From assembly GCA_017503725.1 (NCBI GenBank), contig JAFVSL010000010.1, forward strand, positions 1 through 64,000: a stretch of 64,000 bases of DNA, read 5' to 3'. This DNA comes from Alphaproteobacteria bacterium. Lineage in GTDB: Bacteria > Pseudomonadota > Alphaproteobacteria > Rs-D84. The stretch's first letter is position 1, and every line of letters begins with the position of its first letter. Made by a program: the position numbers and the translations under genes. The notes below the pieces were generated by a model. It saw only the letters and a list, made by a program, of their open reading frames with translations. It ran no database searches and was not told the origin of the DNA. Shown one piece after another: positions 1-64,000 of this stretch.

Positions 1-18
1 ATCCAGCTGCCCCAACCA
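1..18 (+). tRNA. 3' end of a tRNA cut by the window edge (probably tRNA-Gln)
   Basis: The first 18 bases match the 3' half of a T stem, a seven-base acceptor strand (TGCCCCA), discriminator A and CCA. An acceptor strand ending in A pairs with a 5' U, which is typical of bacterial tRNA-Gln. The body of the gene lies outside the window, so identity is inferred. The same 18 bases recur at 190-207. Confidence 0.55.
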
Positions 19-136
19 GGATTTTTACCGGAATTGAAATTTTTTTCATTTTTGGTGATTTTTTACATATTTTTTACATACGGTTTTTAGTCCGTTTGTC
101 TGAAATTAAAAAATCGCAGAAATCCGGTGCAAACAG

Positions 137-207
137 TGGGGCAGAAAAGTTCAGACCATTGTCCTCTGACTCCGTCAGTGTTGGTTCGAATCCAGCTGCC
201 CCAACCA
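137..207 (+). pseudogene. degenerate tRNA-like copy (tRNA-Gln-like)
   Basis: A 5' strand TGGGGCA (137-143) pairs with TGCCCCA (197-203). A good T arm (stem 180-184 with 192-196, loop TTCGAAT) and an encoded CCA follow. A CTG anticodon in a normal loop context can be placed at 166-168, but its stem does not pair, no D arm is visible, and the molecule is too short. It is probably a decayed partial duplication of the tRNA whose 3' end is at 1-18. A rho-independent terminator follows, so it may still act as the trailer of the upstream tRNA transcript. Confidence 0.45.
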
Positions 208-214
208 AAGATTC

Positions 215-242
215 AAACGCCCGAATGGGCGTTTTAATTTTT
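215..242 (+). terminator. rho-independent terminator after the tRNA-like sequence
   Basis: An ACGCCC/GGGCGT hairpin with a four-base loop is followed by a T-rich run. It ends rightward transcription from the tRNA region. Confidence 0.75.
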
Positions 243-280
243 GGTTATGGGGCACCCAGTTGCGACCGACCATAGTTTCT

Positions 281-310
281 AAACTTGCCCACCGCGGCAA
301 GTTTTTATTT
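281..310 (+). terminator. second rightward terminator, overlapping the end of the leftward methyltransferase gene
   Basis: AAACTTGCC pairs with GGCAAGTTT and is followed by a T run on the + strand. It lies at the stop codon of the convergent gene. Confidence 0.6.
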
Positions 311-901
311 GCTATGATTTGGAACAGCACAAAAACATCGTATATGTTCTGCGTATTTTACGTTGAAACCATTTTTTGTAAATGTATTTATCCACCAATT
401 TTGTGGTTTAATAAGACGTGTTTTATTACAAGTTGTTAATATATCACCGTTGGCGGCGGCGGCTGCAATATCTTCGGTAGTGTTATGTATTGCACAAATC
501 ATTTTGCTGTTGCGGAACTTAGCAAGCACATTTGGCAATTCTGTTTCAGAAAAATAAGTAAGTGTGCCATTACAAAAAACAATGTCTGCCACAATTGGCT
601 CACAATCCAGAATAGACTTGATTTGTATTTTTCCACTGGTGAACAATTCTTCTAAATTACTGGATTTATACGGGTAATTTTTTATATCTATGCCACGTGC
701 ATCCATACCTAACTTTTGGGCCATCATAACAATAACACCTATGGCCGCACCGCAATCAAAAAAAGTTTTGGGTTTTTGACCAAACTTATTTACAAATTCC
801 GTCACCAACATTTTAGGGGGTATTGAAAACATTGTCCAAGGCCCATCTGTATCACGATAGCTATAGTTCAAATACGGATATTTTTGATAATAATAATGCA
901 T
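305..901 (-). CDS. class I SAM-dependent methyltransferase-like protein
   Basis: This 198-aa protein has an N-terminal YYYQKYPYLNY segment. Around residues 47-75 it carries a recognisable SAM-binding motif I (FFDCGAAIGV) and an acidic strand-2 end (GIDI), as in Rossmann-fold methyltransferases. A later VFCNGTLTYF strand fits motif IV. The substrate cannot be read from sequence. The protein is shorter than most complete enzymes of this fold. The gene stands alone, converging on the tRNA terminators, and no strong Shine-Dalgarno (SD) sequence precedes its ATG. The fold assignment is fairly sure; the function is unknown. Confidence 0.6.
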   Translation of the reverse strand: MHYYYQKYPYLNYSYRDTDGPWTMFSIPPKMLVTEFVNKFGQKPKTFFDCGAAIGVIVMMAQKLGMDARGIDIKNYPYKSSNLEELFTSGKIQIKSILDCEPIVADIVFCNGTLTYFSETELPNVLAKFRNSKMICAIHNTTEDIAAAAANGDILTTCNKTRLIKPQNWWINTFTKNGFNVKYAEHIRCFCAVPNHSK

Positions 902-1013
902 TGTTTTGTTCGTTTTTATTCAGTTATGTGATGAGATAGTATATACAATGTTGTTGTTTGTCAATGTCTTTGTGTAAGTTTATTTTTTTGTTATAAATTT
1001 AAAGGAATTTTTT

Positions 1014-1043
1014 ATGTTGAATATTCAGAATAATTTGCTATGA
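1014..1043 (+). CDS. possible nine-codon leader ORF upstream of the autotransporter
   Basis: An AAAGGA SD sequence at 1001-1006 sits eight bases before an ATG that opens a nine-residue ORF (MLNIQNNLL) ending 40 bases before the autotransporter start. A TTATAAAT box lies just upstream. It could be a regulatory leader peptide or chance. Confidence 0.2.
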   Translation: MLNIQNNLL

Positions 1044-1082
1044 ATATATCCATACAGATTAAATAAGAGAAGGAGACCCCAT

Positions 1083-4000
1083 ATGTCCAATACTAAATAT
1101 TTCGCAGACCTGGTTAAAGTCTGCAGTGTTTTGCCAGTTTTTGCCGTTATGCCCGCAATGGCAGATGCCGCAGAGCGTCAGACTTTTACATCTGGTGAAA
1201 CGTTTGTAATTACTAATCAGTCTGTATCTGGACATAATGAAACAGCAGAATGGGCCGGTGGACTTTATTTGGTTTCTAAGCAGAGTGAATTAACTATCCG
1301 TGGGGGACGTTATACCAACAATGCGAATAATGCAATTATTCTGAATAAAGATGGATCCGTGTATGCACGTGGTGCCGGTGGTGTTGTTGGGCAAGGAACG
1401 GGATTGTTGAAGGTCCAAGATTATGACGGACAGCGTGCATCGTTTGTTGGTAACAGTGCGATTGCAGCCGGTGGGGCATTGTGGCTGGGCGATAGGGCAG
1501 AGATTACAAATTCTGATTTCATAGGAAATAAAGTTGTCGGCGTAGAAGATACTGCTGGGGTGTCAATTGACGGTGGTGGTGCGTTGTTCTTGGGGGCAAC
1601 TTCGAAAACTGTATTGAATGATGTTTTGTTTAATGGGAATTCTTCTGCGGTTGAAGGTGGGGCGATTTCTATGCGTTCTGCAACCCAGGGGAATAACAGT
1701 CAAGCAAAGTTAGATATATTTGATTCAGATTTCATTGGCAATACAGCTGTGACGAATGGCGGTGCGATTTATTCAACATTCTATGACAGTAAAACAGTCA
1801 AAGATTCTGTCTATATTAACGATACGGATTTTACATCTAATTCTGCCAAAAACGGTGGCGCCATTTATGTCGAAGGATTGATGGATTTGGGTGGTGGTAA
1901 AGCCAGTATGAAAGTCGTTGATGCTGATTTTGAACGTAATACAGCAACGGAAATGGGTGGTGCAGTTTATAATGCAAGTAATTTGACACTGACTGATGCT
2001 GATTTTGCAAGTAACACAGCTGGTGATGGCGGGGCTATTTTTAACAAAGGGCTGTTGACGGTTGATGCTGATTCTGAATTCATTAGAAATACTGCAGCAC
2101 TTGGGGGGGGCGCGATTTATAATGGTTTGAATGCCAAGATTGACGATTTATTGGCGGATTTTAAATATAATTCTGTTGAACGTAGTAATAGTGGCAATGC
2201 ATCAGGTGGTGCGATTTTTAATGGTGGAACAATCGGTTCTATTGTTGGTGTGTTTAATGATAATGTCGCAATTGCGTCTGATAAAAGTTTGACGGCCAAA
2301 GGTGGGGCGATTTATTCATGGGCAGATAAGTCGGCACACGCAACAATTGATTCTGTTGTGGCCGATTTTAATGGAAACCAAGTTAAAAGTGTTGGTGAAG
2401 CAATTGGTGGTGCGATTGTTAATGATGGTAAAATCGGCACCTTGTATCAAGCAGGCCAGGGATTTGTCGGTAATAAAGCAGATGCAGAAGGTAATGCGTG
2501 GGCAGGTGCCTTCTATAACAGTGAATATGCAGAAATTAAAGAATTGATTGCCAACTTTGATGATAATTCGGCAAATGGTGTCACTTGGGGCGCAGGTGGT
2601 GCCGTGGTTAATCGTGGCAATATTGATAAGTTGCAGGGGAACTTTACCAATAACTCTGTAGTTGCAACAACAGAATCTGACAGTTATGGTGCAAATGGTG
2701 GGGCCTTGTTTAATGATGGGGTAATTGGTGCACTGACGGGTGATTTTATAAATAATTCTGCTTTTGCGACAATGGAAGAATACGCAAGTGGTGGTGCAAT
2801 TGAAAATATGGGAACACTGGCCCTTGTTGGTAATAATTTATTCCGTAATAATGTGGCCGATTATGGTGGGGCCATTGATAACTATGGTGCGCTGAATATT
2901 GGTGGTACCAATGTGTTCAGTAATAATATCGCCAGATTTGGTGGTGGTGCCATTAGTAACTGGGAAACCGAAATCGTATTATCTGGTACAAATACGTTCA
3001 GTGGCAATACCGCAAATGGTGTGGCGAATGATATCTATAACGATGGTACGCTGACCATTGCGTCGGGTATGACATCAATCGATGGCGGTATCAATGGGGC
3101 AGGTGCGCTGGATATTCAATCGGATGCGACACTGAATATGAACTATGCATCAATTGAACAAGGTACAATCAATATCGATGGTACATTGATGGCGTCGTTG
3201 CGTGATACAAATGATAAGGTTGATATTGCGGGTACTTTGTCGGGAACGGGTAATGTTCTGTTAAGTGCGGGTGCAATTGGTACGTATGATATTTCTGCGT
3301 TCAAGGATTTCGCAACAGAAGAAAATATTGATTTCGGAAAAACGTACGATATCAAATTTAGCGAAGATATGCTGACGGCGACGTTGTCGTCACGTGATGC
3401 GCAATCAATCGCTGCGGATACCGGTGCATCGGTTGCGGCGGCGGGGGCTGTGTCGGGACTGGCGAATGTGACGGATGCAAAATTGCAACAGGTTTCCTTG
3501 ATGATGCAAGAAGCCCTGAACAGTGGTGATATTGAGACCGTTGAACAAGAAGTGGCCAAGGTTAATCCAAATAAAAAACCGGTTGGACAATCTGTTTCAT
3601 CGTCCGTTCAGAATCAGGTTTTGACGGTTGCCGCGGGACGTATGTCCAGTGTTGGTGGAACAACGGGGCGCGCCGGTGGTGATGTGACGGGTGCCGGGGT
3701 CTGGGCCCAGGGTATGTTTAACAAAACCAAAATGGGGTCCGCATTCGAGGGGAATTCCCGTGGCTTTGCAATGGGTGGCGATACCTTGATTAACAACGTA
3801 TTCACATTGGGTGGTGGTTACGCATACAGTAGTACAAATGTTCTGGGCGGTGGCCGTGACATAGATGTGGAAAGTAATTCTATCTTTGTTTATGGGCAAT
3901 ACAAGCCGGCCGCGTGGTATGTAAATTCAACGTTGACATATACAGAATCTGAATATTCAGATGCGGCGAATATGGCGGCGGGATTTGCATTGGGGTCTGA

Positions 4001-4463
4001 TTATGACATCAAGGCATATGGTGCCCAGGTTATGACGGGATATGATTTCGCAAGTGGTGTAACGCCAGAGGTTGGTTTGCGCTATCTGCATACCAATCAG
4101 GGCGAACACGAAAACGCATTTGGCGCAACGGTTCGGGAAATGGATATGGATTTCTTGTCTGGGGTTGCGGGCTTGAAATACGCGTTTGAAATCGAATCAG
4201 ATACCGCGGTTAAGTTCAGCCCAGAAATGCGTGCGGCAATGACGTATGATTTTATATCTGATGATGCAACGGCAACGGTTGTATTCCCGGGTGCGGCGGC
4301 ATACTATGTCGATGTTGATCGTCTGAGCCGTATGGGTGGTGAATTTGGTATCGGATTGACCGCGGAATATCGTGGGTTGGAATTATCACTGAATTACGAA
4401 CTGGATTTGCACAAAGACTATACGTCGCAAACAGGTTTGTTTAAGTTCAGATATAACTTTTAA
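1083..4463 (+). CDS. Pmp-like autotransporter (type Va) outer-membrane protein
   Basis: This 1126-aa protein starts with a signal peptide (cleavage near AMADA, about residue 29). The passenger, to about residue 700, contains some 17 repeats of a GGA[IVLF] plus FxxN pattern, the hallmark of polymorphic outer-membrane protein passengers that fold as a right-handed beta helix. A short linker follows. The last 270 or so residues look like an autotransporter beta-barrel (GVWAQGMFNK start, alternating aromatic strands, C-terminal RYNF ending in Phe). The start is supported by GAAGGAGA eight bases upstream. It should place a large adhesin-like passenger on the cell surface. The gene is monocistronic, closed by a strong terminator. 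Confidence 0.9.
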   Translation: MSNTKYFADLVKVCSVLPVFAVMPAMADAAERQTFTSGETFVITNQSVSGHNETAEWAGGLYLVSKQSELTIRGGRYTNNANNAIILNKDGSVYARGAGGVVGQGTGLLKVQDYDGQRASFVGNSAIAAGGALWLGDRAEITNSDFIGNKVVGVEDTAGVSIDGGGALFLGATSKTVLNDVLFNGNSSAVEGGAISMRSATQGNNSQAKLDIFDSDFIGNTAVTNGGAIYSTFYDSKTVKDSVYINDTDFTSNSAKNGGAIYVEGLMDLGGGKASMKVVDADFERNTATEMGGAVYNASNLTLTDADFASNTAGDGGAIFNKGLLTVDADSEFIRNTAALGGGAIYNGLNAKIDDLLADFKYNSVERSNSGNASGGAIFNGGTIGSIVGVFNDNVAIASDKSLTAKGGAIYSWADKSAHATIDSVVADFNGNQVKSVGEAIGGAIVNDGKIGTLYQAGQGFVGNKADAEGNAWAGAFYNSEYAEIKELIANFDDNSANGVTWGAGGAVVNRGNIDKLQGNFTNNSVVATTESDSYGANGGALFNDGVIGALTGDFINNSAFATMEEYASGGAIENMGTLALVGNNLFRNNVADYGGAIDNYGALNIGGTNVFSNNIARFGGGAISNWETEIVLSGTNTFSGNTANGVANDIYNDGTLTIASGMTSIDGGINGAGALDIQSDATLNMNYASIEQGTINIDGTLMASLRDTNDKVDIAGTLSGTGNVLLSAGAIGTYDISAFKDFATEENIDFGKTYDIKFSEDMLTATLSSRDAQSIAADTGASVAAAGAVSGLANVTDAKLQQVSLMMQEALNSGDIETVEQEVAKVNPNKKPVGQSVSSSVQNQVLTVAAGRMSSVGGTTGRAGGDVTGAGVWAQGMFNKTKMGSAFEGNSRGFAMGGDTLINNVFTLGGGYAYSSTNVLGGGRDIDVESNSIFVYGQYKPAAWYVNSTLTYTESEYSDAANMAAGFALGSDYDIKAYGAQVMTGYDFASGVTPEVGLRYLHTNQGEHENAFGATVREMDMDFLSGVAGLKYAFEIESDTAVKFSPEMRAAMTYDFISDDATATVVFPGAAAYYVDVDRLSRMGGEFGIGLTAEYRGLELSLNYELDLHKDYTSQTGLFKFRYNF

Positions 4464-4464
4464 A

Positions 4465-4491
4465 AAAATCCCCCGTTTGGGGGATTTTTTA
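4465..4491 (+). terminator. rho-independent terminator of the autotransporter gene
   Basis: AATCCCCC/GGGGGATT hairpin with a TTTTTT tail directly after the stop codon. Almost the same sequence ends several other genes in the window. Confidence 0.9.
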
Positions 4492-4534
4492 TGAGATATG
4501 AGACAAGAGATATGTGACAAGATTGTGCAAAAAT

Positions 4535-4562
4535 CTTGAAAAAACGCAAAAACGCTTTATAT
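4535..4562 (+). promoter_or_regulatory. sigma-32-like heat-shock promoter of clpPX
   Basis: CTTGAAA at 4535-4541 is followed after 13 bases by CTTTATAT. This resembles the RpoH consensus CTTGAAA-N13/14-CCCCATNT. The same geometry occurs before clpB at 44138. It fits the known heat regulation of clpPX, but the -10 element is a partial match. Confidence 0.5.
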
Positions 4563-4631
4563 ATATTGTAAAATTCGCGAATCGGGTTTTTCTGTGATAT
4601 ACTTTAACTTGTGAACAAAAGGAAATTGGTT

Positions 4632-5213
4632 ATGGCATTGATACCAATGGTTATCGAAGAGTCACCACGTGGTGAACGTTCGTTTGATATTTATTCACGC
4701 CTGTTGCGTGATCGTATTATTGTGGTGGGCGGAGAGATTGAGCCCACAATGGCAAACAGCATTGTGGCACAGTTGCTGTTCTTGGAATCTGAAAATCCAA
4801 ATGCGGAAATTTCAATGTATATTAATTCGCCGGGTGGCGATGTTTCCGCCGGTTGGGCAATTATGGACACCATGCAATATATCAAGGCACCCGTTTCAAC
4901 AATTGGTATGGGATTGGTTGCGTCTATGGGATCTGTCCTGTTGGCGGCGGGCGAAAAGGGTAAACGTTTTGCGTTGCCTAATACAAGTATTATGATTCAC
5001 CAGCCATTGGGGGGCTTCCAGGGGCAGGTGACCGACGTTGAAATTCGCGTTAAAAAAATGCAACGGACAAAACAGACTTTAATCAAGCAAATGTCTGAGT
5101 TTACGGGTAAGAAAGAAAAAGAATTGTTCGATGCGATGGAACGTGATAACTGGATGTGCCCGAGTGAGGCCAAAGATTTCGGTTTAATCGACGGTGTCTT
5201 GGAACGCAAATAA
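4632..5213 (+). CDS. clpP: ATP-dependent Clp protease proteolytic subunit ClpP
   Basis: This 193-aa serine peptidase subunit forms the tetradecameric chamber that degrades substrates unfolded by ClpX. From the ATG at 4632 the N-terminus [10 protein letters not shown] matches the family. The catalytic triad is visible as Ser98 (ASMGS), His123 (MIHQPLGG) and Asp172 (ERDNW). A GTG at 4611 would extend the ORF by seven residues, but it overlaps the AAAGGA SD sequence for the ATG, so 4632 is preferred. clpX follows after 14 bases, giving a clpP-clpX operon behind the heat-shock-like promoter. Confidence 0.97.
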
Positions 5214-5227
5214 TTGGATTTAGTACG

Positions 5228-6499
5228 ATGAGTGACGAAAAAACAACATCTTCGCCGGTACAGGCAGAAAATAATAATCAGTTCTGCAGTTTCTGTGGCA
5301 AGGCCGTGTATGAGGTTAAAAAACTGGTCAGTGGACGCAATGTATGCATCTGTGACGAGTGTATAAATCTATGCAATGATATTATGGCCGATGATGTGAA
5401 AAATGAAATTGGTCGTGACGTTGCCAAGTTGCCAACACCGCGCCAGATTTATAATTTCCTGAACGATTATATCATTGGCCAGGACGAGGCCAAGCGCACC
5501 CTGTCGGTGGCGGTGTATAATCACTATAAACGTCACAGTGCGGCAACCACATCAAATGTTGAAATTCAAAAATCAAATGTCTTGTTGGTTGGTTCAACGG
5601 GTACCGGTAAAACTTTATTTGCCCAGACTTTGGCGCGTATTTTGGATGTGCCATTTGCAATCGCAGACGCAACCACATTGACCGAGGCCGGATATGTCGG
5701 CGACGACGTGGAAAGTGTTTTGACACGTTTGCTGCAAAATGCGAATTTTGACGTAGAACGTGCGTCGCGTGGTATTATCTATATCGACGAAATTGATAAA
5801 ATTTCACGTAAATCTGAAAATCCGTCCCTGACACGCGATGTTTCGGGCGAGGGTGTACAACAGGCCTTGTTAAAGTTAATCGAAGGGACCGTTGCAAATG
5901 TTCCCGCCGGTGGCGCAGGACGAAAACACCCGGGCGAGGCAACCGTGCAATTAGACACCAGCAAGATTTTATTCATCTGTGGTGGTGCGTTTGATGGCCT
6001 GAACAAGATTATTGCAAATCGTTCGGCGGCGCGTCGCGGTATCGGATTTGGCGCAAACATAGAATCCAAAGAGGAACGTGAATCAAAAAGTTATATCGCG
6101 GATGTTCAACCCGAAGATTTGGTGAAGTTCGGTATTATCCCAGAATTGGTTGGACGTTTGCCGGTAATTACAACATTGCGTGAACTGGATGAAGATGCAT
6201 TGGTTAAAATCTTAACAGAACCAAAGAATGCGGTTGTAAAGCAGTTCGCAGCAATGCTGGAAATGGACGATGTTAAATTAACAATAACAGATGATGGTTT
6301 GCGCGAAATTGCAAAAATGGCGGTTGCGCGCAAGACGGGCGCACGTGGTTTGCGTGGAATATTGGAACGGGTCTTGATGCAGCCGATGTTTGATGCGCCG
6401 GATAAAGAAGACCTGGTTGAGATTGTGATTGACGCAGATGTTGTGAATGGTAAAAAGACACCTGTGGAAATCCTGGCAGATGCCAAAAAGGCGGCATAA
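5228..6499 (+). CDS. clpX: ATP-dependent Clp protease ATPase subunit ClpX
   Basis: This 423-aa AAA+ unfoldase recognises degrons and threads proteins into ClpP. The N-terminal zinc-binding domain is seen at Cys20/Cys23 and Cys42/Cys45 (CSFC, CDEC). Walker A is GSTGTGKT (122-129) and Walker B IIYIDEID. The pore loop GYVGDD, the RKHPG loop and the sensor region GARGLRG are all present. Length is normal for the family. It is cotranscribed with clpP, and two terminator hairpins follow before the convergent gene. Confidence 0.97.
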
Positions 6500-6522
6500 A
6501 GCCGATATGTCGCGTTGGCTGT

Positions 6523-6558
6523 AAAAATCCCCCCCATTCCTTCCTGGGGGGATTTTTG
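6523..6558 (+). terminator. terminator of clpPX
   Basis: A run of C pairs with a run of G (AATCCCCCC/GGGGGGATT) followed by TTTTG. Confidence 0.85.
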
Positions 6559-6575
6559 TATATGGAATATATTTA

Positions 6576-6607
6576 TAAAAAATCCCGCCAAATGGCGGGG
6601 GTTTTTA
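6576..6607. terminator. bidirectional terminator between clpX and the leftward Cys-rich gene
   Basis: CCCGCC/GGCGGG stem flanked by A-rich and T-rich tracts, so it can work in both directions. It overlaps the stop codon of the leftward gene. Confidence 0.75.
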
Positions 6608-7309
6608 TCCACGTAATTTTTTAGCAAGTTCTATCATTTCTTGGAATTTTTCTTCGGCCGCGTCGGGTGTGTGGGGATTGTTGCCCATTGGTTCCCCGTA
6701 ATCGGCACCGTTTAATATAATCAGGCGGGCATCGTTGTCGTCGCCACGCGAACAATCAATGTAATATTCGGATTCAGAATAACGCTTGCCATAGCAACGT
6801 CCGTTCTTTACACGTGCGTACCCATATTCCGCCAGGTCGTCGCACTTTGGTTGGGTCGCGCGTGCCAGAATTGAACCCGTTTCAACATTTTCAATGTAAT
6901 CATAATCATAAATATTTTCTAATATGCCAGGACAGTATACGTCAACCGGTTTGTTGTTATAGATTGCTTGTAAGCCGTTTGATATTGTTTGGCGTACCCC
7001 AAAGCAATCACCATTTAAAATATCGATGTTAAAATCGGGATTTATGCCATTCATATTTCGTACGTCTAATTTAGATAAAGCCCAGTTTTCATCAGATGTG
7101 GGTTTTAATGCCGTGCCACAAATAATCTTTTTCCCGCGACATTCGGAATCGCTGTCCCAGGCCTCAATATCAAATCCGGCACCCATTGTGTTATAGCACT
7201 TAGATGGATTGATGCGACATACTGTTTCACGTCCCCACCAATCGATGGCCGCGTTTGATTCCATCGCAAGGGGCATAATCAGTAATGATAATAAAAATGT
7301 TTTTTTCAT
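6605..7309 (-). CDS. exported Cys-containing protein of unknown function
   Basis: This 234-aa protein starts with MKKTFLLSLLIMPLAMESNA, a clear signal peptide cleaved before AIDWW. An AAAGGA SD sequence just upstream decides this start over a longer reading frame. The mature part has about ten cysteines spread in pairs (for example CRINPSKC, CRGKKIIC) and a hydrophilic helical C-terminus (EEKFQEMIELAKKLRG). I recognise no family. The start lies 56 bases after the stop of the 903-aa Cys-rich protein on the same strand, so they are probably one operon and may act together in the periplasm or at the surface. Confidence 0.7.
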   Translation of the reverse strand: MKKTFLLSLLIMPLAMESNAAIDWWGRETVCRINPSKCYNTMGAGFDIEAWDSDSECRGKKIICGTALKPTSDENWALSKLDVRNMNGINPDFNIDILNGDCFGVRQTISNGLQAIYNNKPVDVYCPGILENIYDYDYIENVETGSILARATQPKCDDLAEYGYARVKNGRCYGKRYSESEYYIDCSRGDDNDARLIILNGADYGEPMGNNPHTPDAAEEKFQEMIELAKKLRG

Positions 7310-7365
7310 ATTCCTTTCCCGGTACGTTTTAATTTTATCACGTTTTGTTGTTTCGTGCAATTGGG

Positions 7366-10077
7366 TTAATGTTTTTTTGCGCAATATCCATACTCTGTTG
7401 TGGCCAAGGTCAGAGAATAGAATTTTTCAAGCAATACATTGTCTGTGTCGTCGTCGCAGCCATCTGTCCCGTGGCTGGTGCCATCCCCTGTCATACATAG
7501 CCCATTCGCACAACAGGTTTTGTTCAGTATTTTATCTGTCCAGGTGTCTGTGACAATCCATTCGCCCCCCAGTGATTCGCATTGTTTATTGGCAGAATAT
7601 GTACAGTAACCCCACTGGGTGTTAGCACCTGTTTCATCATAGAATTTCTTGTATGTGATGTCGCCCGTGTCATCGTGTTCAAGATTGCCATCTTCATCAA
7701 CCCACATCGTGTCAACCCAAACCCCGCCCAGGCGTTCGCACTCTTTTGCCAGTGCAACACCCATATCAATGCGAATGGAATCCATAACAACATTGACGTC
7801 CGCTAAAACATCTGCCGATATAGAGTATTCTGGATTGTTCGCGTTGGATGGACGTACACAGGTTTGAATTGCGTAACGGACCAGACGCTGGTACAAACTG
7901 CCCGCGTAATCGCCACAATTGTGATAGGTTTTTGGGCCGTCGGTATCAGTACTGTCATTATCTGTTGCGACCTTTTCTGGGGCGGCTGTTCCGCCCGCGC
8001 ATATATATCCATCCGGGCAGGGGGTGCAATTGTTTCCGTCGGTTGGGGTTGGATTGTGTTCTATTTTTCCATCTGTTGTTGTTGTCATATAATATCCCGT
8101 GCCCGGTATATAATTTCCGTTTTCGTCGGTGCTTGATGCGGTACACGATGTATATTTTCTGGTTGTGGGACACATAAAACCAGACGATGGGGTGTCGCCA
8201 CTTGGGAACTCGTTTTCGGTTTGTGAAAAGTCAATTTTATTTTCTGTTGTGCTGTTGTTTTGCCATAACTGTTGGTTGCAAGCGTAAATTTGTGCGTATT
8301 TCTGTTCGCCGGGGGCATATACACGACATGCATATGGATAGCCGTGCAATGTATCGTTGCTGGGGACGGCGCAAATGTCGCGTGCAAAATCTTGCAGGGT
8401 GACACGACATTCTTTGGCGATTTTGGAATCGGTTAAATCGTGCATTGCATTGGCCAGTTCTTTCAGACCGTCCGGTCCGCCACCATAAAGGTTTGAACAG
8501 GCGTTTAATTTTTCACGACATAATTCTTCGGACAGTTCCAATCGTTGCCCCAGTAACAATTGTTCTTTGACGTTACTAAAGTCTTTCAGGGATTGGCTTT
8601 GTTCATCGTAACAGGCATTTACAACATCCAGACATTCATTTTTTACATCGCGGATTCGTGATTGCTGGCCCTGGTATATTTCGGTTATTGCCTGGCGAAC
8701 AAATTCATCCCAGACATCGTCGGCCACGTCACGACAGGTGTCAAGGCTGGATTCGGCAAAAATGCGCATACGGTTCAGTTCAGCCACAATCATACGATTT
8801 GTTTGATTGGTCAGGATATTGCCGGACAAAGATATTTGGCCATCCAACTGATAAAAATTAGATGTGTAAATTGGTTCGCCAGTTTCGCGGTTTAAATAAC
8901 GTCCTGTAACATCCAGGCAGTGTACATAATCGGTGCCGCACGCGGTTTCGGATGTCAAATCTTTGCGGACGTTGGCAATGCAATCGTTGATGGATGTTGA
9001 ATTGTGCGCGTTATAATTTTCAAGGCGCGCGGTATGCATTTCACGTTCTGTTTCGCGGACTGACCCCTTGGCCGCGGTGGTTTTGGAATCCAGACTGTTT
9101 GACAGGGTTGTACAATCGTTTTCAATATACATTCCGTATGCAGATACAACCATATTTAATGTTGATTTGGATTCACAGGTTTCAGCAACCATTTGACTGC
9201 ATTGTGCATGAACGGCATTGTAAAGGGATTCCCCAGTCAGGTTGGCGATGTTCGCGCCATCGGCCAGGTTTGTGGTTTTCCATATTTGTTTGATATCACC
9301 ACCAATGTCTAATGTGCCAGATGTGGAAAGTGATTGGGACTTGGCCTGGGCCAGTATGGTGCCGATATTTGCCAACTGTTGGGCGGATGCAGATGTGTCT
9401 TGGGCCGATGCCGCGATTGTTTCGCCGGTGGATGCAGAAATCATAGCATTAACCTCTGCGGCGGATTTGTCAATCGCACTAAGATTAAAATCCTTGAAGT
9501 CTTGTAATTGGTTTGCCGTATCAGATAACAAATTTTCCCGCGATTTAATTTGATTTAATCGGGACGAGCACACGCAACGACGATATGTGTCGTTCTGGGT
9601 TGCGCAAAATTGGTCCATACACGTAAAATATGCATCACGGCACGCGTTGTATCCGGCGCCAAAAGTATTTGATTGGGTTGATGTGGTTGCCGCGCGTGCA
9701 GGGCGCGATATGTTTGTGGCCACGCGCGCAGTAGTTGTGTTGCCGGTTCCGCGCGTGGGTGATTTGGCTGTGTGTCCCAGTGATGCGGTGCGTGCAGCGG
9801 TGACAGATTGCGCGCCCCGTGCAGAGGAACCGGTGCGCACACGTTGTGCGGTACGTGCGGTGGTGGTTCGTGCGGTTGTGTTTTGTGACGCACGCGACGC
9901 GGTCCCACGGGATACAACCGATTGTGTGCCAGATGTGCGTGGTGTAATATTTGTACGCGAAACGGTGGGGGCGGGGGTGGCTGTGTTTCTGGATATTGCG
10001 GCGCCATCACGAACAGCAGCGTTGGCAATGCCAACACTGACGATATACGCCATAATAAGAAGCCAGTTCCTTTTCAT
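7366..10077 (-). CDS. large exported cysteine-rich protein, family member 1
   Basis: This 903-aa protein has a signal peptide (MKRNWLLIMAYIVSVGIANA). A basic, low-complexity Ala/Thr/Arg/Ser segment (about 21-140) follows. Next comes the family signature C-x6-C-M-D-Q-F-C-x9-C-V-C-S at Cys146-Cys170, then helical segments with paired cysteines. The C-terminal third is richer in cysteine (CPDGYICAGG, CERLGGVW, CESLGGEW repeats). It shares the signature, the order of later cysteines and a C-LDVTGRYLNRETGEP block with the 1039-aa protein at 55504-58623. The SD sequence AAGGA abuts the ATG, which is unusually close. No known domain is recognised. It is probably a disulphide-bonded envelope protein. 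Confidence 0.75.
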   Translation of the reverse strand: MKRNWLLIMAYIVSVGIANAAVRDGAAISRNTATPAPTVSRTNITPRTSGTQSVVSRGTASRASQNTTARTTTARTAQRVRTGSSARGAQSVTAARTASLGHTAKSPTRGTGNTTTARVATNISRPARAATTSTQSNTFGAGYNACRDAYFTCMDQFCATQNDTYRRCVCSSRLNQIKSRENLLSDTANQLQDFKDFNLSAIDKSAAEVNAMISASTGETIAASAQDTSASAQQLANIGTILAQAKSQSLSTSGTLDIGGDIKQIWKTTNLADGANIANLTGESLYNAVHAQCSQMVAETCESKSTLNMVVSAYGMYIENDCTTLSNSLDSKTTAAKGSVRETEREMHTARLENYNAHNSTSINDCIANVRKDLTSETACGTDYVHCLDVTGRYLNRETGEPIYTSNFYQLDGQISLSGNILTNQTNRMIVAELNRMRIFAESSLDTCRDVADDVWDEFVRQAITEIYQGQQSRIRDVKNECLDVVNACYDEQSQSLKDFSNVKEQLLLGQRLELSEELCREKLNACSNLYGGGPDGLKELANAMHDLTDSKIAKECRVTLQDFARDICAVPSNDTLHGYPYACRVYAPGEQKYAQIYACNQQLWQNNSTTENKIDFSQTENEFPSGDTPSSGFMCPTTRKYTSCTASSTDENGNYIPGTGYYMTTTTDGKIEHNPTPTDGNNCTPCPDGYICAGGTAAPEKVATDNDSTDTDGPKTYHNCGDYAGSLYQRLVRYAIQTCVRPSNANNPEYSISADVLADVNVVMDSIRIDMGVALAKECERLGGVWVDTMWVDEDGNLEHDDTGDITYKKFYDETGANTQWGYCTYSANKQCESLGGEWIVTDTWTDKILNKTCCANGLCMTGDGTSHGTDGCDDDTDNVLLEKFYSLTLATTEYGYCAKKH

Positions 10078-10123
10078 TCCTTAATATACTGATGATATGA
10101 TATCAAATTTTGTAAAAAAATAC

Positions 10124-10150
10124 TAATAAAAAATCCCGCAATATGCGGGA
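10124..10150 (-). terminator. terminator of infA (leftward)
   Basis: TCCCGCA/TGCGGGA hairpin at 10134-10150. Its T-rich side reads on the minus strand, between infA and the Cys-rich gene. Confidence 0.75.
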
Positions 10151-10159
10151 AAATTATAT

Positions 10160-10405
10160 TTAATTTGCGGCGTCATTTGCGGGGCGGTTGCGTTCTACGA
10201 ATGTGATGCGTCCCTTGTCCAAATCGTATGGTGTCATTTCAACACGAACGCGTTCGCCGACATTGACCCAAATACGGGCCTTGCGCATTTTGCCACAGAC
10301 CGTCGCCAAGATTTCGTGCCCGTTTTCCAGTTTTACACGGAACATAGTGTTGGGCAATTTGTCTTCGACAGTGCCACTAAAAACAATTACATCATCTTTT
10401 GCCAT
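10160..10405 (-). CDS. infA: translation initiation factor IF-1
   Basis: This 81-aa S1/OB-fold protein binds the ribosomal A site during initiation. The sequence ([17 protein letters not shown], then [16 protein letters not shown]) is a full-length match in pattern, with a short C-terminal extension (RPANDAAN). An AAGGGA SD sequence precedes the ATG. The gene has its own terminator and is divergent from the Cys-rich pair to its right. Confidence 0.97.
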
Positions 10406-10537
10406 ATATAATCCCTTGATATTTTTCTGAAATCAATGATATTGCGTGGTCGATAAAATTGCAAGAATTTTTTATTTCACTTGTGCAAGTCTTAAATGTT
10501 TGATAAAATATTTATAAATTTTGTAGTGGGGATGCTT

Positions 10538-12700
10538 ATGAATATAAGAATATTTGCAGCGTTATTGTGTTTGGTTCCGGGAATCTCTTTTGCCGCGTCG
10601 CGGGCGGATTCTGCGCGTGTTGGGGTTAATCGTGTGTCTAATGCTGCGGCGCGTATGCCGACGCTGACGGCTTATGCAAATGGTAATGTATCGACGAATG
10701 TTGCAACTGATGATGTTGCGGGTGTAAAACCGGATCAGGGTACGGCTGATACCCCATCGGAAGATTTACCAAAAGATGATGGTGCGGAAAATGAAACGCC
10801 CGCCCCCGGGAACAGTGCGAATTGTCGTGAAGCGTATCGTGCGTGTATGGATGAATTTTGCTTGTTGGACGAGTCCGAGGGATATCGTTGTGCGTGCTCA
10901 TCGAATATTGAAAAGTCCAAAAGTTTAATCCAGGAAATTCAGTCTATTCAGGAAGAGGCGGATAAACTCTATACCGAGGGGGTAGAGCGTGAACAGCTGG
11001 GTGCCAAGGCAAAGTTAGTTTTCGGCGAAAGTGATGCGGCCAAGAAAAATTCAATTCTGACGGGGTTTGATTTTTCGGCCTGGGCGACCAGTGGTGCCGA
11101 TGATGAAGAAGATGAAGGGCTGGATGCGGATTTTGAAATTGGTGACGCGCTTTATGAAATGGCGGCGGAACAATGTGCCGCGGAATTAGAGGCCTGTGGT
11201 GCCAAAGCAGAAATGGAAGAATTGCTTTATTCGCGTCAAATTACGGCCGATTGTAAATCTTATAATACATATCTGGATGAACAGAAAATCAATGCCCAGG
11301 CGAATAAGCGCACCGCAGAGGCCGCCGTTCGCAAGGCGCGTTTGGAAATGCTGGATACGACGAACAAGTACAATCAGGGTGAATGTTTGTTGGCGTACAA
11401 GGCGTGTATTGCGGACAAGGGCGGATGTGGTTCTAATTTTGAGAACTGTTTAGATGCGGATTTGTTGGGGCGTCGTGCGAATGCGTGCGAAGGGGTCTTG
11501 GATCAATGTATGGCGGTGCGCGATTATGTTTTAAAAGACTGGAAGGCGGAATCCCAGGCAATATTGGTTGATGCTGAAAAGTATGCTGATAAATATCGTC
11601 GTCAAACGTGTCTGGCCCAGATTCAAGTTTGTCTGGAAGATGGGTGTTCGACATCAACAAATTCGGCGTGTTTGTCTGACGTTGATGTTGCGGCGGGTGT
11701 CTGCCCAATAATTGACGAGTGTAATGAAATGATTCCAGGACTGAAAAGTGTTGTGAATGACAAGCTGTTCTATTTACGGACCCAGTTCTGTCAGAATGAT
11801 ATTGATGCCTGTTTACGGGACAAGTGTGGTGAAAACTTTACGGCACCTGAATGCGTTGGTAAAAAAACAAGTGATATCGCAAAAATGTGTCCCCAGGATA
11901 TGTTTCCGTCGTGTAAAAATGAGACACAATTCGATATTATTGTCCAGGCAGCATTATTGCAGATGGATTATCAGTTAATGCAGGGGTGTGTAAATTATTT
12001 TGGTGAACAACTGGGCAAGGTTTGCGGAACCGATATGGCGTGTTTGCCAAATGACGCAACGGTCGAAGGGTTAATGACCCTGCCAAAGGATGAGGCAGGA
12101 TTTGCGGCGTTGCGTGCAACGGTGCGCGATAATTCCGCCGCCGCGGTTGATGAATTCTTTACTCAGTTTGAAAAGGATATGACGGTTGCGGCCTGTATGG
12201 ACAGTGAAAAACCAAAGGGTAAAAAGAGTTTGGGCGATACAGTATTTAATTCGGCAAAAATGATTGCTAAAATTGGCGCAGAGAATCGAGCATTGCGGGC
12301 ATTGGAAACCAAAATTGCAGAACTGTCACGTCAACAAGACTTGGCAGAGGCCGAGAAAAACTGTTACAGTACTTATAAGGTTGAAAAACCTGATGAGTCT
12401 GAGAAAAATTATAGTTATATCCGCAGTGTGACATTTGAACCGGATTTGCGTAATTGTCACGTTTGTCGTATGCAACAGGTTTGCGAAACCGGCGGTGAAT
12501 CCAAGGCGTCGTCTGCGTTAAAAGCGGCGGCGGGCGGCCTGTCGGCGGGGGCGGCGGCCGGTACGATGGTTAATGCCGGTTGGGGGACCGCGATTGGTGG
12601 CATTGTTGGTGCGGTTGGTGCCGGTATTGGTGGCGCTTTGTCGGGTGGCAAACAAGAATTTTGTCAGGAAATTGAATCCTGTGAAGATATCAATATGTAA
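10538..12700 (+). CDS. large exported cysteine-rich protein, family member 2
   Basis: This 720-aa protein starts with a signal peptide (MNIRIFAALLCLVPGISFAA). GGGG six bases before the ATG at 10538 supports this start; an ATG two codons upstream is also possible. An acidic linker leads to the signature C-x6-C-M-D-E-F-C-x9-C-A-C-S at Cys96-Cys120. Long charged helical segments follow with regularly placed Cys pairs (CAAELEAC, CLAYKAC-like, CLAQIQVC). Near the end there is a CxxC pair (CHVC), a glycine-zipper-like hydrophobic stretch (AIGGIVGAVGAGIGGALSGG), and a C-terminus in CEDINM. The downstream paralogue ends in CEDIQM. The two genes are 16 bases apart and form an operon. Function unknown. 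Confidence 0.75.
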   Translation: MNIRIFAALLCLVPGISFAASRADSARVGVNRVSNAAARMPTLTAYANGNVSTNVATDDVAGVKPDQGTADTPSEDLPKDDGAENETPAPGNSANCREAYRACMDEFCLLDESEGYRCACSSNIEKSKSLIQEIQSIQEEADKLYTEGVEREQLGAKAKLVFGESDAAKKNSILTGFDFSAWATSGADDEEDEGLDADFEIGDALYEMAAEQCAAELEACGAKAEMEELLYSRQITADCKSYNTYLDEQKINAQANKRTAEAAVRKARLEMLDTTNKYNQGECLLAYKACIADKGGCGSNFENCLDADLLGRRANACEGVLDQCMAVRDYVLKDWKAESQAILVDAEKYADKYRRQTCLAQIQVCLEDGCSTSTNSACLSDVDVAAGVCPIIDECNEMIPGLKSVVNDKLFYLRTQFCQNDIDACLRDKCGENFTAPECVGKKTSDIAKMCPQDMFPSCKNETQFDIIVQAALLQMDYQLMQGCVNYFGEQLGKVCGTDMACLPNDATVEGLMTLPKDEAGFAALRATVRDNSAAAVDEFFTQFEKDMTVAACMDSEKPKGKKSLGDTVFNSAKMIAKIGAENRALRALETKIAELSRQQDLAEAEKNCYSTYKVEKPDESEKNYSYIRSVTFEPDLRNCHVCRMQQVCETGGESKASSALKAAAGGLSAGAAAGTMVNAGWGTAIGGIVGAVGAGIGGALSGGKQEFCQEIESCEDINM

Positions 12701-12716
12701 AAAAAAGAGAGAGGCT

Positions 12717-15191
12717 ATGAAAAAACTGGGTGCATTTTGTGGTGTATTGGCGGCGTTGTCTGTGATGACATCGGCGGATGTGATGGCCGCAACCAAGAAG
12801 ACTTCGACAACAAAACAATCCACCATACAAAAAGGAACGTCCGTTCGTGCCAAGGTGACGGCGACGGGGCTTTATGACCAGGAATGTTATGATGCGTTCT
12901 ATGGATGTATGGATCAATTCTGTATTTCTGATACGTCCAACGGGGGCAGTTGCGCGTGCAGTGATGCATCATTTGAGTATGAAAAGAAATTCAAGGCAAT
13001 CCAAGATAAAATGATAGAGGCTGAACGTATCGCCACCGAAGAGGTCGAAAAGGTTCAAGCCGGCGCCGATGCAGACATCATTTTCACGGGTAAACGTGAA
13101 TACAATGATGATGGTTCAATCGTTGATTTGGGTGAAGAAAAACAGACCAAGGAAAAGAAACGGGCCGATTTGTTGGCAATGTTTGAAACAGATTTGTATG
13201 ATGACGAAGAAGAAGAATATGTTGATATTTCTGATTTGACGGGTGATGCATTGTTTGAAGCCGCCGAAGAACTGTGCTTGGAACAAATTCCCGAAACGTG
13301 CGAGGCAAAAGATATCGCGTTATTGCGCCAAATGTATTCACGTCAGATTGTTTCCGATTGCAAGGCGTTTGAAAATACAATCGCATCCAAATCCGTAGAT
13401 GCAGATAAGGCAATGGCCGCCGCCGAGGGCGCGGTGCGTGCCGCACTGAAAGAAAGTTTTGACAGTGCGAACAAGTATGATTTGGGAACCTGTATGGTTG
13501 AATTCAAGAAGTGTATGCGTAGCGAGGATGCGTGCGGTTCGAATTGGGATAATTGTGTATCAACAATTGCATCTGAAAATATGCAAAATGAAAAGACCAA
13601 GAGTGTTGCCGGCACGACCGTAGAAACCGTGAATGTCTATGACATTACGGCATCGACGATGGAAATATTGGATTCAAAACGTATAATTTGTGAACGCGTT
13701 CTGGACAGTTGCGTTGCCGTTCGTGATAATGTTTGGCCGGCGTTCCTGCGCGAGGCCGCGCCTACAATCAAACTGGCCGAGGGGCGCGCAGAATCCAAAA
13801 TGCGTCAGTCCTGTTTGACCAATATTTCAAACTGTATCCAAAAGGCTTGTAAAGACGATATCGTCGGCAAGGGGGTTGATTCTATGGATGCGTGTTTGTC
13901 CCGTCCGGATATGGCACGTTCATTCTGCAAGGTGGAAATTGATCCGTGTGAACGTATGGAACCGTTAATCTGGGGATATGTCGTAGATAAATTGGCGGCA
14001 ATGCGTGTTGATGCCTGTACGCAAGAGGTCAAGGATTGCTTTACCGCGGAAACACGTTGTGGTGAAAACTTTGAAAATTGTATCGGTATGGATTATGACT
14101 ATATCCACGATATTTGTCCAATAGACAGCCTGGTTGTGTGCAAGGCGAATAATCCAAAATTCTCGATGGATGATTTGGATTCTATGTTGATGGGACTGTA
14201 TCTGAATATTGATAATTCGGCCCTGGATACGTGCCAGAATCTGGTTGATGAAAAGATGATGGAAATTTGTGGTTCAACCACGGATTGTAACAGTTTTGCC
14301 GCAGACGATGTCATTGGAACCGGCAGTTTGTTCTCGCAAAAACTGGATGATGTGTATCGTGTGACGGGTATGATATCGTTTGGCTCGATAAAGATGGGTG
14401 CTGCTTCTGTTCTCACTGATGATGAAGATGTTTTAAAACCTGGTGAAATTGGTGTGAAAGACTATATCAGTCAGATACGTGCCAAAAATGTCAATGTAAA
14501 AGATTCAGCGGCGATAATATCATCGATTGAAAGCGAATTGGAAAACATAGCAGGCACAATCAATCGTACCATTGAAATGATAGAATTGGATCCAGAAATT
14601 CAGTATTGTGTAAATGGTCGTGATTTGTCCCAGATTACTGGTCAAAAGGGTGCCAAGACATCTGGTCGTTTTCCGAATCTGTTGAATCAGTTAAAGGTTC
14701 AGATTGCGACGGCGGCCCTGCGCAAGGCCCAGGATAATTATAACGAGAAATTCCAGGATCTTGTTGCGGATGCCACCAAGAGCGCAGATGAAGATTTGGC
14801 ACAATATATGTGCCAGAAGATGGCCGAAACAGGTGCAATGACATTAACCAGTCCAAGTACCGAAATAATGCCACCATATGCAATTTCGTATGATGTTGGT
14901 GTGGGGCTGACGGCGGCAGATTTGTCCCAGGGGGGCAAAGGCGTGGCGTCGCTGGGCGGTGTAACGTTCAAGAACAATGGATATCTGGGTAAATCAAATA
15001 CAGATATGAATGCAGGCACCAAAGAAACAACCGCGATATTCAATCGCGAAACCCGTACGTGTCGCATTTGTACAACGGTTGTTACCCAGGATTGTAAGAC
15101 CACTGGCTCCAAGTCCTGGTTCCATAATAACCGTAATATAGAATGCAAGGCGAGTGAACCGGTTGAAAAGTGTGAAGATATCCAGATGTAA
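12717..15191 (+). CDS. large exported cysteine-rich protein, family member 3
   Basis: This 824-aa protein starts at the ATG at 12717, behind AGAGAGAGG, with signal peptide MKKLGAFCGVLAALSVMTSA. The family signature sits at Cys57-Cys81 with exactly the same cysteine spacing as its paralogues. A long charged, coiled-coil-prone body follows with Cys pairs shared with member 2 (ERVLDSCVAVRDNVW against EGVLDQCMAVRDYVL, CGSNWDNC against CGSNFENC). A CxxC (CRIC) comes near the end and the C-terminus is CEDIQM. It lacks the basic low-complexity linker of members 1 and 4. It is probably cotranscribed with member 2 and ends at a strong terminator. Confidence 0.75.
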   Translation: MKKLGAFCGVLAALSVMTSADVMAATKKTSTTKQSTIQKGTSVRAKVTATGLYDQECYDAFYGCMDQFCISDTSNGGSCACSDASFEYEKKFKAIQDKMIEAERIATEEVEKVQAGADADIIFTGKREYNDDGSIVDLGEEKQTKEKKRADLLAMFETDLYDDEEEEYVDISDLTGDALFEAAEELCLEQIPETCEAKDIALLRQMYSRQIVSDCKAFENTIASKSVDADKAMAAAEGAVRAALKESFDSANKYDLGTCMVEFKKCMRSEDACGSNWDNCVSTIASENMQNEKTKSVAGTTVETVNVYDITASTMEILDSKRIICERVLDSCVAVRDNVWPAFLREAAPTIKLAEGRAESKMRQSCLTNISNCIQKACKDDIVGKGVDSMDACLSRPDMARSFCKVEIDPCERMEPLIWGYVVDKLAAMRVDACTQEVKDCFTAETRCGENFENCIGMDYDYIHDICPIDSLVVCKANNPKFSMDDLDSMLMGLYLNIDNSALDTCQNLVDEKMMEICGSTTDCNSFAADDVIGTGSLFSQKLDDVYRVTGMISFGSIKMGAASVLTDDEDVLKPGEIGVKDYISQIRAKNVNVKDSAAIISSIESELENIAGTINRTIEMIELDPEIQYCVNGRDLSQITGQKGAKTSGRFPNLLNQLKVQIATAALRKAQDNYNEKFQDLVADATKSADEDLAQYMCQKMAETGAMTLTSPSTEIMPPYAISYDVGVGLTAADLSQGGKGVASLGGVTFKNNGYLGKSNTDMNAGTKETTAIFNRETRTCRICTTVVTQDCKTTGSKSWFHNNRNIECKASEPVEKCEDIQM

Positions 15192-15192
15192 C

Positions 15193-15219
15193 AAAATCCC
15201 CCGTTTGGGGGATTTTTAG
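15193..15219 (+). terminator. terminator of the Cys-rich operon
   Basis: The recurrent AATCCCCC/GGGGGATT hairpin with TTTTT, directly after the stop codon. Confidence 0.9.
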
Positions 15220-15236
15220 TGGATAGTGCAAGTGGC

Positions 15237-15309
15237 TAGTGGTTAGTGTCGGTGTGCGGCGAATGCCGCACATCATAGTGCTTCTATTCCCCACTAGCAC
15301 TAACCACTA
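15237..15309. repeat. composite inverted repeat
   Basis: TAGTGGTTAGTG at 15237-15248 is the exact complement of 15298-15309. Inside it lies a perfect eight-base-pair hairpin (TGTGCGGC, loop GAAT, GCCGCACA, 15253-15272). Degenerate TAGTG units flank the outer arms. No coding sequence is visible. It looks like a small dispersed repeat or cruciform. Confidence 0.6.
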
Positions 15310-15330
15310 ATCACTAAATTTTTATTTAGC

Positions 15331-15446
15331 GGGGGATTGTATAATGTATGCGCCGGCGGGTGTCAGTTACACCGACAATCTCGGCGCATATGAATTTACC
15401 GACGCGTGCCCAATGAAATAAAAAAACGCCTGATTAGGCGTTTTTT
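15331..15446 (+). ncRNA. possible small structured RNA or 25-codon ORF with its own terminator
   Basis: A nine-base-pair stem (15347-15355 with 15382-15390) encloses a second stem (GGTGT/ACACC). A terminator hairpin, ACGCC/GGCGT with six T, follows at 15421-15446. The same stretch also reads as a 25-residue ORF (15344-15421) with a GGGGGA SD sequence seven bases upstream. Structure, ORF or both may be real. It lies between two convergent genes. Confidence 0.35.
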
Positions 15447-15483
15447 GAGATATCTAATGGCACCACAGCAATATAAAAATTTT

Positions 15484-16185
15484 TTATTCCCGCCAGATGA
15501 CAGATTTGAACATAGAATTTATTTTTTCGCGCAGGGGGGAATCATTAAAAAACTGTTCCCGGGATGCGGAATCTGTTTTGTGTGCGTCATCTTCAAAGTG
15601 TGGGATATATTTTTGAATCGCAATATTGGCAACGTTGCGTGCGTGCAAAATATCCACAATTTCCAGCAAGTCCAGTTTCGTGATAAAACGCGGATCGGTT
15701 GTTATGCGAACCTCAAAATCACGGCCGGTGTCACGCCAGATGTCCAGTGATTTTATCATATTGTCGTATGCAATATGTTGCCCCGTCAGATCTGGGTATT
15801 TTTCACGTGTTGCCTTGAAATCCAGGCCAATCCAATCAACCACATCCGTCGCACGACGTAAGGTTTCGGGATAAAATCCGTTGGTGTGTAATCCGATTTT
15901 AAACCCCAGTTCCCGTACACGTCGCATATATTCAATCGCCGTGTCGGATTGCATCAGGGCTTCACCCCCGGAAAAAACGACCGCTTCCAATTTACCAACG
16001 CGGGATTTCAACCATTCGAATACCCGTTCGGGGTCATATTCACCATCGTGTGGGGTTAATAAATGGGGATTGGAACAATATGCACACCGCAATGGACACC
16101 CGACCAAGAACAGCACCGCCGCCAATTTTCCCGGATAATCAATTGTGGTGAATGAAACCAATCCCCCGATTTGTACAGATTTCAT
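15484..16185 (-). CDS. nrdG: anaerobic ribonucleotide reductase activating protein (radical SAM)
   Basis: This 233-aa radical SAM enzyme has the [4Fe-4S]-binding motif C-x3-C-x2-C (CPLRCAYC) near residue 30 and a SAM-binding GGEAL motif. The expected role is to generate the glycyl radical on NrdD. The family also resembles pyruvate formate-lyase activases. The assignment to NrdG rests on its place ten bases after the NrdD tail ORF and in the same operon as nrdD. Confidence 0.88.
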   Translation of the reverse strand: MKSVQIGGLVSFTTIDYPGKLAAVLFLVGCPLRCAYCSNPHLLTPHDGEYDPERVFEWLKSRVGKLEAVVFSGGEALMQSDTAIEYMRRVRELGFKIGLHTNGFYPETLRRATDVVDWIGLDFKATREKYPDLTGQHIAYDNMIKSLDIWRDTGRDFEVRITTDPRFITKLDLLEIVDILHARNVANIAIQKYIPHFEDDAHKTDSASREQFFNDSPLREKINSMFKSVIWRE

Positions 16186-16195
16186 AATGATAGAC

Positions 16196-16375
16196 TTATG
16201 CTGCTTTCTTTAACAGTTCAGCGTGACGGCAACCCGTTGTTAAACAATTTGATTCTGTGAATGTTTTGCGTTCGCAAAATTCAGAATATTTGCCAATGTT
16301 AAAGTTCGATACCGGGCGAATAAAACCCATAGAGCGTGAAAATACTTCGCAACGTGTTCTTTGGCAATTAGTCAT
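16196..16375 (-). CDS. separate glycyl-radical C-terminal piece of class III ribonucleotide reductase
   Basis: This 59-aa protein begins MTNCQRTRCEVFSRSMGFIR. Its R-x-x-G-[YF]-[LI] motif and the later N-x-G-K-x3-E stretch correspond to the NrdD glycyl-radical tail (RVCGYL followed by NAGKQEE in E. coli), with Gly17 as the expected radical site. It has its own SD sequence (GGGAGGA, eight bases upstream) and lies 51 bases after the nrdD stop and 10 bases before nrdG. The large NrdD ORF lacks this tail. A C-terminal Cys pair (CLTTGC) is extra. The gene is too short for most ORF callers. Confidence 0.82.
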   Translation of the reverse strand: MTNCQRTRCEVFSRSMGFIRPVSNFNIGKYSEFCERKTFTESNCLTTGCRHAELLKKAA

Positions 16376-16426
16376 AATGTGTTCCTCCCTTTTCTTTTAT
16401 GCTGACTGTTAATTATTGTTTGTTGA

Positions 16427-18451
16427 TTATGCCTGATTTGCGCCGTTTTCTGCGTCGCATTTCGGACAGAATTCGTGTTTGCCCGGCAAATATCCGTGTT
16501 TCGGACAAATCGAAAATGTCGGTGTTAATGTCATATATGGCACCTTGTAATTTTCGAATATTGTGCGGACAATCTTTTGTGCGGCATCGCCACTGGATAC
16601 CGGTTCGCCCATATACAGGTGCAACATCGTTCCACCGGTATATTTACGCTGTAATTCTTCCTGGTGTTCCAGGGCGACGAATGGGTCGTCGGTAAAGTTT
16701 ACAGGTAACTGGGTTGAATTTGTGTAATATGGTGCGTCCTTGGTTCCCGCGGTGATGATGTCTGGGAAATTCTTGACGTCGGTTTTTGCAAAGCGGTATG
16801 AACAGCCCTCGGCTGGGGTTGCTTCCAGATTATACAGGTTTCCGGTTTGTTCCTGGAAATTAGCCAGGTTTTCACGGATAAAGTCCATAACATCCAGAAC
16901 CAACTTTTTACCAAATACGGTTGCAATATTTTCCGCACCATTGGTAAAGTTTAATACCATTTCATTCGCACCATTTACACCAATGGTAGAGAAGTGGTGA
17001 CTCCAATCGCCCAGATAGCGACGGGTAAATGGATACAGGCCGCGTTCCATATTCTTGGTGATAATTTTACGTTTGATTTCCAGACTGTCGCGACCCAAAT
17101 CCAACAGGCGTTTTAGTTCGCGGAACAGGCCGTCACGATCGCCTTTGTGTATATAGCCCAGTCGTGCCAGGTTGATTGTTACAACCCCGATAGAGCCCGT
17201 CTTTTCAGCAGAGCCAAACAGACCGCCACCGCGTTTTAACAATTCACGTACATCCAGACGTAAACGACAGCACATTGAACGAACGTCTGTTGGATTCAAA
17301 TCAGAATTCAGGAAGTTCTGGAAATTTGGAATTCCATACTTTGCCGCCAATTCAAATAACGGTTTTACATTTGGATGATCCCATGGGAAATCCGGTGTAA
17401 TGTTATATGTTGGAATTGGGAAGGTAAATGGACGGCCCAGGGCATCCCCTTCGGTCATAACCTCTATAAACGCCTTGTTAATCATATCCATTTCTGCCTG
17501 CAGGTCGCCATAGGTGAAATCAACCTGTTTGCGGCCAATGAATGGGCGTTGTGGTTTCAGGTCCGTTGGACAGGTCCAGTCAAATGTGAAATTGATGAAT
17601 GGTGTCTGGGTCCCCCAGCGGCACGGTACGCCACAGTTAAATACCAATGTCTGCATTGCATTCTTGACATCTTCGTATGACAGGTTATCAATGCGAACGT
17701 ATGGTGCCAGATATGTGTCAACCGATGAAAATGCCTGGGCGCCGGCGAATTCATTTTGTAATGTCCCCAGGAAGTTTACCATATGGGATATAGCCGTTGC
17801 CATATGACGTGCCGGCTCACAGTGCAGATAGCCCGGGACGCCGTTAAAGCCCTCGTACAATAATTCACGCAGGGACCAACCCGCACAATATCCCGTCAGC
17901 CAACCCAAATCATGTACGTGGATGGCGGCGTTTTTGTGGGCCTCTGCGACCGCGCGTGGGTACAGGTTTAGCCAATATTCGGCCGTTACGCGTTCAGATG
18001 TGCGTAAAATCAAACCACCAATTGAATAGCCAACATTGGCATTTTCTTTGATGCGCCAATTGGAACCTCCAACATAGCCCTCGATAATATCGACGGCATC
18101 AACCATCGATTCGCGAATTTCGGTGCGTTTCTGGCGATAGATGATATATGATTCGGCCGTTTTATATGCGCCATTATCCATCAGTTTGCGAATCACCGTA
18201 TCCTGGATTGTTTCAACCGATGGTGCGCGTTGAACGTATTCGGCCGCCAATGTGTCCAATACAGATTGTGTTATTGTCGCAATCTGTTCATTGCTTAGTT
18301 CGGTTGTGACATCGACCGCACGTTTAATTGCATTATAAATTTTGATTGCGTTAAAAGGTACGGTTTCACCGCCGCGTTTTTGAACCGCAACCAGTGTGGT
18401 TGTGAAATTTGGTGTAAATTCAATTTTTGTTTCAATCTGTGTTTCTGACAT
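16427..18451 (-). CDS. nrdD: anaerobic ribonucleoside-triphosphate reductase, large part lacking the glycyl-radical tail
   Basis: This 674-aa class III reductase reduces NTPs to dNTPs without oxygen. The N-terminal ATP-cone allosteric domain is at about 20-110 (VAVQKRGGETVPFNAIKIYN). The ten-stranded barrel core follows, and the C-terminus carries a zinc-type site (CPKHGY...FCPKC). The ORF then stops 12 residues later, before the expected glycyl-radical motif, which is found in the next ORF. Combined length (674 + 59) matches full-length family members. The start has CGGAG upstream. Two NrdR-like boxes lie in front. Operon nrdD - tail - nrdG. Confidence 0.93.
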   Translation of the reverse strand: MSETQIETKIEFTPNFTTTLVAVQKRGGETVPFNAIKIYNAIKRAVDVTTELSNEQIATITQSVLDTLAAEYVQRAPSVETIQDTVIRKLMDNGAYKTAESYIIYRQKRTEIRESMVDAVDIIEGYVGGSNWRIKENANVGYSIGGLILRTSERVTAEYWLNLYPRAVAEAHKNAAIHVHDLGWLTGYCAGWSLRELLYEGFNGVPGYLHCEPARHMATAISHMVNFLGTLQNEFAGAQAFSSVDTYLAPYVRIDNLSYEDVKNAMQTLVFNCGVPCRWGTQTPFINFTFDWTCPTDLKPQRPFIGRKQVDFTYGDLQAEMDMINKAFIEVMTEGDALGRPFTFPIPTYNITPDFPWDHPNVKPLFELAAKYGIPNFQNFLNSDLNPTDVRSMCCRLRLDVRELLKRGGGLFGSAEKTGSIGVVTINLARLGYIHKGDRDGLFRELKRLLDLGRDSLEIKRKIITKNMERGLYPFTRRYLGDWSHHFSTIGVNGANEMVLNFTNGAENIATVFGKKLVLDVMDFIRENLANFQEQTGNLYNLEATPAEGCSYRFAKTDVKNFPDIITAGTKDAPYYTNSTQLPVNFTDDPFVALEHQEELQRKYTGGTMLHLYMGEPVSSGDAAQKIVRTIFENYKVPYMTLTPTFSICPKHGYLPGKHEFCPKCDAENGANQA

Positions 18452-18475
18452 TTTATAACTCCGATATTACTAAAA

Positions 18476-18524
18476 ACACAATATATAGTGATTGTTTGTT
18501 CGATTTGATATCAATATATAGTTT
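18476..18524. promoter_or_regulatory. pair of NrdR boxes upstream of nrdD
   Basis: ACACAATATATAGTGA (18476-18491) closely matches the NrdR consensus acaCwAtATaTwGtgt. A second copy with the CAATATATAG core lies at 18509-18524. The 33-base offset is about three helical turns, as in known NrdR operators. They should repress the class III operon when dNTP or ATP status signals excess. Confidence 0.75.
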
Positions 18525-18738
18525 TTAGGGCCGCTAAACAATCTATAAAACATAATTTTTTTTGTATTTTTTACTTTACTTTTCAAAAGGCGTATTTTCC
18601 GCCTGTTTGCGCGTGAAAACAGAATCGGTTATCTGACACGAAATAATGTTTTGTGCCAAGGTTTTGTGTTTTTTTGCCTGGGAACTGATTCGGTTTTTAA
18701 ACAAAAATACAAAATATTGATTAAAAGTTGCGAATCAG

Positions 18739-18754
18739 ACACTATATATTGACG
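18739..18754. promoter_or_regulatory. third NrdR-like box
   Basis: ACACTATATATTGACG matches most consensus positions. A weaker partner (ACAAAATATTGA) lies about 30 bases upstream at 18709-18720. The 427-base gap 18452-18878 otherwise holds AT-rich sequence, the nrdD promoter region and the leader ORF described next. Confidence 0.45.
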
Positions 18755-18813
18755 AAATAAAAAACTTTATTTGTCTAAAATAGGTTGTGTTTCCCACGAA
18801 AAACAGGTACATT

Positions 18814-18882
18814 ATGATTATGCCCGGTGGCAATGGTGCCGGGGGCGACCTTAACATAAAAATAAAAAGAGCATTATTATGA
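18814..18882 (+). CDS. possible 22-codon leader ORF overlapping the acyl-CoA ligase start
   Basis: An ATG at 18814 opens a 22-residue ORF (MIMPGGNGAGG...) whose TGA overlaps the ATG of the next gene (ATGA). The GGC-rich start forms a CCCGG/CCGGG hairpin. SD support is weak. It could couple translation of the ligase or be chance. Confidence 0.25.
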   Translation: MIMPGGNGAGGDLNIKIKRALL

Positions 18883-20468
18883 TTAAAAACATATATGAAA
18901 TGCTGCAGCAGGCGTGCGAACAGAACAAAGACCGTATTTTCTTTGTCCGCGAAAAAGAAACCTATGCAGATTTGTTAAGAAAGGTAAAGCAACGTGCCGT
19001 TTTATTGGCAAAACGCTTTGGTATTAAAAAGGGTGATACGGTTGCGATTCTGTCGGGTAATACACCGGACTTCGTTCGTTCATACTTTGCCATTGCGTCC
19101 CAGGGGGCACGTGTTTTGATGTTGGACACCGGTTTACAGACAAACGAACACATCAATATGATGAAACGTACGGACTGTAAATTAGTTTTGGCGCAAAAGC
19201 ATTATTTTATAGATGATGCACCGGCCGAAATGTTCGATATAGAAAATATTGATGACACAGATGAAAAAGATTTTGTTATGGCTGATGTGGAACGTGCTGA
19301 CGTTGCACAACTGTCCTTTACATCGGGGTCGACCGGTAATCCAAAGGTTGTGGGTCTGACACACAATAATTTGTTGGGGTTGGTCGATGGTGCGCAATTT
19401 TACAAAGATGTGATTTTGCCGGGTTATACATTCTATGGATTCTTGCCGCTGTATCATATATATGGTGTGGTGATTAACATCATTGTGCCGGTATGTCTGC
19501 ACGGGAAATTGTTATTGCAACCGGTATTAAAACCACAAGAATTTTTGAAAGACTTTAAGCAGTATAAGCCAGAGGTTATTCCCGCCGTTCCACGTATTTG
19601 GGAGGTTTTCTATAAGAAAATCGTAGATGCGGCGCGTGCAAAACACGCCTGGACACTGATTCGCGTGGTTGTGTCGTTGCGTGGTGTGTTGCGTGCAATC
19701 GGGTTGGGGGGCATTGTTAAAAAGGTTACAAAACCGATACACGACCTGTTTGGGGGTAATACCAAAGTATTGGTTTCGGCCGGTGCAACATTAAAACCAT
19801 CGATTCGCAAATTCTATGAAAGATTGGGATTTGTGGTTGGGGATTGCTATGGCTTGACCGAAACGACGGGGCCGGGGAACTTTAACTTTGCCTTCCGTCG
19901 TGCGAATGGGAAAATGTACTATGCGGGACCATTGCTGGGCAATGAATTAAAGATTCATAATCCGAACAAAGAAGGGATTGGTGAAATCTGGATTCGTGGC
20001 AATATGGTTATGCCGGGATATATCGACAATGATGCCGCCAATGCCGATGCATTCGAAGATGGCTGGTTCAAGACCGGTGATATTGGAATGCTGGACAAGA
20101 AAGGACGCCTGGTTGTAAAGGGACGCCAAAAACAGGTTATCGTTCTGGACAGCGGTAAAAATGTTTATCCAGATGAATTGGAAGATTTGTATCTGCAGAA
20201 CGAAGAAATCCTGGCGGCGGCGGTGTTTGAATACGTAATAAAGGGCAAAACTGTCCCATACGGCGTATTCCAGGTAAAGCCGGGTACCACCGTTGAACGT
20301 GTCGATTTCTTGATAAAGAAGTCTAATTTGGCAATTGCCCAGTATAAATGGGTACGTGATTTCGCAATCACAGAAGAAGAATTGCCACAAACATCCGCCA
20401 AGAAAATCAAGCATTTTGCGGTGCGTGAAATGCTGGATAATGGCGCATTTGTTCGTGCCACGAAATAG
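18879..20468 (+). CDS. AMP-forming acyl-CoA synthetase (long-chain fatty acid CoA ligase type)
   Basis: This 529-aa ANL-superfamily enzyme activates a carboxylic acid to acyl-AMP and then the CoA thioester. The P-loop-like motif FTSGSTGNPK and the adenylate-binding motif YGLTETTG are present. Also seen are the hinge region DGWFKTGDIG...KGRQKQVI and the C-terminal catalytic lysine context (LPQTSAKKIKH). A fatty acid is the likely substrate, judging by overall likeness to FadD-type ligases, but this is inference. The gene is alone, divergent from nrdD, and ends at a strong terminator. Confidence 0.85.
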   Translation: MIKNIYEMLQQACEQNKDRIFFVREKETYADLLRKVKQRAVLLAKRFGIKKGDTVAILSGNTPDFVRSYFAIASQGARVLMLDTGLQTNEHINMMKRTDCKLVLAQKHYFIDDAPAEMFDIENIDDTDEKDFVMADVERADVAQLSFTSGSTGNPKVVGLTHNNLLGLVDGAQFYKDVILPGYTFYGFLPLYHIYGVVINIIVPVCLHGKLLLQPVLKPQEFLKDFKQYKPEVIPAVPRIWEVFYKKIVDAARAKHAWTLIRVVVSLRGVLRAIGLGGIVKKVTKPIHDLFGGNTKVLVSAGATLKPSIRKFYERLGFVVGDCYGLTETTGPGNFNFAFRRANGKMYYAGPLLGNELKIHNPNKEGIGEIWIRGNMVMPGYIDNDAANADAFEDGWFKTGDIGMLDKKGRLVVKGRQKQVIVLDSGKNVYPDELEDLYLQNEEILAAAVFEYVIKGKTVPYGVFQVKPGTTVERVDFLIKKSNLAIAQYKWVRDFAITEEELPQTSAKKIKHFAVREMLDNGAFVRATK

Positions 20469-20491
20469 GGTGGGCGATTCGCACATACGGG

Positions 20492-20520
20492 CCGGAATGA
20501 AATTATCATTCCGGTTTTTT
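20492..20520 (+). terminator. terminator of the acyl-CoA ligase gene
   Basis: CCGGAATGA/TCATTCCGG hairpin followed by six T. Confidence 0.9.
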
Positions 20521-20525
20521 GTCTC

Positions 20526-20556
20526 TTGACAAAATGTATTTTGTGTACTATATAAA
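20526..20556 (+). promoter_or_regulatory. sigma-70 promoter of the coiled-coil gene
   Basis: TTGACA at 20526-20531, 17-base spacer, TATATA at 20549-20554 (or TATAAA two bases later). A near-consensus promoter 24 bases before the gene start. Confidence 0.75.
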
Positions 20557-20579
20557 TAATCTTGGACGTGGAGGATAAA

Positions 20580-21128
20580 ATGGCAAAACGTAACAAGACA
20601 AGAACTTTGGCGGTGGCAAAGGCCGAGATGGACGCGCGCGTGCGTGAATTGCGTGGCGTGATTGCGTGCGGTGACGCATCTGCGGCGCGTTTGCCGTCGG
20701 TCGTTTCACAGATGGATGCCACACAACGTTATTTGCGCAACAGTTGTACATATGAAAGTGCGCGGTATGATGATGACGAACCCACATTGGAAGATTTAGA
20801 GCGAGAGGTAGAATCACTGCGCAAGGATGTTGAATGTGCCGACGTAGCGCGTGTCGAATTGAAAAAGGCAGAGCGTTTTTACCGTGCGTATAACTATGTT
20901 GTAAATGGGCCAAAGATTCGTGAATTGAAAAGCAATTTGGATGTGGCGGAATATTGGCTGGACCAATGGCAGGGGCGTATCTGGGCCGTTGATACCGATA
21001 CAGATAAAGATATGGATGAACGCGTTCAGGAAAAGGAATATTTACAGTGTGAATATAATCGTGCGCTGGATGAGGTGAATAAATTGCGCGCACAATTGGC
21101 GGATGTTCGTAATACAAAGTATATGTAA
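20580..21128 (+). CDS. cytoplasmic coiled-coil protein of unknown function
   Basis: This 182-aa, highly charged protein has a basic N-terminus (MAKRNKTRT). Heptad-like helices run over most of its length (EDLEREVESLRKDVECAD, then KEYLQCEYNRALDEVNKL). There is no signal peptide or membrane segment. The start is fixed by GGAGGA five bases before the ATG; an in-frame TTG upstream overlaps that site. It has a strong promoter of its own. I recognise no family. Confidence 0.65.
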   Translation: MAKRNKTRTLAVAKAEMDARVRELRGVIACGDASAARLPSVVSQMDATQRYLRNSCTYESARYDDDEPTLEDLEREVESLRKDVECADVARVELKKAERFYRAYNYVVNGPKIRELKSNLDVAEYWLDQWQGRIWAVDTDTDKDMDERVQEKEYLQCEYNRALDEVNKLRAQLADVRNTKYM

Positions 21129-21225
21129 AGAATAGGTATAAAGTATTTGATGCTGGGGAAACTATCCGATTGGAAAAAACGCGTCTATATAATTAAATAA
21201 AACGGCAAGAAAATTAAAATGACAC

Positions 21226-21253
21226 TTGACAAAATAAATAACTGTGCTATGTT
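21226..21253 (+). promoter_or_regulatory. sigma-70 promoter of the 79-aa gene
   Basis: TTGACA at 21226-21231 and TATGTT at 21248-21253 with a 16-base spacer. Confidence 0.55.
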
Positions 21254-21287
21254 TTTGTCAACGAAATACTAAAACAAAGGATTTATT

Positions 21288-21527
21288 ATGTATATCGAAA
21301 GTAAAAATTTTGAACTGGATGCGCCAAAAATTTCCCCAAAGGTTTGGGTTGAAAATGGTGACAGCGTTGTTGTAGAGGCCACAGATATTAAACCGGTGTT
21401 CGATGACGCGATTATTGTAACCCCGGCCGAGGTTCGCACGCCATCATCGTCTTGTATGATTTGTGCATCGTACGATAAAATGTTGGGCTGTGTCAGTCAG
21501 TTCAAGTGCCCATATCTGGCCCGATAA
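21288..21527 (+). CDS. small protein with a C-terminal four-Cys cluster, unknown function
   Basis: This 79-aa protein has no signal peptide. The last 25 residues hold four cysteines (SCMICASYDKMLGCVSQFKC), which could bind a metal or an iron-sulphur cluster. A good SD sequence (AAAGGA) precedes the ATG and a strong terminator follows, so it is very likely expressed as a single gene. No family recognised. Confidence 0.6.
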   Translation: MYIESKNFELDAPKISPKVWVENGDSVVVEATDIKPVFDDAIIVTPAEVRTPSSSCMICASYDKMLGCVSQFKCPYLAR

Positions 21528-21539
21528 GTGATTTATAAA

Positions 21540-21563
21540 AAAACGGGAAAAACCCCGTTTTTT
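21540..21563. terminator. bidirectional terminator
   Basis: AAACGGG/CCCGTTT hairpin with T tracts on both strands, between convergent genes. Confidence 0.85.
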
Positions 21564-22412
21564 TTAATCGGTAATTTTGCATCCAGATTTTATTTCTTCG
21601 GCTGATATGGTATTTGTTTGATTGGTTAAATAAAGTACGCACTGCTTGAATGCGACACGTCCTGGGCACTGCCAGCATTTACGCATTGCATCCTTGCTGG
21701 TTGATGTAAGGACGATGCTTGTTGTGTTGTCGGAATTTACTACTACGGTTTCACCTTTTTCATTTATTGAAATTGATTCTTTTGGTGTGGTCTTTGGAAT
21801 TTCTTTTAATTTGCATTTCATATCATCTTTGTCCAAAATTTCCGTAGATTTGCATTTTTTGCATACTTTGTCGTATCCGATGCCGACGATTGCCTGGCGT
21901 TCGGTTTCGGCGCACGGGACGCATCGGTTTGAATTTTCGGACTCGAACACAAAGCCATCGTCACATGGGGGGACACATACATCGTTGCGTTTTACAATGC
22001 CACGGGCACAATCGGTTGCCTCGGTACAGGGTTTATCCTCTACAATATTGCCACATATGTCAATCTTGCGTTCATATGTGCATTTACCATTGGTCACATC
22101 AATTGTGATTTTTTCGCTTTTTGTAAATGTATTGGCCTTTTTCCATGCGCCTACTGTGTCGTTTGTGCCATTACAGCAATAGTATTTTTTGCCGCCAATT
22201 GTTCCACTTTCTCCATGAGAATAATAATTGTTTTGTCGTTTGCCACCTTTTGCCTTTTTGCCTGAACATTTATCGTCGCTTTGGCCACACCACCAGGTTT
22301 CATTCCAACCACCAGTGTCAATATAGCAACGATTATTTTCCCCTGTTAACAACTCGGCATTGGCCGTGTTTGATAGTGTTACAAGTATTGTGGCAATTAA
22401 AATTTTTCTCAT
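21564..22412 (-). CDS. exported cysteine-rich protein of unknown function
   Basis: This 282-aa protein starts with MRKILIATILVTLSNTANA, a signal peptide; GGGGGA just upstream supports this start. The mature part has about two dozen cysteines (WWCGQSDDKC, YYCCNG, CVPPCDDGF, CVPC, CKKCKS, CWQCPG). The middle resembles growth-factor-receptor-like or CxxC repeats. It lacks the five-Cys signature of the four large proteins but may share their compartment. A structured leader RNA with its own terminator lies immediately upstream. Confidence 0.7.
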   Translation of the reverse strand: MRKILIATILVTLSNTANAELLTGENNRCYIDTGGWNETWWCGQSDDKCSGKKAKGGKRQNNYYSHGESGTIGGKKYYCCNGTNDTVGAWKKANTFTKSEKITIDVTNGKCTYERKIDICGNIVEDKPCTEATDCARGIVKRNDVCVPPCDDGFVFESENSNRCVPCAETERQAIVGIGYDKVCKKCKSTEILDKDDMKCKLKEIPKTTPKESISINEKGETVVVNSDNTTSIVLTSTSKDAMRKCWQCPGRVAFKQCVLYLTNQTNTISAEEIKSGCKITD

Positions 22413-22434
22413 ATCATCCCCCGGTTTTTGTAAT

Positions 22435-22656
22435 AAAAAAACCACCAGGGAAAATCTTGGCGGTCGGGGAGTTCATAAAATCAGTTCGTTATTGACCCCG
22501 TTGGTCTTTCGGTTCCCCGTGTTGTATATACCAACGGCCCCCGACCAATATGTGCGCCAGGGTAAATAACGGTGCAATCCGCACCATAATCGGACTAACG
22601 ATGCAAACTGCACCGAACGAGCCGGGCTTTATGAAGGCCCCGAACCAACATCCCTG
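22435..22656 (-). ncRNA. structured RNA (leader or free small RNA) ending in a terminator before the Cys-rich gene
   Basis: Read on the minus strand, CAGGG/CCCTG (22652-22656 with 22558-22562) closes a first domain containing a CGGTGCA/TGCACCG stem. A second domain has an eight-base-pair stem (22539-22546 with 22462-22469) and, inside it, CCGTTGGT/ACCAACGG (22530-22537 with 22498-22505). CCGCCA/TGGTGG plus seven T (22435-22463) forms a terminator 23 bases upstream of the gene start. I could not match it to RNase P, tmRNA, 6S or SRP RNA. This explains most of the 363-base gap 22413-22775. Confidence 0.5.
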
Positions 22657-22775
22657 TCAGTTCATATTAAATGGTATTAAAAATATCAATTGTTTTCAAT
22701 ATGAAAATTTTTGTGCGTGTGAAAAATTATTTTTTCTTGCATTTGGAATAAAATGATATAAAATAACAATCCGTT

Positions 22776-22852
22776 GCATCCATAGCTTAACTGGATAAAG
22801 CATCTGACTACGGATCAGAAGACTGAGGGTTCGAATCCTTCTGGATGCGCCA
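22776..22852 (+). tRNA. tRNA-Arg (ACG)
   Basis: Full cloverleaf: acceptor GCATCCA/TGGATGC, anticodon loop CTACGGA with anticodon ACG, T loop TTCGAAT, discriminator G and encoded CCA. This is the usual bacterial A34 (inosine) arginine tRNA. A TATAAA box lies upstream. Confidence 0.95.
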
Positions 22853-23023
22853 CGAATTCAAAACCGACCGGAATGGTCGGTTTTTAATTTGTGTTGCAAA
22901 TCCCAGGATTTGAACCCTTGGGTTCGAGCCAAAGGCGAAAGGGGCCCGTCACGCTAGTGATGGGAATTACAATCCTTCTGGATGCGCCACGAATTCAAAA
23001 CCGACCGGAATGGTCGGTTTTTA
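22834..23023 (+). repeat. direct duplication of the tRNA-Arg 3' end plus its terminator
   Basis: The 53 bases 22834-22886 (last 19 bases of the tRNA, spacer and CCGACC/GGTCGG terminator) recur without mismatch at 22971-23023. The 84 bases between start with a sequence like the tRNA 5' end (TTGCAAATCCCAGG) and contain a GAACCC/GGGTTC palindrome and a CCCGTCAC/GTGATGGG hairpin. It looks like a decayed tRNA copy or the scar of integration at the tRNA. Confidence 0.8.
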
Positions 23024-23036
23024 TTTTGTGTGTTTG

Positions 23037-23618
23037 TTATTTGGTTTTTTGACCGATGCCGTGGTACAGCATATTGAAATGCCCACGACATACGGATTTA
23101 TAATTAGAATCCCCCAGGGCGAATTGGTCGCCCGCGCGGATAATACGGCCGTCTTTGTCAAATCGCAGGTGATGCGTCGCTAATTCCATACAACCGTTTA
23201 TCTGGCAATTCGATTCGTGCAGGTGTAATTCGGCGCCAACCTCTATTAACCGTTTAGATGCGGGGAACATTTGTTCGTTGCTGTCGCTCATCAAACCATA
23301 GCACATAACGGGAATATTCATATCGTCGGCAATGCGGACCAATTTGTCGATGTCGGCAGGTGAAAAAAATTGTACCTCGTCAACCAGTAATACCCGTGTA
23401 TCTGGTGCCGGGGTGAAATCTTTTAGATTCGGCATCGCCAGGGCCGGTGTTTCAATTCCAATACGTGACTTTACCGTGTCGTTGGAAAAGCGTGTGTCAA
23501 AGGATGGCTTGATAACCTGGGTCTTGACGCCGTTTTGGTTATAATTGTATGCGTTGATAATCAGACGGGCGGATTTAGAACTGCTCATAACGCCATAGTG
23601 AAAATGTAGTGTTGCCAT
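23037..23618 (-). CDS. tdk: thymidine kinase (type II)
   Basis: This 193-aa enzyme phosphorylates thymidine for salvage. The start MATLHFHYGVMSSSKS follows an AAAGGA SD sequence; the reading frame is open much further upstream but without support. The P-loop (HYGVMSSSKS) is a variant of the usual G-x-M-x-SGKS form. VLLVDEVQFF is the Walker-B-like motif carrying the catalytic acid. C-terminal cysteines (CQINGC, then CRGHF) fit the zinc lasso region. It is the last gene of the leftward Fic-kinase-Smr-tdk run, 64 bases after Smr. Confidence 0.85.
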   Translation of the reverse strand: MATLHFHYGVMSSSKSARLIINAYNYNQNGVKTQVIKPSFDTRFSNDTVKSRIGIETPALAMPNLKDFTPAPDTRVLLVDEVQFFSPADIDKLVRIADDMNIPVMCYGLMSDSNEQMFPASKRLIEVGAELHLHESNCQINGCMELATHHLRFDKDGRIIRAGDQFALGDSNYKSVCRGHFNMLYHGIGQKTK

Positions 23619-23682
23619 ATCGTGTCCTTTGCCATTGTTATTGGGATTATTAGCATAAAAAAGACAGAAAAAAATATGTTTT

Positions 23683-24057
23683 TTATTCTTTTGATGATTT
23701 TTTAAATTTGACCGCAAAACTGCCGTTGTTAATTGGGGAAAAAGATACAATATATGGGGCCAAGATACTGTTTGTTGCCCATTGGGGGAATTTTTGACGT
23801 AAAATACCACTGGCGCCGGTTATTATGTTGGCCGTGCGTGTGCCCGATGTGGCCAATGCCATTATCGCGTCCCAGGCCTGTTCTTCGGTGTATTGATGCA
23901 GGTCCAGTGTTGCGTGATTTGGTACGGTTGGTGCGTCGTGCGGGATACGCCGCCACAGGTGTAATTCAGATCGTACGCGTTTGCGGGTATCTGTATCATC
24001 GGGTGAAAATTCGCCCCCAATCATTTCGGCAATGTCACGGTCACTTAGTTGTTTCAT
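23683..24057 (-). CDS. Smr-domain protein
   Basis: This 124-aa protein consists of a short N-terminal helix region and an Smr domain: LDLHQYTEEQAWDAI, the LDLHG-like motif, and NIITGASGILRQKFPQW, the TGxG-like motif in altered form. Stand-alone Smr proteins are endonuclease- or RNA-cleavage-related in other bacteria. Here the glycine after LDLH is replaced by Gln, so activity is uncertain. It is cotranscribed with the neighbouring kinase-like gene (39-base gap). Confidence 0.75.
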   Translation of the reverse strand: MKQLSDRDIAEMIGGEFSPDDTDTRKRVRSELHLWRRIPHDAPTVPNHATLDLHQYTEEQAWDAIMALATSGTRTANIITGASGILRQKFPQWATNSILAPYIVSFSPINNGSFAVKFKKSSKE

Positions 24058-24096
24058 AATGTGAATAATACAAGGTGTGCGCGGAAAAACAAATTA

Positions 24097-25020
24097 TTAT
24101 TTTGAAAACTGGCGTTCGATATCTAGAATCGCGGCAATTTGTGCGCGCATAAATTCGACTTTGTTTTTATTGTTTTCGATACCTTTTTGGCCAGATGGGT
24201 TTGTACGCAGGTCATCGGACGCCTTGATAAAGCGACGCAGCATTGTGCCCATAACACGGTATTTCATTATTTGGCGCAGGTTTTCGTTGCGAATGCCCGG
24301 CATAGAATAAATCGAATCGTTATGAATGCGACAGTACGTTTCGTACACCGGTCTGAAAATATTTAATTCAATTTGCAGTGGTGCAAAAATATCACGATAT
24401 ATGAAATTATAGTTGGCCTCTGCAAAGTCAATAAATGACAGGGTGCTGGTTTTTTGATCGTATAATACGTTGCCGGGATTCAAATCACAGTGCGACCAGG
24501 CGGGACGTGTTTCGTATTCAAATGTGCCGATATTGTCGCGAACGCGGGACATAAATTGTACCTCGTCTTCGTTGAACCAGGTGGACATTTTATTGTTGAT
24601 GAAATTATCCAAGCGATCAAATTTGATTTCAGATGCGATTTTGTGGCGCTGAACATCCTGGATTGGCTTTAATTCGTTCATATCAACCAAAAATGCCGCA
24701 ATGCCGTCAATGATTTCATAACGTTGGCGGCGTGACAGGGTGTGAAACAATTCCGCACTCAGGTGTTCGCCCGGGGCGCGTTCTTCAAGTAACTGGTATT
24801 CGTCGTCTTTGATAAAACTCATACGTGGAATATGATAGCGCGGGTTGCCAACGGCGTGAATTTCATCAATGATTTCTTTGGTGCGGTGCTGTTTTGCCAG
24901 CCATTCATTGCGTGCCACATCCCCCAGCGTCGGCAGGGGACGTTTCATAACAAAGTCCGGACCGAAATCGGCAATATATGTTTCGCGACCGTGGATAAGA
25001 TTTTTTAAATCATTGCTCAT
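24097..25020 (-). CDS. aminoglycoside phosphotransferase/choline-kinase-like protein
   Basis: This 307-aa kinase-like protein has the catalytic loop HCDLNPGN (H-x-D-x4-N) and the metal-binding FIDFAEA motif typical of the APH/choline kinase fold. A lysine in the N-terminal lobe (FVMKRPL) is a candidate ATP contact. The substrate is unknown: a small-molecule alcohol, sugar or protein is possible. It starts five bases after the stop of the Fic-like gene, so the two are almost certainly translated from one message. Confidence 0.75.
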   Translation of the reverse strand: MSNDLKNLIHGRETYIADFGPDFVMKRPLPTLGDVARNEWLAKQHRTKEIIDEIHAVGNPRYHIPRMSFIKDDEYQLLEERAPGEHLSAELFHTLSRRQRYEIIDGIAAFLVDMNELKPIQDVQRHKIASEIKFDRLDNFINNKMSTWFNEDEVQFMSRVRDNIGTFEYETRPAWSHCDLNPGNVLYDQKTSTLSFIDFAEANYNFIYRDIFAPLQIELNIFRPVYETYCRIHNDSIYSMPGIRNENLRQIMKYRVMGTMLRRFIKASDDLRTNPSGQKGIENNKNKVEFMRAQIAAILDIERQFSK

Positions 25021-25025
25021 TTTGT

Positions 25026-25748
25026 TTACAGTATCCTTGAATCACGTAAATGTTTTAAAATGCTTTTTTGGGTGCGCAACTGGCATTTGGCCATATATTC
25101 AGTGTATGCGCGTTTGTCGCCATTTGCACGATTGCATATGGCGTCAATATACCCTTTTTTGTCTTCACGTTTGTTGAATGCAATTGGACGATATCCATTT
25201 TGCAACAATACCCAATTCATAATCAGGCGGGCGGTGCGCTTGTTAAAGTCGTCAAACGGCTGTAACATAATTAAATCGTAATGTATGTCATATGCACGTG
25301 TGAAAACGTCGCGTTTTGAATGGTTTAAATTATATACAATCTGGCGCAGATTGTATTCAATCATAGAACTGTCGGGGGCGTGATATGGAATACTGTCGAC
25401 ACTTATTTGCATTCTGGCGGTTGCAGTACGGAAATTATAGCCGTCGATATATGTATCTTTGCATAATATGTAGTGGATATTTCGAATTTCTTCGAATGTG
25501 ATTTCTTTGTTAATGTTTGTAATTATATAGTCGTATGCCACCGCAATGTTTGCCATACTGGTATCATCCAGATCTTTTTTGTTTACAGGGCACAGAACTT
25601 TGGGTTCTTCTACGGCAATTTGTCGACGCAACCAGTATAAATTACGCGTGCGTTTAGTGGACGAAAAACTGTCAAAACATTCGTCCAATTCTTGGCGCGT
25701 TTGAATAATCTGTTCTTTTATCGTTTGTTCTGGTTTACGTGGTGACAT
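25026..25748 (-). CDS. Fic-family protein with altered catalytic motif
   Basis: This 240-aa protein has the Fic fold pattern: a helical N-terminus, a region around residues 100-125 resembling the beta-flap, and a core motif QPFDDFNKRTAR at 163-174. In active Fic enzymes the first residue is His, the general base for transfer of AMP or another nucleotide part, and the position of Phe168 is Gly or Ala. The His-to-Gln change (codon CAG) suggests lost or changed chemistry. It is first in a leftward run with a kinase-like gene. No obvious inhibitory (S/T)xxxE(G/N) antitoxin motif was found. Confidence 0.75.
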   Translation of the reverse strand: MSPRKPEQTIKEQIIQTRQELDECFDSFSSTKRTRNLYWLRRQIAVEEPKVLCPVNKKDLDDTSMANIAVAYDYIITNINKEITFEEIRNIHYILCKDTYIDGYNFRTATARMQISVDSIPYHAPDSSMIEYNLRQIVYNLNHSKRDVFTRAYDIHYDLIMLQPFDDFNKRTARLIMNWVLLQNGYRPIAFNKREDKKGYIDAICNRANGDKRAYTEYMAKCQLRTQKSILKHLRDSRIL

Positions 25749-25893
25749 AATTGCCCCCTTTGGTTATTGTTACTATAAATATAGCCCTTAAATGCAATTT
25801 GTCAAGTTTTTTGTTGTTTTTTATAAAATCGGGTTGAATGCGGGGCTGATTTGGGGTATGCTGTGTTTTGATAAAAACGAAAGGACGTGTTAT

Positions 25894-27300
25894 ATGTTGA
25901 AAAAACTGATTATTTTGTCGATTTTGCTGTTCCCGATGGTGGCGGATGCCGCACCTAAAAATAAGAAGAAGGAAGAGCCTGTTGTGCATCTGACGGATGA
26001 ACAGATTTATCAAGAATTAAAGAAATTGGCCCTGGTGTTCGAGGTTGCGCGTGATAACTTTGTCGAAGAGGCCGATGAAAAAAAGATGTTAGAGGCCGCA
26101 ATGAACGGTATGTTGGGTGCGCTGGATCCGCATTCTTCGTATTTGTCGGCCGATGATTTCAAGGAATTTAATGATAAATCCCAGGGGGAATTTGGGGGAC
26201 TGGGGATTCAGATTACCAGTGACCGTGGCGCGGTACGTGTAATTTCCCCGATTGATGATACGCCTGCGGACAAGGCCGGGATCAAGGCCGGTGACTATAT
26301 CACCCACATTGATGGTGAACAGGTCTTTGATTTAACGTTAAATCAGGCGGTGAAAAAGATGAAGGGGCGCCCCGGGACCAAGGTAAAATTGACCATTATT
26401 TCCGATGGCGAAGAAAAGACACTGACCCTGAAACGCGCGATTATCAAGGTGGAATCGGTCAAGCACGATGTAAAAACAATGGCGGATGCCGATCCAGATG
26501 ACAAAGAAACACCGAAAATTGGATATGTCAGAATTTCTGATTTTGGTGTAACGACCGCGCGTGATTTGAAAAAAGCACTGAAAGAATTGGAACAAAAAGA
26601 TGTTATTGGTTATGTCTTGGACGTGCGCAATAATCCCGGCGGTTATTTAACGGCGGCGATTGATGTATCTGATGCGTTCTTGGACGGGGGGGAAATTGTT
26701 TCAACCCGTGGCAAGGACAAGACAGATATAGAACGCAATTTTGCAACGCCGGGTGATCTGGCAAATGGTAAGCCGGTTGTGGTTCTTATTAACCACGGGT
26801 CTGCATCCGCATCGGAAATTGTGGCCGGTGCATTACAGGATAATGGGCGGGGCCTGGTTATGGGATCGCAATCGTTTGGCAAGGGCAGTGTGCAACAACA
26901 AAAGCCGTTGGGTGATGGAACGGCGATTCATATCACGATTGCACGGTACTATACGCCGTCGGGGCGCTCGATTCAGAACGAGGGTATTACCCCCGATGTA
27001 GAGGTTTTACATTCCAAGGTAGAGGTTCTGGAAAAGAAGGAAAGTTCTTATTCAGAGGCATCGTTTAAGAATTCGCTGAAAAATGAACAAACTGAAAAGA
27101 AAGATAAAAAGAAAGACAAGGATGATACGGATTCAGACGAAGATGATAAAGACTTAACAGATGAAGAAAAAGATGCGTTGGATTATCAGTTGCAGCGCGC
27201 GATGGATATGGTAATCGCAATGTCAAAAATGCAATCGCGTGCCAATGTCAGTCCAACAGACGCTTTGTCAATGACAGAAGAAAAGTCTGATAAGAAATAA
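25894..27300 (+). CDS. S41-family C-terminal processing peptidase (CtpA-like)
   Basis: This 468-aa exported serine protease starts at the ATG at 25894, behind AAAGGA, with signal peptide MLKKLIILSILLFPMVADA. A PDZ domain follows (GLGIQITSDRG...GIKAGDYITHIDGE, about 100-180). The catalytic Ser lies in NHGSASASEIVAG and the Lys in SFGKGSVQQ, as in the Ser-Lys dyad of CtpA/Prc. The C-terminal tail is highly charged (KKDKKKDKDDTDSDEDD). It probably trims periplasmic or cell-wall enzymes. In many alphaproteobacteria this gene sits beside an EnvC homologue; here the EnvC-like gene is 37 kb away. Confidence 0.9.
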   Translation: MLKKLIILSILLFPMVADAAPKNKKKEEPVVHLTDEQIYQELKKLALVFEVARDNFVEEADEKKMLEAAMNGMLGALDPHSSYLSADDFKEFNDKSQGEFGGLGIQITSDRGAVRVISPIDDTPADKAGIKAGDYITHIDGEQVFDLTLNQAVKKMKGRPGTKVKLTIISDGEEKTLTLKRAIIKVESVKHDVKTMADADPDDKETPKIGYVRISDFGVTTARDLKKALKELEQKDVIGYVLDVRNNPGGYLTAAIDVSDAFLDGGEIVSTRGKDKTDIERNFATPGDLANGKPVVVLINHGSASASEIVAGALQDNGRGLVMGSQSFGKGSVQQQKPLGDGTAIHITIARYYTPSGRSIQNEGITPDVEVLHSKVEVLEKKESSYSEASFKNSLKNEQTEKKDKKKDKDDTDSDEDDKDLTDEEKDALDYQLQRAMDMVIAMSKMQSRANVSPTDALSMTEEKSDKK

Positions 27301-27327
27301 AAAAACGGGGATTAAACCCCGTTTTTT
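27301..27327. terminator. bidirectional terminator between ctpA-like and the 123-aa gene
   Basis: AAAACGGGG/CCCCGTTTT hairpin with T tracts on both strands. Confidence 0.85.
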
Positions 27328-27697
27328 AATGTTGTTTTGCATATTTGCGGAAAGGGCTGTCTTGTGGTGTTGGCATTTTTGCCACGTCCACAATTGACGT
27401 CAGTACACGAATATATGTGGAATTTGGCGCGCCGGCATCTTGAATGTTTAATTTAATACCAGATTTTACAGCCTCATAAATTTCAGTTATGGTTGGTTGA
27501 AACCGTTCGTCGATAATGTCATCCGGACAGTCAACATATATTGTTAATGTTTTTGTCGCAGATTTTTTTGCGTCTGCAATTGCGTCCGTGATTGCGGTCC
27601 GCAATTTGTTTAGTTCTATAATATCTTGTTCACGTATGGAATCAAACAAGTATATGGTTGATCCGGCTGTGTGAAGATTTGCGTAATTTCTTTGCAT
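27326..27697 (-). CDS. small protein of unknown function
   Basis: This 123-aa soluble protein has no signal peptide. It alternates helices and strands, with a central strand TLTIYVDCPDD. No family is recognised. It stands between the ctpA-like terminator and pbpC on the minus strand, 64 bases after pbpC, so it may be a distal member of the A2M-pbpC operon or a separate gene. Confidence 0.5.
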   Translation of the reverse strand: MQRNYANLHTAGSTIYLFDSIREQDIIELNKLRTAITDAIADAKKSATKTLTIYVDCPDDIIDERFQPTITEIYEAVKSGIKLNIQDAGAPNSTYIRVLTSIVDVAKMPTPQDSPFRKYAKQH

Positions 27698-27761
27698 CGA
27701 ATTTTCCCTGTTCTTTGTTACTGATAATATAGTACAAAAAAACCAATTGTCAATACATAAG

Positions 27762-30143
27762 TTATTTTATTACGCTGAAATCAATGGATGTGCCCGTGCC
27801 GTCTTCGGTTGCAATGCGGACGGTGTGGTGGCCAATTGTAACGTTGTGTATCAATTTTTCACCAGACTTTGTTGTCCCCAGGGTTTTATTATCTAAAAAC
27901 CAGAATATTTTCGCAGATGGGGTGGGGGATACGGCCATAAATGATATTGGCGTGGTATCTTGGTCAGATGTTATAACAACCTGGGTTGCGGGGGCCGGGG
28001 ATATGATGACGGGGGTGTGATTTTTATGTGATACTGTGTCCAGGTCGCATCCCGGCATAAACGGTGGCGGGGTGTTGCGTTCAATTCCCGCGCGACGAAA
28101 CATATCCAAGAATTCTGCATCCCAAAATTCATAAACCGCCATATGTGTTGTGTCGGGATTGTTGGTACAGGCGCGACGGTTACTGGCATTATCAATGGCA
28201 ATGGCGCGATATATCGGGGATGTGTCAATTGGTGATACGCCTGGGATAAAATATGCCGGGATGGATTTGGGACAGTGTGGGCCCGCAATTCCACCGACGC
28301 GGTCACACATATCAATTTGTGTTATGTTTAAATCGTCACGTAAAAAATTATTGTTTGTAACCGGGGTCCCACGTGATTGGTTGTATGCGATGACCGAATC
28401 GGCCAGTGCAAAATATATTGGTGCGGCGGTGCGGGCGCCACTGAATGCATTATTGGGTGTTCCGTCAAAGTTTCCAACCCACACGATTAAGACATAGTCG
28501 CCAAATATCCCCGCCGTCCAGGCATCTCGAAATGATGATGAGGTTCCCGTTTTCCAATAGTGTTTGATATTATCATCTGGGGCGCGACGGGTGTATGGGA
28601 TATGTGTGGTGTTTGTGCGCTGGCGCCCCAGCATATCAAGCGTTATAAAGAAGGCCTCTGGTGATAAAAGGTTGTTGATTTCTTGGTTGGGCGAATCGGC
28701 GCGTGTGCGAATTTTGCGACGTTCCCCCAGGTTTGCCATTGTTGCATAAATGTCGGCTAATTCGAACATTGAAACCTCGGCCCCGCCCAGGGCGATTGAT
28801 ATTCCGTAATGCGATGGGGGGTTAAGATTGCCAACCCCGGAATCTGCAAGTAAATTATAGAATTTATTTATGCCAATCTTTTGAACCAGGCCAATTGCCG
28901 GAATGTTTCGCGAATGGGTCAATGCGTCACGTGCCAAGACCGGTCCATAAAATCCGCCGTCTGAATTTTCGGGCGCGTATACGCCAAAGTTTATTGGGGC
29001 GTCACGTAACAATGTCATTGAATGAATATATCCCGCATCTGTGGCGGCGGCATAAATTAGTGGTTTTAAGGTGGAACCGGGACTGCGCCGGGCGTGGACA
29101 CCATCGTTTTGACCGTATATAGACGCATCAAAGAAATCAATAGAACCAATATGTGCCAATACATCCATTGTTTTATAATTCACCAATATAGCGGCCGCGT
29201 TTTTTACCCCAATACCCCGTCTGGATGCAATCTGTGTCACAAGGGTGCGTTCCAGGCGTTGCTGTAAATCTAAATCCAGGGTTGTTTTTATGTGTGATGG
29301 TGATTTCCAACTGGAATCATCGTGTGCGATTTCGTGATTGATAAAGTGTGGTGCATAAAATGGCAGGTCGCGCAAACCATACACATTTAGTGGCATTTGC
29401 GACAGTGTAATTAAATCGCCATCATCATCATATTTTTGCCGCCAGCGTTTCACCAGGTGTTGTCGCATATGCCACATTGTATTCAATCCGTCCGTCGTGT
29501 TCAGACCGCGATTACGCGGATTTTGCGGGATGGTTGATAATGTAATCGATTCGATTGTGGATATATCTGATGGGGCGCGGTGAAAATAAATCAGTGATGC
29601 GGCGGCAACCCCTTCGATGTTGCCTCCGTACGGGGCCAGGTTTAAATATGCTTCAAGAATTTCGGATTTGGAATAAAATGCGTCCAGATAAATTGCCGTG
29701 GCAATTTGTACCAATTTGCCGCGCAAAGTTTTTGTATCAAGATTATATTTCAGACGTGCAACCTGCATCGTGATTGTTGATGCGCCGGCGGTGTCGGTAT
29801 CGCCGGCAATATAATTTCTTGCCGCACGAAATAGGGGGATTGGGTTTATCCCGGGGTGGATATAGAAATATTTGTCTTCGTATAAAACGGTGGCGCGAAT
29901 TATGTCAGGATTTATTTCAGACAGGGGTGTAAACACCCGGTACTTTTCATCCGACGACAGGGTCAAGCGCATCAGTTGGCCGTGTCTGTCATAATATGCA
30001 CGGGAAAAATCTGTGTCCGACAGCAGGGGTGGCGTAAATAATATTCTTATACCAAGGTACAGCATAACCAGGGCGCCAATAAAAACACTCAGTTTTTTGT
30101 GACGATAATAAAAGCGCTTTATGTGTGTAAAAAACTTAGTCAT
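27762..30143 (-). CDS. pbpC: penicillin-binding protein 1C (bifunctional peptidoglycan synthase)
   Basis: This 793-aa inner-membrane protein has one N-terminal membrane helix (18-36). The glycosyltransferase family 51 domain has its catalytic Glu at about 89 (VLYEDKYFY). The transpeptidase domain shows S357-T-L-K360, SRN 411-413 and KTG 531-533. A C-terminal BiPBP-type domain follows after about residue 680. It polymerises and cross-links peptidoglycan in the periplasm. Its start overlaps the end of the alpha-2-macroglobulin gene by eight bases, the same pairing as yfhM-pbpC in E. coli. Confidence 0.95.
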   Translation of the reverse strand: MTKFFTHIKRFYYRHKKLSVFIGALVMLYLGIRILFTPPLLSDTDFSRAYYDRHGQLMRLTLSSDEKYRVFTPLSEINPDIIRATVLYEDKYFYIHPGINPIPLFRAARNYIAGDTDTAGASTITMQVARLKYNLDTKTLRGKLVQIATAIYLDAFYSKSEILEAYLNLAPYGGNIEGVAAASLIYFHRAPSDISTIESITLSTIPQNPRNRGLNTTDGLNTMWHMRQHLVKRWRQKYDDDGDLITLSQMPLNVYGLRDLPFYAPHFINHEIAHDDSSWKSPSHIKTTLDLDLQQRLERTLVTQIASRRGIGVKNAAAILVNYKTMDVLAHIGSIDFFDASIYGQNDGVHARRSPGSTLKPLIYAAATDAGYIHSMTLLRDAPINFGVYAPENSDGGFYGPVLARDALTHSRNIPAIGLVQKIGINKFYNLLADSGVGNLNPPSHYGISIALGGAEVSMFELADIYATMANLGERRKIRTRADSPNQEINNLLSPEAFFITLDMLGRQRTNTTHIPYTRRAPDDNIKHYWKTGTSSSFRDAWTAGIFGDYVLIVWVGNFDGTPNNAFSGARTAAPIYFALADSVIAYNQSRGTPVTNNNFLRDDLNITQIDMCDRVGGIAGPHCPKSIPAYFIPGVSPIDTSPIYRAIAIDNASNRRACTNNPDTTHMAVYEFWDAEFLDMFRRAGIERNTPPPFMPGCDLDTVSHKNHTPVIISPAPATQVVITSDQDTTPISFMAVSPTPSAKIFWFLDNKTLGTTKSGEKLIHNVTIGHHTVRIATEDGTGTSIDFSVIK

Positions 30144-33100
30144 TGGTTGCGTTGATTACGTGAAATGCGGGTGCGTTGTTGGTGTCTGTACCAAATATGC
30201 CGGCGTTATAAAGCGACATTGCGCGAATCGGGGGAACCGCAAATGTGCCACCCGCCGTCAGTTGTGCACGATAACTAAATGATTTTTCATAACGATTTAA
30301 ATCTGTATAAATGACGACCCGGTCTTCGCGGATTTCAGAAAATTCCGCATCCCCTGAAATATCTTCGGCAACAAAGCCCCCAGGTAACAGGTCCACAATC
30401 GCAACATTCGGCAGATGATTTGTACCACGTGCACGTGCGGTGATTTTTACATTAACAATATCCCCCAGATTGGCGTGTGTAATCTGATTCCCATCCATAT
30501 CCAGGTATTCACGAACAATTTCAATGCCATTTGATTTGTCGGTCACGTGGCGTGTAAATCCAGACTGAACAATTGCGTAATACAGTGGTGTGTTCACGCA
30601 CGATGCACAGCTTATTTTTATCTTGTTTACATCGTCGGGCAATTCGGCAGATAATGTTCCCGCGATTTCAGTTGGCTTAATATTGTCTTGCGCGGATGCG
30701 ATTGTGATGTCATTGGCCGTAACTGTGCCATTTGGCGTCCCGCCCAGGGCCATTATAATGCGTGCAGATGTGTATGCGTCATAATTCCCAGAATTTATGT
30801 AACCATTTATAGCGTTGCCCAAATCGTTAATTGGTCTGTTGAAAAAGCGATTCGATATATGAATATACATTGCATCATCGGATACATTATTTTCGTATGT
30901 TGTGTTGTATTTGAACTTGCTGGATTTAGACATACGATATTTGTCAATTAGTTCGTTGGCGGATGTGGATTGCTTCATCATTTCAAGTGATGCGGCAATA
31001 TATGCCCCGGATATGGTTGCATCCCAATTACGCATATTTTGATTTGCGTATTCTTGGAATTTATCAATGTATGCCGTTGTTACAAATCCATTTTGTGTAA
31101 TGTTGTAAATTGCATATGCTAATGCGCGTGCAGATGCATCATCTGTGATTGTCTGGGTCGCATATTGTCGCAGAAAATCAATTGCCCGCCCCAGCATAGT
31201 ATCAGGTATGCTGAATCCGTTTTCGTTTGCCAGGCTTAGGAAATTTACCACATACGCGGTTAGATTTACCGTGTCGGGTGTTGTTGATAGGCCGTCTTGA
31301 TTCGATGCCCATAATGCAAAAGAACCATTGTCGTTTTGGCGATTGCGCAGGGTGTTTATTGCGCTGCTGATTTGTTTTGCAGACAAATCATAATTTGTTC
31401 CCAAAATCGCATTATGTGGCATCAGTGCATATGGCATCGCGCGTGATACAATCTGTTCGGTACACGGAAATTCATAATTATTCAGGTATTCAAATAATGG
31501 GCGCGCCAGGACGGTTGGCTGATTGGATACATATATTTTACGGCTTGATTTTTCTGGATACAAATCGATTTGAAAATCAGAAATCTTTATTTCAGATTTG
31601 GGGATTGTGCCGGTCTTGATATCCGTGATAAATGGTGTGGTTGGTCGTACAGACAGTGTCGCATTCATTGCACGATTTAATAGTGGCAGGCCATTATCAT
31701 TCAATGCCATCGCGTTAATTGTTATTTCAGATGCCATCGGAACGTCGTTTGCGCGTACATTAAATACGAACAGTTGTTGGGCATCATTGGCAATTTGGCT
31801 GGTCTTGGTTGCATTTGACGTCAGGGATAAACTGTCGGATACAACGGCGTCTGTCTGGATTGTTGCCACATCCCCCAGGTTGCTAAGGTTTGTAATAACC
31901 GCATTCACATCAAACGTGTCATTTGGGGCAACAAATGTTGGCGCCGTCATAGATATAATCAGGGGACTTTGCACCGTTGTGGTTATATCGTTTGCACCGA
32001 TTGCGTTATCGTTCGCGGCAATGGCAAAGATTTTTAATGCGCCGTTAAAATCATCGGGAATATCAAATGTTATTTGTTCGGGCGTGTGGGCGTTGGTGTT
32101 TCGTATCCCCGAATAAAACGCAACCGGTTTGGCGGCACGACGTGCAAATGGATTAACCAGGGCCGCAGACAATTCTTCAAACGCGCCACCATCATAATCA
32201 CCACCACCGGTTTTTGCAAATTCACGCAGGATTTTATATTCCGGTAACAGTAATGATAATATCTGGAATGTTTCCACATTCAGGGCATATTTTTGAAAGA
32301 AGTAATTGATTGGATTGGGGATTTTATGTCGTGCGACCTGTATAATCCCTTCGTCGATGGCGAAAAGCATTATGCGACCAGATTTATTTGTTTCGTAATC
32401 AATCGTCAATTTGTTATCGCGTATTGTCTTTGGGGCGGACAGCTTTATATCGATTGTACGGTTGTCTATATTGGTTTTGAATGGAATCACGGCATAGGTG
32501 TATGGTGATGTAAATATATCGCGGGAATTGATGTCGCGAACATAAGATACGTTTATGTAACCGGTGCCTTCGAATTCAGATGGAATGGTTATTTTATGTG
32601 TCGAAGATGTTGTTTGTGCGTTAAACCATTTATAGGCATAGACACGTTCGCGTTCAATCGTAATCAGGCCTGACCCCGTATATGGTGCGGTAATGTTTAC
32701 AGATATTTCATCGCCCGGTGCATATGTGTCAGAATCCAGTTTGATTGATAAATCTGCGTTGGTGTCGGTGGCCAGGCTTGTATTTTCATCGCCCGCAACA
32801 AAATATTCTATGTTGGCCAGAATGCGTTCGGCAGAATCCATAATTTGCAGGAAATATGTACCCGGTGTTTCGGTATTGATTGGCAGGCTTAACCCATTTT
32901 CACCAATTGTTATATTTGTTTGCGATATCATATTGTCGCGTGTCGTTGTTTGATATTTGTAATAGTTGTTATAGTCTTTTATTAAACTGGTTAATGTTTC
33001 GCGACGAATTACACGGGCGGTTAAATCGTTCGCAATAATTGGCTGGGCTGTATGATCCAGCGCAATCAGATTTACGTTGCGTTCAGCATTTCTGTTTATA

Positions 33101-35868
33101 TATTTCAGATCAGATGCAGAATAATATCCGACCATATATTTGGCATCTGATGCGCGCGCGGTCAGGGTTGTTTGCACGGCGCGTCCAGAATTTAATTCGT
33201 ATCCATTGATATTAAGTGACAATAAATATGTGCCGTACAGGATGTTGTCCGGGAACTTTACATTGATATTGGCGATGCCGTTATCATCGGTATATATGTC
33301 ATCTGTGTCGAATGTATATGTTTTTGTGTTGATTGGACTGGTGTCTGATACAGAATCCGCATAGATATTATTTATATCAAATGTATATTGCGAAAAATCA
33401 TCGAATTTAAATTGAAGCGGTCGCAGGGTTGCACGTGCACTGATGCGATTGTTTCTTGCGGGGGTGCCAAACAGGTTGCGTAAATTCACCGTCGCAGATA
33501 TTGCGTTCGTTGAAATCCATCCGTCGTCAGATGCCCCCGCAATATTCGCAGAAATTTTAAGTGTGTCGGGTACAAATTCGGCAACCTGGAATGTTGTGTG
33601 GCCCAACATATCTTGGGGTTTGGCACGTACGTTTAATGAATACAGACGAATGTCATATTCACCAATTGGCGCGGTGGATGAAATTGGCGTGGTTAAATCC
33701 AATAGTCCGTCTGATTGCAGGGATATGTTTTTTTCAACAATTGTACGACCACGTGCATCTGATATCTCAACGCGTACCGGTACGCCCGCCAATGATTTAA
33801 AAGAATTATTTTTTATGATCGCACCAATTATCACCGATTCACCCGGTCGGTATATGCCGCGGTCTGTGAAGACATAGGCGTTTAATGGTGTGTCTGAATA
33901 CGAATATGCGCCATCGATATCAAATTTAGAATAATCAACACGCTGGGCATAGGCGGAATTATACGGGATAAAGGAAATGTCATTGTTATTGCGCGCAACA
34001 ATTGCCACCGGTTCGCGTGCATTTTTATATTCATCCCACGGCAGGGCCGGTATATTTGCGTGTCCGGCTGCATCTGTGCGCCCAGACCATATTGCATTGC
34101 CATTACGCCCCAGGACGTCTATTTCAATGTCGGCCGCCGGTGTGCCGGTATCCAGGTTTGATACAAATATGTCAGATGTGCCGTCTTGGTTCAATTTGCG
34201 AATTATTCCCAGATTGGTTACCAATATCAGTCGACGATCACTGAAATTAGCGGCATTTTCAGATGTGCCAACCTGGATAATAAACACGCCCGTTTTATCG
34301 TTGGCGACACGGTCCATATAATCACCCAAATCAATCGAGGCATAGTTCGTTTCAATCGCATTTTTGACGTTCAATGGTATCCGCTTTTGAAATACGACCG
34401 ACATATCATATGTTCCAAAAGACCAGGATTTAAATTCGATATCTGATGCGAACACATTGTATGTCTGGGAAATCAGGTGATTGATTTCAGATGATTTTAT
34501 TTTTGATAAATTGACGTATGCCGCGTGAACACCACCCCGTGTCATAATCCCCAGTTTTTTGTCCCCGTTAAGGTTTAATATCGCACCGGTTCCAGCAATT
34601 TTGACGGTTTGTTCCGGGTATGCGACGGGTACGACCGTTTGAATGCCGTGTGCCATTATGAAATCGCCATTTGATTTTGCCCCCGATTTAATATCCAGGT
34701 ATATATAGCGTGGCCCGGCATCTGGGATGTTGTACGCAAATGCATACTGATATACGCCTGTTGGGGTGGCAAATTTTGTGGGGGCCAGTTTTATTTTTTG
34801 TGCGCTGGCTATGACGTCTGGGGTAACCTCGTCATTGGACCAGATGTGATTTGTGTCTGTGTCGTTGGTATTGCGATATTGTGGCAACAGATATGCGTTC
34901 GTGTATTGCATCAGGTTACTGGCCGATGGTGCACTGGTCCGGACCAGTATTAGTTGTTGCGAATTGTTTTCTGTGTCATCTGCGACAATCGATTCGATGT
35001 CCGTTATTCGAAACAGGTTGTCCCGGGCCGATATGGTCGTGTTTGCGGTTAATTTTTTGGTTGATGAATTGCCATTTAGTGCCGAAATACGGTTTATCTT
35101 TAACCGTATGTTTTGTGGCGCATCGGTAACCGGTATTGGGTCCGATATGATAAATGCGGTGCGATTGAAACGGTCAAATTTTATGGAAAAATCTAGTTTT
35201 TCGCCATCACGCTTTAATGAAATCTTGTCCTGAAAATGGTCCGTATCGATTGCGTAATTAAAAGATATTATTGCCACGGCCACCATTGATTGTGGGGTTT
35301 GTCGGCTGTGGTATGTGTTAAAACTGTCCACGGTGGCGGTGATTTTTGGTGTGGTTATTGTTGTTGTATATTTGTTGGCACGAACATCGGCGTCAAATAA
35401 CTTTTTCGATGTGCGGATTGTAAAACGTGTGTCCGCGGGCCACGGTGTGTCGGGGGTAAATTTAAGCGCGTTTGGCCCCGTTATTTCAAAGTTGCCGCGA
35501 ATATGTGGACTTATCTTTATATATTTATGTAAATCGTTTTTGTTAATATTCATCGCAAACGCCGGTGCGTATGGACCCGATTCCCACTGATACGACAATA
35601 TTATCGGCACAACCGGGTTCAAGGTGCGATTGTTATTTATCGTTGGCACATCGGCATCAGATGTAAATACGGCGTTATTAGTGTTTTGAAAAGACTGTGC
35701 AATTGGGGTGGTTGTGTTTAGTTTTACATATGTTGTTTCGGTATTTGTTTTGCCCCCTAAATAGACCCAGGCAGAAATTCCGAATATTGCCACAAATACA
35801 ACAAACACGCGCCAAAAATGACGACGTAACCAAGAGGTTTTTGGTTTGTTCTTTTGCTTGCGTGGCAT
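30136..35868 (-). CDS. bacterial alpha-2-macroglobulin
   Basis: This 1910-aa periplasmic protease trap uses the start at 35868, supported by AAGGGA. One N-terminal membrane helix (WRVFVVFVAIFGISAWVYLGG region) anchors it, instead of the lipobox seen in E. coli YfhM. MG-type beta domains follow (for example AYVFTDRGIYRPGE). A complement-like thioester domain has the intact motif PCTEQ, so the Cys-Gln thioester should form. It is thought to trap host or rival proteases that enter the periplasm, beside PBP1C, which repairs peptidoglycan. The genes overlap and are cotranscribed. Confidence 0.93.
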   Translation of the reverse strand: MPRKQKNKPKTSWLRRHFWRVFVVFVAIFGISAWVYLGGKTNTETTYVKLNTTTPIAQSFQNTNNAVFTSDADVPTINNNRTLNPVVPIILSYQWESGPYAPAFAMNINKNDLHKYIKISPHIRGNFEITGPNALKFTPDTPWPADTRFTIRTSKKLFDADVRANKYTTTITTPKITATVDSFNTYHSRQTPQSMVAVAIISFNYAIDTDHFQDKISLKRDGEKLDFSIKFDRFNRTAFIISDPIPVTDAPQNIRLKINRISALNGNSSTKKLTANTTISARDNLFRITDIESIVADDTENNSQQLILVRTSAPSASNLMQYTNAYLLPQYRNTNDTDTNHIWSNDEVTPDVIASAQKIKLAPTKFATPTGVYQYAFAYNIPDAGPRYIYLDIKSGAKSNGDFIMAHGIQTVVPVAYPEQTVKIAGTGAILNLNGDKKLGIMTRGGVHAAYVNLSKIKSSEINHLISQTYNVFASDIEFKSWSFGTYDMSVVFQKRIPLNVKNAIETNYASIDLGDYMDRVANDKTGVFIIQVGTSENAANFSDRRLILVTNLGIIRKLNQDGTSDIFVSNLDTGTPAADIEIDVLGRNGNAIWSGRTDAAGHANIPALPWDEYKNAREPVAIVARNNNDISFIPYNSAYAQRVDYSKFDIDGAYSYSDTPLNAYVFTDRGIYRPGESVIIGAIIKNNSFKSLAGVPVRVEISDARGRTIVEKNISLQSDGLLDLTTPISSTAPIGEYDIRLYSLNVRAKPQDMLGHTTFQVAEFVPDTLKISANIAGASDDGWISTNAISATVNLRNLFGTPARNNRISARATLRPLQFKFDDFSQYTFDINNIYADSVSDTSPINTKTYTFDTDDIYTDDNGIANINVKFPDNILYGTYLLSLNINGYELNSGRAVQTTLTARASDAKYMVGYYSASDLKYINRNAERNVNLIALDHTAQPIIANDLTARVIRRETLTSLIKDYNNYYKYQTTTRDNMISQTNITIGENGLSLPINTETPGTYFLQIMDSAERILANIEYFVAGDENTSLATDTNADLSIKLDSDTYAPGDEISVNITAPYTGSGLITIERERVYAYKWFNAQTTSSTHKITIPSEFEGTGYINVSYVRDINSRDIFTSPYTYAVIPFKTNIDNRTIDIKLSAPKTIRDNKLTIDYETNKSGRIMLFAIDEGIIQVARHKIPNPINYFFQKYALNVETFQILSLLLPEYKILREFAKTGGGDYDGGAFEELSAALVNPFARRAAKPVAFYSGIRNTNAHTPEQITFDIPDDFNGALKIFAIAANDNAIGANDITTTVQSPLIISMTAPTFVAPNDTFDVNAVITNLSNLGDVATIQTDAVVSDSLSLTSNATKTSQIANDAQQLFVFNVRANDVPMASEITINAMALNDNGLPLLNRAMNATLSVRPTTPFITDIKTGTIPKSEIKISDFQIDLYPEKSSRKIYVSNQPTVLARPLFEYLNNYEFPCTEQIVSRAMPYALMPHNAILGTNYDLSAKQISSAINTLRNRQNDNGSFALWASNQDGLSTTPDTVNLTAYVVNFLSLANENGFSIPDTMLGRAIDFLRQYATQTITDDASARALAYAIYNITQNGFVTTAYIDKFQEYANQNMRNWDATISGAYIAASLEMMKQSTSANELIDKYRMSKSSKFKYNTTYENNVSDDAMYIHISNRFFNRPINDLGNAINGYINSGNYDAYTSARIIMALGGTPNGTVTANDITIASAQDNIKPTEIAGTLSAELPDDVNKIKISCASCVNTPLYYAIVQSGFTRHVTDKSNGIEIVREYLDMDGNQITHANLGDIVNVKITARARGTNHLPNVAIVDLLPGGFVAEDISGDAEFSEIREDRVVIYTDLNRYEKSFSYRAQLTAGGTFAVPPIRAMSLYNAGIFGTDTNNAPAFHVINATND

Positions 35869-36049
35869 ATATTTTCCCTTCCGATTACATATATGTACAT
35901 ATGTTAAAGTTATATTTTGAAAAGACAAGTTTTTTATTTGGTATTTGTTCCTGGGGATTTTTTAATTTTTGTTGCCTACAATGTATTCAATGCACAGGGC
36001 GGACCAGGGGGGAAAGACATATCCCTAACCAGTCCAAAGGAGTATCAAA

Positions 36050-36646
36050 GTGGTATATGGTTATATTCGTGTTTCAACAGACCATCAGACAACTGAAAAT
36101 CAGCGGTTCGAGATAATGAAGTTCTGTGAAAAGCAAGATATAGTAATTGATTGCTGGATAGAAGAAACAATATCTGCAACCAAAGATCTGAATAAACGTA
36201 AACTGGGACGCCTGATTAAGCGGATTCAAAAAGATGATATGATAATTGCATCAGAATTGTCGCGCCTGGGGCGTAATCTATTGCAAATTATGAGTATTTT
36301 GCATCACTGTATGGATATCGGCGCAAAGATATGGACGATAAAGGATAATTATCGCCTTGGGTCAGATATCACCAGCAAGGTTTTAGCGTTTGCGTTCGGA
36401 TTGTCGGCGGAAATTGAAAGAAATCTGATTTCTCAGCGTACCAAGGAGGCTCTGGCGCGTATCCGGGCCGAGGGCAAACACGTTGGTCGTCCCCGGGGCA
36501 GTTGTAACACACAAAAATTGGCGGGGCGTGAAAAATATATCGCCCAGAAACTTGAAGACGGACAATCAAAATATGAAATTGCACGTCGGCTGCGTGTTCA
36601 TCGTGATACCCTGGCCAGGTTTATTGTGGAAAATGATATTGCCTAG
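36050..36646 (+). CDS. serine recombinase (Mpi-like DNA invertase/resolvase)
   Basis: This 198-aa serine recombinase has the N-terminal catalytic domain YGYIRVSTDHQTTENQRFE (catalytic Ser in RVST). Further residues are SELSRLGRNLLQI and the E helix SAEIERNLISQRTKEAL. GKHVGRPRG and a C-terminal Hin-like helix-turn-helix follow. Its start looks most like the Bacteroides master invertase Mpi group. The start codon is GTG behind AAAGGAG. The stop overlaps the stop of the convergent subtilase by four bases. I found no flanking recombination sites in the window, so the target is unknown. Confidence 0.88.
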   Translation: MVYGYIRVSTDHQTTENQRFEIMKFCEKQDIVIDCWIEETISATKDLNKRKLGRLIKRIQKDDMIIASELSRLGRNLLQIMSILHHCMDIGAKIWTIKDNYRLGSDITSKVLAFAFGLSAEIERNLISQRTKEALARIRAEGKHVGRPRGSCNTQKLAGREKYIAQKLEDGQSKYEIARRLRVHRDTLARFIVENDIA

Positions 36647-38502
36647 AATGTGATTTTTCCACGTGTCAGGATATAAAATTCGTCTGTGCCGTATGGATTA
36701 TCTACAAAGCCGGCCGTAATATTTTTATATCCAACGTTGTATTCAATGGCCGGACGTGACACCAGGTCGATGTTATGGTTTGCATATATCAACGTGCCGT
36801 TTGCATCACGACCCGTTGGTATGCGCATTGTCATTGTGCCGTCTAAAATAGCATCGTTTGTCGCGACTGATAATTTCCAATCGCCAAATTCTGCGCCCAG
36901 GGTGATGGATGTGGTATAAACATTCGATATGTCGGTAATGATGGATTCACCACTGATGCGGGGGTTGGCAATACCAAATTCGGTGCGCTGGAATAATTTT
37001 ACATTTCCGATGTTGTATTCGCCACGTGACGCAATAAATGTTATTTGGGTCTTGTCGTCTGTGCTTAAAAATCCGTCCGCCCCCAGAAAGTCGCTGTTGC
37101 GCAGACCAAATTCAAAGTTGCCAAACGCTGCAACATTCTGTGTTTCTTCGCGCAGGCGAATAAATCCGCGTCCCTGGTTCTTTACTTTGATATTATCATT
37201 TAATTTTGTTGTAAATGCGCGACCAAATCCGTCAACAAATGCCAATTCCAGATTTTCGTCCTTGATTTGTTTGGCGATTGTGCCAGATACCTGAACGGTT
37301 GTTAAAGGACGGGTGATGTTTTCAGAAATTGGAACCAGTTCCGCACCAACCGGGCGTGTTGCACGTTCTAAATCCAGCATCCCGTGCCCATAGGTTTCGT
37401 CAACGCCGACAACACCCAAGTCACGTGCGGTCGCAAATAATAATTCTGTTATCTGTGTGGATTTCATATATGGGAACGCTTCGCGGATGACGGCGATGGC
37501 GGCGGTGACGATTGGGGTCGCAAAACTGGTGCCGTTGATGTTCGATGAATATCCCGCCGACAGGTTTGTCCCCGGTGCCGTTATACAGTAATCCTTGGTT
37601 ATGCCACAGGCATTACTGAAATCGGCCAATGCGCCCGTTTCATTATCCCACGCGACAACGTTTACAAAATGCCCAACCATATCATCAGACACCAGGGGCA
37701 GGGCAGATATCGCCCCGGATTGGTTCGTGCCGTTATTGCCCGCCGCCCAGACAAAGATTGCATCACGTTCGCGCGCGGCGCGTTCCATAGATTCGATGAA
37801 GTGCGCATCTGTTGCGTGAACCAAGTCATTTCTGGATTTTATTTGCGTGGCATAGCGGTTTTTGATAACCCAACTGGCGTTATAAATGTTCGCATCGGTG
37901 GCCGAATTTATAATGTCGCCAATTTGATTGAATGCCAAGAAGTTTTCGTCGCCATCAATAATCTTGTAATTGTTGATTGTGGCATCGGGGGCGATTGTGG
38001 TGGATGCGATTTGCGCAACCTTTTGCCCGTGCCATACGTCAAAGCCGGTGTCCAGAATCGCAATGGTTGAATTTTTTCCCGTGTATCCACGTGCCAATGA
38101 ATATGCCACACGAATTTCATTATATTGATCAAAGTTTCGGGCATAGTTTTTATCGCCCATAACATTGGCCAGCTGAATGTCTGATACGTCGCCGCCAACG
38201 TGCATATATGCAGACATTGTTGCCATTTGTGGTTGTGGGATGGATGTGGTGGCCCCATTGTCGCCACCGCCCAATGCGCCCCCCATCAATGCCAGGCCCG
38301 CACCAACCGCCGCCAACGCGCCACCCGCAATTACGCCGCCGGATACAAAAGAAAATGAATTACGTGATTTACATTCGTCTGGATTGTTCTTGCGATATAT
38401 GGCATTGTCACAACGCGATGCGTTTATTGTAAATGCATCGGCCGACCCCGCCACGGTGGCGGTACATAAAATTGCCGACAAAAATGCATTCATCCAACGC
38501 AT
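36643..38502 (-). CDS. exported subtilisin-like (S8) protease with C-terminal barrel-like domain
   Basis: This 619-aa protein starts at 38502 behind GGGGGA, with a signal peptide (MRWMNAFLSAILC...SADA). A Cys pair and a glycine-rich hydrophobic stretch (about 50-85) come next. The subtilase domain shows Asp in ILDTG, His in WHGQKVA only seven residues later (normally about 30), the oxyanion AAGNNG and Ser in GTSFATP. The last 230 residues have amphipathic beta strands and end in a Phe (GKITF), like an autotransporter or outer-membrane barrel. It is probably a surface protease. The shortened Asp-His spacing is odd. Confidence 0.8.
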   Translation of the reverse strand: MRWMNAFLSAILCTATVAGSADAFTINASRCDNAIYRKNNPDECKSRNSFSFVSGGVIAGGALAAVGAGLALMGGALGGGDNGATTSIPQPQMATMSAYMHVGGDVSDIQLANVMGDKNYARNFDQYNEIRVAYSLARGYTGKNSTIAILDTGFDVWHGQKVAQIASTTIAPDATINNYKIIDGDENFLAFNQIGDIINSATDANIYNASWVIKNRYATQIKSRNDLVHATDAHFIESMERAARERDAIFVWAAGNNGTNQSGAISALPLVSDDMVGHFVNVVAWDNETGALADFSNACGITKDYCITAPGTNLSAGYSSNINGTSFATPIVTAAIAVIREAFPYMKSTQITELLFATARDLGVVGVDETYGHGMLDLERATRPVGAELVPISENITRPLTTVQVSGTIAKQIKDENLELAFVDGFGRAFTTKLNDNIKVKNQGRGFIRLREETQNVAAFGNFEFGLRNSDFLGADGFLSTDDKTQITFIASRGEYNIGNVKLFQRTEFGIANPRISGESIITDISNVYTTSITLGAEFGDWKLSVATNDAILDGTMTMRIPTGRDANGTLIYANHNIDLVSRPAIEYNVGYKNITAGFVDNPYGTDEFYILTRGKITF

Positions 38503-38617
38503 CTTTTCAATCCCCCGTGGGCACCACACCCACACACTTATAAATATAGTACAAAATACCCAGTTGTCAATGTTTTAGATGCTGAAACAATTTTGTGGAA
38601 TTTGGGGAATTTTGTTG

Positions 38618-38805
38618 TATAATTGGCGATGTTACGGCGATTGCCGTGATGGGGATTAACAACCCCTGTAGTTGTTCGAAAGAACATAAAAATCCAAACC
38701 CAATTTTCTGGGGTTGGATGGTGCTTAATATGTTGAATATGCACGCTATTGCTACAGTAGTTGTTAACGTCCAACCCCATCTGTTTCTTACAGATGGTTT
38801 TTTTA
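38618..38805 (+). ncRNA. structured RNA A: multi-stem leader with terminator upstream of a small ORF
   Basis: TATAAT at 38618-38623 is followed by a hairpin (ACGGC/GCCGT, 38634-38647). A closing helix pairs 38649-38654 with 38775-38780 and 38656-38663 with 38760-38767. A second helix CTGTAG/CTACAG pairs 38666-38671 with 38752-38757. Three inner hairpins are a GAAA-capped one at 38673-38686, ATCCAA/TTGGAT at 38692-38719, and GTGC/GCAC at 38721-38744. GGGGTTGGA (38710-38718) can also pair with TCCAACCCC (38770-38778). A terminator (CATCTG/CAGATG plus T7) ends at 38804. RNA B at 46.4 kb has the same plan. It accounts for the gap 38503-38830. Confidence 0.65.
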
Positions 38806-38830
38806 TTCGCAAGAAAAAGAGGGTTCGTTT

Positions 38831-39070
38831 ATGGAATTGGTAGAAGCAGAAGGGCAGTTGTCTAATATTCTCGATGACCTGGAAGGGTTCTTTAAAAGGC
38901 ACCCGGGCTATGAAACGAATAGTATGACGTTAATGCGTTTGATGAATCTTGTGTACAAGGAACTGTGCCTGTATCTTTCCCGGTCCAAGCGATATGTTCT
39001 TGATATCCAAGAGGCCGATTCCGACATATCTGTACGTGAAATAATAAAGCGGAAAAAAGGTGTACTGTAA
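38831..39070 (+). CDS. small protein of unknown function behind RNA A
   Basis: This 79-aa, helical, charged protein has no signal peptide and no recognised family. It starts 26 bases after the terminator of structured RNA A, with AGAGGG upstream of the ATG. The arrangement suggests that read-through of the terminator controls it. It ends 46 bases before the rpsB promoter's -10 region. Confidence 0.5.
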   Translation: MELVEAEGQLSNILDDLEGFFKRHPGYETNSMTLMRLMNLVYKELCLYLSRSKRYVLDIQEADSDISVREIIKRKKGVL

Positions 39071-39083
39071 TTTATATTTTTAC

Positions 39084-39112
39084 TTGATTTTTTGCGGGGT
39101 TTGGTCTATTAT
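39084..39112 (+). promoter_or_regulatory. promoter of rpsB-tsf
   Basis: TTGATT at 39084-39089, 17-base spacer, TATTAT at 39107-39112. Confidence 0.65.
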
Positions 39113-39116
39113 CGGG

Positions 39117-39225
39117 GCACGCACATCCGTGCGAAGAACACAACCGTTGTGCTAAATTTGTGTCCAAATGCATAATTTGGCTGTCCGCACACGGCGAGGA
39201 TAACAACACAAAAAAGGATAAAAAT
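39117..39225 (+). promoter_or_regulatory. rpsB 5' leader with hairpins
   Basis: The untranslated leader starts with GCACG/CGTGC (39117-39132) and a CACAAC/GTTGTG inverted repeat (39139-39151). S2 represses its own operon through the rpsB leader in other proteobacteria; whether this leader works the same way is inference. Confidence 0.4.
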
Positions 39226-40077
39226 ATGGCATTGCCAACATTTACAATGAAACAGTTGATGGAAGCGGGTGTACATTTTGGTCACCACACACGTCGCTGG
39301 AATCCGTTAATGACACCATACGTTTATGGCGTTAAAGATAAAATCCACATCATCAATTTGAACAAGACTGCACCATTGTTGCATCGTTCTTTGGTAGCAT
39401 TGGAAGCAATCGCCGCCGCCGGTGGTAAGATTCTGTTCGTTGCAACCAAACATCAGGCAAAAGACATCGTAAAAGATGCCGCCGAACGTTGCGGTCAGTA
39501 CTATGTTAACAACCGCTGGTTGGGTGGTATGTTGACAAACTGGACAACGGTTTCACAGTCTATTCGTCGCTTGAAGAAGATGGAAGCAGATATCGAAAAC
39601 GCAGAAAAATTGGGCCTGACCAAGAAAGAAGTTGGTGTTATGACCAAAGAAGTTGAAAAACTGCGTGATATTTTCGGCGGTATTTTGGATATGCACGGCG
39701 TTCCACAGGCGATGGTCGTTATCGACGTTCCACGTGAAATGAATGCAGTACGCGAGGCAAAAAATCTGGATATCCCAACAATCGCAATCTGTGATACGAA
39801 TGCGAATCCAGAAATGGTTGATTATCCGGTTCCGGGTAATGACGACGCCGCACGTGCAACACAATTGTATTGCGACCTGTTCGTGGATGCGATTTTGTCC
39901 GGTATTGAAAAACGTCTGGGTGGCGCAGCCGGTAAAAAAATCGAATCTGATATGAAAGCAGATGCCGCTGATGAATTAGAAGATGAAATCAAGGAAAAAG
40001 AAGCCAAGATTAAATCTAAAACATCCGAGGCACGCGCCGAACGTCGCGGTAAATTGGCGGAAAAAGCCGATAAATAA
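39226..40077 (+). CDS. rpsB: 30S ribosomal protein S2
   Basis: This 283-aa S2 starts at MALPTFTMKQLMEAGVHFGH behind AAAGGAT; an upstream in-frame ATG at 39160 lies in the structured leader and is not favoured. The family blocks GVHFGHHTRRWNP, NRWLGGMLTNW and DTNANP are intact. The C-terminus is extended and very charged (about 50 Lys/Glu/Ala-rich residues). It is followed by tsf, the usual order. Confidence 0.97.
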   Translation: MALPTFTMKQLMEAGVHFGHHTRRWNPLMTPYVYGVKDKIHIINLNKTAPLLHRSLVALEAIAAAGGKILFVATKHQAKDIVKDAAERCGQYYVNNRWLGGMLTNWTTVSQSIRRLKKMEADIENAEKLGLTKKEVGVMTKEVEKLRDIFGGILDMHGVPQAMVVIDVPREMNAVREAKNLDIPTIAICDTNANPEMVDYPVPGNDDAARATQLYCDLFVDAILSGIEKRLGGAAGKKIESDMKADAADELEDEIKEKEAKIKSKTSEARAERRGKLAEKADK

Positions 40078-40096
40078 TTTTTTATCGATATAAAAA

Positions 40097-40118
40097 ACGC
40101 CGGGGGATTGCCCCCGGC
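40097..40118 (+). terminator. hairpin between rpsB and tsf (attenuator or processing site)
   Basis: GCCGGGGG/CCCCCGGC stem with a four-base loop. The T run comes only about 12 bases later, so it is a weak terminator at most and may lower tsf read-through. Confidence 0.4.
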
Positions 40119-40161
40119 AACAAGATTCTTTTTTAATTAAAAACATTGGGAGAAAACACAA

Positions 40162-41031
40162 ATGGCAGAAATTACAGCAAAATTGATTCAAGAACTGCGC
40201 GAAAAAACATCCGCGGGTATGATGGATTGTAAGAAAGCCTTGATGGAAAATGATGGTGATATTCAGGCCGCTGCGGATTGGTTGCGCCAGAAAGGTATTG
40301 TAAAGGCTGCGTCCAAGGCGGGTCGTGTTGCGGCATCGGGTTTGGTTACCGTTGTCAAGGCCGACGGTATGGGCTGTGTCGTTGAATTGAACGCGGAAAC
40401 AGACTTTGTTGCCAAAAATGAAAAGTTCCAGAAATTGGTTGCCGATGTTGCAAACAAGGCATTGGAATTGGGTGGTGATTTTGATGCAACACTGAACGCG
40501 GTCAAAGATGATATCGCGGCAACAATTGCGACAATTGGTGAAAATATGAACCTGCGTCGTATTGCAACGGTAAAGGGCGACAAAATCTTTACATACATCC
40601 ACAATGCTTTGGTTCCGGGTATGGGCCAGATTGGTGTTGCGGTTGCAATCAATGGTGATGACGCTAAGATCGATGAAATCGGTTCGAAAATTGCAATGCA
40701 CGTTGCGGCAAACAAACCAGAATTTATGACAATCGCAGACGTTGATCCGGTTGCGGTTGAACGTGAAAAGAAAGTGTTTGTTGAATCTGGTGCGACGGCG
40801 GGTAAACCAGAAATGGTCGTAGAAAAGATGATTCAGGGCCGTATCAACAAATGGTATGCGGAATCCGTTCTGGAAGAACAGCCATTCGTTATGGACCCAT
40901 CCAAGACGGTCAAAGAAGTTATTGCAGATGCCAATGGTAAATTGGCGGGCTTTGCGTTCTTTGTCTTGGGCGAAGGTATCGAAAAGCGCGAAGACAATTT
41001 GGCCGACGAAGTCGCCAAAATGTTGAAATAA
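40162..41031 (+). CDS. tsf: translation elongation factor Ts
   Basis: This 289-aa nucleotide exchange factor for EF-Tu shows the N-terminal UBA-like signature LREKTSAGMMDCKKAL and the core ELNAETDFVAKNEKF. Length is normal. GGGAGAA precedes the ATG. It is cotranscribed with rpsB and closed by a strong terminator. Confidence 0.97.
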   Translation: MAEITAKLIQELREKTSAGMMDCKKALMENDGDIQAAADWLRQKGIVKAASKAGRVAASGLVTVVKADGMGCVVELNAETDFVAKNEKFQKLVADVANKALELGGDFDATLNAVKDDIAATIATIGENMNLRRIATVKGDKIFTYIHNALVPGMGQIGVAVAINGDDAKIDEIGSKIAMHVAANKPEFMTIADVDPVAVEREKKVFVESGATAGKPEMVVEKMIQGRINKWYAESVLEEQPFVMDPSKTVKEVIADANGKLAGFAFFVLGEGIEKREDNLADEVAKMLK

Positions 41032-41032
41032 A

Positions 41033-41058
41033 AAATCCCCCGTTTGGGGGATTTTTAT
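41033..41058 (+). terminator. terminator of rpsB-tsf
   Basis: The recurrent AATCCCCC/GGGGGATT hairpin with TTTTT. Confidence 0.9.
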
Positions 41059-41086
41059 TGTGTTTTTTGGTGGCTAGTATTATAAT
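41058..41086 (+). promoter_or_regulatory. promoter giving a probably leaderless message
   Basis: TTGTGT at 41058-41063, 17-base spacer and consensus TATAAT at 41081-41086. The ATG of the next gene is only six bases further, where transcription would start. No SD sequence is present. Confidence 0.5.
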
Positions 41087-41092
41087 TCTTGT

Positions 41093-41320
41093 ATGCATAT
41101 ATCAAAAGAAACTATTGTTCGGGCAAATGAAAGAACTCGTCGTGAGTTGGCGGGGCTATCCCCAGATGAACGTCAGGCTTATATATTTAACAAGATACAG
41201 ACCGCGCCATACGGGACGGAAGTGTTGCGTGGATTTGCTGAATATTATCGCAAGCGTTATCCTAGTTATAACAGCTGTTTTGCAACATTGTTGGATGAAC
41301 TAAATAAAAGGCAGAAGTAA
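41093..41320 (+). CDS. small protein of unknown function, first of a two-gene unit
   Basis: This 75-aa protein is helical and basic, with no signal peptide (SKETIVRANERTRREL, YRKRYPSYNSCF). No family is recognised. The ATG lies at the expected transcription start of a TATAAT promoter. The next gene begins one base after its stop, so they are translationally linked. Confidence 0.5.
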   Translation: MHISKETIVRANERTRRELAGLSPDERQAYIFNKIQTAPYGTEVLRGFAEYYRKRYPSYNSCFATLLDELNKRQK

Positions 41321-41321
41321 A

Positions 41322-41744
41322 ATGGAAAAATATCGCGTAAAAAATGTACGCCCCCAAGATGATGATTTGTACCAGACGCTCGATTTGGAGGGGATAAACA
41401 ATGCTGCAATGCCAAAGTGGAATGATGTTTATGTTTATCGTTTAGAACCACGCTTTCAAATTGGGGATACATTCAAGTTATACACAGATAACAGTATTGC
41501 GCATATTAGTAAGGCTTATTCTTATAAAATTAATGGGAAAACTTTTGTCGATATTCAATTGATTCCTCAGACACGATATTCGCTTGAACATTTTTATGAT
41601 GATATGTCGGCAATAGATGCGTTGCGTATGAAATATGATGTTGCGTGCGCTTTGCGGACTCAGAAGATTCGTCCGACATTAAGCGCAGCAAATAATTTGC
41701 GTTTGTTGATATCAGAATTGCCATTCTTACAAAAAACAATGTAA
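41322..41744 (+). CDS. protein of unknown function, second of a two-gene unit
   Basis: This 140-aa soluble protein appears to be mainly beta in the first half (DVYVYRLEPRFQIGDTFKLY) and helical at the end. No signal peptide or known motif is seen. It follows the 75-aa gene with a one-base gap and ends in a terminator. Both genes use more A and T than their neighbours, which may hint at transfer. A toxin-antitoxin pair is conceivable from size and spacing, but nothing in the sequence shows it. Confidence 0.5.
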   Translation: MEKYRVKNVRPQDDDLYQTLDLEGINNAAMPKWNDVYVYRLEPRFQIGDTFKLYTDNSIAHISKAYSYKINGKTFVDIQLIPQTRYSLEHFYDDMSAIDALRMKYDVACALRTQKIRPTLSAANNLRLLISELPFLQKTM

Positions 41745-41771
41745 AAATCCTGCCCTTGGCGGGATTTTTTT
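41743..41771 (+). terminator. terminator of the two-gene unit
   Basis: AATCCTGCC/GGCGGGATT-type hairpin followed by seven T. Confidence 0.8.
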
Positions 41772-41812
41772 AATATATGAGACCAGAATACTTTTATTTA
41801 TATAAGCACAAA

Positions 41813-42062
41813 GCGCTCCGAGCCGGTCGGCTCTCGTCCAACCAGACCAAAATAAAAATCCCCAAATGGGGATTTTAATTCTGGTGTCGGCTCGTCGGAC
41901 TGTAAATCCCCATATTCGCATTCGCTCTATGGGCCCCATTCGCTACGTAAGGTTCAAACATCGCCAAATGGCTCGTTTTCACCAACTGACGCTCCGAACC
42001 GACGGTTCTTCGTCCGCCCAGACCAAAATAAAAATCCCCAAAAGGGGATTTTAATTCTGGTG
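41813..42062 (-). repeat. direct duplication of the tRNA-Leu 3' trailer, terminator and hairpin
   Basis: Unit 1 (41989-42062) touches the tRNA-Leu 3' end and unit 2 (41813-41886) lies 176 bases further. The 45-base cores 42018-42062 and 41842-41886 differ at one base in the terminator loop. Each unit then has a hairpin after a GGACGA element; its arms differ but stay paired (GAACC/GGTTC against GAGCCG/CGGCTC). The spacer ends in a sequence like a tRNA 3' end (AGTCCGACGAGCCGACACCA on the minus strand). No gene is visible in 41745-42057. Confidence 0.75.
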
Positions 42063-42142
42063 GCCCTGGTCGGACTCGAACCGACACTCATTGCTGAACT
42101 TGATTTTGAGTCAAGCGCGTCTACCAATTCCGCCACGGGGCC
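42058..42142 (-). tRNA. tRNA-Leu (CAA)
   Basis: A class II tRNA with a long variable arm, GGTAGACGCG D loop, anticodon loop CTCAAAA (anticodon CAA), T loop TTCGAGT and encoded CCA. One acceptor mismatch (C-A) is seen. A terminator (AATCCCC/GGGGATT) follows at 42030-42056. Confidence 0.93.
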
Positions 42143-42164
42143 GTGGCATTAAAAGTCGCAAAAA

Positions 42165-42533
42165 TTAAGCGGCTTTCTTTGCTTCAACTTTTTTTACCAA
42201 ACGTGCACTGCGATTCGCTTTGTGTGCAGGTTTCTTGGCTGGTTTTTCCGCTTTGCCGATTTTCTTTTCAATGGCTTTTTTAATTGCGGCCATTTCTTCG
42301 GTCAAACGGGAAATTGGTTTAGACATTACATAGCCGTCCAAACCGCCGTGCTTTGTCAATGTGCGCAGACCAGCGGTCGAAATACGCAATGAAAAATCAC
42401 GACCCAGAATTTCACTGTGGAACTTTAATTTTTGCAGATTTGGCAAGAATGTACGTTTTGTATGACGTTCAGAGTGGGAAACGTTCATCCCAACTTCTGT
42501 TTTCTTACCTGTAACTTTACATACACGTGGCAT
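42165..42533 (-). CDS. rpmB: 50S ribosomal protein L28
   Basis: This 122-aa L28 has the N-terminal core (MPRVCKVTGKKTEVGMNVSH, TKRTFLPNLQ, LRISTAGLRTLTKHGGLDGY) as in the family. It is longer than E. coli L28 (78 aa) because of a Lys/Ala-rich C-terminal tail, common in alphaproteobacteria. It stands alone on the minus strand, upstream of tRNA-Leu(CAA). Confidence 0.96.
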   Translation of the reverse strand: MPRVCKVTGKKTEVGMNVSHSERHTKRTFLPNLQKLKFHSEILGRDFSLRISTAGLRTLTKHGGLDGYVMSKPISRLTEEMAAIKKAIEKKIGKAEKPAKKPAHKANRSARLVKKVEAKKAA

Positions 42534-42613
42534 AATACTCTACCTTTGATTAATAGCGTGCCTAAATTTATAACAAAAATAGGGAAAAGTCAAGTGTTGT
42601 TTTCACTTTTTTC

Positions 42614-44062
42614 TTATTTTGTTAAATGGTCGGGCGTTATTAAATCAATAATTGTCTTGGCCGGGGTAAATGTGGTGCCGGGCGTTATCACAAATATTGT
42701 GTTCCATTTGGCCATTGCACCGTTCCACAGGCCCGGGCGCTCCATCGCACGCAATTCGCGACCGTTCTTGGATTTTGTGCTGATAAATCCGGCGGTGGGG
42801 TCGACATAGTTTAATAAATTAAACTTGTTCCCCATATAATCACGTACACCGCATACGATGTCGGTCGGACTGAAAAATTCCCCATCGTGCAGAATGGATA
42901 TTTTATCCGGTGCAATCTGGCCAGGTTCTACGATTTGTGGGCTGATTATATTATCGGCATCACGTACCAAGAATGGGCCACCGCCCGGGGCGCCGGTGTT
43001 CTTGATAATGCCGCATATGCGAATTGGGCGGTTTAATATTGCGCGCAGGGTGTCCGCGGTTGGGGCGTATGGCAATTTTATATACAATGTATTTTTGATA
43101 AAATCTGATATTTCATCAATGTTTGCCGTTCCATTATCCAGCGCGCGCAGGTATTCAAAGATTTTATTCTGGGTTTCAATCAAGATTCCGCCGATTAGCT
43201 TCTTATACCGGGTGGTGTCGTCACGCATATGGTCGGGGCATACGTTATCAATGTTTTTGATAAATATGATATCGCCATATATATCGTTCAGGTTTTCAAT
43301 TAACGCCCCGTGTCCCGCCGGTCTAAATAACAGGGTGTTGTCGTTGTTCCTGAACGGGGTATTGTCCATATTTACAGCGATTGTGTCGGTTTGTGATTTC
43401 TGAACCGACATAGATATATCATATTTCACGCCAAATTTTTGTTCGTATATTGGCACAATTTTGTTTAGTAAATCTTGGAATCCATCCATATGTTCGGGTG
43501 ACACGGTAAAGTGAATGTGGACGGTGTTGTTGGCGCGTGCGTACAGGGCGCCTTCGATTAAATGTTCGGCAATGGCGGTGCGGGGGGCGTCGTTATCGTA
43601 TTTATGAAACTGTAATAATCCCTTTGGGCGGTTGCCATAGTTTAAACCGATTTCAGTTACCAGGTATCTGATTTTATCGATATCGGTTGCATCGTTGGGC
43701 AATATGCGACTTAAATCGTCCCAGAATGCAAATTGTTCAATGTTGTCCAGGACGGTTTTTGTTGTCTTGTTCATTTCGCCAGATGTCAGAAACTCAAACA
43801 AATCTTTGAACATACGGGTTGCGGCACCCGATGCGGGGACAAATTTTACAATATTATATTTATCACATTTCGAATCGTATAAATCGATGTATTTATTCAT
43901 TTGGGCATCATAATTAAATGCACCATTGTCCGTTACACACGCAGATATAATATCTGAATACGGAAAACCATTTTTAAAATCTGAAATTTGTTTTGTAACC
44001 GTGTCCAGTGTTAAGCCATGTGATTGAATTTGTGCGATATCAGAATCTGAAAAAATATTCAT
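42614..44062 (-). CDS. DUF4301-family protein
   Basis: This 482-aa cytoplasmic protein uses the start [13 protein letters not shown], supported by GGGGGTA upstream; the frame is open further, without support. The segment [20 protein letters not shown] resembles the glycine-rich N-terminal motif of DUF4301 proteins and of sugar-nucleotidyltransferases. [14 protein letters not shown] and [15 protein letters not shown] are further conserved-looking blocks. I know the family mainly from Bacteroidetes, so lateral transfer is likely. The biochemical role is not established. Confidence 0.75.
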
Positions 44063-44137
44063 ATGTACCCCCGTATATGACCAGCATAGTATATTTTTAT
44101 GTGGCGCGCAAGTGTGGTGGGGGATTCGTTCCTGTGT

Positions 44138-44165
44138 CTTGAAAGGCGGATTTTTGGCACTATAT
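44138..44165 (+). promoter_or_regulatory. sigma-32-like heat-shock promoter of clpB
   Basis: CTTGAAA at 44138-44144, 13-base spacer, CACTATAT at 44158-44165. Same layout as the element before clpP. Confidence 0.6.
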
Positions 44166-44198
44166 ATACCGCAAAAGAATAAAATAAAAGGATGCAAA

Positions 44199-46256
44199 AT
44201 GAATCCAGATGAAATGCAAGAAACACCCGCCCAGGCAATTGAACGTTATACAACGGACTTTACAAAATTGGCGGCGGATGGAAAGTTAGACCCCGTTATC
44301 GGGCGCGAAGATGAAATTCGTCGCACGGTTCAGGTTTTGACACGTCGTACGAAAAATAATCCAGTCTTAATCGGTAATCCCGGTGTTGGTAAAACCGCGA
44401 TTATAGAGGGGCTGGCCACACGTATTATTTCGGGGGATGTGCCGGAAAATTTATTGAAAAAGAAATTATTGTCCCTGGATATGGGGGCGTTGATGGCGGG
44501 CGCAATGTATCGCGGTCAATTCGAAGGACGCTTGAAAGCAATTCTAAAAGCCGTCAAAGATTCCAATGGTGAAATTATTCTGTTTATTGATGAATTGCAT
44601 ACATTGGTTGGTGCCGGCAAGGGCGAAGGCAGTATGGATGCCGGAAACCTGTTAAAGCCGATGTTGGCGCGTGGTGAATTACATTGCCTGGGGGCGACAA
44701 CGTTGGATGAATATCGTCAATATATTGAAAAAGACCCCGCATTGGCACGTCGTTTTCAGCCGGTCTATGTCGATGAACCAACCGTCGATGATACGATTTC
44801 AATCCTGCGTGGCTTAAAAGAAAAGTACGAGGGGCATCACGGTGTGCGAATCGCGGACAGTGCGCTGGTATCGGCGGTAAAACTATCGAATCGGTATATC
44901 ACAGATCGCTTTTTACCGGACAAGGCCATTGACTTAATCGATGAGGCGGCCGCACGTGTGCGAATCGAAATCGCATCAAAGCCAGAACGCCTGGACGAAG
45001 TGGACAGACATCTTATGCAACTGAAAATCGAACAGCAGGCATTGAAAAAAGAAAAAGACGACGAATCGAAAAAACGTCTGAAAGACCTGGAAAAACTGAT
45101 TACGGAATTGGAAAACGAATCGGCGGCACAAACCGCCACCTGGCGCGCGGACCAGCAAAAAATGCGTGGCCTGTCGGATGCGATGGCGGCGTTGGATGCG
45201 GCCAAGGCCGAGGTTGCAACCGCAATGCGCAACGGTGACTATGAAAAGGCATCGGCCCTGCAATACGGAAAAATCCCAGAACTGGAAGAGCAAATTGCAA
45301 AAATGAATGCAGAATCCAAAGAATATAAAACCGTATTGCCCGAACATATCGCCGCGGTTGTCAGTAAATGGACCGGTGTGCCGGCTGACAGACTTAGCGT
45401 CGAAGAACAGTCCAAGTTATTGAATATCGAAGATGAACTGCGTAAACGTGTTGTGGGCCAAGACCACGCATTGGGTGTCGTTGCGCGTGCGATTCGTCGT
45501 TCCCGTGCGGGATTGTCCGACCCACGTCGTCCATCGGGCAGTTTTATGTTCCTGGGGCCAACCGGTGTGGGCAAGACCGAGGTTGCCAAGGCCCTGGCGG
45601 AATATCTGTTTAACGATGATACGGCAATGACCAGAATTGATATGAGTGAATATATGGAACCGCATTCGGTTTCACGCCTGATTGGCAGTCCCCCGGGATA
45701 TGTCGGATATGAACAGGGTGGGGTGCTGACCGAAAGTGTGCGCCGTCGCCCGTACCAGGTTTTATTGTTCGATGAAATCGAAAAGGCAAATCCGGATGTC
45801 TTTAACGTATTTTTACAGATTCTGGATGATGGGCGTCTGACCGATGGCCAGGGACACGTTGTGAACTTTACCAACACCATCATTATTATGACCAGCAATC
45901 TGCCGGATATGGAGGCCGTAAAGCACAATTTCCGCCCCGAATTTATAAATCGAATCGATGAAATTGTGTTCTTTAACCCGTTGGGCAAAGACGTTATGGC
46001 GGGGATTGTGAAGATTCAACTGCGCGGGCTTGAAAAACGTTTGGCCGAACGCAGAATTGAATTGAACGTCACCGACAAAGCAATTAAGTGGCTGGGCGAC
46101 AATGGATACGATGCGGTATTTGGCGCGCGACCGTTGAAACGCCTGATTACCACCGCGGTCGAGGACAAGGTGGCCGATTTAATCCTGAACGGCACCATTG
46201 GCGAGGGCGCAACCGTCTATGTTGATGTGAAAGGCAAAGAATTAACCGTCGGGTAA
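44199..46256 (+). CDS. clpB: ClpB-type disaggregase lacking the N-terminal domain
   Basis: This 685-aa Hsp100 chaperone has two AAA+ modules: Walker A GNPGVGKT with [10 protein letters not shown], and GPTGVGKT with LLFDEIEKA. Between them a coiled-coil M domain (about 260-370) marks ClpB rather than ClpA. Pore loops MYRGQFEGR and GYVGYE are present. It starts at the linker ([20 protein letters not shown]) behind AAAAGGA, so the roughly 140-residue Clp N domain of full-length ClpB (about 860 aa) is absent. No N-domain remnant is seen upstream. It should dissolve aggregates with DnaK. Confidence 0.93.
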
Positions 46257-46279
46257 AAAATTAAATATAATAATTCATC

Positions 46280-46340
46280 TAAAAGCAAACCCGATGGACT
46301 CACGTAACTTCTGTACGCTTCGCCATCGGGTTTGCTTTTA
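46280..46340. repeat. long perfect hairpin downstream of clpB
   Basis: 18 bases at 46280-46297 are the exact complement of 46323-46340, with a 25-base loop. ATCT stands on both outer sides. It may end clpB transcription (TTTTA on the 3' arm) or be a small inserted palindromic element. Confidence 0.65.
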
Positions 46341-46395
46341 TCTAAATCATTCTATTTAATTTTATCCAGCGGCGGGGGGGCGGAGTTGTTTTTGT

Positions 46396-46572
46396 TTGAA
46401 TTACACATTTTTATGATTTATAATGGGCTGGCATTGGGAAACCGGTGTGAGGCCTCAAAACCTCTAAGGGAATCTCCAACATTGGTTGGAGGGTTGCGAT
46501 ATATCTAAATAAGCACGCTATTACTCTTAATAGTTTTGAGCCTCCAACCGCCTTGAATTGTGGCGGTTTTTT
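46396..46572 (+). ncRNA. structured RNA B: homologue of RNA A, upstream of a small HTH gene
   Basis: The promoter is TTGAAT (46396) - 17 - TATAAT (46419). A GAAA-capped hairpin CATTGG/CCGGTG (46432-46447) follows. Closing helices are GAGG/CCTC (46449-46452 with 46541-46544) and CTCAAAAC/GTTTTGAG (46454-46461 with 46533-46540). A second helix TAAGGG/CTCTTA pairs 46465-46470 with 46524-46529. The hairpin CTCCAAC/GTTGGAG (46474-46491) has an alternative partner: GGTTGGAGG (46484-46492) with CCTCCAACC (46541-46549). GCACGCTATT at 46513-46522 is identical to RNA A. Terminator CCGCC/GGCGG plus T6 follows. The gap 46257-46598 is thereby explained. Confidence 0.65.
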
Positions 46573-46598
46573 GTTTAACAAAAAAGATGGAGGAAAAA

Positions 46599-46817
46599 AT
46601 GAGTGTAATCTTGGTTGATGCCAGATATCTGGGGCATTATTTGAAACGCGCCCGGCGTACATTAAATTTAACGCGTAATGAGTGTGGAAAGGCGCTAAAC
46701 ATATCACATTCAGAAATAATGAAACTGGAAAACGGCAAGATTTTAATAAGTGAAAGGTTGCTGGAAAAAATAATGGTAAATGGATTAACGATGATTTTGT
46801 GCAAAAGGCGTAAATAA
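46599..46817 (+). CDS. small helix-turn-helix (XRE/Cro-like) protein
   Basis: This 72-aa protein contains an HTH segment (KRARRTLNLTRNECGKALNISHSEIMKLENGK) of the lambda-repressor type. GGAGG six bases before the ATG supports the start. It begins 27 bases after the terminator of structured RNA B, so its expression may depend on terminator read-through. It is a likely DNA-binding regulator with unknown target. A bidirectional terminator follows. Confidence 0.7.
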   Translation: MSVILVDARYLGHYLKRARRTLNLTRNECGKALNISHSEIMKLENGKILISERLLEKIMVNGLTMILCKRRK

Positions 46818-46818
46818 A

Positions 46819-46843
46819 AATAACGGGCATTGCCCGTTTTTTA
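46819..46843. terminator. bidirectional terminator
   Basis: AACGGGCATTGCCCGTT palindrome with a T run on the + strand; it separates the HTH gene from the convergent ABC transporter. Confidence 0.8.
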
Positions 46844-48670
46844 TTTCTTTGATTTCTTTCTGCTTTTGGATTCCGTTTTAAACTGAATATCGCGCAGGCG
46901 TTTATATTCGCCATCCAATGCGCACAGTTCGGCATCCGTTCCCATTTCAACAATATGACCGTCTTTGATTACACAGATGATATCCGCATCCAGAATGGTC
47001 GACAAACGGTGCGCGATAACGAACGTGGTGCGGCCCTGCATCAATTCGTTCAGTGCGCTTTGAATCAGTTTTTCGCTTTGCGTGTCCAGGGCAGATGTGG
47101 CCTCGTCCAGTAACAGGATTGGGGCATCTTTTAATATTGCGCGGGCGATTGCAACACGCTGTTTTTGTCCCCCAGATAACAGGCCCCCACGTTCACCAAC
47201 ACACGTGTTATATCCGTCTGGAAATTCCATAATGAAATCGTGGGCGTTTGCGGCGCGTGCGGCGGCAATAACCATTTCGTCCGTCGCGTTTTCATTGCCA
47301 TATTTTATGTTGTCGGCAATGGTGCCGTTGAACAGGAATACGTCTTGGGAAACCTCTGCTATATTCTTGCGCAGTGATTTTAATGTGTATTTACGAATAT
47401 CGCGACGGTTGATTGTAATTTTACCGGATTGCGGTTCATAAAAACGTTCCAGCAAATTAAACATCGTTGTTTTTCCGCCACCCGATGGACCAACCAGGGC
47501 GCATACTTTGCCGGCTGGTACGTTCAGGTTGATATCACGCAATACCGGTTCGCCAGGATTGTATTCAAAAGATACATTATCGAATGCAACCGACATATTT
47601 TTTGACTTTAATTCAACCGCGTCTGGGGCGTCGACGATATCAGGTTTACTGTCCAGGAATGCGAACAATATTTCCGCCGCCAGCAGGCCGTGCTGTAACG
47701 TGTCACCGGTGCCGGTAATGCTTTTTGCCGGTTTGTATGCCGCCGTCAGTGCCAACAAGAACGCTGTAAAGTCACCGGTGGAAATTGCACCACTGGAAAT
47801 AAAGTGCCCCCCCATAATCATCGCAATACACAGGCCGATTGAAATCATAAATTCCATCAATGGCGACCGCAGGGCGTTTGCCTGGGTGCTTTTGTATGAA
47901 TTGATAACAGAATTGTTCAGGACGTGGGCGAAATTTTTAGCCTCGCGGTCTTCGTTGGCGAACGATTGAATTGTTTTAATGCCGTGCAATGTTTGGTTTA
48001 ATTGCTGGGTCACGTCGTTCGCGATACCGAATGATTGGCGTGATAATTTGCGACGCTTGCGCATAATGATAACCATTGGAATCATAATTGCCGGTGTCAG
48101 GAATAACAGAACAACGCACATTTGGGGCGCATAGTAGAACATTAACCCCAATGTCATTGCCAGTGTTGCGACATTCTGGACCAGTTTTATAACCGTATTT
48201 GTCACCAGGCTTAATACCGCGCCCGATTGCACCGTGAAATAGTTCAAATTTTTACCAATCCCATCACCATAGAACCGCGCCAGGTTCATATGCGTCATAT
48301 GGTTGTATATCTTTTTCTGTAAATTTGCATGCGCCAGTAATCCCCCCTTGGACATAATAAGGGATTTTGCGTATGTAAATGCCCCCTTGGCCCCGAATGC
48401 GATTATAACCTGGCCCCCCAGGAAGTATATAGCCGCCATACTTTTTTCGATAAATGCCTGGTCGACGACCTGTTGGACCAGGGTGATTGTATAAGCCTCG
48501 GCCCCGGCGGCCAAGATTGTAAACACAATACCCGCGGCCAGCCATTTTACATATGGGCGCCCGATTTCATTCCATACACGACCATAAAGGGACCATTTAA
48601 TGCGACCATTATCACGATCGCCCTTGATAAAAGATTTAATCTTTTCGATAAATGATTTTTTCTTTGCCAT
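46841..48670 (-). CDS. ABC exporter, MsbA/lipid-flippase type
   Basis: This 609-aa half-transporter has an N-terminal membrane domain of about six helices (40-310) and a C-terminal ATPase domain with Walker A GPSGGGKTT, signature LSGGQKQRVAIARAIL and Walker B ILLLDEATSALD. A switch histidine is present (VIAHRLST). It works as a homodimer in the inner membrane. Likeness to MsbA suggests export of lipid A-core or another lipid, but multidrug exporters look the same. Both ends are basic (FIEKIKSFIKGDR, KSRKKSKK). It stands alone. Confidence 0.85.
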   Translation of the reverse strand: MAKKKSFIEKIKSFIKGDRDNGRIKWSLYGRVWNEIGRPYVKWLAAGIVFTILAAGAEAYTITLVQQVVDQAFIEKSMAAIYFLGGQVIIAFGAKGAFTYAKSLIMSKGGLLAHANLQKKIYNHMTHMNLARFYGDGIGKNLNYFTVQSGAVLSLVTNTVIKLVQNVATLAMTLGLMFYYAPQMCVVLLFLTPAIMIPMVIIMRKRRKLSRQSFGIANDVTQQLNQTLHGIKTIQSFANEDREAKNFAHVLNNSVINSYKSTQANALRSPLMEFMISIGLCIAMIMGGHFISSGAISTGDFTAFLLALTAAYKPAKSITGTGDTLQHGLLAAEILFAFLDSKPDIVDAPDAVELKSKNMSVAFDNVSFEYNPGEPVLRDINLNVPAGKVCALVGPSGGGKTTMFNLLERFYEPQSGKITINRRDIRKYTLKSLRKNIAEVSQDVFLFNGTIADNIKYGNENATDEMVIAAARAANAHDFIMEFPDGYNTCVGERGGLLSGGQKQRVAIARAILKDAPILLLDEATSALDTQSEKLIQSALNELMQGRTTFVIAHRLSTILDADIICVIKDGHIVEMGTDAELCALDGEYKRLRDIQFKTESKSRKKSKK

Positions 48671-48711
48671 AGTGATTCTATTATAGGTTGTGGGTAAAAT
48701 TCTGTCCAGTG

Positions 48712-49665
48712 TTATTTAGAGTGCTTTTTTCTTATGTGTTGGCTTTGAATTAGGCGGATAATAGATTTATAGTCTTTGTGTTGATCGATAAAAGAATGCT
48801 TGCTGTTGGGAAATTCAACGAATTTGAACAGGTGCCCATTTGGGCCATTGGATAATGTTTTGTGTACAGTTTTTAACATTTCAACCGGGGATTTTCTGTC
48901 GCGGCCCCCACCAACAATTGTGACGGGAATGTTGTATTGTGACATTAAGTCGGGGCGAAAAGTAGATGTTTCCATATAATCATAAAATTCGGGCAATATC
49001 GTTACATATCGCATAACATTGTTCTGGGCGATGTCGTGTGGACTGACCAGGCCCATTGGCGTTTTTGCAAATTCTTCATCGGTGATATCGTGGGGACAAT
49101 GGCGAATCTTGTATACGGATTTAATAAAATCGTGCCATTGTGTTGTGCTCCAGGGGGCAAATAAAATCGCCGCCGACACACGTGGTGTTTTGTTTTCTTT
49201 TATTCGCTTGTTAAATATTCCAATTGCGCCGGTTGCGCCCGCCGAATGCCCAATCAAACACGTCCATTGGTCGCGACATTGCTCTTCGATTAAATCGATA
49301 CCCATATCCATTAATTTGATAAATTCGGGGAATGTGTTGCGGGCGGCCAATTCTTGGGTGATTTCTGGTTTAAAGTCCCCCAGAAATGTTGTGATTGAAT
49401 ATACATTAAACTTCTTGGTCAGGGCCCAGTATGTAATTGCCTTCATTAACGGTTCTATGTCGGCATTGCTGGCCAGGCCCGGCGCCAATATAATATTTCC
49501 GTTGGGCTTTTTGCCATTGTCCATAATGGGGCTGTAATGGGTAATATAACCAATGGTCGCGTTTTCGGAACGCGAACTGTACTCCAGGCGCCATTTAAAA
49601 GTTTTTTCTTTTAATTCAGGCAAAAGTTCGTAAAAATTTGCCGGAATTTGATATCTTGAATTCAT
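48712..49665 (-). CDS. alpha/beta hydrolase
   Basis: This 317-aa cytoplasmic hydrolase has the nucleophile elbow GHSAG (G-x-S-x-G, about residue 138), an acid in VGGGRDRKSP and the histidine in NSKHSFID. Together these form a serine-hydrolase triad. An oxyanion-type ILAPGLASNA loop precedes them. There is no signal peptide. Esterase, lipase or thioesterase activity is possible; the substrate is unknown. It lies 41 bases upstream of the ABC exporter on the same strand and may be cotranscribed. Confidence 0.75.
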   Translation of the reverse strand: MNSRYQIPANFYELLPELKEKTFKWRLEYSSRSENATIGYITHYSPIMDNGKKPNGNIILAPGLASNADIEPLMKAITYWALTKKFNVYSITTFLGDFKPEITQELAARNTFPEFIKLMDMGIDLIEEQCRDQWTCLIGHSAGATGAIGIFNKRIKENKTPRVSAAILFAPWSTTQWHDFIKSVYKIRHCPHDITDEEFAKTPMGLVSPHDIAQNNVMRYVTILPEFYDYMETSTFRPDLMSQYNIPVTIVGGGRDRKSPVEMLKTVHKTLSNGPNGHLFKFVEFPNSKHSFIDQHKDYKSIIRLIQSQHIRKKHSK

Positions 49666-49787
49666 AATGTTGTAATTTTAGGGGACAAAAAAATATTTGT
49701 CAATAAATAAAATGTAATTTTCTGTTGACATTTGTGTAAATAATGTATAAAATTCGTTCGCTTTCAGGAATGAAAGTGCAAAGTTTT

Positions 49788-49863
49788 GGGGTCATAGCTC
49801 AGTTGGTAGAGCACCTGCTTTGCAAGCAGGGGGTCGTCAGTTCGAGTCTGATTGGCTCCACCA
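49788..49863 (+). tRNA. tRNA-Ala (TGC)
   Basis: 76-base cloverleaf with GGGGTCA/TGGCTCC acceptor (one G-T pair), anticodon loop TTTGCAA (TGC), T loop TTCGAGT and encoded CCA. A TTGACA and a TATAAA box lie upstream. Confidence 0.96.
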
Positions 49864-49937
49864 AGACAAAAGGGAAGGGGGATGAAAATCCCCTTTTATA
49901 TTAAAAACATAAAATGCGTTAAAGGGGGTGAATACAT

Positions 49938-50144
49938 ATGGTGAAAGTTCTGGTTCGCGATAACAACGTTGAACAGGCATTGCGCGTTGCAAAGCGTAAA
50001 TCTCAGAAAGAGGGTCTGTACCGCGAAATGAAAGAACGTCAGCGTTATGAAAAACCAACAACAAAACGCAAACGTTTAAAAGAAGAAGCCGTTCGCAACG
50101 AAAAGAAACGTCAATCGAAACAGCGTATGGTTTTCGGATTCTAA
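49938..50144 (+). CDS. rpsU: 30S ribosomal protein S21
   Basis: This 68-aa, very basic protein ([19 protein letters not shown], then RPTTKRKR-like middle and [13 protein letters not shown] end) is an S21. AAAGGGGGTGA precedes the ATG. It is monocistronic, downstream of tRNA-Ala, with a terminator directly after the stop. Confidence 0.95.
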
Positions 50145-50146
50145 GA

Positions 50147-50175
50147 TTAAAATCCCGCAACTGCGGGATTTTTTT
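50147..50175 (+). terminator. terminator of rpsU
   Basis: AATCCCGCA/TGCGGGATT hairpin with seven T. Confidence 0.85.
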
Positions 50176-50198
50176 GTATCTTTTCGTATTGCTTTATA

Positions 50199-50230
50199 AT
50201 AAAAATCCCCCGATTGGGGGATTTTTATTT
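50199..50230. terminator. terminator between rpsU and rplI
   Basis: AATCCCCC/GGGGGATT hairpin flanked by A and T tracts, so usable by leftward rplI as well. Confidence 0.75.
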
Positions 50231-50244
50231 CGATTACAGAAAAA

Positions 50245-50850
50245 TTATTCTGCGTCGGCAACCGGTGCCTCTTCGGCGACTGGTGCTTCGGCTGTGGTTT
50301 CTTCTGCTGCAACTTCGGCCGCTGGGGCTTCTTCTTCGACTTCTTCAACCTTTTTGGTGCCGAATGTCAATGTTTTACCCGCAACCAATGCATCGATTTC
50401 GTCCTGGGTCTGGGCTACATAGATCTTTACCGGAACGATAACGTCTGCGTGCAGTGCGATTTTTGTATCGAACGCACCCACAGATTTAATCGGTGCACCC
50501 AACATAACCTGGGCCGATTCAACGGAAACACCCGCAACTTCTTTTAACATACGTGCGATGTCGCGTGTTGAAACCGAACCATATAACTGACCGGTGTCAC
50601 CCGCCTGGCGAATCATATGCAGTTTTGCATTCTTAACCGCATCAATGTTTGCCTCGGCTGATTTTTTCGCCGCTTCTTGGCGGGCGGTCAATTCTGCCTT
50701 TTTCGCTTCGAACAGGGCAACGTTTTCACGTGTGAAACGCATAGCCTTGCCGTTTGGCAACAGATAGTTGCGTGCGAAACCTGTTTTAACCTCGACTGTG
50801 TCGCCGATGTTACCCAGTTTGTTAATTTTTTCTGTCAAGATAACTTTCAT
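50245..50850 (-). CDS. rplI: 50S ribosomal protein L9
   Basis: This 201-aa L9 has the N-terminal domain MKVILTEKINKLGNIGDTVEVKTGFARNYLLP (split here: MKVILTEKINKLG and then GFARNYLLP), a connecting helix and the C-terminal RNA-binding domain (LYGSVSTRDIA). An Ala/Glu-rich acidic tail of about 45 residues is added compared with E. coli (149 aa). Last gene of rpsF-rpsR-rplI. Confidence 0.96.
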   Translation of the reverse strand: MKVILTEKINKLGNIGDTVEVKTGFARNYLLPNGKAMRFTRENVALFEAKKAELTARQEAAKKSAEANIDAVKNAKLHMIRQAGDTGQLYGSVSTRDIARMLKEVAGVSVESAQVMLGAPIKSVGAFDTKIALHADVIVPVKIYVAQTQDEIDALVAGKTLTFGTKKVEEVEEEAPAAEVAAEETTAEAPVAEEAPVADAE

Positions 50851-50881
50851 AATCTGTCCTTATTGTTTTATAAGTTAGGGA

Positions 50882-51109
50882 TTAACCCAAATTGTTGCGA
50901 ACGAACGGCATCAAGCCCAAATGACGTGCACGTTTGATGGCGGTTGCCAATGCGCGCTGATCTTTCTGGGAAACACCGCTGATGCGTGATGGCACAATTT
51001 TACCACGTTCGGTGATATAATGTGACAATGTTTTGATATCTTTGTAATCGATAACCTTGCCCTTTAATGGGTTAGATTTTTTACGATAAATTGCTGCACG
51101 GACTGCCAT
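50882..51109 (-). CDS. rpsR: 30S ribosomal protein S18
   Basis: This 75-aa S18 shows the conserved core [19 protein letters not shown] and [18 protein letters not shown]. Its ATG overlaps the rpsF stop by one base (TAATG), so translation is coupled. Confidence 0.97.
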
Positions 51110-51447
51110 TATTCTGCCTCCTCTGTGTTTTTCTTCATCATAATAGAAGGTGTTGATGACAATTCGTCAACACGTACATTCAAGAAACGGATAACGTCTT
51201 CGTCAATACGGGAACGACGTTCCAATTCATCGATTTTAGAACCATCTAATTCGATATTCAGCATGACATAGTGTGCCTTGCGATTTTTACGAATGATATA
51301 GGCCAAGTTCTTCAAACCCCAGAATTCTGTGGATTTAACATCACCGCCCAATTCTTTGATGATTTCGGTAAATTTTGCCGCTTTTTCTTTAACCTGCGAC
51401 TCGGTCAAGTCCTGGCGGAAAACCAAGACACTTTCGTAGTAAGCCAT
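51109..51447 (-). CDS. rpsF: 30S ribosomal protein S6
   Basis: This 112-aa S6 begins [19 protein letters not shown] and has the [18 protein letters not shown] core and FLNVRVDEL. It is first in the rpsF-rpsR-rplI operon, which needs S6:S18 in a fixed ratio. Confidence 0.96.
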
Positions 51448-51473
51448 TTTTATTTCTTCCTATGGTTAATATA

Positions 51474-51496
51474 GCCAATAACACCATGTTATTAGC
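51474..51496 (-). promoter_or_regulatory. hairpin in the rpsF leader
   Basis: A ten-base-pair stem (51474-51483 with 51487-51496, one G-U pair, three-base loop) lies about 30 bases before rpsF. TTGATT and CATAAT boxes lie upstream of it. It could serve S6:S18 autoregulation, but the bulged CCG of the known binding motif was not found. Confidence 0.35.
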
Positions 51497-51553
51497 AGGA
51501 ACGCCACCAATTATGAACAATTTTTGACAAAAATCAAGTGTTTTTTATCGTTT

Positions 51554-54328
51554 TTATTTTCCCCACACTGGGGCAATGACATATTCGGCGACCAATGGCA
51601 CGGACAGTTTTGTCACGTTTTCCATTGCCGATTTTATCTTTGACGCAAATTCGTTGGCGCGCGCGGCGTCACATTCAAATACGATTTCGTCGTGAACCTG
51701 CATAATCATACGGATTGTGTCGGCGTTTGGTGTAATTATATCTTTATCAATTTCAACCATTATGCGTCGCATTAGGTCGGCCTCATACCCCTGGATTGGG
51801 GCGTTGACCGCCGCACGCATCGCATATGCCCGCATACGGGGATTGCGGGCCTCTGGCAATTCTATGCGTCGACCCCACGGGGTGTAAACGCACGCGTTTT
51901 CGGTTGCAAATTTCTTGGTCGCGTCAATATATTCGCGAATTTCCGGCAGACCCGCCATATATGAATCAATAATATTCTTGGCGTCCGCCCGTGACGTGCC
52001 CAATTGCCCCGCCAGGCCAAATGACGATATCCCATAAATAATTGAAAAGTTTACCGTTTTTGCCGCGCGCCGTAATTCGCGTGGTACGGGCGCGTCATTT
52101 GCGATACCAAATATTTTGCGGGCGGTTTGTTCGTGAATGTCGGCACCACTGTTAAACGTTTCACGAAATGTTGTCACATTTGCCACATCCGCCAGCAAGC
52201 GTAATTGAATCTGGGAATAATCGACCGATATCAGTGTACGACCCGCGGGTGCAATGAAGCACTTTCTGATTTCTTCGCCCAGGGCGGTTTTAATCGGAAT
52301 ATTTTGCAGGTTTGGATCACGACTGGACAGGCGTCCCGTGTTCGTACTGGTCTGTAAATAGGTTGTATGGATACGGCCATCGGATGCAATTTGCCGCGGC
52401 AATGCGTCCGCGTATGTTCCCGCCAGCTTTGCAATCGACCGCCAGTTCAATATTTTTTCAACAATTGGATGTGCATCAATCAATTCGTTCAAAGAATCGG
52501 CATCTGTGGAACGCTTTTTATTTGCCGGCAATCCCAATTCATCAAACAGTATTGCGGCCAACTGCTTGGGGCTGGCGATATTAAATTCGTGCCCAGATAT
52601 TTCCCATATTTCAGATTGCAGTTGTGTTAGTTGTTCGTGGAATACGGTGGACAGTTGCTGTAATTTATTCCGGTCGGCCATAACGCCGTTACGTTCCATT
52701 TTTAACAAAACCGGCATCAATGGTAAATCACAGGTCTCGTACAATTCGCGTAACTTTGCATTTGTATCCAGTTGTGGGCGCATATGATTATACAGCGCCA
52801 TTGTTATTGCGGCATCTTCGGCGGCGTATGGTGTGGCGACGTCTACCGGCAATAAATCAAAGTGCATATCCGCGTCACGTGTTTTTGGTGCAAACAAGGA
52901 TGCAAACCTGATATTTTCGTGATTCAGGTATTTTAATGCCAATTCATCCATACCGTGTCCGTGCAATGTCCCGTGCAGGATATAAGACAGCAACATCGTA
53001 TCATCAAATGGGCGGATTTGGGTTGTGTCCCAGCCCTCGTTTTCCATAATGTGAAAATCGTATTTAAGGTTGTGTCCAACCTTTACAATATTTGGATTGG
53101 TAAATATCGGCCATAATTTTTTATAAACCGTGTCAATGGGTAATTGGTCCGGGGCCGGGGTATCGCCACCAAACAAATCATTGGCGACGGTGCGATGACG
53201 GATTGGAATATATGCGCCGTGCATATCATCCGTGGCCAGGCAAATTCCGACAATTTTGTCCGTCATTGCGTTCAGGCCCGTTGTTTCGGTGTCGACCGCA
53301 ATTATATTTGTAACGCGGTTCAGAAATTTATCCAGCCCATCCGCCGTTGTTATTGTTTCGTATGTGATTTCGCGCCGCTGTGGCGTTGGGGCGGTGGGCG
53401 CATCCGCCGGCATATCACATTGGGATGCGGCGTATGAAAACATATCGGATGCGGATGCTGGACTATATTTTTCAATCGGAAATAATTTTTCGATTTTTGC
53501 CACCAATGAATTACTTTCTATTTTATTTCGTACAAAATCCAGTGCGCCGGGTGTGTTAAATGCAAATGGCTTAATCACCAAATCAGTCAGTTCAACGTCC
53601 GTCTTTAACGTGACCAATTTGCGTGAAATGTATGCCATTTCACGATTGTCGCGCAATAATCCCCGAATGCGTTCGTTCTTTACGTCATCCAAATTCGCAT
53701 AAAGGTTATCCAGGTTGCCAAATTGGTTAATTAGTTCGGCGGCCTTTTTCGGGCCAATTCCGGGGACACCGGGAACATTATCAGATGAATCCCCCATTAG
53801 CGATTGAACGTCGATGACCCGATCTGGGGAAACACCGAATTTTTCCAAAACCTGGGGTTCGTGTATTTCGATATTTTTCATCCCGTCATAAAGGAACACG
53901 CAATCAGATACCAGTTGCATTAAATCCTTGTCGCTGGTGATGATGCGCGTCGCGCGGGGTGCATCGCAATTTTGTCGCGCCAGGGTGGCGATTACATCGT
54001 CGGCCTCGACCCCGGGGATGCACAGGACCGGCATACCCAATGCAGACAATCCTTCGCGTATTAAATATGATTGGGAAATCAAATCCGCCGGTGTTTCGGT
54101 GCGGTTCGCCTTGTATTCGGGGTAAATATCCTGGCGAAATGTGACGCGTGACGCGTCAAATATGCATACGAATCTATCATCTGGCTTTGCGGCGGATAAA
54201 ATCGGTAAAATCATATTTAAAAATCCGTATACCGCGCCGGTTGGTGTGCCGTCACCACGGGTCAGGCGACTGTGCACACCGTAATAGGCACGAAACAACA
54301 ACGAATTTCCATCAATCAGTGTCAGCAT
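51554..54328 (-). CDS. polA: DNA polymerase I
   Basis: This 924-aa enzyme works in Okazaki fragment processing and repair. It has a 5'-3' exonuclease domain (1-290, GVPGIGPKKA helix-hairpin-helix). The 3'-5' exonuclease domain keeps its acidic residues (VDTETTGLNA). The polymerase domain has motif A DYSQIQLRLLA, the O helix RRAAKTVNFSIIYG and motif C QVHDEIVFE. All three activities look intact. Single gene on the minus strand. Confidence 0.97.
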   Translation of the reverse strand: MLTLIDGNSLLFRAYYGVHSRLTRGDGTPTGAVYGFLNMILPILSAAKPDDRFVCIFDASRVTFRQDIYPEYKANRTETPADLISQSYLIREGLSALGMPVLCIPGVEADDVIATLARQNCDAPRATRIITSDKDLMQLVSDCVFLYDGMKNIEIHEPQVLEKFGVSPDRVIDVQSLMGDSSDNVPGVPGIGPKKAAELINQFGNLDNLYANLDDVKNERIRGLLRDNREMAYISRKLVTLKTDVELTDLVIKPFAFNTPGALDFVRNKIESNSLVAKIEKLFPIEKYSPASASDMFSYAASQCDMPADAPTAPTPQRREITYETITTADGLDKFLNRVTNIIAVDTETTGLNAMTDKIVGICLATDDMHGAYIPIRHRTVANDLFGGDTPAPDQLPIDTVYKKLWPIFTNPNIVKVGHNLKYDFHIMENEGWDTTQIRPFDDTMLLSYILHGTLHGHGMDELALKYLNHENIRFASLFAPKTRDADMHFDLLPVDVATPYAAEDAAITMALYNHMRPQLDTNAKLRELYETCDLPLMPVLLKMERNGVMADRNKLQQLSTVFHEQLTQLQSEIWEISGHEFNIASPKQLAAILFDELGLPANKKRSTDADSLNELIDAHPIVEKILNWRSIAKLAGTYADALPRQIASDGRIHTTYLQTSTNTGRLSSRDPNLQNIPIKTALGEEIRKCFIAPAGRTLISVDYSQIQLRLLADVANVTTFRETFNSGADIHEQTARKIFGIANDAPVPRELRRAAKTVNFSIIYGISSFGLAGQLGTSRADAKNIIDSYMAGLPEIREYIDATKKFATENACVYTPWGRRIELPEARNPRMRAYAMRAAVNAPIQGYEADLMRRIMVEIDKDIITPNADTIRMIMQVHDEIVFECDAARANEFASKIKSAMENVTKLSVPLVAEYVIAPVWGK

Positions 54329-54349
54329 AATTTACCCCAATATCTATGC

Positions 54350-54901
54350 CTAGAATATATAGCGCAATTTTACGCGCGCGTCATAGTGCATAATGTCAAC
54401 CATTTCATTGGCGATTTCATACACGTTGTTGGCGTAAAGTACGCGACCCTCGACATCAAATTTGACGGGAATAACCGGTAAATCCAGGGTCAGGCCAATC
54501 ATCCCCTGGTATGTGATGGCATTGTCCATTGTAATGGATGGGCCCACAGATGGTTCATATTTTGAATCAAATGTTGTGCCCAGGCCCGCACCAAAATAAG
54601 GCTTTAAAATTGGTGTTGGAACTTTGAAATACGCGTTCACCATCCCCAGGTTCATTGTCGTGTCGTGCCCGTTCAGGTAATTATATTCGGCCTCGATACG
54701 GAACAGGGGGATGTCCAGTCCAAATACCGCACCATAACTTTGTGCGCAGTGTTCGTGATAATCGTTGTCTATGAATTTAGCAGATGCGCCAACCCCCGCG
54801 GTTGCGCCGGCGTATACATCAAATAATAAATTTGCATTTGCCGTGCCGCACGATAATATAATTGCGGTGGTGGTTAAAAAAGCGATGGAATTTAATTTCA
54901 T
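54350..54901 (-). CDS. small outer-membrane beta-barrel protein
   Basis: This 183-aa protein starts with a signal peptide (MKLNSIAFLTTTAIILSCGTANA) behind AAAGGAG. Eight amphipathic strands follow (DVYAGATAGVGAS, YFGAGLGTTF, VKFDVEGRVLYA) and the C-terminal residues are RYIF, with the terminal Phe needed for Bam insertion. It resembles opacity/Omp25-like small porins, which are common surface proteins in alphaproteobacteria. It is 21 bases upstream of polA and divergent from pth. Confidence 0.8.
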   Translation of the reverse strand: MKLNSIAFLTTTAIILSCGTANANLLFDVYAGATAGVGASAKFIDNDYHEHCAQSYGAVFGLDIPLFRIEAEYNYLNGHDTTMNLGMVNAYFKVPTPILKPYFGAGLGTTFDSKYEPSVGPSITMDNAITYQGMIGLTLDLPVIPVKFDVEGRVLYANNVYEIANEMVDIMHYDARVKLRYIF

Positions 54902-54947
54902 TTTTGACTCCTTTCTGTGATATCATAATAAAAAAAGAGTGATTGAT

Positions 54948-55469
54948 ATGCAAGAAAATAAGCCGATACTGGTTGTTGGACTGGGGAATCCCGGGGCGGA
55001 ATATGTGAACACGCGTCATAATGTTGGGTTTATGGCGGTGGATGCGCTTGCGGGGGCGGATGCCACGTGGAAAAAGGAAAAAAATGCCCTGGTATTTGCG
55101 ACAACAATTGATGGACGTCGGGTCATTTTTGTAAAACCACAAACCTATATGAATAACAGTGGGGTTGCGGTCTTGGCGCTGATGACGTTTTACAAGGTGC
55201 CGTTGGAGAATATTATTGTTATTCACGATGATATGGATTTAAAGATTGGTGATGTGCGCGAAAAAATTGGTGGGGGCAGTGCCGGTCACAACGGTATAAA
55301 GTCCATTGATGCAAATGTTGGGCGTGATTACAAGCGTGTGCGGATTGGAATCGGTCATCCGCGTGATTTTGATTTGCCGATGGAACCGGCGGATTGGGTC
55401 TTGGGACGGTTTGGCGCGGTACAGATTGCCACAATAAATAATGTGATTGATGGCATAAATTTATTTTAG
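54948..55469 (+). CDS. pth: peptidyl-tRNA hydrolase
   Basis: This 173-aa enzyme recycles peptidyl-tRNA. VVGLGNPGAEY, catalytic His24 in NTRHNVGFM, KPQTYMNNSG, HDDMDLKIG and GGGSAGHNG match the family. The ATG at 54948 is chosen over an in-frame GTG three codons upstream that overlaps the SD-like AGAGTGA. The protein is slightly short at the C-terminus. It is followed by a bidirectional terminator. Confidence 0.95.
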   Translation: MQENKPILVVGLGNPGAEYVNTRHNVGFMAVDALAGADATWKKEKNALVFATTIDGRRVIFVKPQTYMNNSGVAVLALMTFYKVPLENIIVIHDDMDLKIGDVREKIGGGSAGHNGIKSIDANVGRDYKRVRIGIGHPRDFDLPMEPADWVLGRFGAVQIATINNVIDGINLF

Positions 55470-55482
55470 TTTGTTTTGGAAT

Positions 55483-55505
55483 ACATCCCGCAAATTGCGG
55501 GATTT
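55483..55505. terminator. bidirectional terminator
   Basis: ATCCCGCAAATTGCGGGAT palindrome between pth and the convergent Cys-rich gene. Confidence 0.75.
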
Positions 55506-58500
55506 ATTCGTATGTTATCATAAAGTGATGATCTATTTGATCATAGAATGTTGCGCATGACCCGCTGCCACCGGTTATTTCCCAAAACCAGGTTTCTTTT
55601 TCGGCGTCGTAACTTAATTCGCAAGATGTGTTTCCATCCTTTGTTAAATACGACAATGCTGGTGATGCATCGGTATTTTCTGGACTGTAATACATACCGC
55701 TATTTGTTATAACCAGATAGCGACCGTTACATGTTAGGGTATCGCCAGATGGGAAATTGCTTTGTGTGGTGCCCGTTTGTGTGCCGTCCATTTCGCCCAG
55801 GCATATTAACATATTTATATTATCTGCATAATATGTGGTGTCGTCTGGTTCGAATGTTAATACATATTCTATGGTGCTGTTTTTTGGTATGCAGACATTT
55901 ACTTTTACTGTGGTGGCATCATTGTTTGCACCGTCTGGGTAATAGCCAACATTTGTATCATAGGTTAATGTTGCAAGTGTGCCCGTGGCAGCATTACAGC
56001 AGTTACCCCAATAGTCCGCCACGTTGCCATCAAAGCAACAATTGGTTTCGTTGTTTGGTGTATAGATGCGAGATTCGCTTTTGCATTGTAGGCCGTCGTT
56101 TGCAAATTCAGAGTTTGCGTAACATACGCCGTTTGCACCCTGACGATAGCCGGGACCACACGTTGTATCACGACAGGAATCTGAAATTGTGTCGGTGCCC
56201 GTATTTAATGCGAACCAATACAGCAATGTTGTTTCGTCGTCGTTTGTTGGCTTAATAATCATATTGTGGGCGGTCACGTCGGTCAGTGGTGTGGTCGGAT
56301 CTAATTCACAATGCCCCCAAATACGTTCGGCAATACGGCAGGTTTTACATTCCGTTGATGTGTCCTTGCTGTTGTCACATTTCCCTTTGGCAACGCAAAT
56401 GTCATACACACAGCGCATCATATCATTTTTTATTATACCTGGGGCTTCTTCGGTTCCAGATATTGTAGTTGTGTTGGATATCATACATTTGTTGGTATGG
56501 TATCCGCTACCAGTTACGCTGCTGACCAGGGCGGGGTATTCTTTCCCGTTATACCAGCCATCGTACAATTCGCTATAAAATGAATAAGGTGGCGTTTTTG
56601 TGGATTCGGTCGGTATTATTCCACGGTCTGCCAGTTGTTTGGTGATGTTTTCAATCGAATCGGTGCCGGCACTGGCGACACAGTCTAGAACCTCGCCCCA
56701 ACAGGATGTGCCGTTAATAATTGCCTTGCGGTTGACGGATGTTTCAATGTTTTCACACAGACCAAAGTTGCCAGATATAGATTTGCACGCCTGGATGATA
56801 CAGGCACGTCCAACCTCGCGACAGGTTTTTATAATTGTGTCATATGTTGTGTCGGTCGCGATTTCTGTCATACCGCCCGCCCAGTCTGTTTGACCATCGC
56901 CGGTTGTTTCCATTAACGCGGTACAGGCGTTTTTCACATCGGCACACATTTCATTTACGGTTTTGTCGGCCAGAACACCAAATGTTGACAGGGCGCGTGC
57001 ATCAAAATCCGTTAATGATTTTGCCGTATCTGATAAACACTGTGTGGTAAGTGTGGTACAGGACTGACGAACCTGTTCCAGTTTGGCATCCTGGGCCAAT
57101 TTGATTTGTGCCAATGCGTCTTCGATGAAATCATCCCAGACCACATCTGAAATGTCTTGGCAGTGTTCCATTGCCGGTTCCAAGAATTTCTTTTTTGATT
57201 GCAGGTGCTGAACAAAAACTTCGTTGCCCGGCATATTGGTCCAGGTTTTATCCCCGTTGGGGCGGGTGATAAGTCGGCTAAGGTTGGCCAGATTCTCGGT
57301 CAAGAATGCTTCGCCTGTGGATGGGTCAATGTATTGGCCCGTCATATCCAGGCATTTGGTCAGGTTTTCGCCGCAAACCGTTGTATTACTTAACATATCA
57401 AGCATTTTGCGTTTACAGGTTAAAATATCGTCGGAATTTTTATCCTGGTACGTGTCAAGTCGTGACATATCCAGCAGGGCGCTGTTTTCCAGAATCTTGG
57501 CGCGGGCGTTATCCGTTTGTGTTTGGTATGATTTTTTGACCGTGTTACAGTCTTGTTCAATCATCATTTGATATCCGCTTTCGGCGATGGACAGTTGTTC
57601 GGGGGTACAGACCTCGGCCGCCATTTCGCGACACACCGGCAGGGCCGCCCCATAAAGCGCCGTTCCCGTTTTTAGTGTCGTTGATGCGCCCATTAAACTG
57701 TCGACGTTGTCAAATGCGGCATCTTCGTTCAAAGACAGCGATATCGCGGTCAGGTTTCTGTCGAAAGAATCGTCGTCGAATTTGGTGTTTAATTTCTTGG
57801 TGATTTCATCCAATAATTTTTTTGATTCGGATGTGTCTTTCTGATTAAAGGCCAGTTCCCCTTCGGTTGCGACGTTTAGGGCGGCGGCATCTTCGGCATC
57901 CATACTGACCGTCAACAGACGTTGTGAAAAATCCAACATCTTTTCTTCGGCGTTTTCAAGTTGCTTTTTCACACTGTCAAATTCGTGCAAGCGGGACGAG
58001 CACGCACAACGTTTAAGTTGACTGTCCTTGTTCGCGCAGAATTCATCCATACAGTTGTAATAAACGGTCCGGCATTCCCGGGCGTTGGAATTCATAATCG
58101 CATCGCGCAGGTTTTCCGTCGTGTTTGTGGCATCCGTGGCACTGCGTGCAACGGATGTACGGCGAATCGCATTTCTGGATGAAGGTGATGTGTTGCGATT
58201 CGCACTTTGTGTGCGTATGGCGGCGCGCGACGGCATTGCGGCCCGTGATACGGTTGGCGCCGTGGCGGTGCGACCGGTGGTGGCGCGCGATGCGGTATTT
58301 GTTGCAGTGCGCGCAGAAACCTGTTTCGTTGTTGGGGTGACGGATGTGCGTGACGTGGTTGAAACGGTTGCATTTGCACGTGGTGTTGTCGCACGTTCGC
58401 GGGAATTTTGTGTCTGTTTTGCGGTTGCGTTTGTTACGCGTGTAAGTGCGTTGGCGCCGGCCGATGTATCGGGGGTATTGGATTTTTTTCGCGCGGATGT

Positions 58501-58623
58501 AATTGTATTCGTTTCGCCACGACGCGTAGCGGCGCGTACAGCGTCATCAGATTCCGTGGCCCACACGTCACCAAACCCAAGTAACGCAAGGCATACGGCA
58601 AAAATTATCTTAAATCCCTTCAT
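55504..58623 (-). CDS. large exported cysteine-rich protein, family member 4
   Basis: This 1039-aa protein starts at 58623 with signal peptide MKGFKIIFAVCLALLGFGDV; the frame runs on into tRNA-Leu, so the upstream part is not coding. A basic Thr/Ala/Arg/Ser low-complexity segment (about 24-180) precedes the signature C-x6-C-M-D-E-F-C-x9-C-A-C-S (Cys184-Cys208). Helical Cys-paired segments follow with the block CLDMTGQYIDPSTGEA, shared with member 1. The C-terminal 300 residues are Cys-rich (CKTCRIAERIWGHC) and end in a beta-rich part. As in member 1, the AAGG of the SD sequence abuts the ATG. Function unknown. Confidence 0.75.
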   Translation of the reverse strand: MKGFKIIFAVCLALLGFGDVWATESDDAVRAATRRGETNTITSARKKSNTPDTSAGANALTRVTNATAKQTQNSRERATTPRANATVSTTSRTSVTPTTKQVSARTATNTASRATTGRTATAPTVSRAAMPSRAAIRTQSANRNTSPSSRNAIRRTSVARSATDATNTTENLRDAIMNSNARECRTVYYNCMDEFCANKDSQLKRCACSSRLHEFDSVKKQLENAEEKMLDFSQRLLTVSMDAEDAAALNVATEGELAFNQKDTSESKKLLDEITKKLNTKFDDDSFDRNLTAISLSLNEDAAFDNVDSLMGASTTLKTGTALYGAALPVCREMAAEVCTPEQLSIAESGYQMMIEQDCNTVKKSYQTQTDNARAKILENSALLDMSRLDTYQDKNSDDILTCKRKMLDMLSNTTVCGENLTKCLDMTGQYIDPSTGEAFLTENLANLSRLITRPNGDKTWTNMPGNEVFVQHLQSKKKFLEPAMEHCQDISDVVWDDFIEDALAQIKLAQDAKLEQVRQSCTTLTTQCLSDTAKSLTDFDARALSTFGVLADKTVNEMCADVKNACTALMETTGDGQTDWAGGMTEIATDTTYDTIIKTCREVGRACIIQACKSISGNFGLCENIETSVNRKAIINGTSCWGEVLDCVASAGTDSIENITKQLADRGIIPTESTKTPPYSFYSELYDGWYNGKEYPALVSSVTGSGYHTNKCMISNTTTISGTEEAPGIIKNDMMRCVYDICVAKGKCDNSKDTSTECKTCRIAERIWGHCELDPTTPLTDVTAHNMIIKPTNDDETTLLYWFALNTGTDTISDSCRDTTCGPGYRQGANGVCYANSEFANDGLQCKSESRIYTPNNETNCCFDGNVADYWGNCCNAATGTLATLTYDTNVGYYPDGANNDATTVKVNVCIPKNSTIEYVLTFEPDDTTYYADNINMLICLGEMDGTQTGTTQSNFPSGDTLTCNGRYLVITNSGMYYSPENTDASPALSYLTKDGNTSCELSYDAEKETWFWEITGGSGSCATFYDQIDHHFMITYE

Positions 58624-58686
58624 CCTTATGTGTGATAGTGTAGCAAATTTAAGAAAATCGGGGCAAGTGAAATATGAGATATAAAG

Positions 58687-58772
58687 TGGTGCGGCTAGGG
58701 GGAATCGAACCCCCAAGGATTTTATCCACAGCATCCTTAGTGCTGCGCGTCTACCAATTCCGCCATAGCCGC
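58687..58772 (-). tRNA. tRNA-Leu (AAG)
   Basis: Class II tRNA: acceptor GCGGCTA/TAGCCGC, D region GGTAGACGCG, anticodon stem CAGCA/TGCTG with loop CTAAGGA, long variable arm, T loop TTCGATT and CCA. Aligned with E. coli tRNA-Leu the anticodon is AAG, where bacteria normally have GAG. The stem on both sides is perfect, which supports the reading. Confidence 0.93.
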
Positions 58773-58869
58773 AGTTGGTTGTCTTATTTTTGCAATAACA
58801 GATTTTTTTTTCAACCTTTTTATGATATAATTTCTTTGATATGAGTGTCTTATGGAAAGGGGCAATAAA

Positions 58870-60510
58870 ATGAAAAGATTATCTAAAATTTTATGTGGCG
58901 CATCATTGTTGGTGCTGGGGCCGGTCGCGGCAAATGCGGCGGGAACATATTATACCGGTGGGTACCAATCGCCCCAGACCGCACGATATCAATCGTCTGC
59001 GTTTTCAAATGCGAATAATAATGCGGCGCGTTCCGCGTCGGGTGTGTCGTCTTATAACCAGGCGCGATATAATTCGGCGGGGTATAATACCACGGGTTAT
59101 GGTGCGACATATGCCAATCGTTATGCGCAAAATGCGCGCACAAATACGAATGCGCGCGCGCAGTCAGCCCAGCCCCAGGTGGCGTCCAGTGGAAACGGAT
59201 TTCATATTGATGCGGGATTGTCTTATAAGACGGGGATGTGGCAATTTGAAATGAATAATGCGGGGTCTAAATTGCATTATGACAACCTGATGTGGGGTGT
59301 GTTTGATGTAAACGCCGGGTATGATTTTAATGTTGGTAATACAAAGTTGACCGTTGATGCGGGGTTGGAATATGGAATGCAGTTGGGTGAATCCACGATG
59401 ATTGACGACGATATTACCAATGGTGGATCGTTAATCGGATATTGGGACGGGTACGAGGAATATTCACGTGCGTTGGCAATCGGTACCAGTAAAGATGGCG
59501 ATATGTTGGGCCTGCGTGCGGGTGTTGGGTTAAAAGATTTCTTTACGTGGGGACGTGTAAAAATTACACCGTCAATTGGTTGGCGTCACCTGAATTATAA
59601 ATTAGATACGTCAAACAACTATGCGTTGAATATAGATACAATTGGTGGTACGGATGGGTGCTTGTCGGGTGATGGATTAACGCAATGTTGGCCGTCGATT
59701 AAGTTCTTTAAGGTTGTAGCTGAAAATGTTGGGGGCGAAACAGTTAACTTTGTTGATTATACATCGGGTGGCGTTTTTGAATATATTGATTTGGATGGTG
59801 ACAAGTATGCGGATGCGGTTGGGATTCCGCTGAATCAGGCAAATGGTGGCGCTTATATTGATACATTGGAAACGTTTTATTCACATATGTCAGATGTCAG
59901 TCATTCGTATGATGTAACGTGGACAGGGCCATATTTGGCGATGGATATGTTATATGATATCAATGCAAACAATTCGGTGACGGCGCGGGTTGAATTGGGA
60001 CTGCCGATGTATGATGTGACCGCCGATCAGCCATATCGTCCAGACTGGCAACATCCAAAGTCGATCGAAGACAAGGGTGATTTTGGTTCGGCAATACACT
60101 TTGGTGTTGGCGCAAATTGGCGCACGGCCATTACGGATGCGGTATCACTGTCGTTGGGTGTGACGTATGATTATTATAATGTCAGTGGTGCGGATGCAAC
60201 GACATATTTGGATGCAGCGTATTGGGAAAATGCGTATTATGCAATCTTGGCGTCTTATTATTATGATACCAGATTTGATTTTGCAGGTAATTGGGATGCG
60301 TCCCAGGATGCGATGTTAAACGGGTTCGAAGGACCTCTGTATGATGTGAATGGTAATCCTACTGGTGAAGAGGGAATGTATGCGCCAGATCCGGATGCCG
60401 TATATATCAATCAGGCACGTAACAACGGTTGGAAAGATACGGTCAAGGATGAAATTGATTCTTTCTTCCGCTCGTTGGGTGTGCGTGTGGGCTTGAATAT
60501 TAAATTCTAG
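58870..60510 (+). CDS. outer-membrane beta-barrel protein with low-complexity N-terminal segment
   Basis: This 546-aa protein uses the start MKRLSKILCGASLLVLG, supported by AAAGGGG, and has a signal peptide ending near NAAG. A Tyr/Asn/Ala/Arg-rich linker (about 25-110) repeats the pattern YN-A-YN--GY. The rest has regular amphipathic strands (GVFDVNAGYDFNVGN, LGLRAGVGLKDF, AIHFGVGANWR) and ends NIKF. This suggests a barrel of ten or more strands with long loops. TATAAT lies about 40 bases upstream. It is the first of three closely spaced envelope genes. Confidence 0.75.
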   Translation: MKRLSKILCGASLLVLGPVAANAAGTYYTGGYQSPQTARYQSSAFSNANNNAARSASGVSSYNQARYNSAGYNTTGYGATYANRYAQNARTNTNARAQSAQPQVASSGNGFHIDAGLSYKTGMWQFEMNNAGSKLHYDNLMWGVFDVNAGYDFNVGNTKLTVDAGLEYGMQLGESTMIDDDITNGGSLIGYWDGYEEYSRALAIGTSKDGDMLGLRAGVGLKDFFTWGRVKITPSIGWRHLNYKLDTSNNYALNIDTIGGTDGCLSGDGLTQCWPSIKFFKVVAENVGGETVNFVDYTSGGVFEYIDLDGDKYADAVGIPLNQANGGAYIDTLETFYSHMSDVSHSYDVTWTGPYLAMDMLYDINANNSVTARVELGLPMYDVTADQPYRPDWQHPKSIEDKGDFGSAIHFGVGANWRTAITDAVSLSLGVTYDYYNVSGADATTYLDAAYWENAYYAILASYYYDTRFDFAGNWDASQDAMLNGFEGPLYDVNGNPTGEEGMYAPDPDAVYINQARNNGWKDTVKDEIDSFFRSLGVRVGLNIKF

Positions 60511-60527
60511 GGTGTATAATTTCCGCT

Positions 60528-61130
60528 ATGAAAAGAATTTTAGGTATCTTGTCTTTGTTTGTAATGTCCGCGGCGGGTGCCGCGGATTTGCGCGGCAATG
60601 TGTCTCTGAATATTACCAGTGATACCGCCGCGGCCGCGAAAAATATCGCAATGACAGAGGCTCGCCGTCAAATCGTTACAGATATTCTGGGGCAATATTC
60701 GGACAAAGATGCGTTGAATTTGGCCCTGGGTGAGGCGGATGACAATGCGCTGAATGCCCTGATTGCGTCGACCGAAATTGATGACGAACAGGCGTCCCCC
60801 ACAACTTATTCGGCAAATATTTCTATGACGCTGGATGCGGATGCGGTGCGGACGTGGTTGGCGGAAAAAGGTGTGCAAAATTGGTTGCCGGATGCGGATA
60901 ATATCAATCGATTTGTCGTGTGGGCGGAATTGTCATCCCCGATTGCAAATTGGGTGGAATTAAATGATATTGCACGTCGTGAAAATGTGGATGTCGCAAT
61001 AAAAAGCATTAACGGTAATCGCCTAATGTTTGATTTGCCTATGTCGTCGCGTGGCACGTTCACGATTGCCGTACGCGAAGGTGGGTGGCACTATGCCAAT
61101 ATGGATGGCGCATTACGTATTTGGAAATAG
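60528..61130 (+). CDS. exported protein, possibly DUF2066-like
   Basis: This 200-aa protein starts with a signal peptide (MKRILGILSLFVMSAAGAAD). The early segment SDTAAAAKNIAMTEARRQIV resembles the start of DUF2066 proteins, and the rest alternates strands and helices. It is 17 bases after the barrel gene and 21 bases before the next exported protein, so the three are probably one operon. The family match is tentative and the role unknown. Confidence 0.55.
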   Translation: MKRILGILSLFVMSAAGAADLRGNVSLNITSDTAAAAKNIAMTEARRQIVTDILGQYSDKDALNLALGEADDNALNALIASTEIDDEQASPTTYSANISMTLDADAVRTWLAEKGVQNWLPDADNINRFVVWAELSSPIANWVELNDIARRENVDVAIKSINGNRLMFDLPMSSRGTFTIAVREGGWHYANMDGALRIWK

Positions 61131-61151
61131 TTTTTATATAGGGGTGCAGTC

Positions 61152-62006
61152 TTGAAACGTATTTCAGTTGTGTTGTTGGGGATGTTGTTGCCGTGTATGG
61201 CGTTTGCAGATGATGAAAAGTCCTCTGATTTGGTGTTGTCTGTGCGACGTATTGGTCTGGAATTATCCCAGACGACGGTGCGAAATTCATTAGAATACAA
61301 GGATTCGCCAATTTCCGCACTAAGTGCCGACAGCCAGGAATTTATCAAAGGGGTATTTGATACCGCCTTGGAATACAAGAAAAATCGTTTTCAGTGGGAC
61401 AATGCACTGTTTATGGAATATGGTGAAACCAAACTGAAACCGGCCGATGGTGATGTCACGTCCAGTGAAAATGCCGACGATATTTTATTGTCTAGTAATT
61501 TAGAATATGAATGCTGGGAATTTAGCGGGTTCAAATTTGGTCCAACGGTGCGTGCGGCGTATGATACCGAATTTGTGGCGTCTGGGGATGCACCACGTCA
61601 GAATGTTGTGCGTGGTAATGCCGGTTTGTCTTTGTTTGGTAATACCGTATTGAAAAGTTTCTATTTGACCGGTGTGTATGAATATGATTTTACATATTCT
61701 GATGAAAAAACGTCAAAGTTGGCAGCGGAACTGGGGTGGCGATTGGAATACCAAATTCGTGAAGGTGTGAAATTATCGTCAAATGGATATTATCGTGAAT
61801 ATCTTAGTTATTCGGATTATGTGCCAATGGATTTAGAGCGTGATTTAAGCGCCGTTGCGCGTCTGGATACAAATTTGTGGGGTGATTTGACGTTGGGGCC
61901 ATATGTGCAATATCGCCGTGCGCGTGCCCGTGGTGTCGACGTATACGGCAGTAATTTAATTATTGGTATATCGTTTAATTATATAACCAAGTTTGGGTTG
62001 CTGTGA
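61152..62006 (+). CDS. outer-membrane beta-barrel protein
   Basis: This 284-aa protein has a TTG start (61152) behind AGGGGTG and signal peptide MKRISVVLLGMLLPCMAFA. The mature part shows alternating amphipathic strands (FDTALEYKKNRFQWDNALFM, KLAAELGWRLEYQI, LGPYVQYRRARARG) and ends in a hydrophobic strand. DUF481/DUF3078-like barrels look similar. It is the last gene of the presumed three-gene envelope operon and is followed by a terminator. Confidence 0.7.
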   Translation: MKRISVVLLGMLLPCMAFADDEKSSDLVLSVRRIGLELSQTTVRNSLEYKDSPISALSADSQEFIKGVFDTALEYKKNRFQWDNALFMEYGETKLKPADGDVTSSENADDILLSSNLEYECWEFSGFKFGPTVRAAYDTEFVASGDAPRQNVVRGNAGLSLFGNTVLKSFYLTGVYEYDFTYSDEKTSKLAAELGWRLEYQIREGVKLSSNGYYREYLSYSDYVPMDLERDLSAVARLDTNLWGDLTLGPYVQYRRARARGVDVYGSNLIIGISFNYITKFGLL

Positions 62007-62007
62007 T

Positions 62008-62034
62008 AAAAATCCCCGGACGTCGGGGTTTTTT
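62008..62034 (+). terminator. terminator of the envelope operon
   Basis: AATCCCCGACG-type stem CCCCG/CGGGG followed by six T. Confidence 0.8.
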
Positions 62035-62087
62035 ATTGAAAATTTTAGATGGTTTGATATACTGCAATTTAATATGGGGTAAGAAAA

Positions 62088-63302
62088 ATGCAAAATGAAT
62101 TATTGGCTGAATTACAGGCACGTGGATTTATAAATCAGACATCCAATATGGATGGTTTGAATGATGCGTTAAACGCGGGAAAAATTACGGCATATTTGGG
62201 ATCTGATCCAACGGCGGATTCGTTGCACGTTGGGCATTTGGTGCCGGTGATGATGATGCGGTGGTTGCAAAAGTATGGTCACAAGCCAATCGCGTTGGTT
62301 GGTGGGGCGACGGGGCGTATCGGTGATCCGTCGGGACGTGATTCTGGGCGACCAATGATGACCGAAGAGGTTTTGGCAAAAAATGTTGCCGGGCTGAAAA
62401 AATCTTTTTCCAAGTTCTTTAAGTTTGGTGATGGTGCATCAGATGCACTGATGGTTGATAATTATGATTGGATGAAAAATTACAGCCATATGGATTTTTT
62501 ACGTGATTTTGGGACTGATTTTACGGTGCCACGTATGTTGTCTATGGATTCGGTAAAGCGTCGATTGGACAATGGTATGACGTTCCTGGAATTTAATTAT
62601 ATGACGTTCCAGGCGGTGGATTTTTTAACACTGTATCGTGAACATAATTGTATTTTGCAGACCTGTGGGGCGGACCAATGGGGTAACGCCATTATGGGTA
62701 TCGAATTGATTCGTAAAAAGTTGGGCAAAGAGGCATTTGTTTTATCGACCGCATTGATTACGGATTCTAATGGAAATAAAATTGGCAAGTCGGCGGGAAA
62801 TGCCGTCTGGGTCAACGAAGACAAAACGTCCCCATATGAATATTATCAGTATTTCCGCAACACCCCGGATGATTTGGTGGAAAAATTCCTTAAAATCTTT
62901 ACGGAAATTCCGTTGGATGAAATTGCGCGCCTGGCACAGTTACAGGGGGCGGAATTAAATGCCGCCAAAAAGGTGTTGGCGTTTGCAGCCACTGAAATTG
63001 CACACGGGCGTGACGCGGCACGTGCCGCAGAAGAGGCCGCCAATGCCCTGTTCGGGGGTGGTGCAAATATGGAAAATGTACCAACCACTCAAATTGAAAT
63101 GGCATCAGATATGGGGATATTGGATTTCCTGTGCGCAACGGGGCTGTTCCCATCCAGGTCAGAGGCGCGCCGTATGGTCGAGCAGGGCGGTATCCAAATT
63201 GATGGAAATAAAATTACAGATCCAAAGTATATCGTTGCGATTGCTGATGAATTTATGGTGCAAAAGGGTAAAAAAACATTTTTGAAAGTTGTTAAAAAAT
63301 AA
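62088..63302 (+). CDS. tyrS: tyrosyl-tRNA synthetase
   Basis: This 404-aa class I synthetase has HIGH-type HVGH (47-50), the KMSKS-type KIGKS (231-235), tyrosine-binding YLGSDPTADSLH and CGADQWGN. A C-terminal S4 RNA-binding domain (PSRSEARRMVEQGGIQIDG) is present. Full length. Its stop overlaps the start of the next gene by one base (TAATG), so translation is coupled. Confidence 0.97.
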   Translation: MQNELLAELQARGFINQTSNMDGLNDALNAGKITAYLGSDPTADSLHVGHLVPVMMMRWLQKYGHKPIALVGGATGRIGDPSGRDSGRPMMTEEVLAKNVAGLKKSFSKFFKFGDGASDALMVDNYDWMKNYSHMDFLRDFGTDFTVPRMLSMDSVKRRLDNGMTFLEFNYMTFQAVDFLTLYREHNCILQTCGADQWGNAIMGIELIRKKLGKEAFVLSTALITDSNGNKIGKSAGNAVWVNEDKTSPYEYYQYFRNTPDDLVEKFLKIFTEIPLDEIARLAQLQGAELNAAKKVLAFAATEIAHGRDAARAAEEAANALFGGGANMENVPTTQIEMASDMGILDFLCATGLFPSRSEARRMVEQGGIQIDGNKITDPKYIVAIADEFMVQKGKKTFLKVVKK

Positions 63303-64000
63303 TGAAGAAAGTAATCGCAATATTTTCTTTGTTATCTGTGGTCGCGGTACCCGCATTCGGGGCCAGTGAATTGTCCAAAATAAATGCCCAGATAAAGCAA
63401 ACAGAACAACAGAATAAAAAACTGGAAGAGCGCGTAAAAACATCGGAACGTGATGTTGCCAAGACCAAGAAAGATTTGGTACGTGTTGCAGATCGGGTAA
63501 GCTCACTCGAAGAACAACGCAGTGCAATGGCAAAAAAAATCGAGGACTTAGATCGTCAACGCGATAAAATATCCGCCGAAATGGACAAAAACCGGGAACG
63601 AATTGCCGATGCTGCGGCGGGTGTTTTGTTTGTTGCCGCACACCCCAGTTTTGACAGTGCTGATATGCAATCTTATGTGCTGACGTCGGCGGTGTTGTCG
63701 GGGGCGGCAAATCGTTTCGAAGACGAGATTGAAAAAGCAAACCAGCAGATTGCGGAACTTGAAAAAATTCGCAATGCGCGTGCGGTTGAAAAAGAAAAAT
63801 TGGACAGAACCGCTAAAAAATATGGCAAAGAAAAAAATCAGTTGGATAAACTGCTTAGAACACGTAGCGCCCAGAACGAGAAGTTGAAAAATGAACATTC
63901 GGCCCTGCAAAAGAAATTGCGCGAATTGTCGGCGCGCGCAAAAAGTATTTCTGAATTATCGGCCGGCGTGGGAAGTTCCGAGATGTCATCAGATGCACGT
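63302..64000 (+). CDS. EnvC-like murein hydrolase activator (5' part, cut by window end)
   Basis: The 233 visible residues start MKKVIAIFSLLSVVAVPAFG, a signal peptide. Two long coiled coils follow (ELSKINAQIKQTEQQNKKLE and IEKANQQIAELEKIR) around a helical AAGVLFVAAHPSF segment. This is the pattern of EnvC/NlpD-type proteins, whose LytM (M23) domain would follow beyond the window. They activate amidases at the division septum. The reading frame is open to the last base. The call rests on the N-terminal architecture only. Confidence 0.7.
   Translation, partial: MKKVIAIFSLLSVVAVPAFGASELSKINAQIKQTEQQNKKLEERVKTSERDVAKTKKDLVRVADRVSSLEEQRSAMAKKIEDLDRQRDKISAEMDKNRERIADAAAGVLFVAAHPSFDSADMQSYVLTSAVLSGAANRFEDEIEKANQQIAELEKIRNARAVEKEKLDRTAKKYGKEKNQLDKLLRTRSAQNEKLKNEHSALQKKLRELSARAKSISELSAGVGSSEMSSDAR

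Follow-up and report, generated by a model that had tools for sequence, protein, structure and literature searches.

The question raised by this locus is whether the structured RNA (RNA B) that precedes a small regulator gene controls that gene in cis and, if so, by what kind of switch. RNA B spans positions 46419-46601 of the window, by which we mean the whole 64,000-nucleotide stretch of DNA that was analyzed; unless stated otherwise, features lie on the plus strand. It opens with a promoter-like, exact -10 box (TATAAT, 46419-46424), followed by a 5' hairpin, P1 (CATTGG-GAAA-CCGGTG, 46432-46447), recognized by the folding energy of its region, and by hairpin P2 (GAGG/CCTC, 46449-46464), whose loop carries segment a (TCAAAAC, 46455-46461). 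Segment b (TAAGGG, 46465-46470) comes next, and the two correspond to the targets a1 and b1 of C4 RNAs. Hairpin P4 (CTCCAAC/GTTGGAG, 46474-46491) competes with the closing helix of a C4/sRNA-Xcc1-like body (46484-46549), an alternative pairing of 46484-46492 (GGTTGGAGG) with the distal strand at 46541-46549 (CCTCCAACC). The body contains P5 (46493-46516) and P6 (46518-46533), with b' (CTCTTA, 46524-46529) in the P6 loop and a' (GTTTTGA, 46533-46539) after it; a, a', b, and b' were recognized by their covariation. An intrinsic terminator (AACCGCC..GGCGGTT with a U-tract, T6; 46546-46572), whose 5' arm has 4 nt in common with the closing helix, is followed by an SD sequence (GGAGG, 46589-46593) and the ATG at 46599 of a 72-aa XRE-type HTH protein (ORF 46599-46817; Pfam HTH_31, E = 1.7e-8, above cut-off). 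This strand folds more stably than shuffled sequences (z = -4.3; 0 of 200 shuffles as stable). Every element that a first-pass annotation had proposed here (the 5' hairpin, P4, the alternative pairing, the terminator, the SD, and the ATG) is present at the positions given, and the long-range pairings a/a' and b/b' had been missed. A separate long hairpin (AAAGCAAACCCGATGG/CCATCGGGTTTGCTTTT, 46283-46340) between an AAA+ ATPase gene and RNA B is likely the terminator of the upstream gene.

The genome that carries RNA B, about 1 Mb in size and from a gut bacterium, proved to hold 34 homologous leaders, RNA B included. BLAST with RNA B reached 13 places in this genome; the larger count comes from a covariance model (R1) built from P4, P5, P6, and the distal strand of seven copies, which left out the 5' half and the terminator and included neither a nor b. 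The R1 count excludes a weak false match (contig C4, position 13369), and contig C11, whose ends overlap, was matched twice. The two ends of this 17-kb contig are identical over 89 bp, a stretch that lies within one RNA copy, and the contig is either a circular element or an assembly broken at the repeat. RNA A (38618-38807), upstream of a 79-aa gene (ATG at 38831), is among the detected copies (R1 match at 38698-38776; 40.7 bits; E = 5.6e-7); its assignment with RNA B to one RNA family in the first-pass annotation holds, while the "two loci" counted there fall well short of the 34. The 10-mer GCACGCTATT shared by RNA A and RNA B, which had been taken as a mark of the family, was overvalued: it occurs only 4 times in the genome, fewer than the 6 of its reversed control, two of these 4 sites are unrelated, and it is not kept across the family, RNA B's own duplicate reading GCGACGCTATT instead. 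One occurrence, at 42552-42561 on the minus strand before an apparent ribosomal protein L28 gene, lies outside the family. What the members share is structure rather than this 10-mer, and the conserved core of the family is CRCWAT.

The family is present in 177 of 201 genomes of the GTDB order Rs-D84 (Candidatus Enterousia and relatives), with as many as 47 leaders in a relative, and R1 also finds real homologues in nine genomes outside the order. Named records with the family belong to Candidatus Enterousia and other gut alphaproteobacterial MAGs; Enterousia has been placed in Rs-D84, with reduced genomes (PMC12306168). One leader copy was seen on a 3.1-kb contig labelled Prevotella sp. (L156), which is probably mis-binned, and two IMG/VR viral contigs (L200 and L201) contain the exact P4-P5 motif.

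A common order, consisting of promoter-like box, P1, P2 with a in its loop, b, a variable P3, P4, P5, P6 with b' in its loop, a', distal strand, terminator, and SD-ATG, was seen in every copy of this genome, a few elements being weaker in one copy or another. An exact TATAAT lies 12 to 60 nt upstream of P2 in 31 copies (2.8% of random 48-mers), and the P1 region folds in 32 of 33 copies with differing sequences (minimum free energy, -7.8; shuffled, -1.9). In 11 of the 34 copies, P3 holds a second terminator-like hairpin upstream of the body, at a position resembling that of isrK in C4 loci, and such a hairpin would release a short a1b1 RNA. The P5 loop is conserved, unpaired, and A-rich (AAUA..GAAUA), and no conserved cleavage-site motif was seen in the P4 loops of the copies. 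Outside the order, several homologues (L229-L237, L244, and L245) have a post-body hairpin with a UCAUCA-like loop, and G417 has one that lacks a U-tract and is immediately followed by an SD.

A duplicate of RNA B lies on contig C10. Few positions differ between the two loci in the ORF (6 of 217), the terminator and untranslated region (2 of 58), P1 (1 of 20), and P4 (0 of 18), but many do in P2-a-b (14 of 29), P5-P6-a' (15 of 47), and the promoter region (15 of 30). The specificity segments and the promoter were thus changed or exchanged, with pairing retained. Such mosaic differences, like the many dispersed copies, would also suit a mobile or recombining DNA repeat that lies before genes by chance, but this explanation is very improbable: the RNA covariation is strand-specific, the order of promoter, leader, and gene is found in every copy, and RNA B had no match in phage and plasmid collections.

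Covariation supports these pairings, strongly so for a/a' and b/b'. In an alignment of 98 homologues that was fitted to P4, P5, and P6, 98.9% of cells are paired, with a covariation score of 0.486, compared with 0.152 after shuffling and at most 0.045 after sliding; for P4, 98.2% of cells are paired, and both sides have changed at five of seven pairs. P4-5', P4-3', and the distal strand change together, R1 treating the distal strand as unpaired: contiguous pairing between P4-3' and the distal strand is 8.8 within a copy and 6.4 between copies, the best of 5,000 permutations reaching 7.3. The compensatory change with retained pairing reported in the first-pass annotation is thus real, and the proposed alternative partner of the hairpin's 3' arm is conserved by three-strand covariation; a lack of covariation, or loss of the alternative pairing in homologues, either of which the annotation had named as evidence against its proposal, was not what we found. 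The a' segment, directly 3' of P6, pairs with a, and the P6 loop pairs with b, directly 3' of P2. With a and b delimited in the copies of this genome (two misparsed, one left out), the mean complementary run is 6.7 for a with its own a' and 3.7 for non-self combinations, and 6.6 for b with its own b' and 3.6 when swapped; none of 20,000 permutations reached the observed value in either case. Both means are 7.0 in 102 copies from other genomes (permuted maxima, 4.2 and 4.0, respectively). This covariation counts as support, neither a nor b having been part of the R1 search model. When broad windows were used instead of the delimited a and b, the body's complementarity to its own upstream region was weak (P = 0.028). 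A wide-window 34-by-34 duplex-energy test contained noise from P1/P4 cross-matches between paralogues.

The body also connects these leaders to a described RNA, the C4/sRNA-Xcc1 type of antisense RNA familiar from phages and integrons. At gathering scores, Rfam recognized nothing in the copies of this genome, and most weak matches were irrelevant leader peptides or miRNAs; only RNA B gave a signal for sRNA-Xcc1 (RF02221), at 33.6 bits, below the gathering score of 53. Homologues found by R1 outside the order score for RF02221 as well, one of them (G455) at 66.2 bits, above gathering, and in the reverse direction a search of G142 with RF02221 recovers Enterousia copies (E = 6e-6) at loci that R1 marks as well. 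Because the copies of this genome score below the Rfam gathering thresholds, their link to sRNA-Xcc1 is transitive. Their fold, aligned to the RF02221 consensus, matches in closing helix, P5, P6, a', and closing strand; on covariance scores and fold, the leader body is a divergent relative of sRNA-Xcc1. Common to both are the closing helix, a P5 with an AAUA..GAAUA-type loop, a P6 with b', a', and an upstream a1b1.

sRNA-Xcc1 has been described as an sRNA of about 88 nt (PMC2996969), and its loci often precede mobile-element genes (SymE and BRO/KilA-N). At the genuine RF02221 loci (L247-L276), the body is flanked by two a-b elements, each significant by permutation: one upstream that is complementary to it, and one downstream that covers the ribosome-binding site of the next gene, which is SymE-, BRO-, or KilA-N-like. 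The 88-nt model therefore covers only the middle of an a1b1-body-a2b2 unit. Since these loci share this layout with C4, sRNA-Xcc1 seems to form the central portion of a C4-type unit, a statement that we did not find in a non-exhaustive search of the literature.

C4 RNAs are described as being cut by RNase P and as blocking ribosome-binding sites (PMC5320573). C4, together with c4-a1b1 and isrK (RF01695, RF03163, and RF01394), shows the order hairpin, hairpin with a1, b1, (terminator-like hairpin), body with b' and a', and gene, and its body is complementary to upstream targets, as it is in the gut leaders, each of which carries an a1b1 target upstream. C4 differs from the gut leaders in that its closing helix is long and lacks the P5 internal loop and in that it targets an a2b2 at the SD of antirepressors. 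There is no C4 sequence match in the gut leaders: none of the copies of this genome exceeds gathering for RF01695 or RF03163, and RNA A reaches 16.9 bits for c4-a1b1, while C4 loci score upstream for the c4-a1b1 and isrK models. Homology between C4 and the gut leaders rests on architecture rather than on a sequence score, and C4 and sRNA-Xcc1 were likewise compared with each other by architecture. The CI RNA of phage P4 is similar by description, not by sequence, in that antisense pairing to upstream and downstream complements acts on transcription termination; premature termination occurs through seqA/seqC, and IsrK activates in trans (PMC4825925). It differs in being a single phage locus and not a multicopy chromosomal regulon. 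Acinetobacter baumannii has 21 C4-like sRNAs, and those of Group 1 resemble the gut leaders in their number within one chromosome and their variable specificity segments; in the part of the source that we cite, they are described as processed sRNAs, with no mention of a gene-by-gene terminator-coupled leader (PMC5320573).

This relationship bears on the nature of the signal. The leader position, the terminator, the alternative pairing, the conserved unpaired P5 loop, and the large gene set would all be expected of a metabolite- or ion-sensing riboswitch, with the A-rich P5 loop, a/a', and b/b' forming a pocket for one ligand common to all copies. We consider this unlikely, given that a and b are variable and merely complementary, that sRNA-Xcc1 and C4 loci use this layout in an antisense design, for pairing with the ribosome-binding site that comes next, and that the downstream genes have no recognizable pathway in common. 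The relation to sRNA-Xcc1 and C4 suggests instead that the regulators may be locus-specific antisense RNAs rather than a shared ligand.

The gut leaders depart from their relatives on the 3' side. Xcc1-type loci have a2b2 at the next SD, almost no terminator, and no P4, which was not found in C4 loci either; in the copies of this genome, a downstream a2b2 at the SD was not found (P = 0.94, compared with P < 5e-5 for Xcc1-type and C4 loci). An intrinsic terminator follows the body, directly before the SD-ATG as first annotated, in 34 of 34 copies of this genome and 134 of 145 in relatives, compared with 1 of 22 Xcc1-type loci, 0 of 9 C4 loci, and 55 of 600 random stretches. In 32 of 34 copies, the 5' arm of the terminator and the closing helix have 3 to 4 nt in common; by the same measure, the overlap is 0 or -1 nt in RNA A and its twin. 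Mean energies are -11.7 kcal/mol for P4, -22.4 for the C4 fold, and -7.5 for the terminator, which falls to -2.3 kcal/mol without the shared 4 nt, a loss of about 5 kcal/mol. At the level of sequence and energy, the terminator and the closing helix are thus predicted to be mutually exclusive, as in an attenuator.

These leaders could alternatively be standalone sRNAs of about 150 to 250 nt that act in trans, the downstream genes being mere neighbors with their own expression. A terminator in every copy, the description of sRNA-Xcc1 as an sRNA, and the A. baumannii precedent agree with this; we nevertheless hold it to be improbable, since the spacing to the SD-ATG that comes next is nearly constant in 34 of 34 copies and in 139 of 145 from relatives, and since the overlap that couples the terminator to the closing helix is fixed at 3 to 4 nt. 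Between the two options offered in the first-pass annotation, a regulon under one signal and a family of standalone sRNAs, the placement argues for leaders, but locus-specific antisense RNAs may take the place of one shared signal.

The gut leaders have lost a2b2 and gained P4 and a terminator overlapping the closing helix by 3 to 4 nt. P4 and this terminator, both novel relative to Xcc1 and C4, are consistent with a terminator/antiterminator switch that uses the C4 fold as its antiterminator, and RNA B is, in our judgment, probably an antisense cis leader of the C4/sRNA-Xcc1 kind that was converted into a transcription attenuator. For the switching step and its signal, we infer the following course. 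As the leader is transcribed, P4 would be the first to form and the distal strand would stay free for the terminator, which would then fold and keep the gene off; if the body folds in the C4 manner, the closing helix would take the base of the terminator stem and the polymerase would read into the gene. Pairing of a1b1 with b'a' would bias the choice between P4 and the body, as C4, IsrK, and P4 CI RNAs do in phages, and could occur in cis or with a second transcript of that locus supplying its body or a 5' fragment. Copy-specific regulation in trans might predict avoidance of cross-pairing; among the a/b codes, no avoidance beyond chance was detected (b/b' runs of at least 6 in 3.9% of pairs within this genome and 3.2% of pairs between it and relatives).

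All 34 copies are followed by an ORF on the same strand, starting 46 to 116 nt past the distal strand. By a simple signal-peptide rule, the encoded proteins look secreted in 25 of 33 cases in this genome and 89 of 139 in relatives, and most others are XRE-type HTH proteins of 70 to 95 aa. The main secreted family consists of cysteine-rich paralogues of about 145 aa with seven invariant cysteines; it has no Pfam or PHROG match, and its confidently predicted fold (pLDDT, 86) has no match in the PDB or among viral models. We read the leaders as having been amplified mainly upstream of secreted cysteine-rich proteins and small HTH regulators. More tentatively, a phage-type immunity RNA may have been domesticated into 34 to 47 gene-specific switches per genome of about 1 Mb, each with its own a/b code and each controlling one variable secreted protein or regulator via an antisense RNA of the same locus; we regard this as possible but doubtful.

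These results recast sRNA-Xcc1, an 88-nt "trans-acting sRNA," as the central element of a control unit with three parts (a1b1, body, and a2b2) and indicate that a C4-type module can turn into a terminator-coupled leader. In these gut bacteria with reduced genomes, the leaders form a regulon that is among the densest of its kind known to us, with 34 copies per Mb and up to 47 in a relative. Should the switch operate as proposed, it would offer a means of regulating a family of secreted cysteine-rich proteins that had not been described before.
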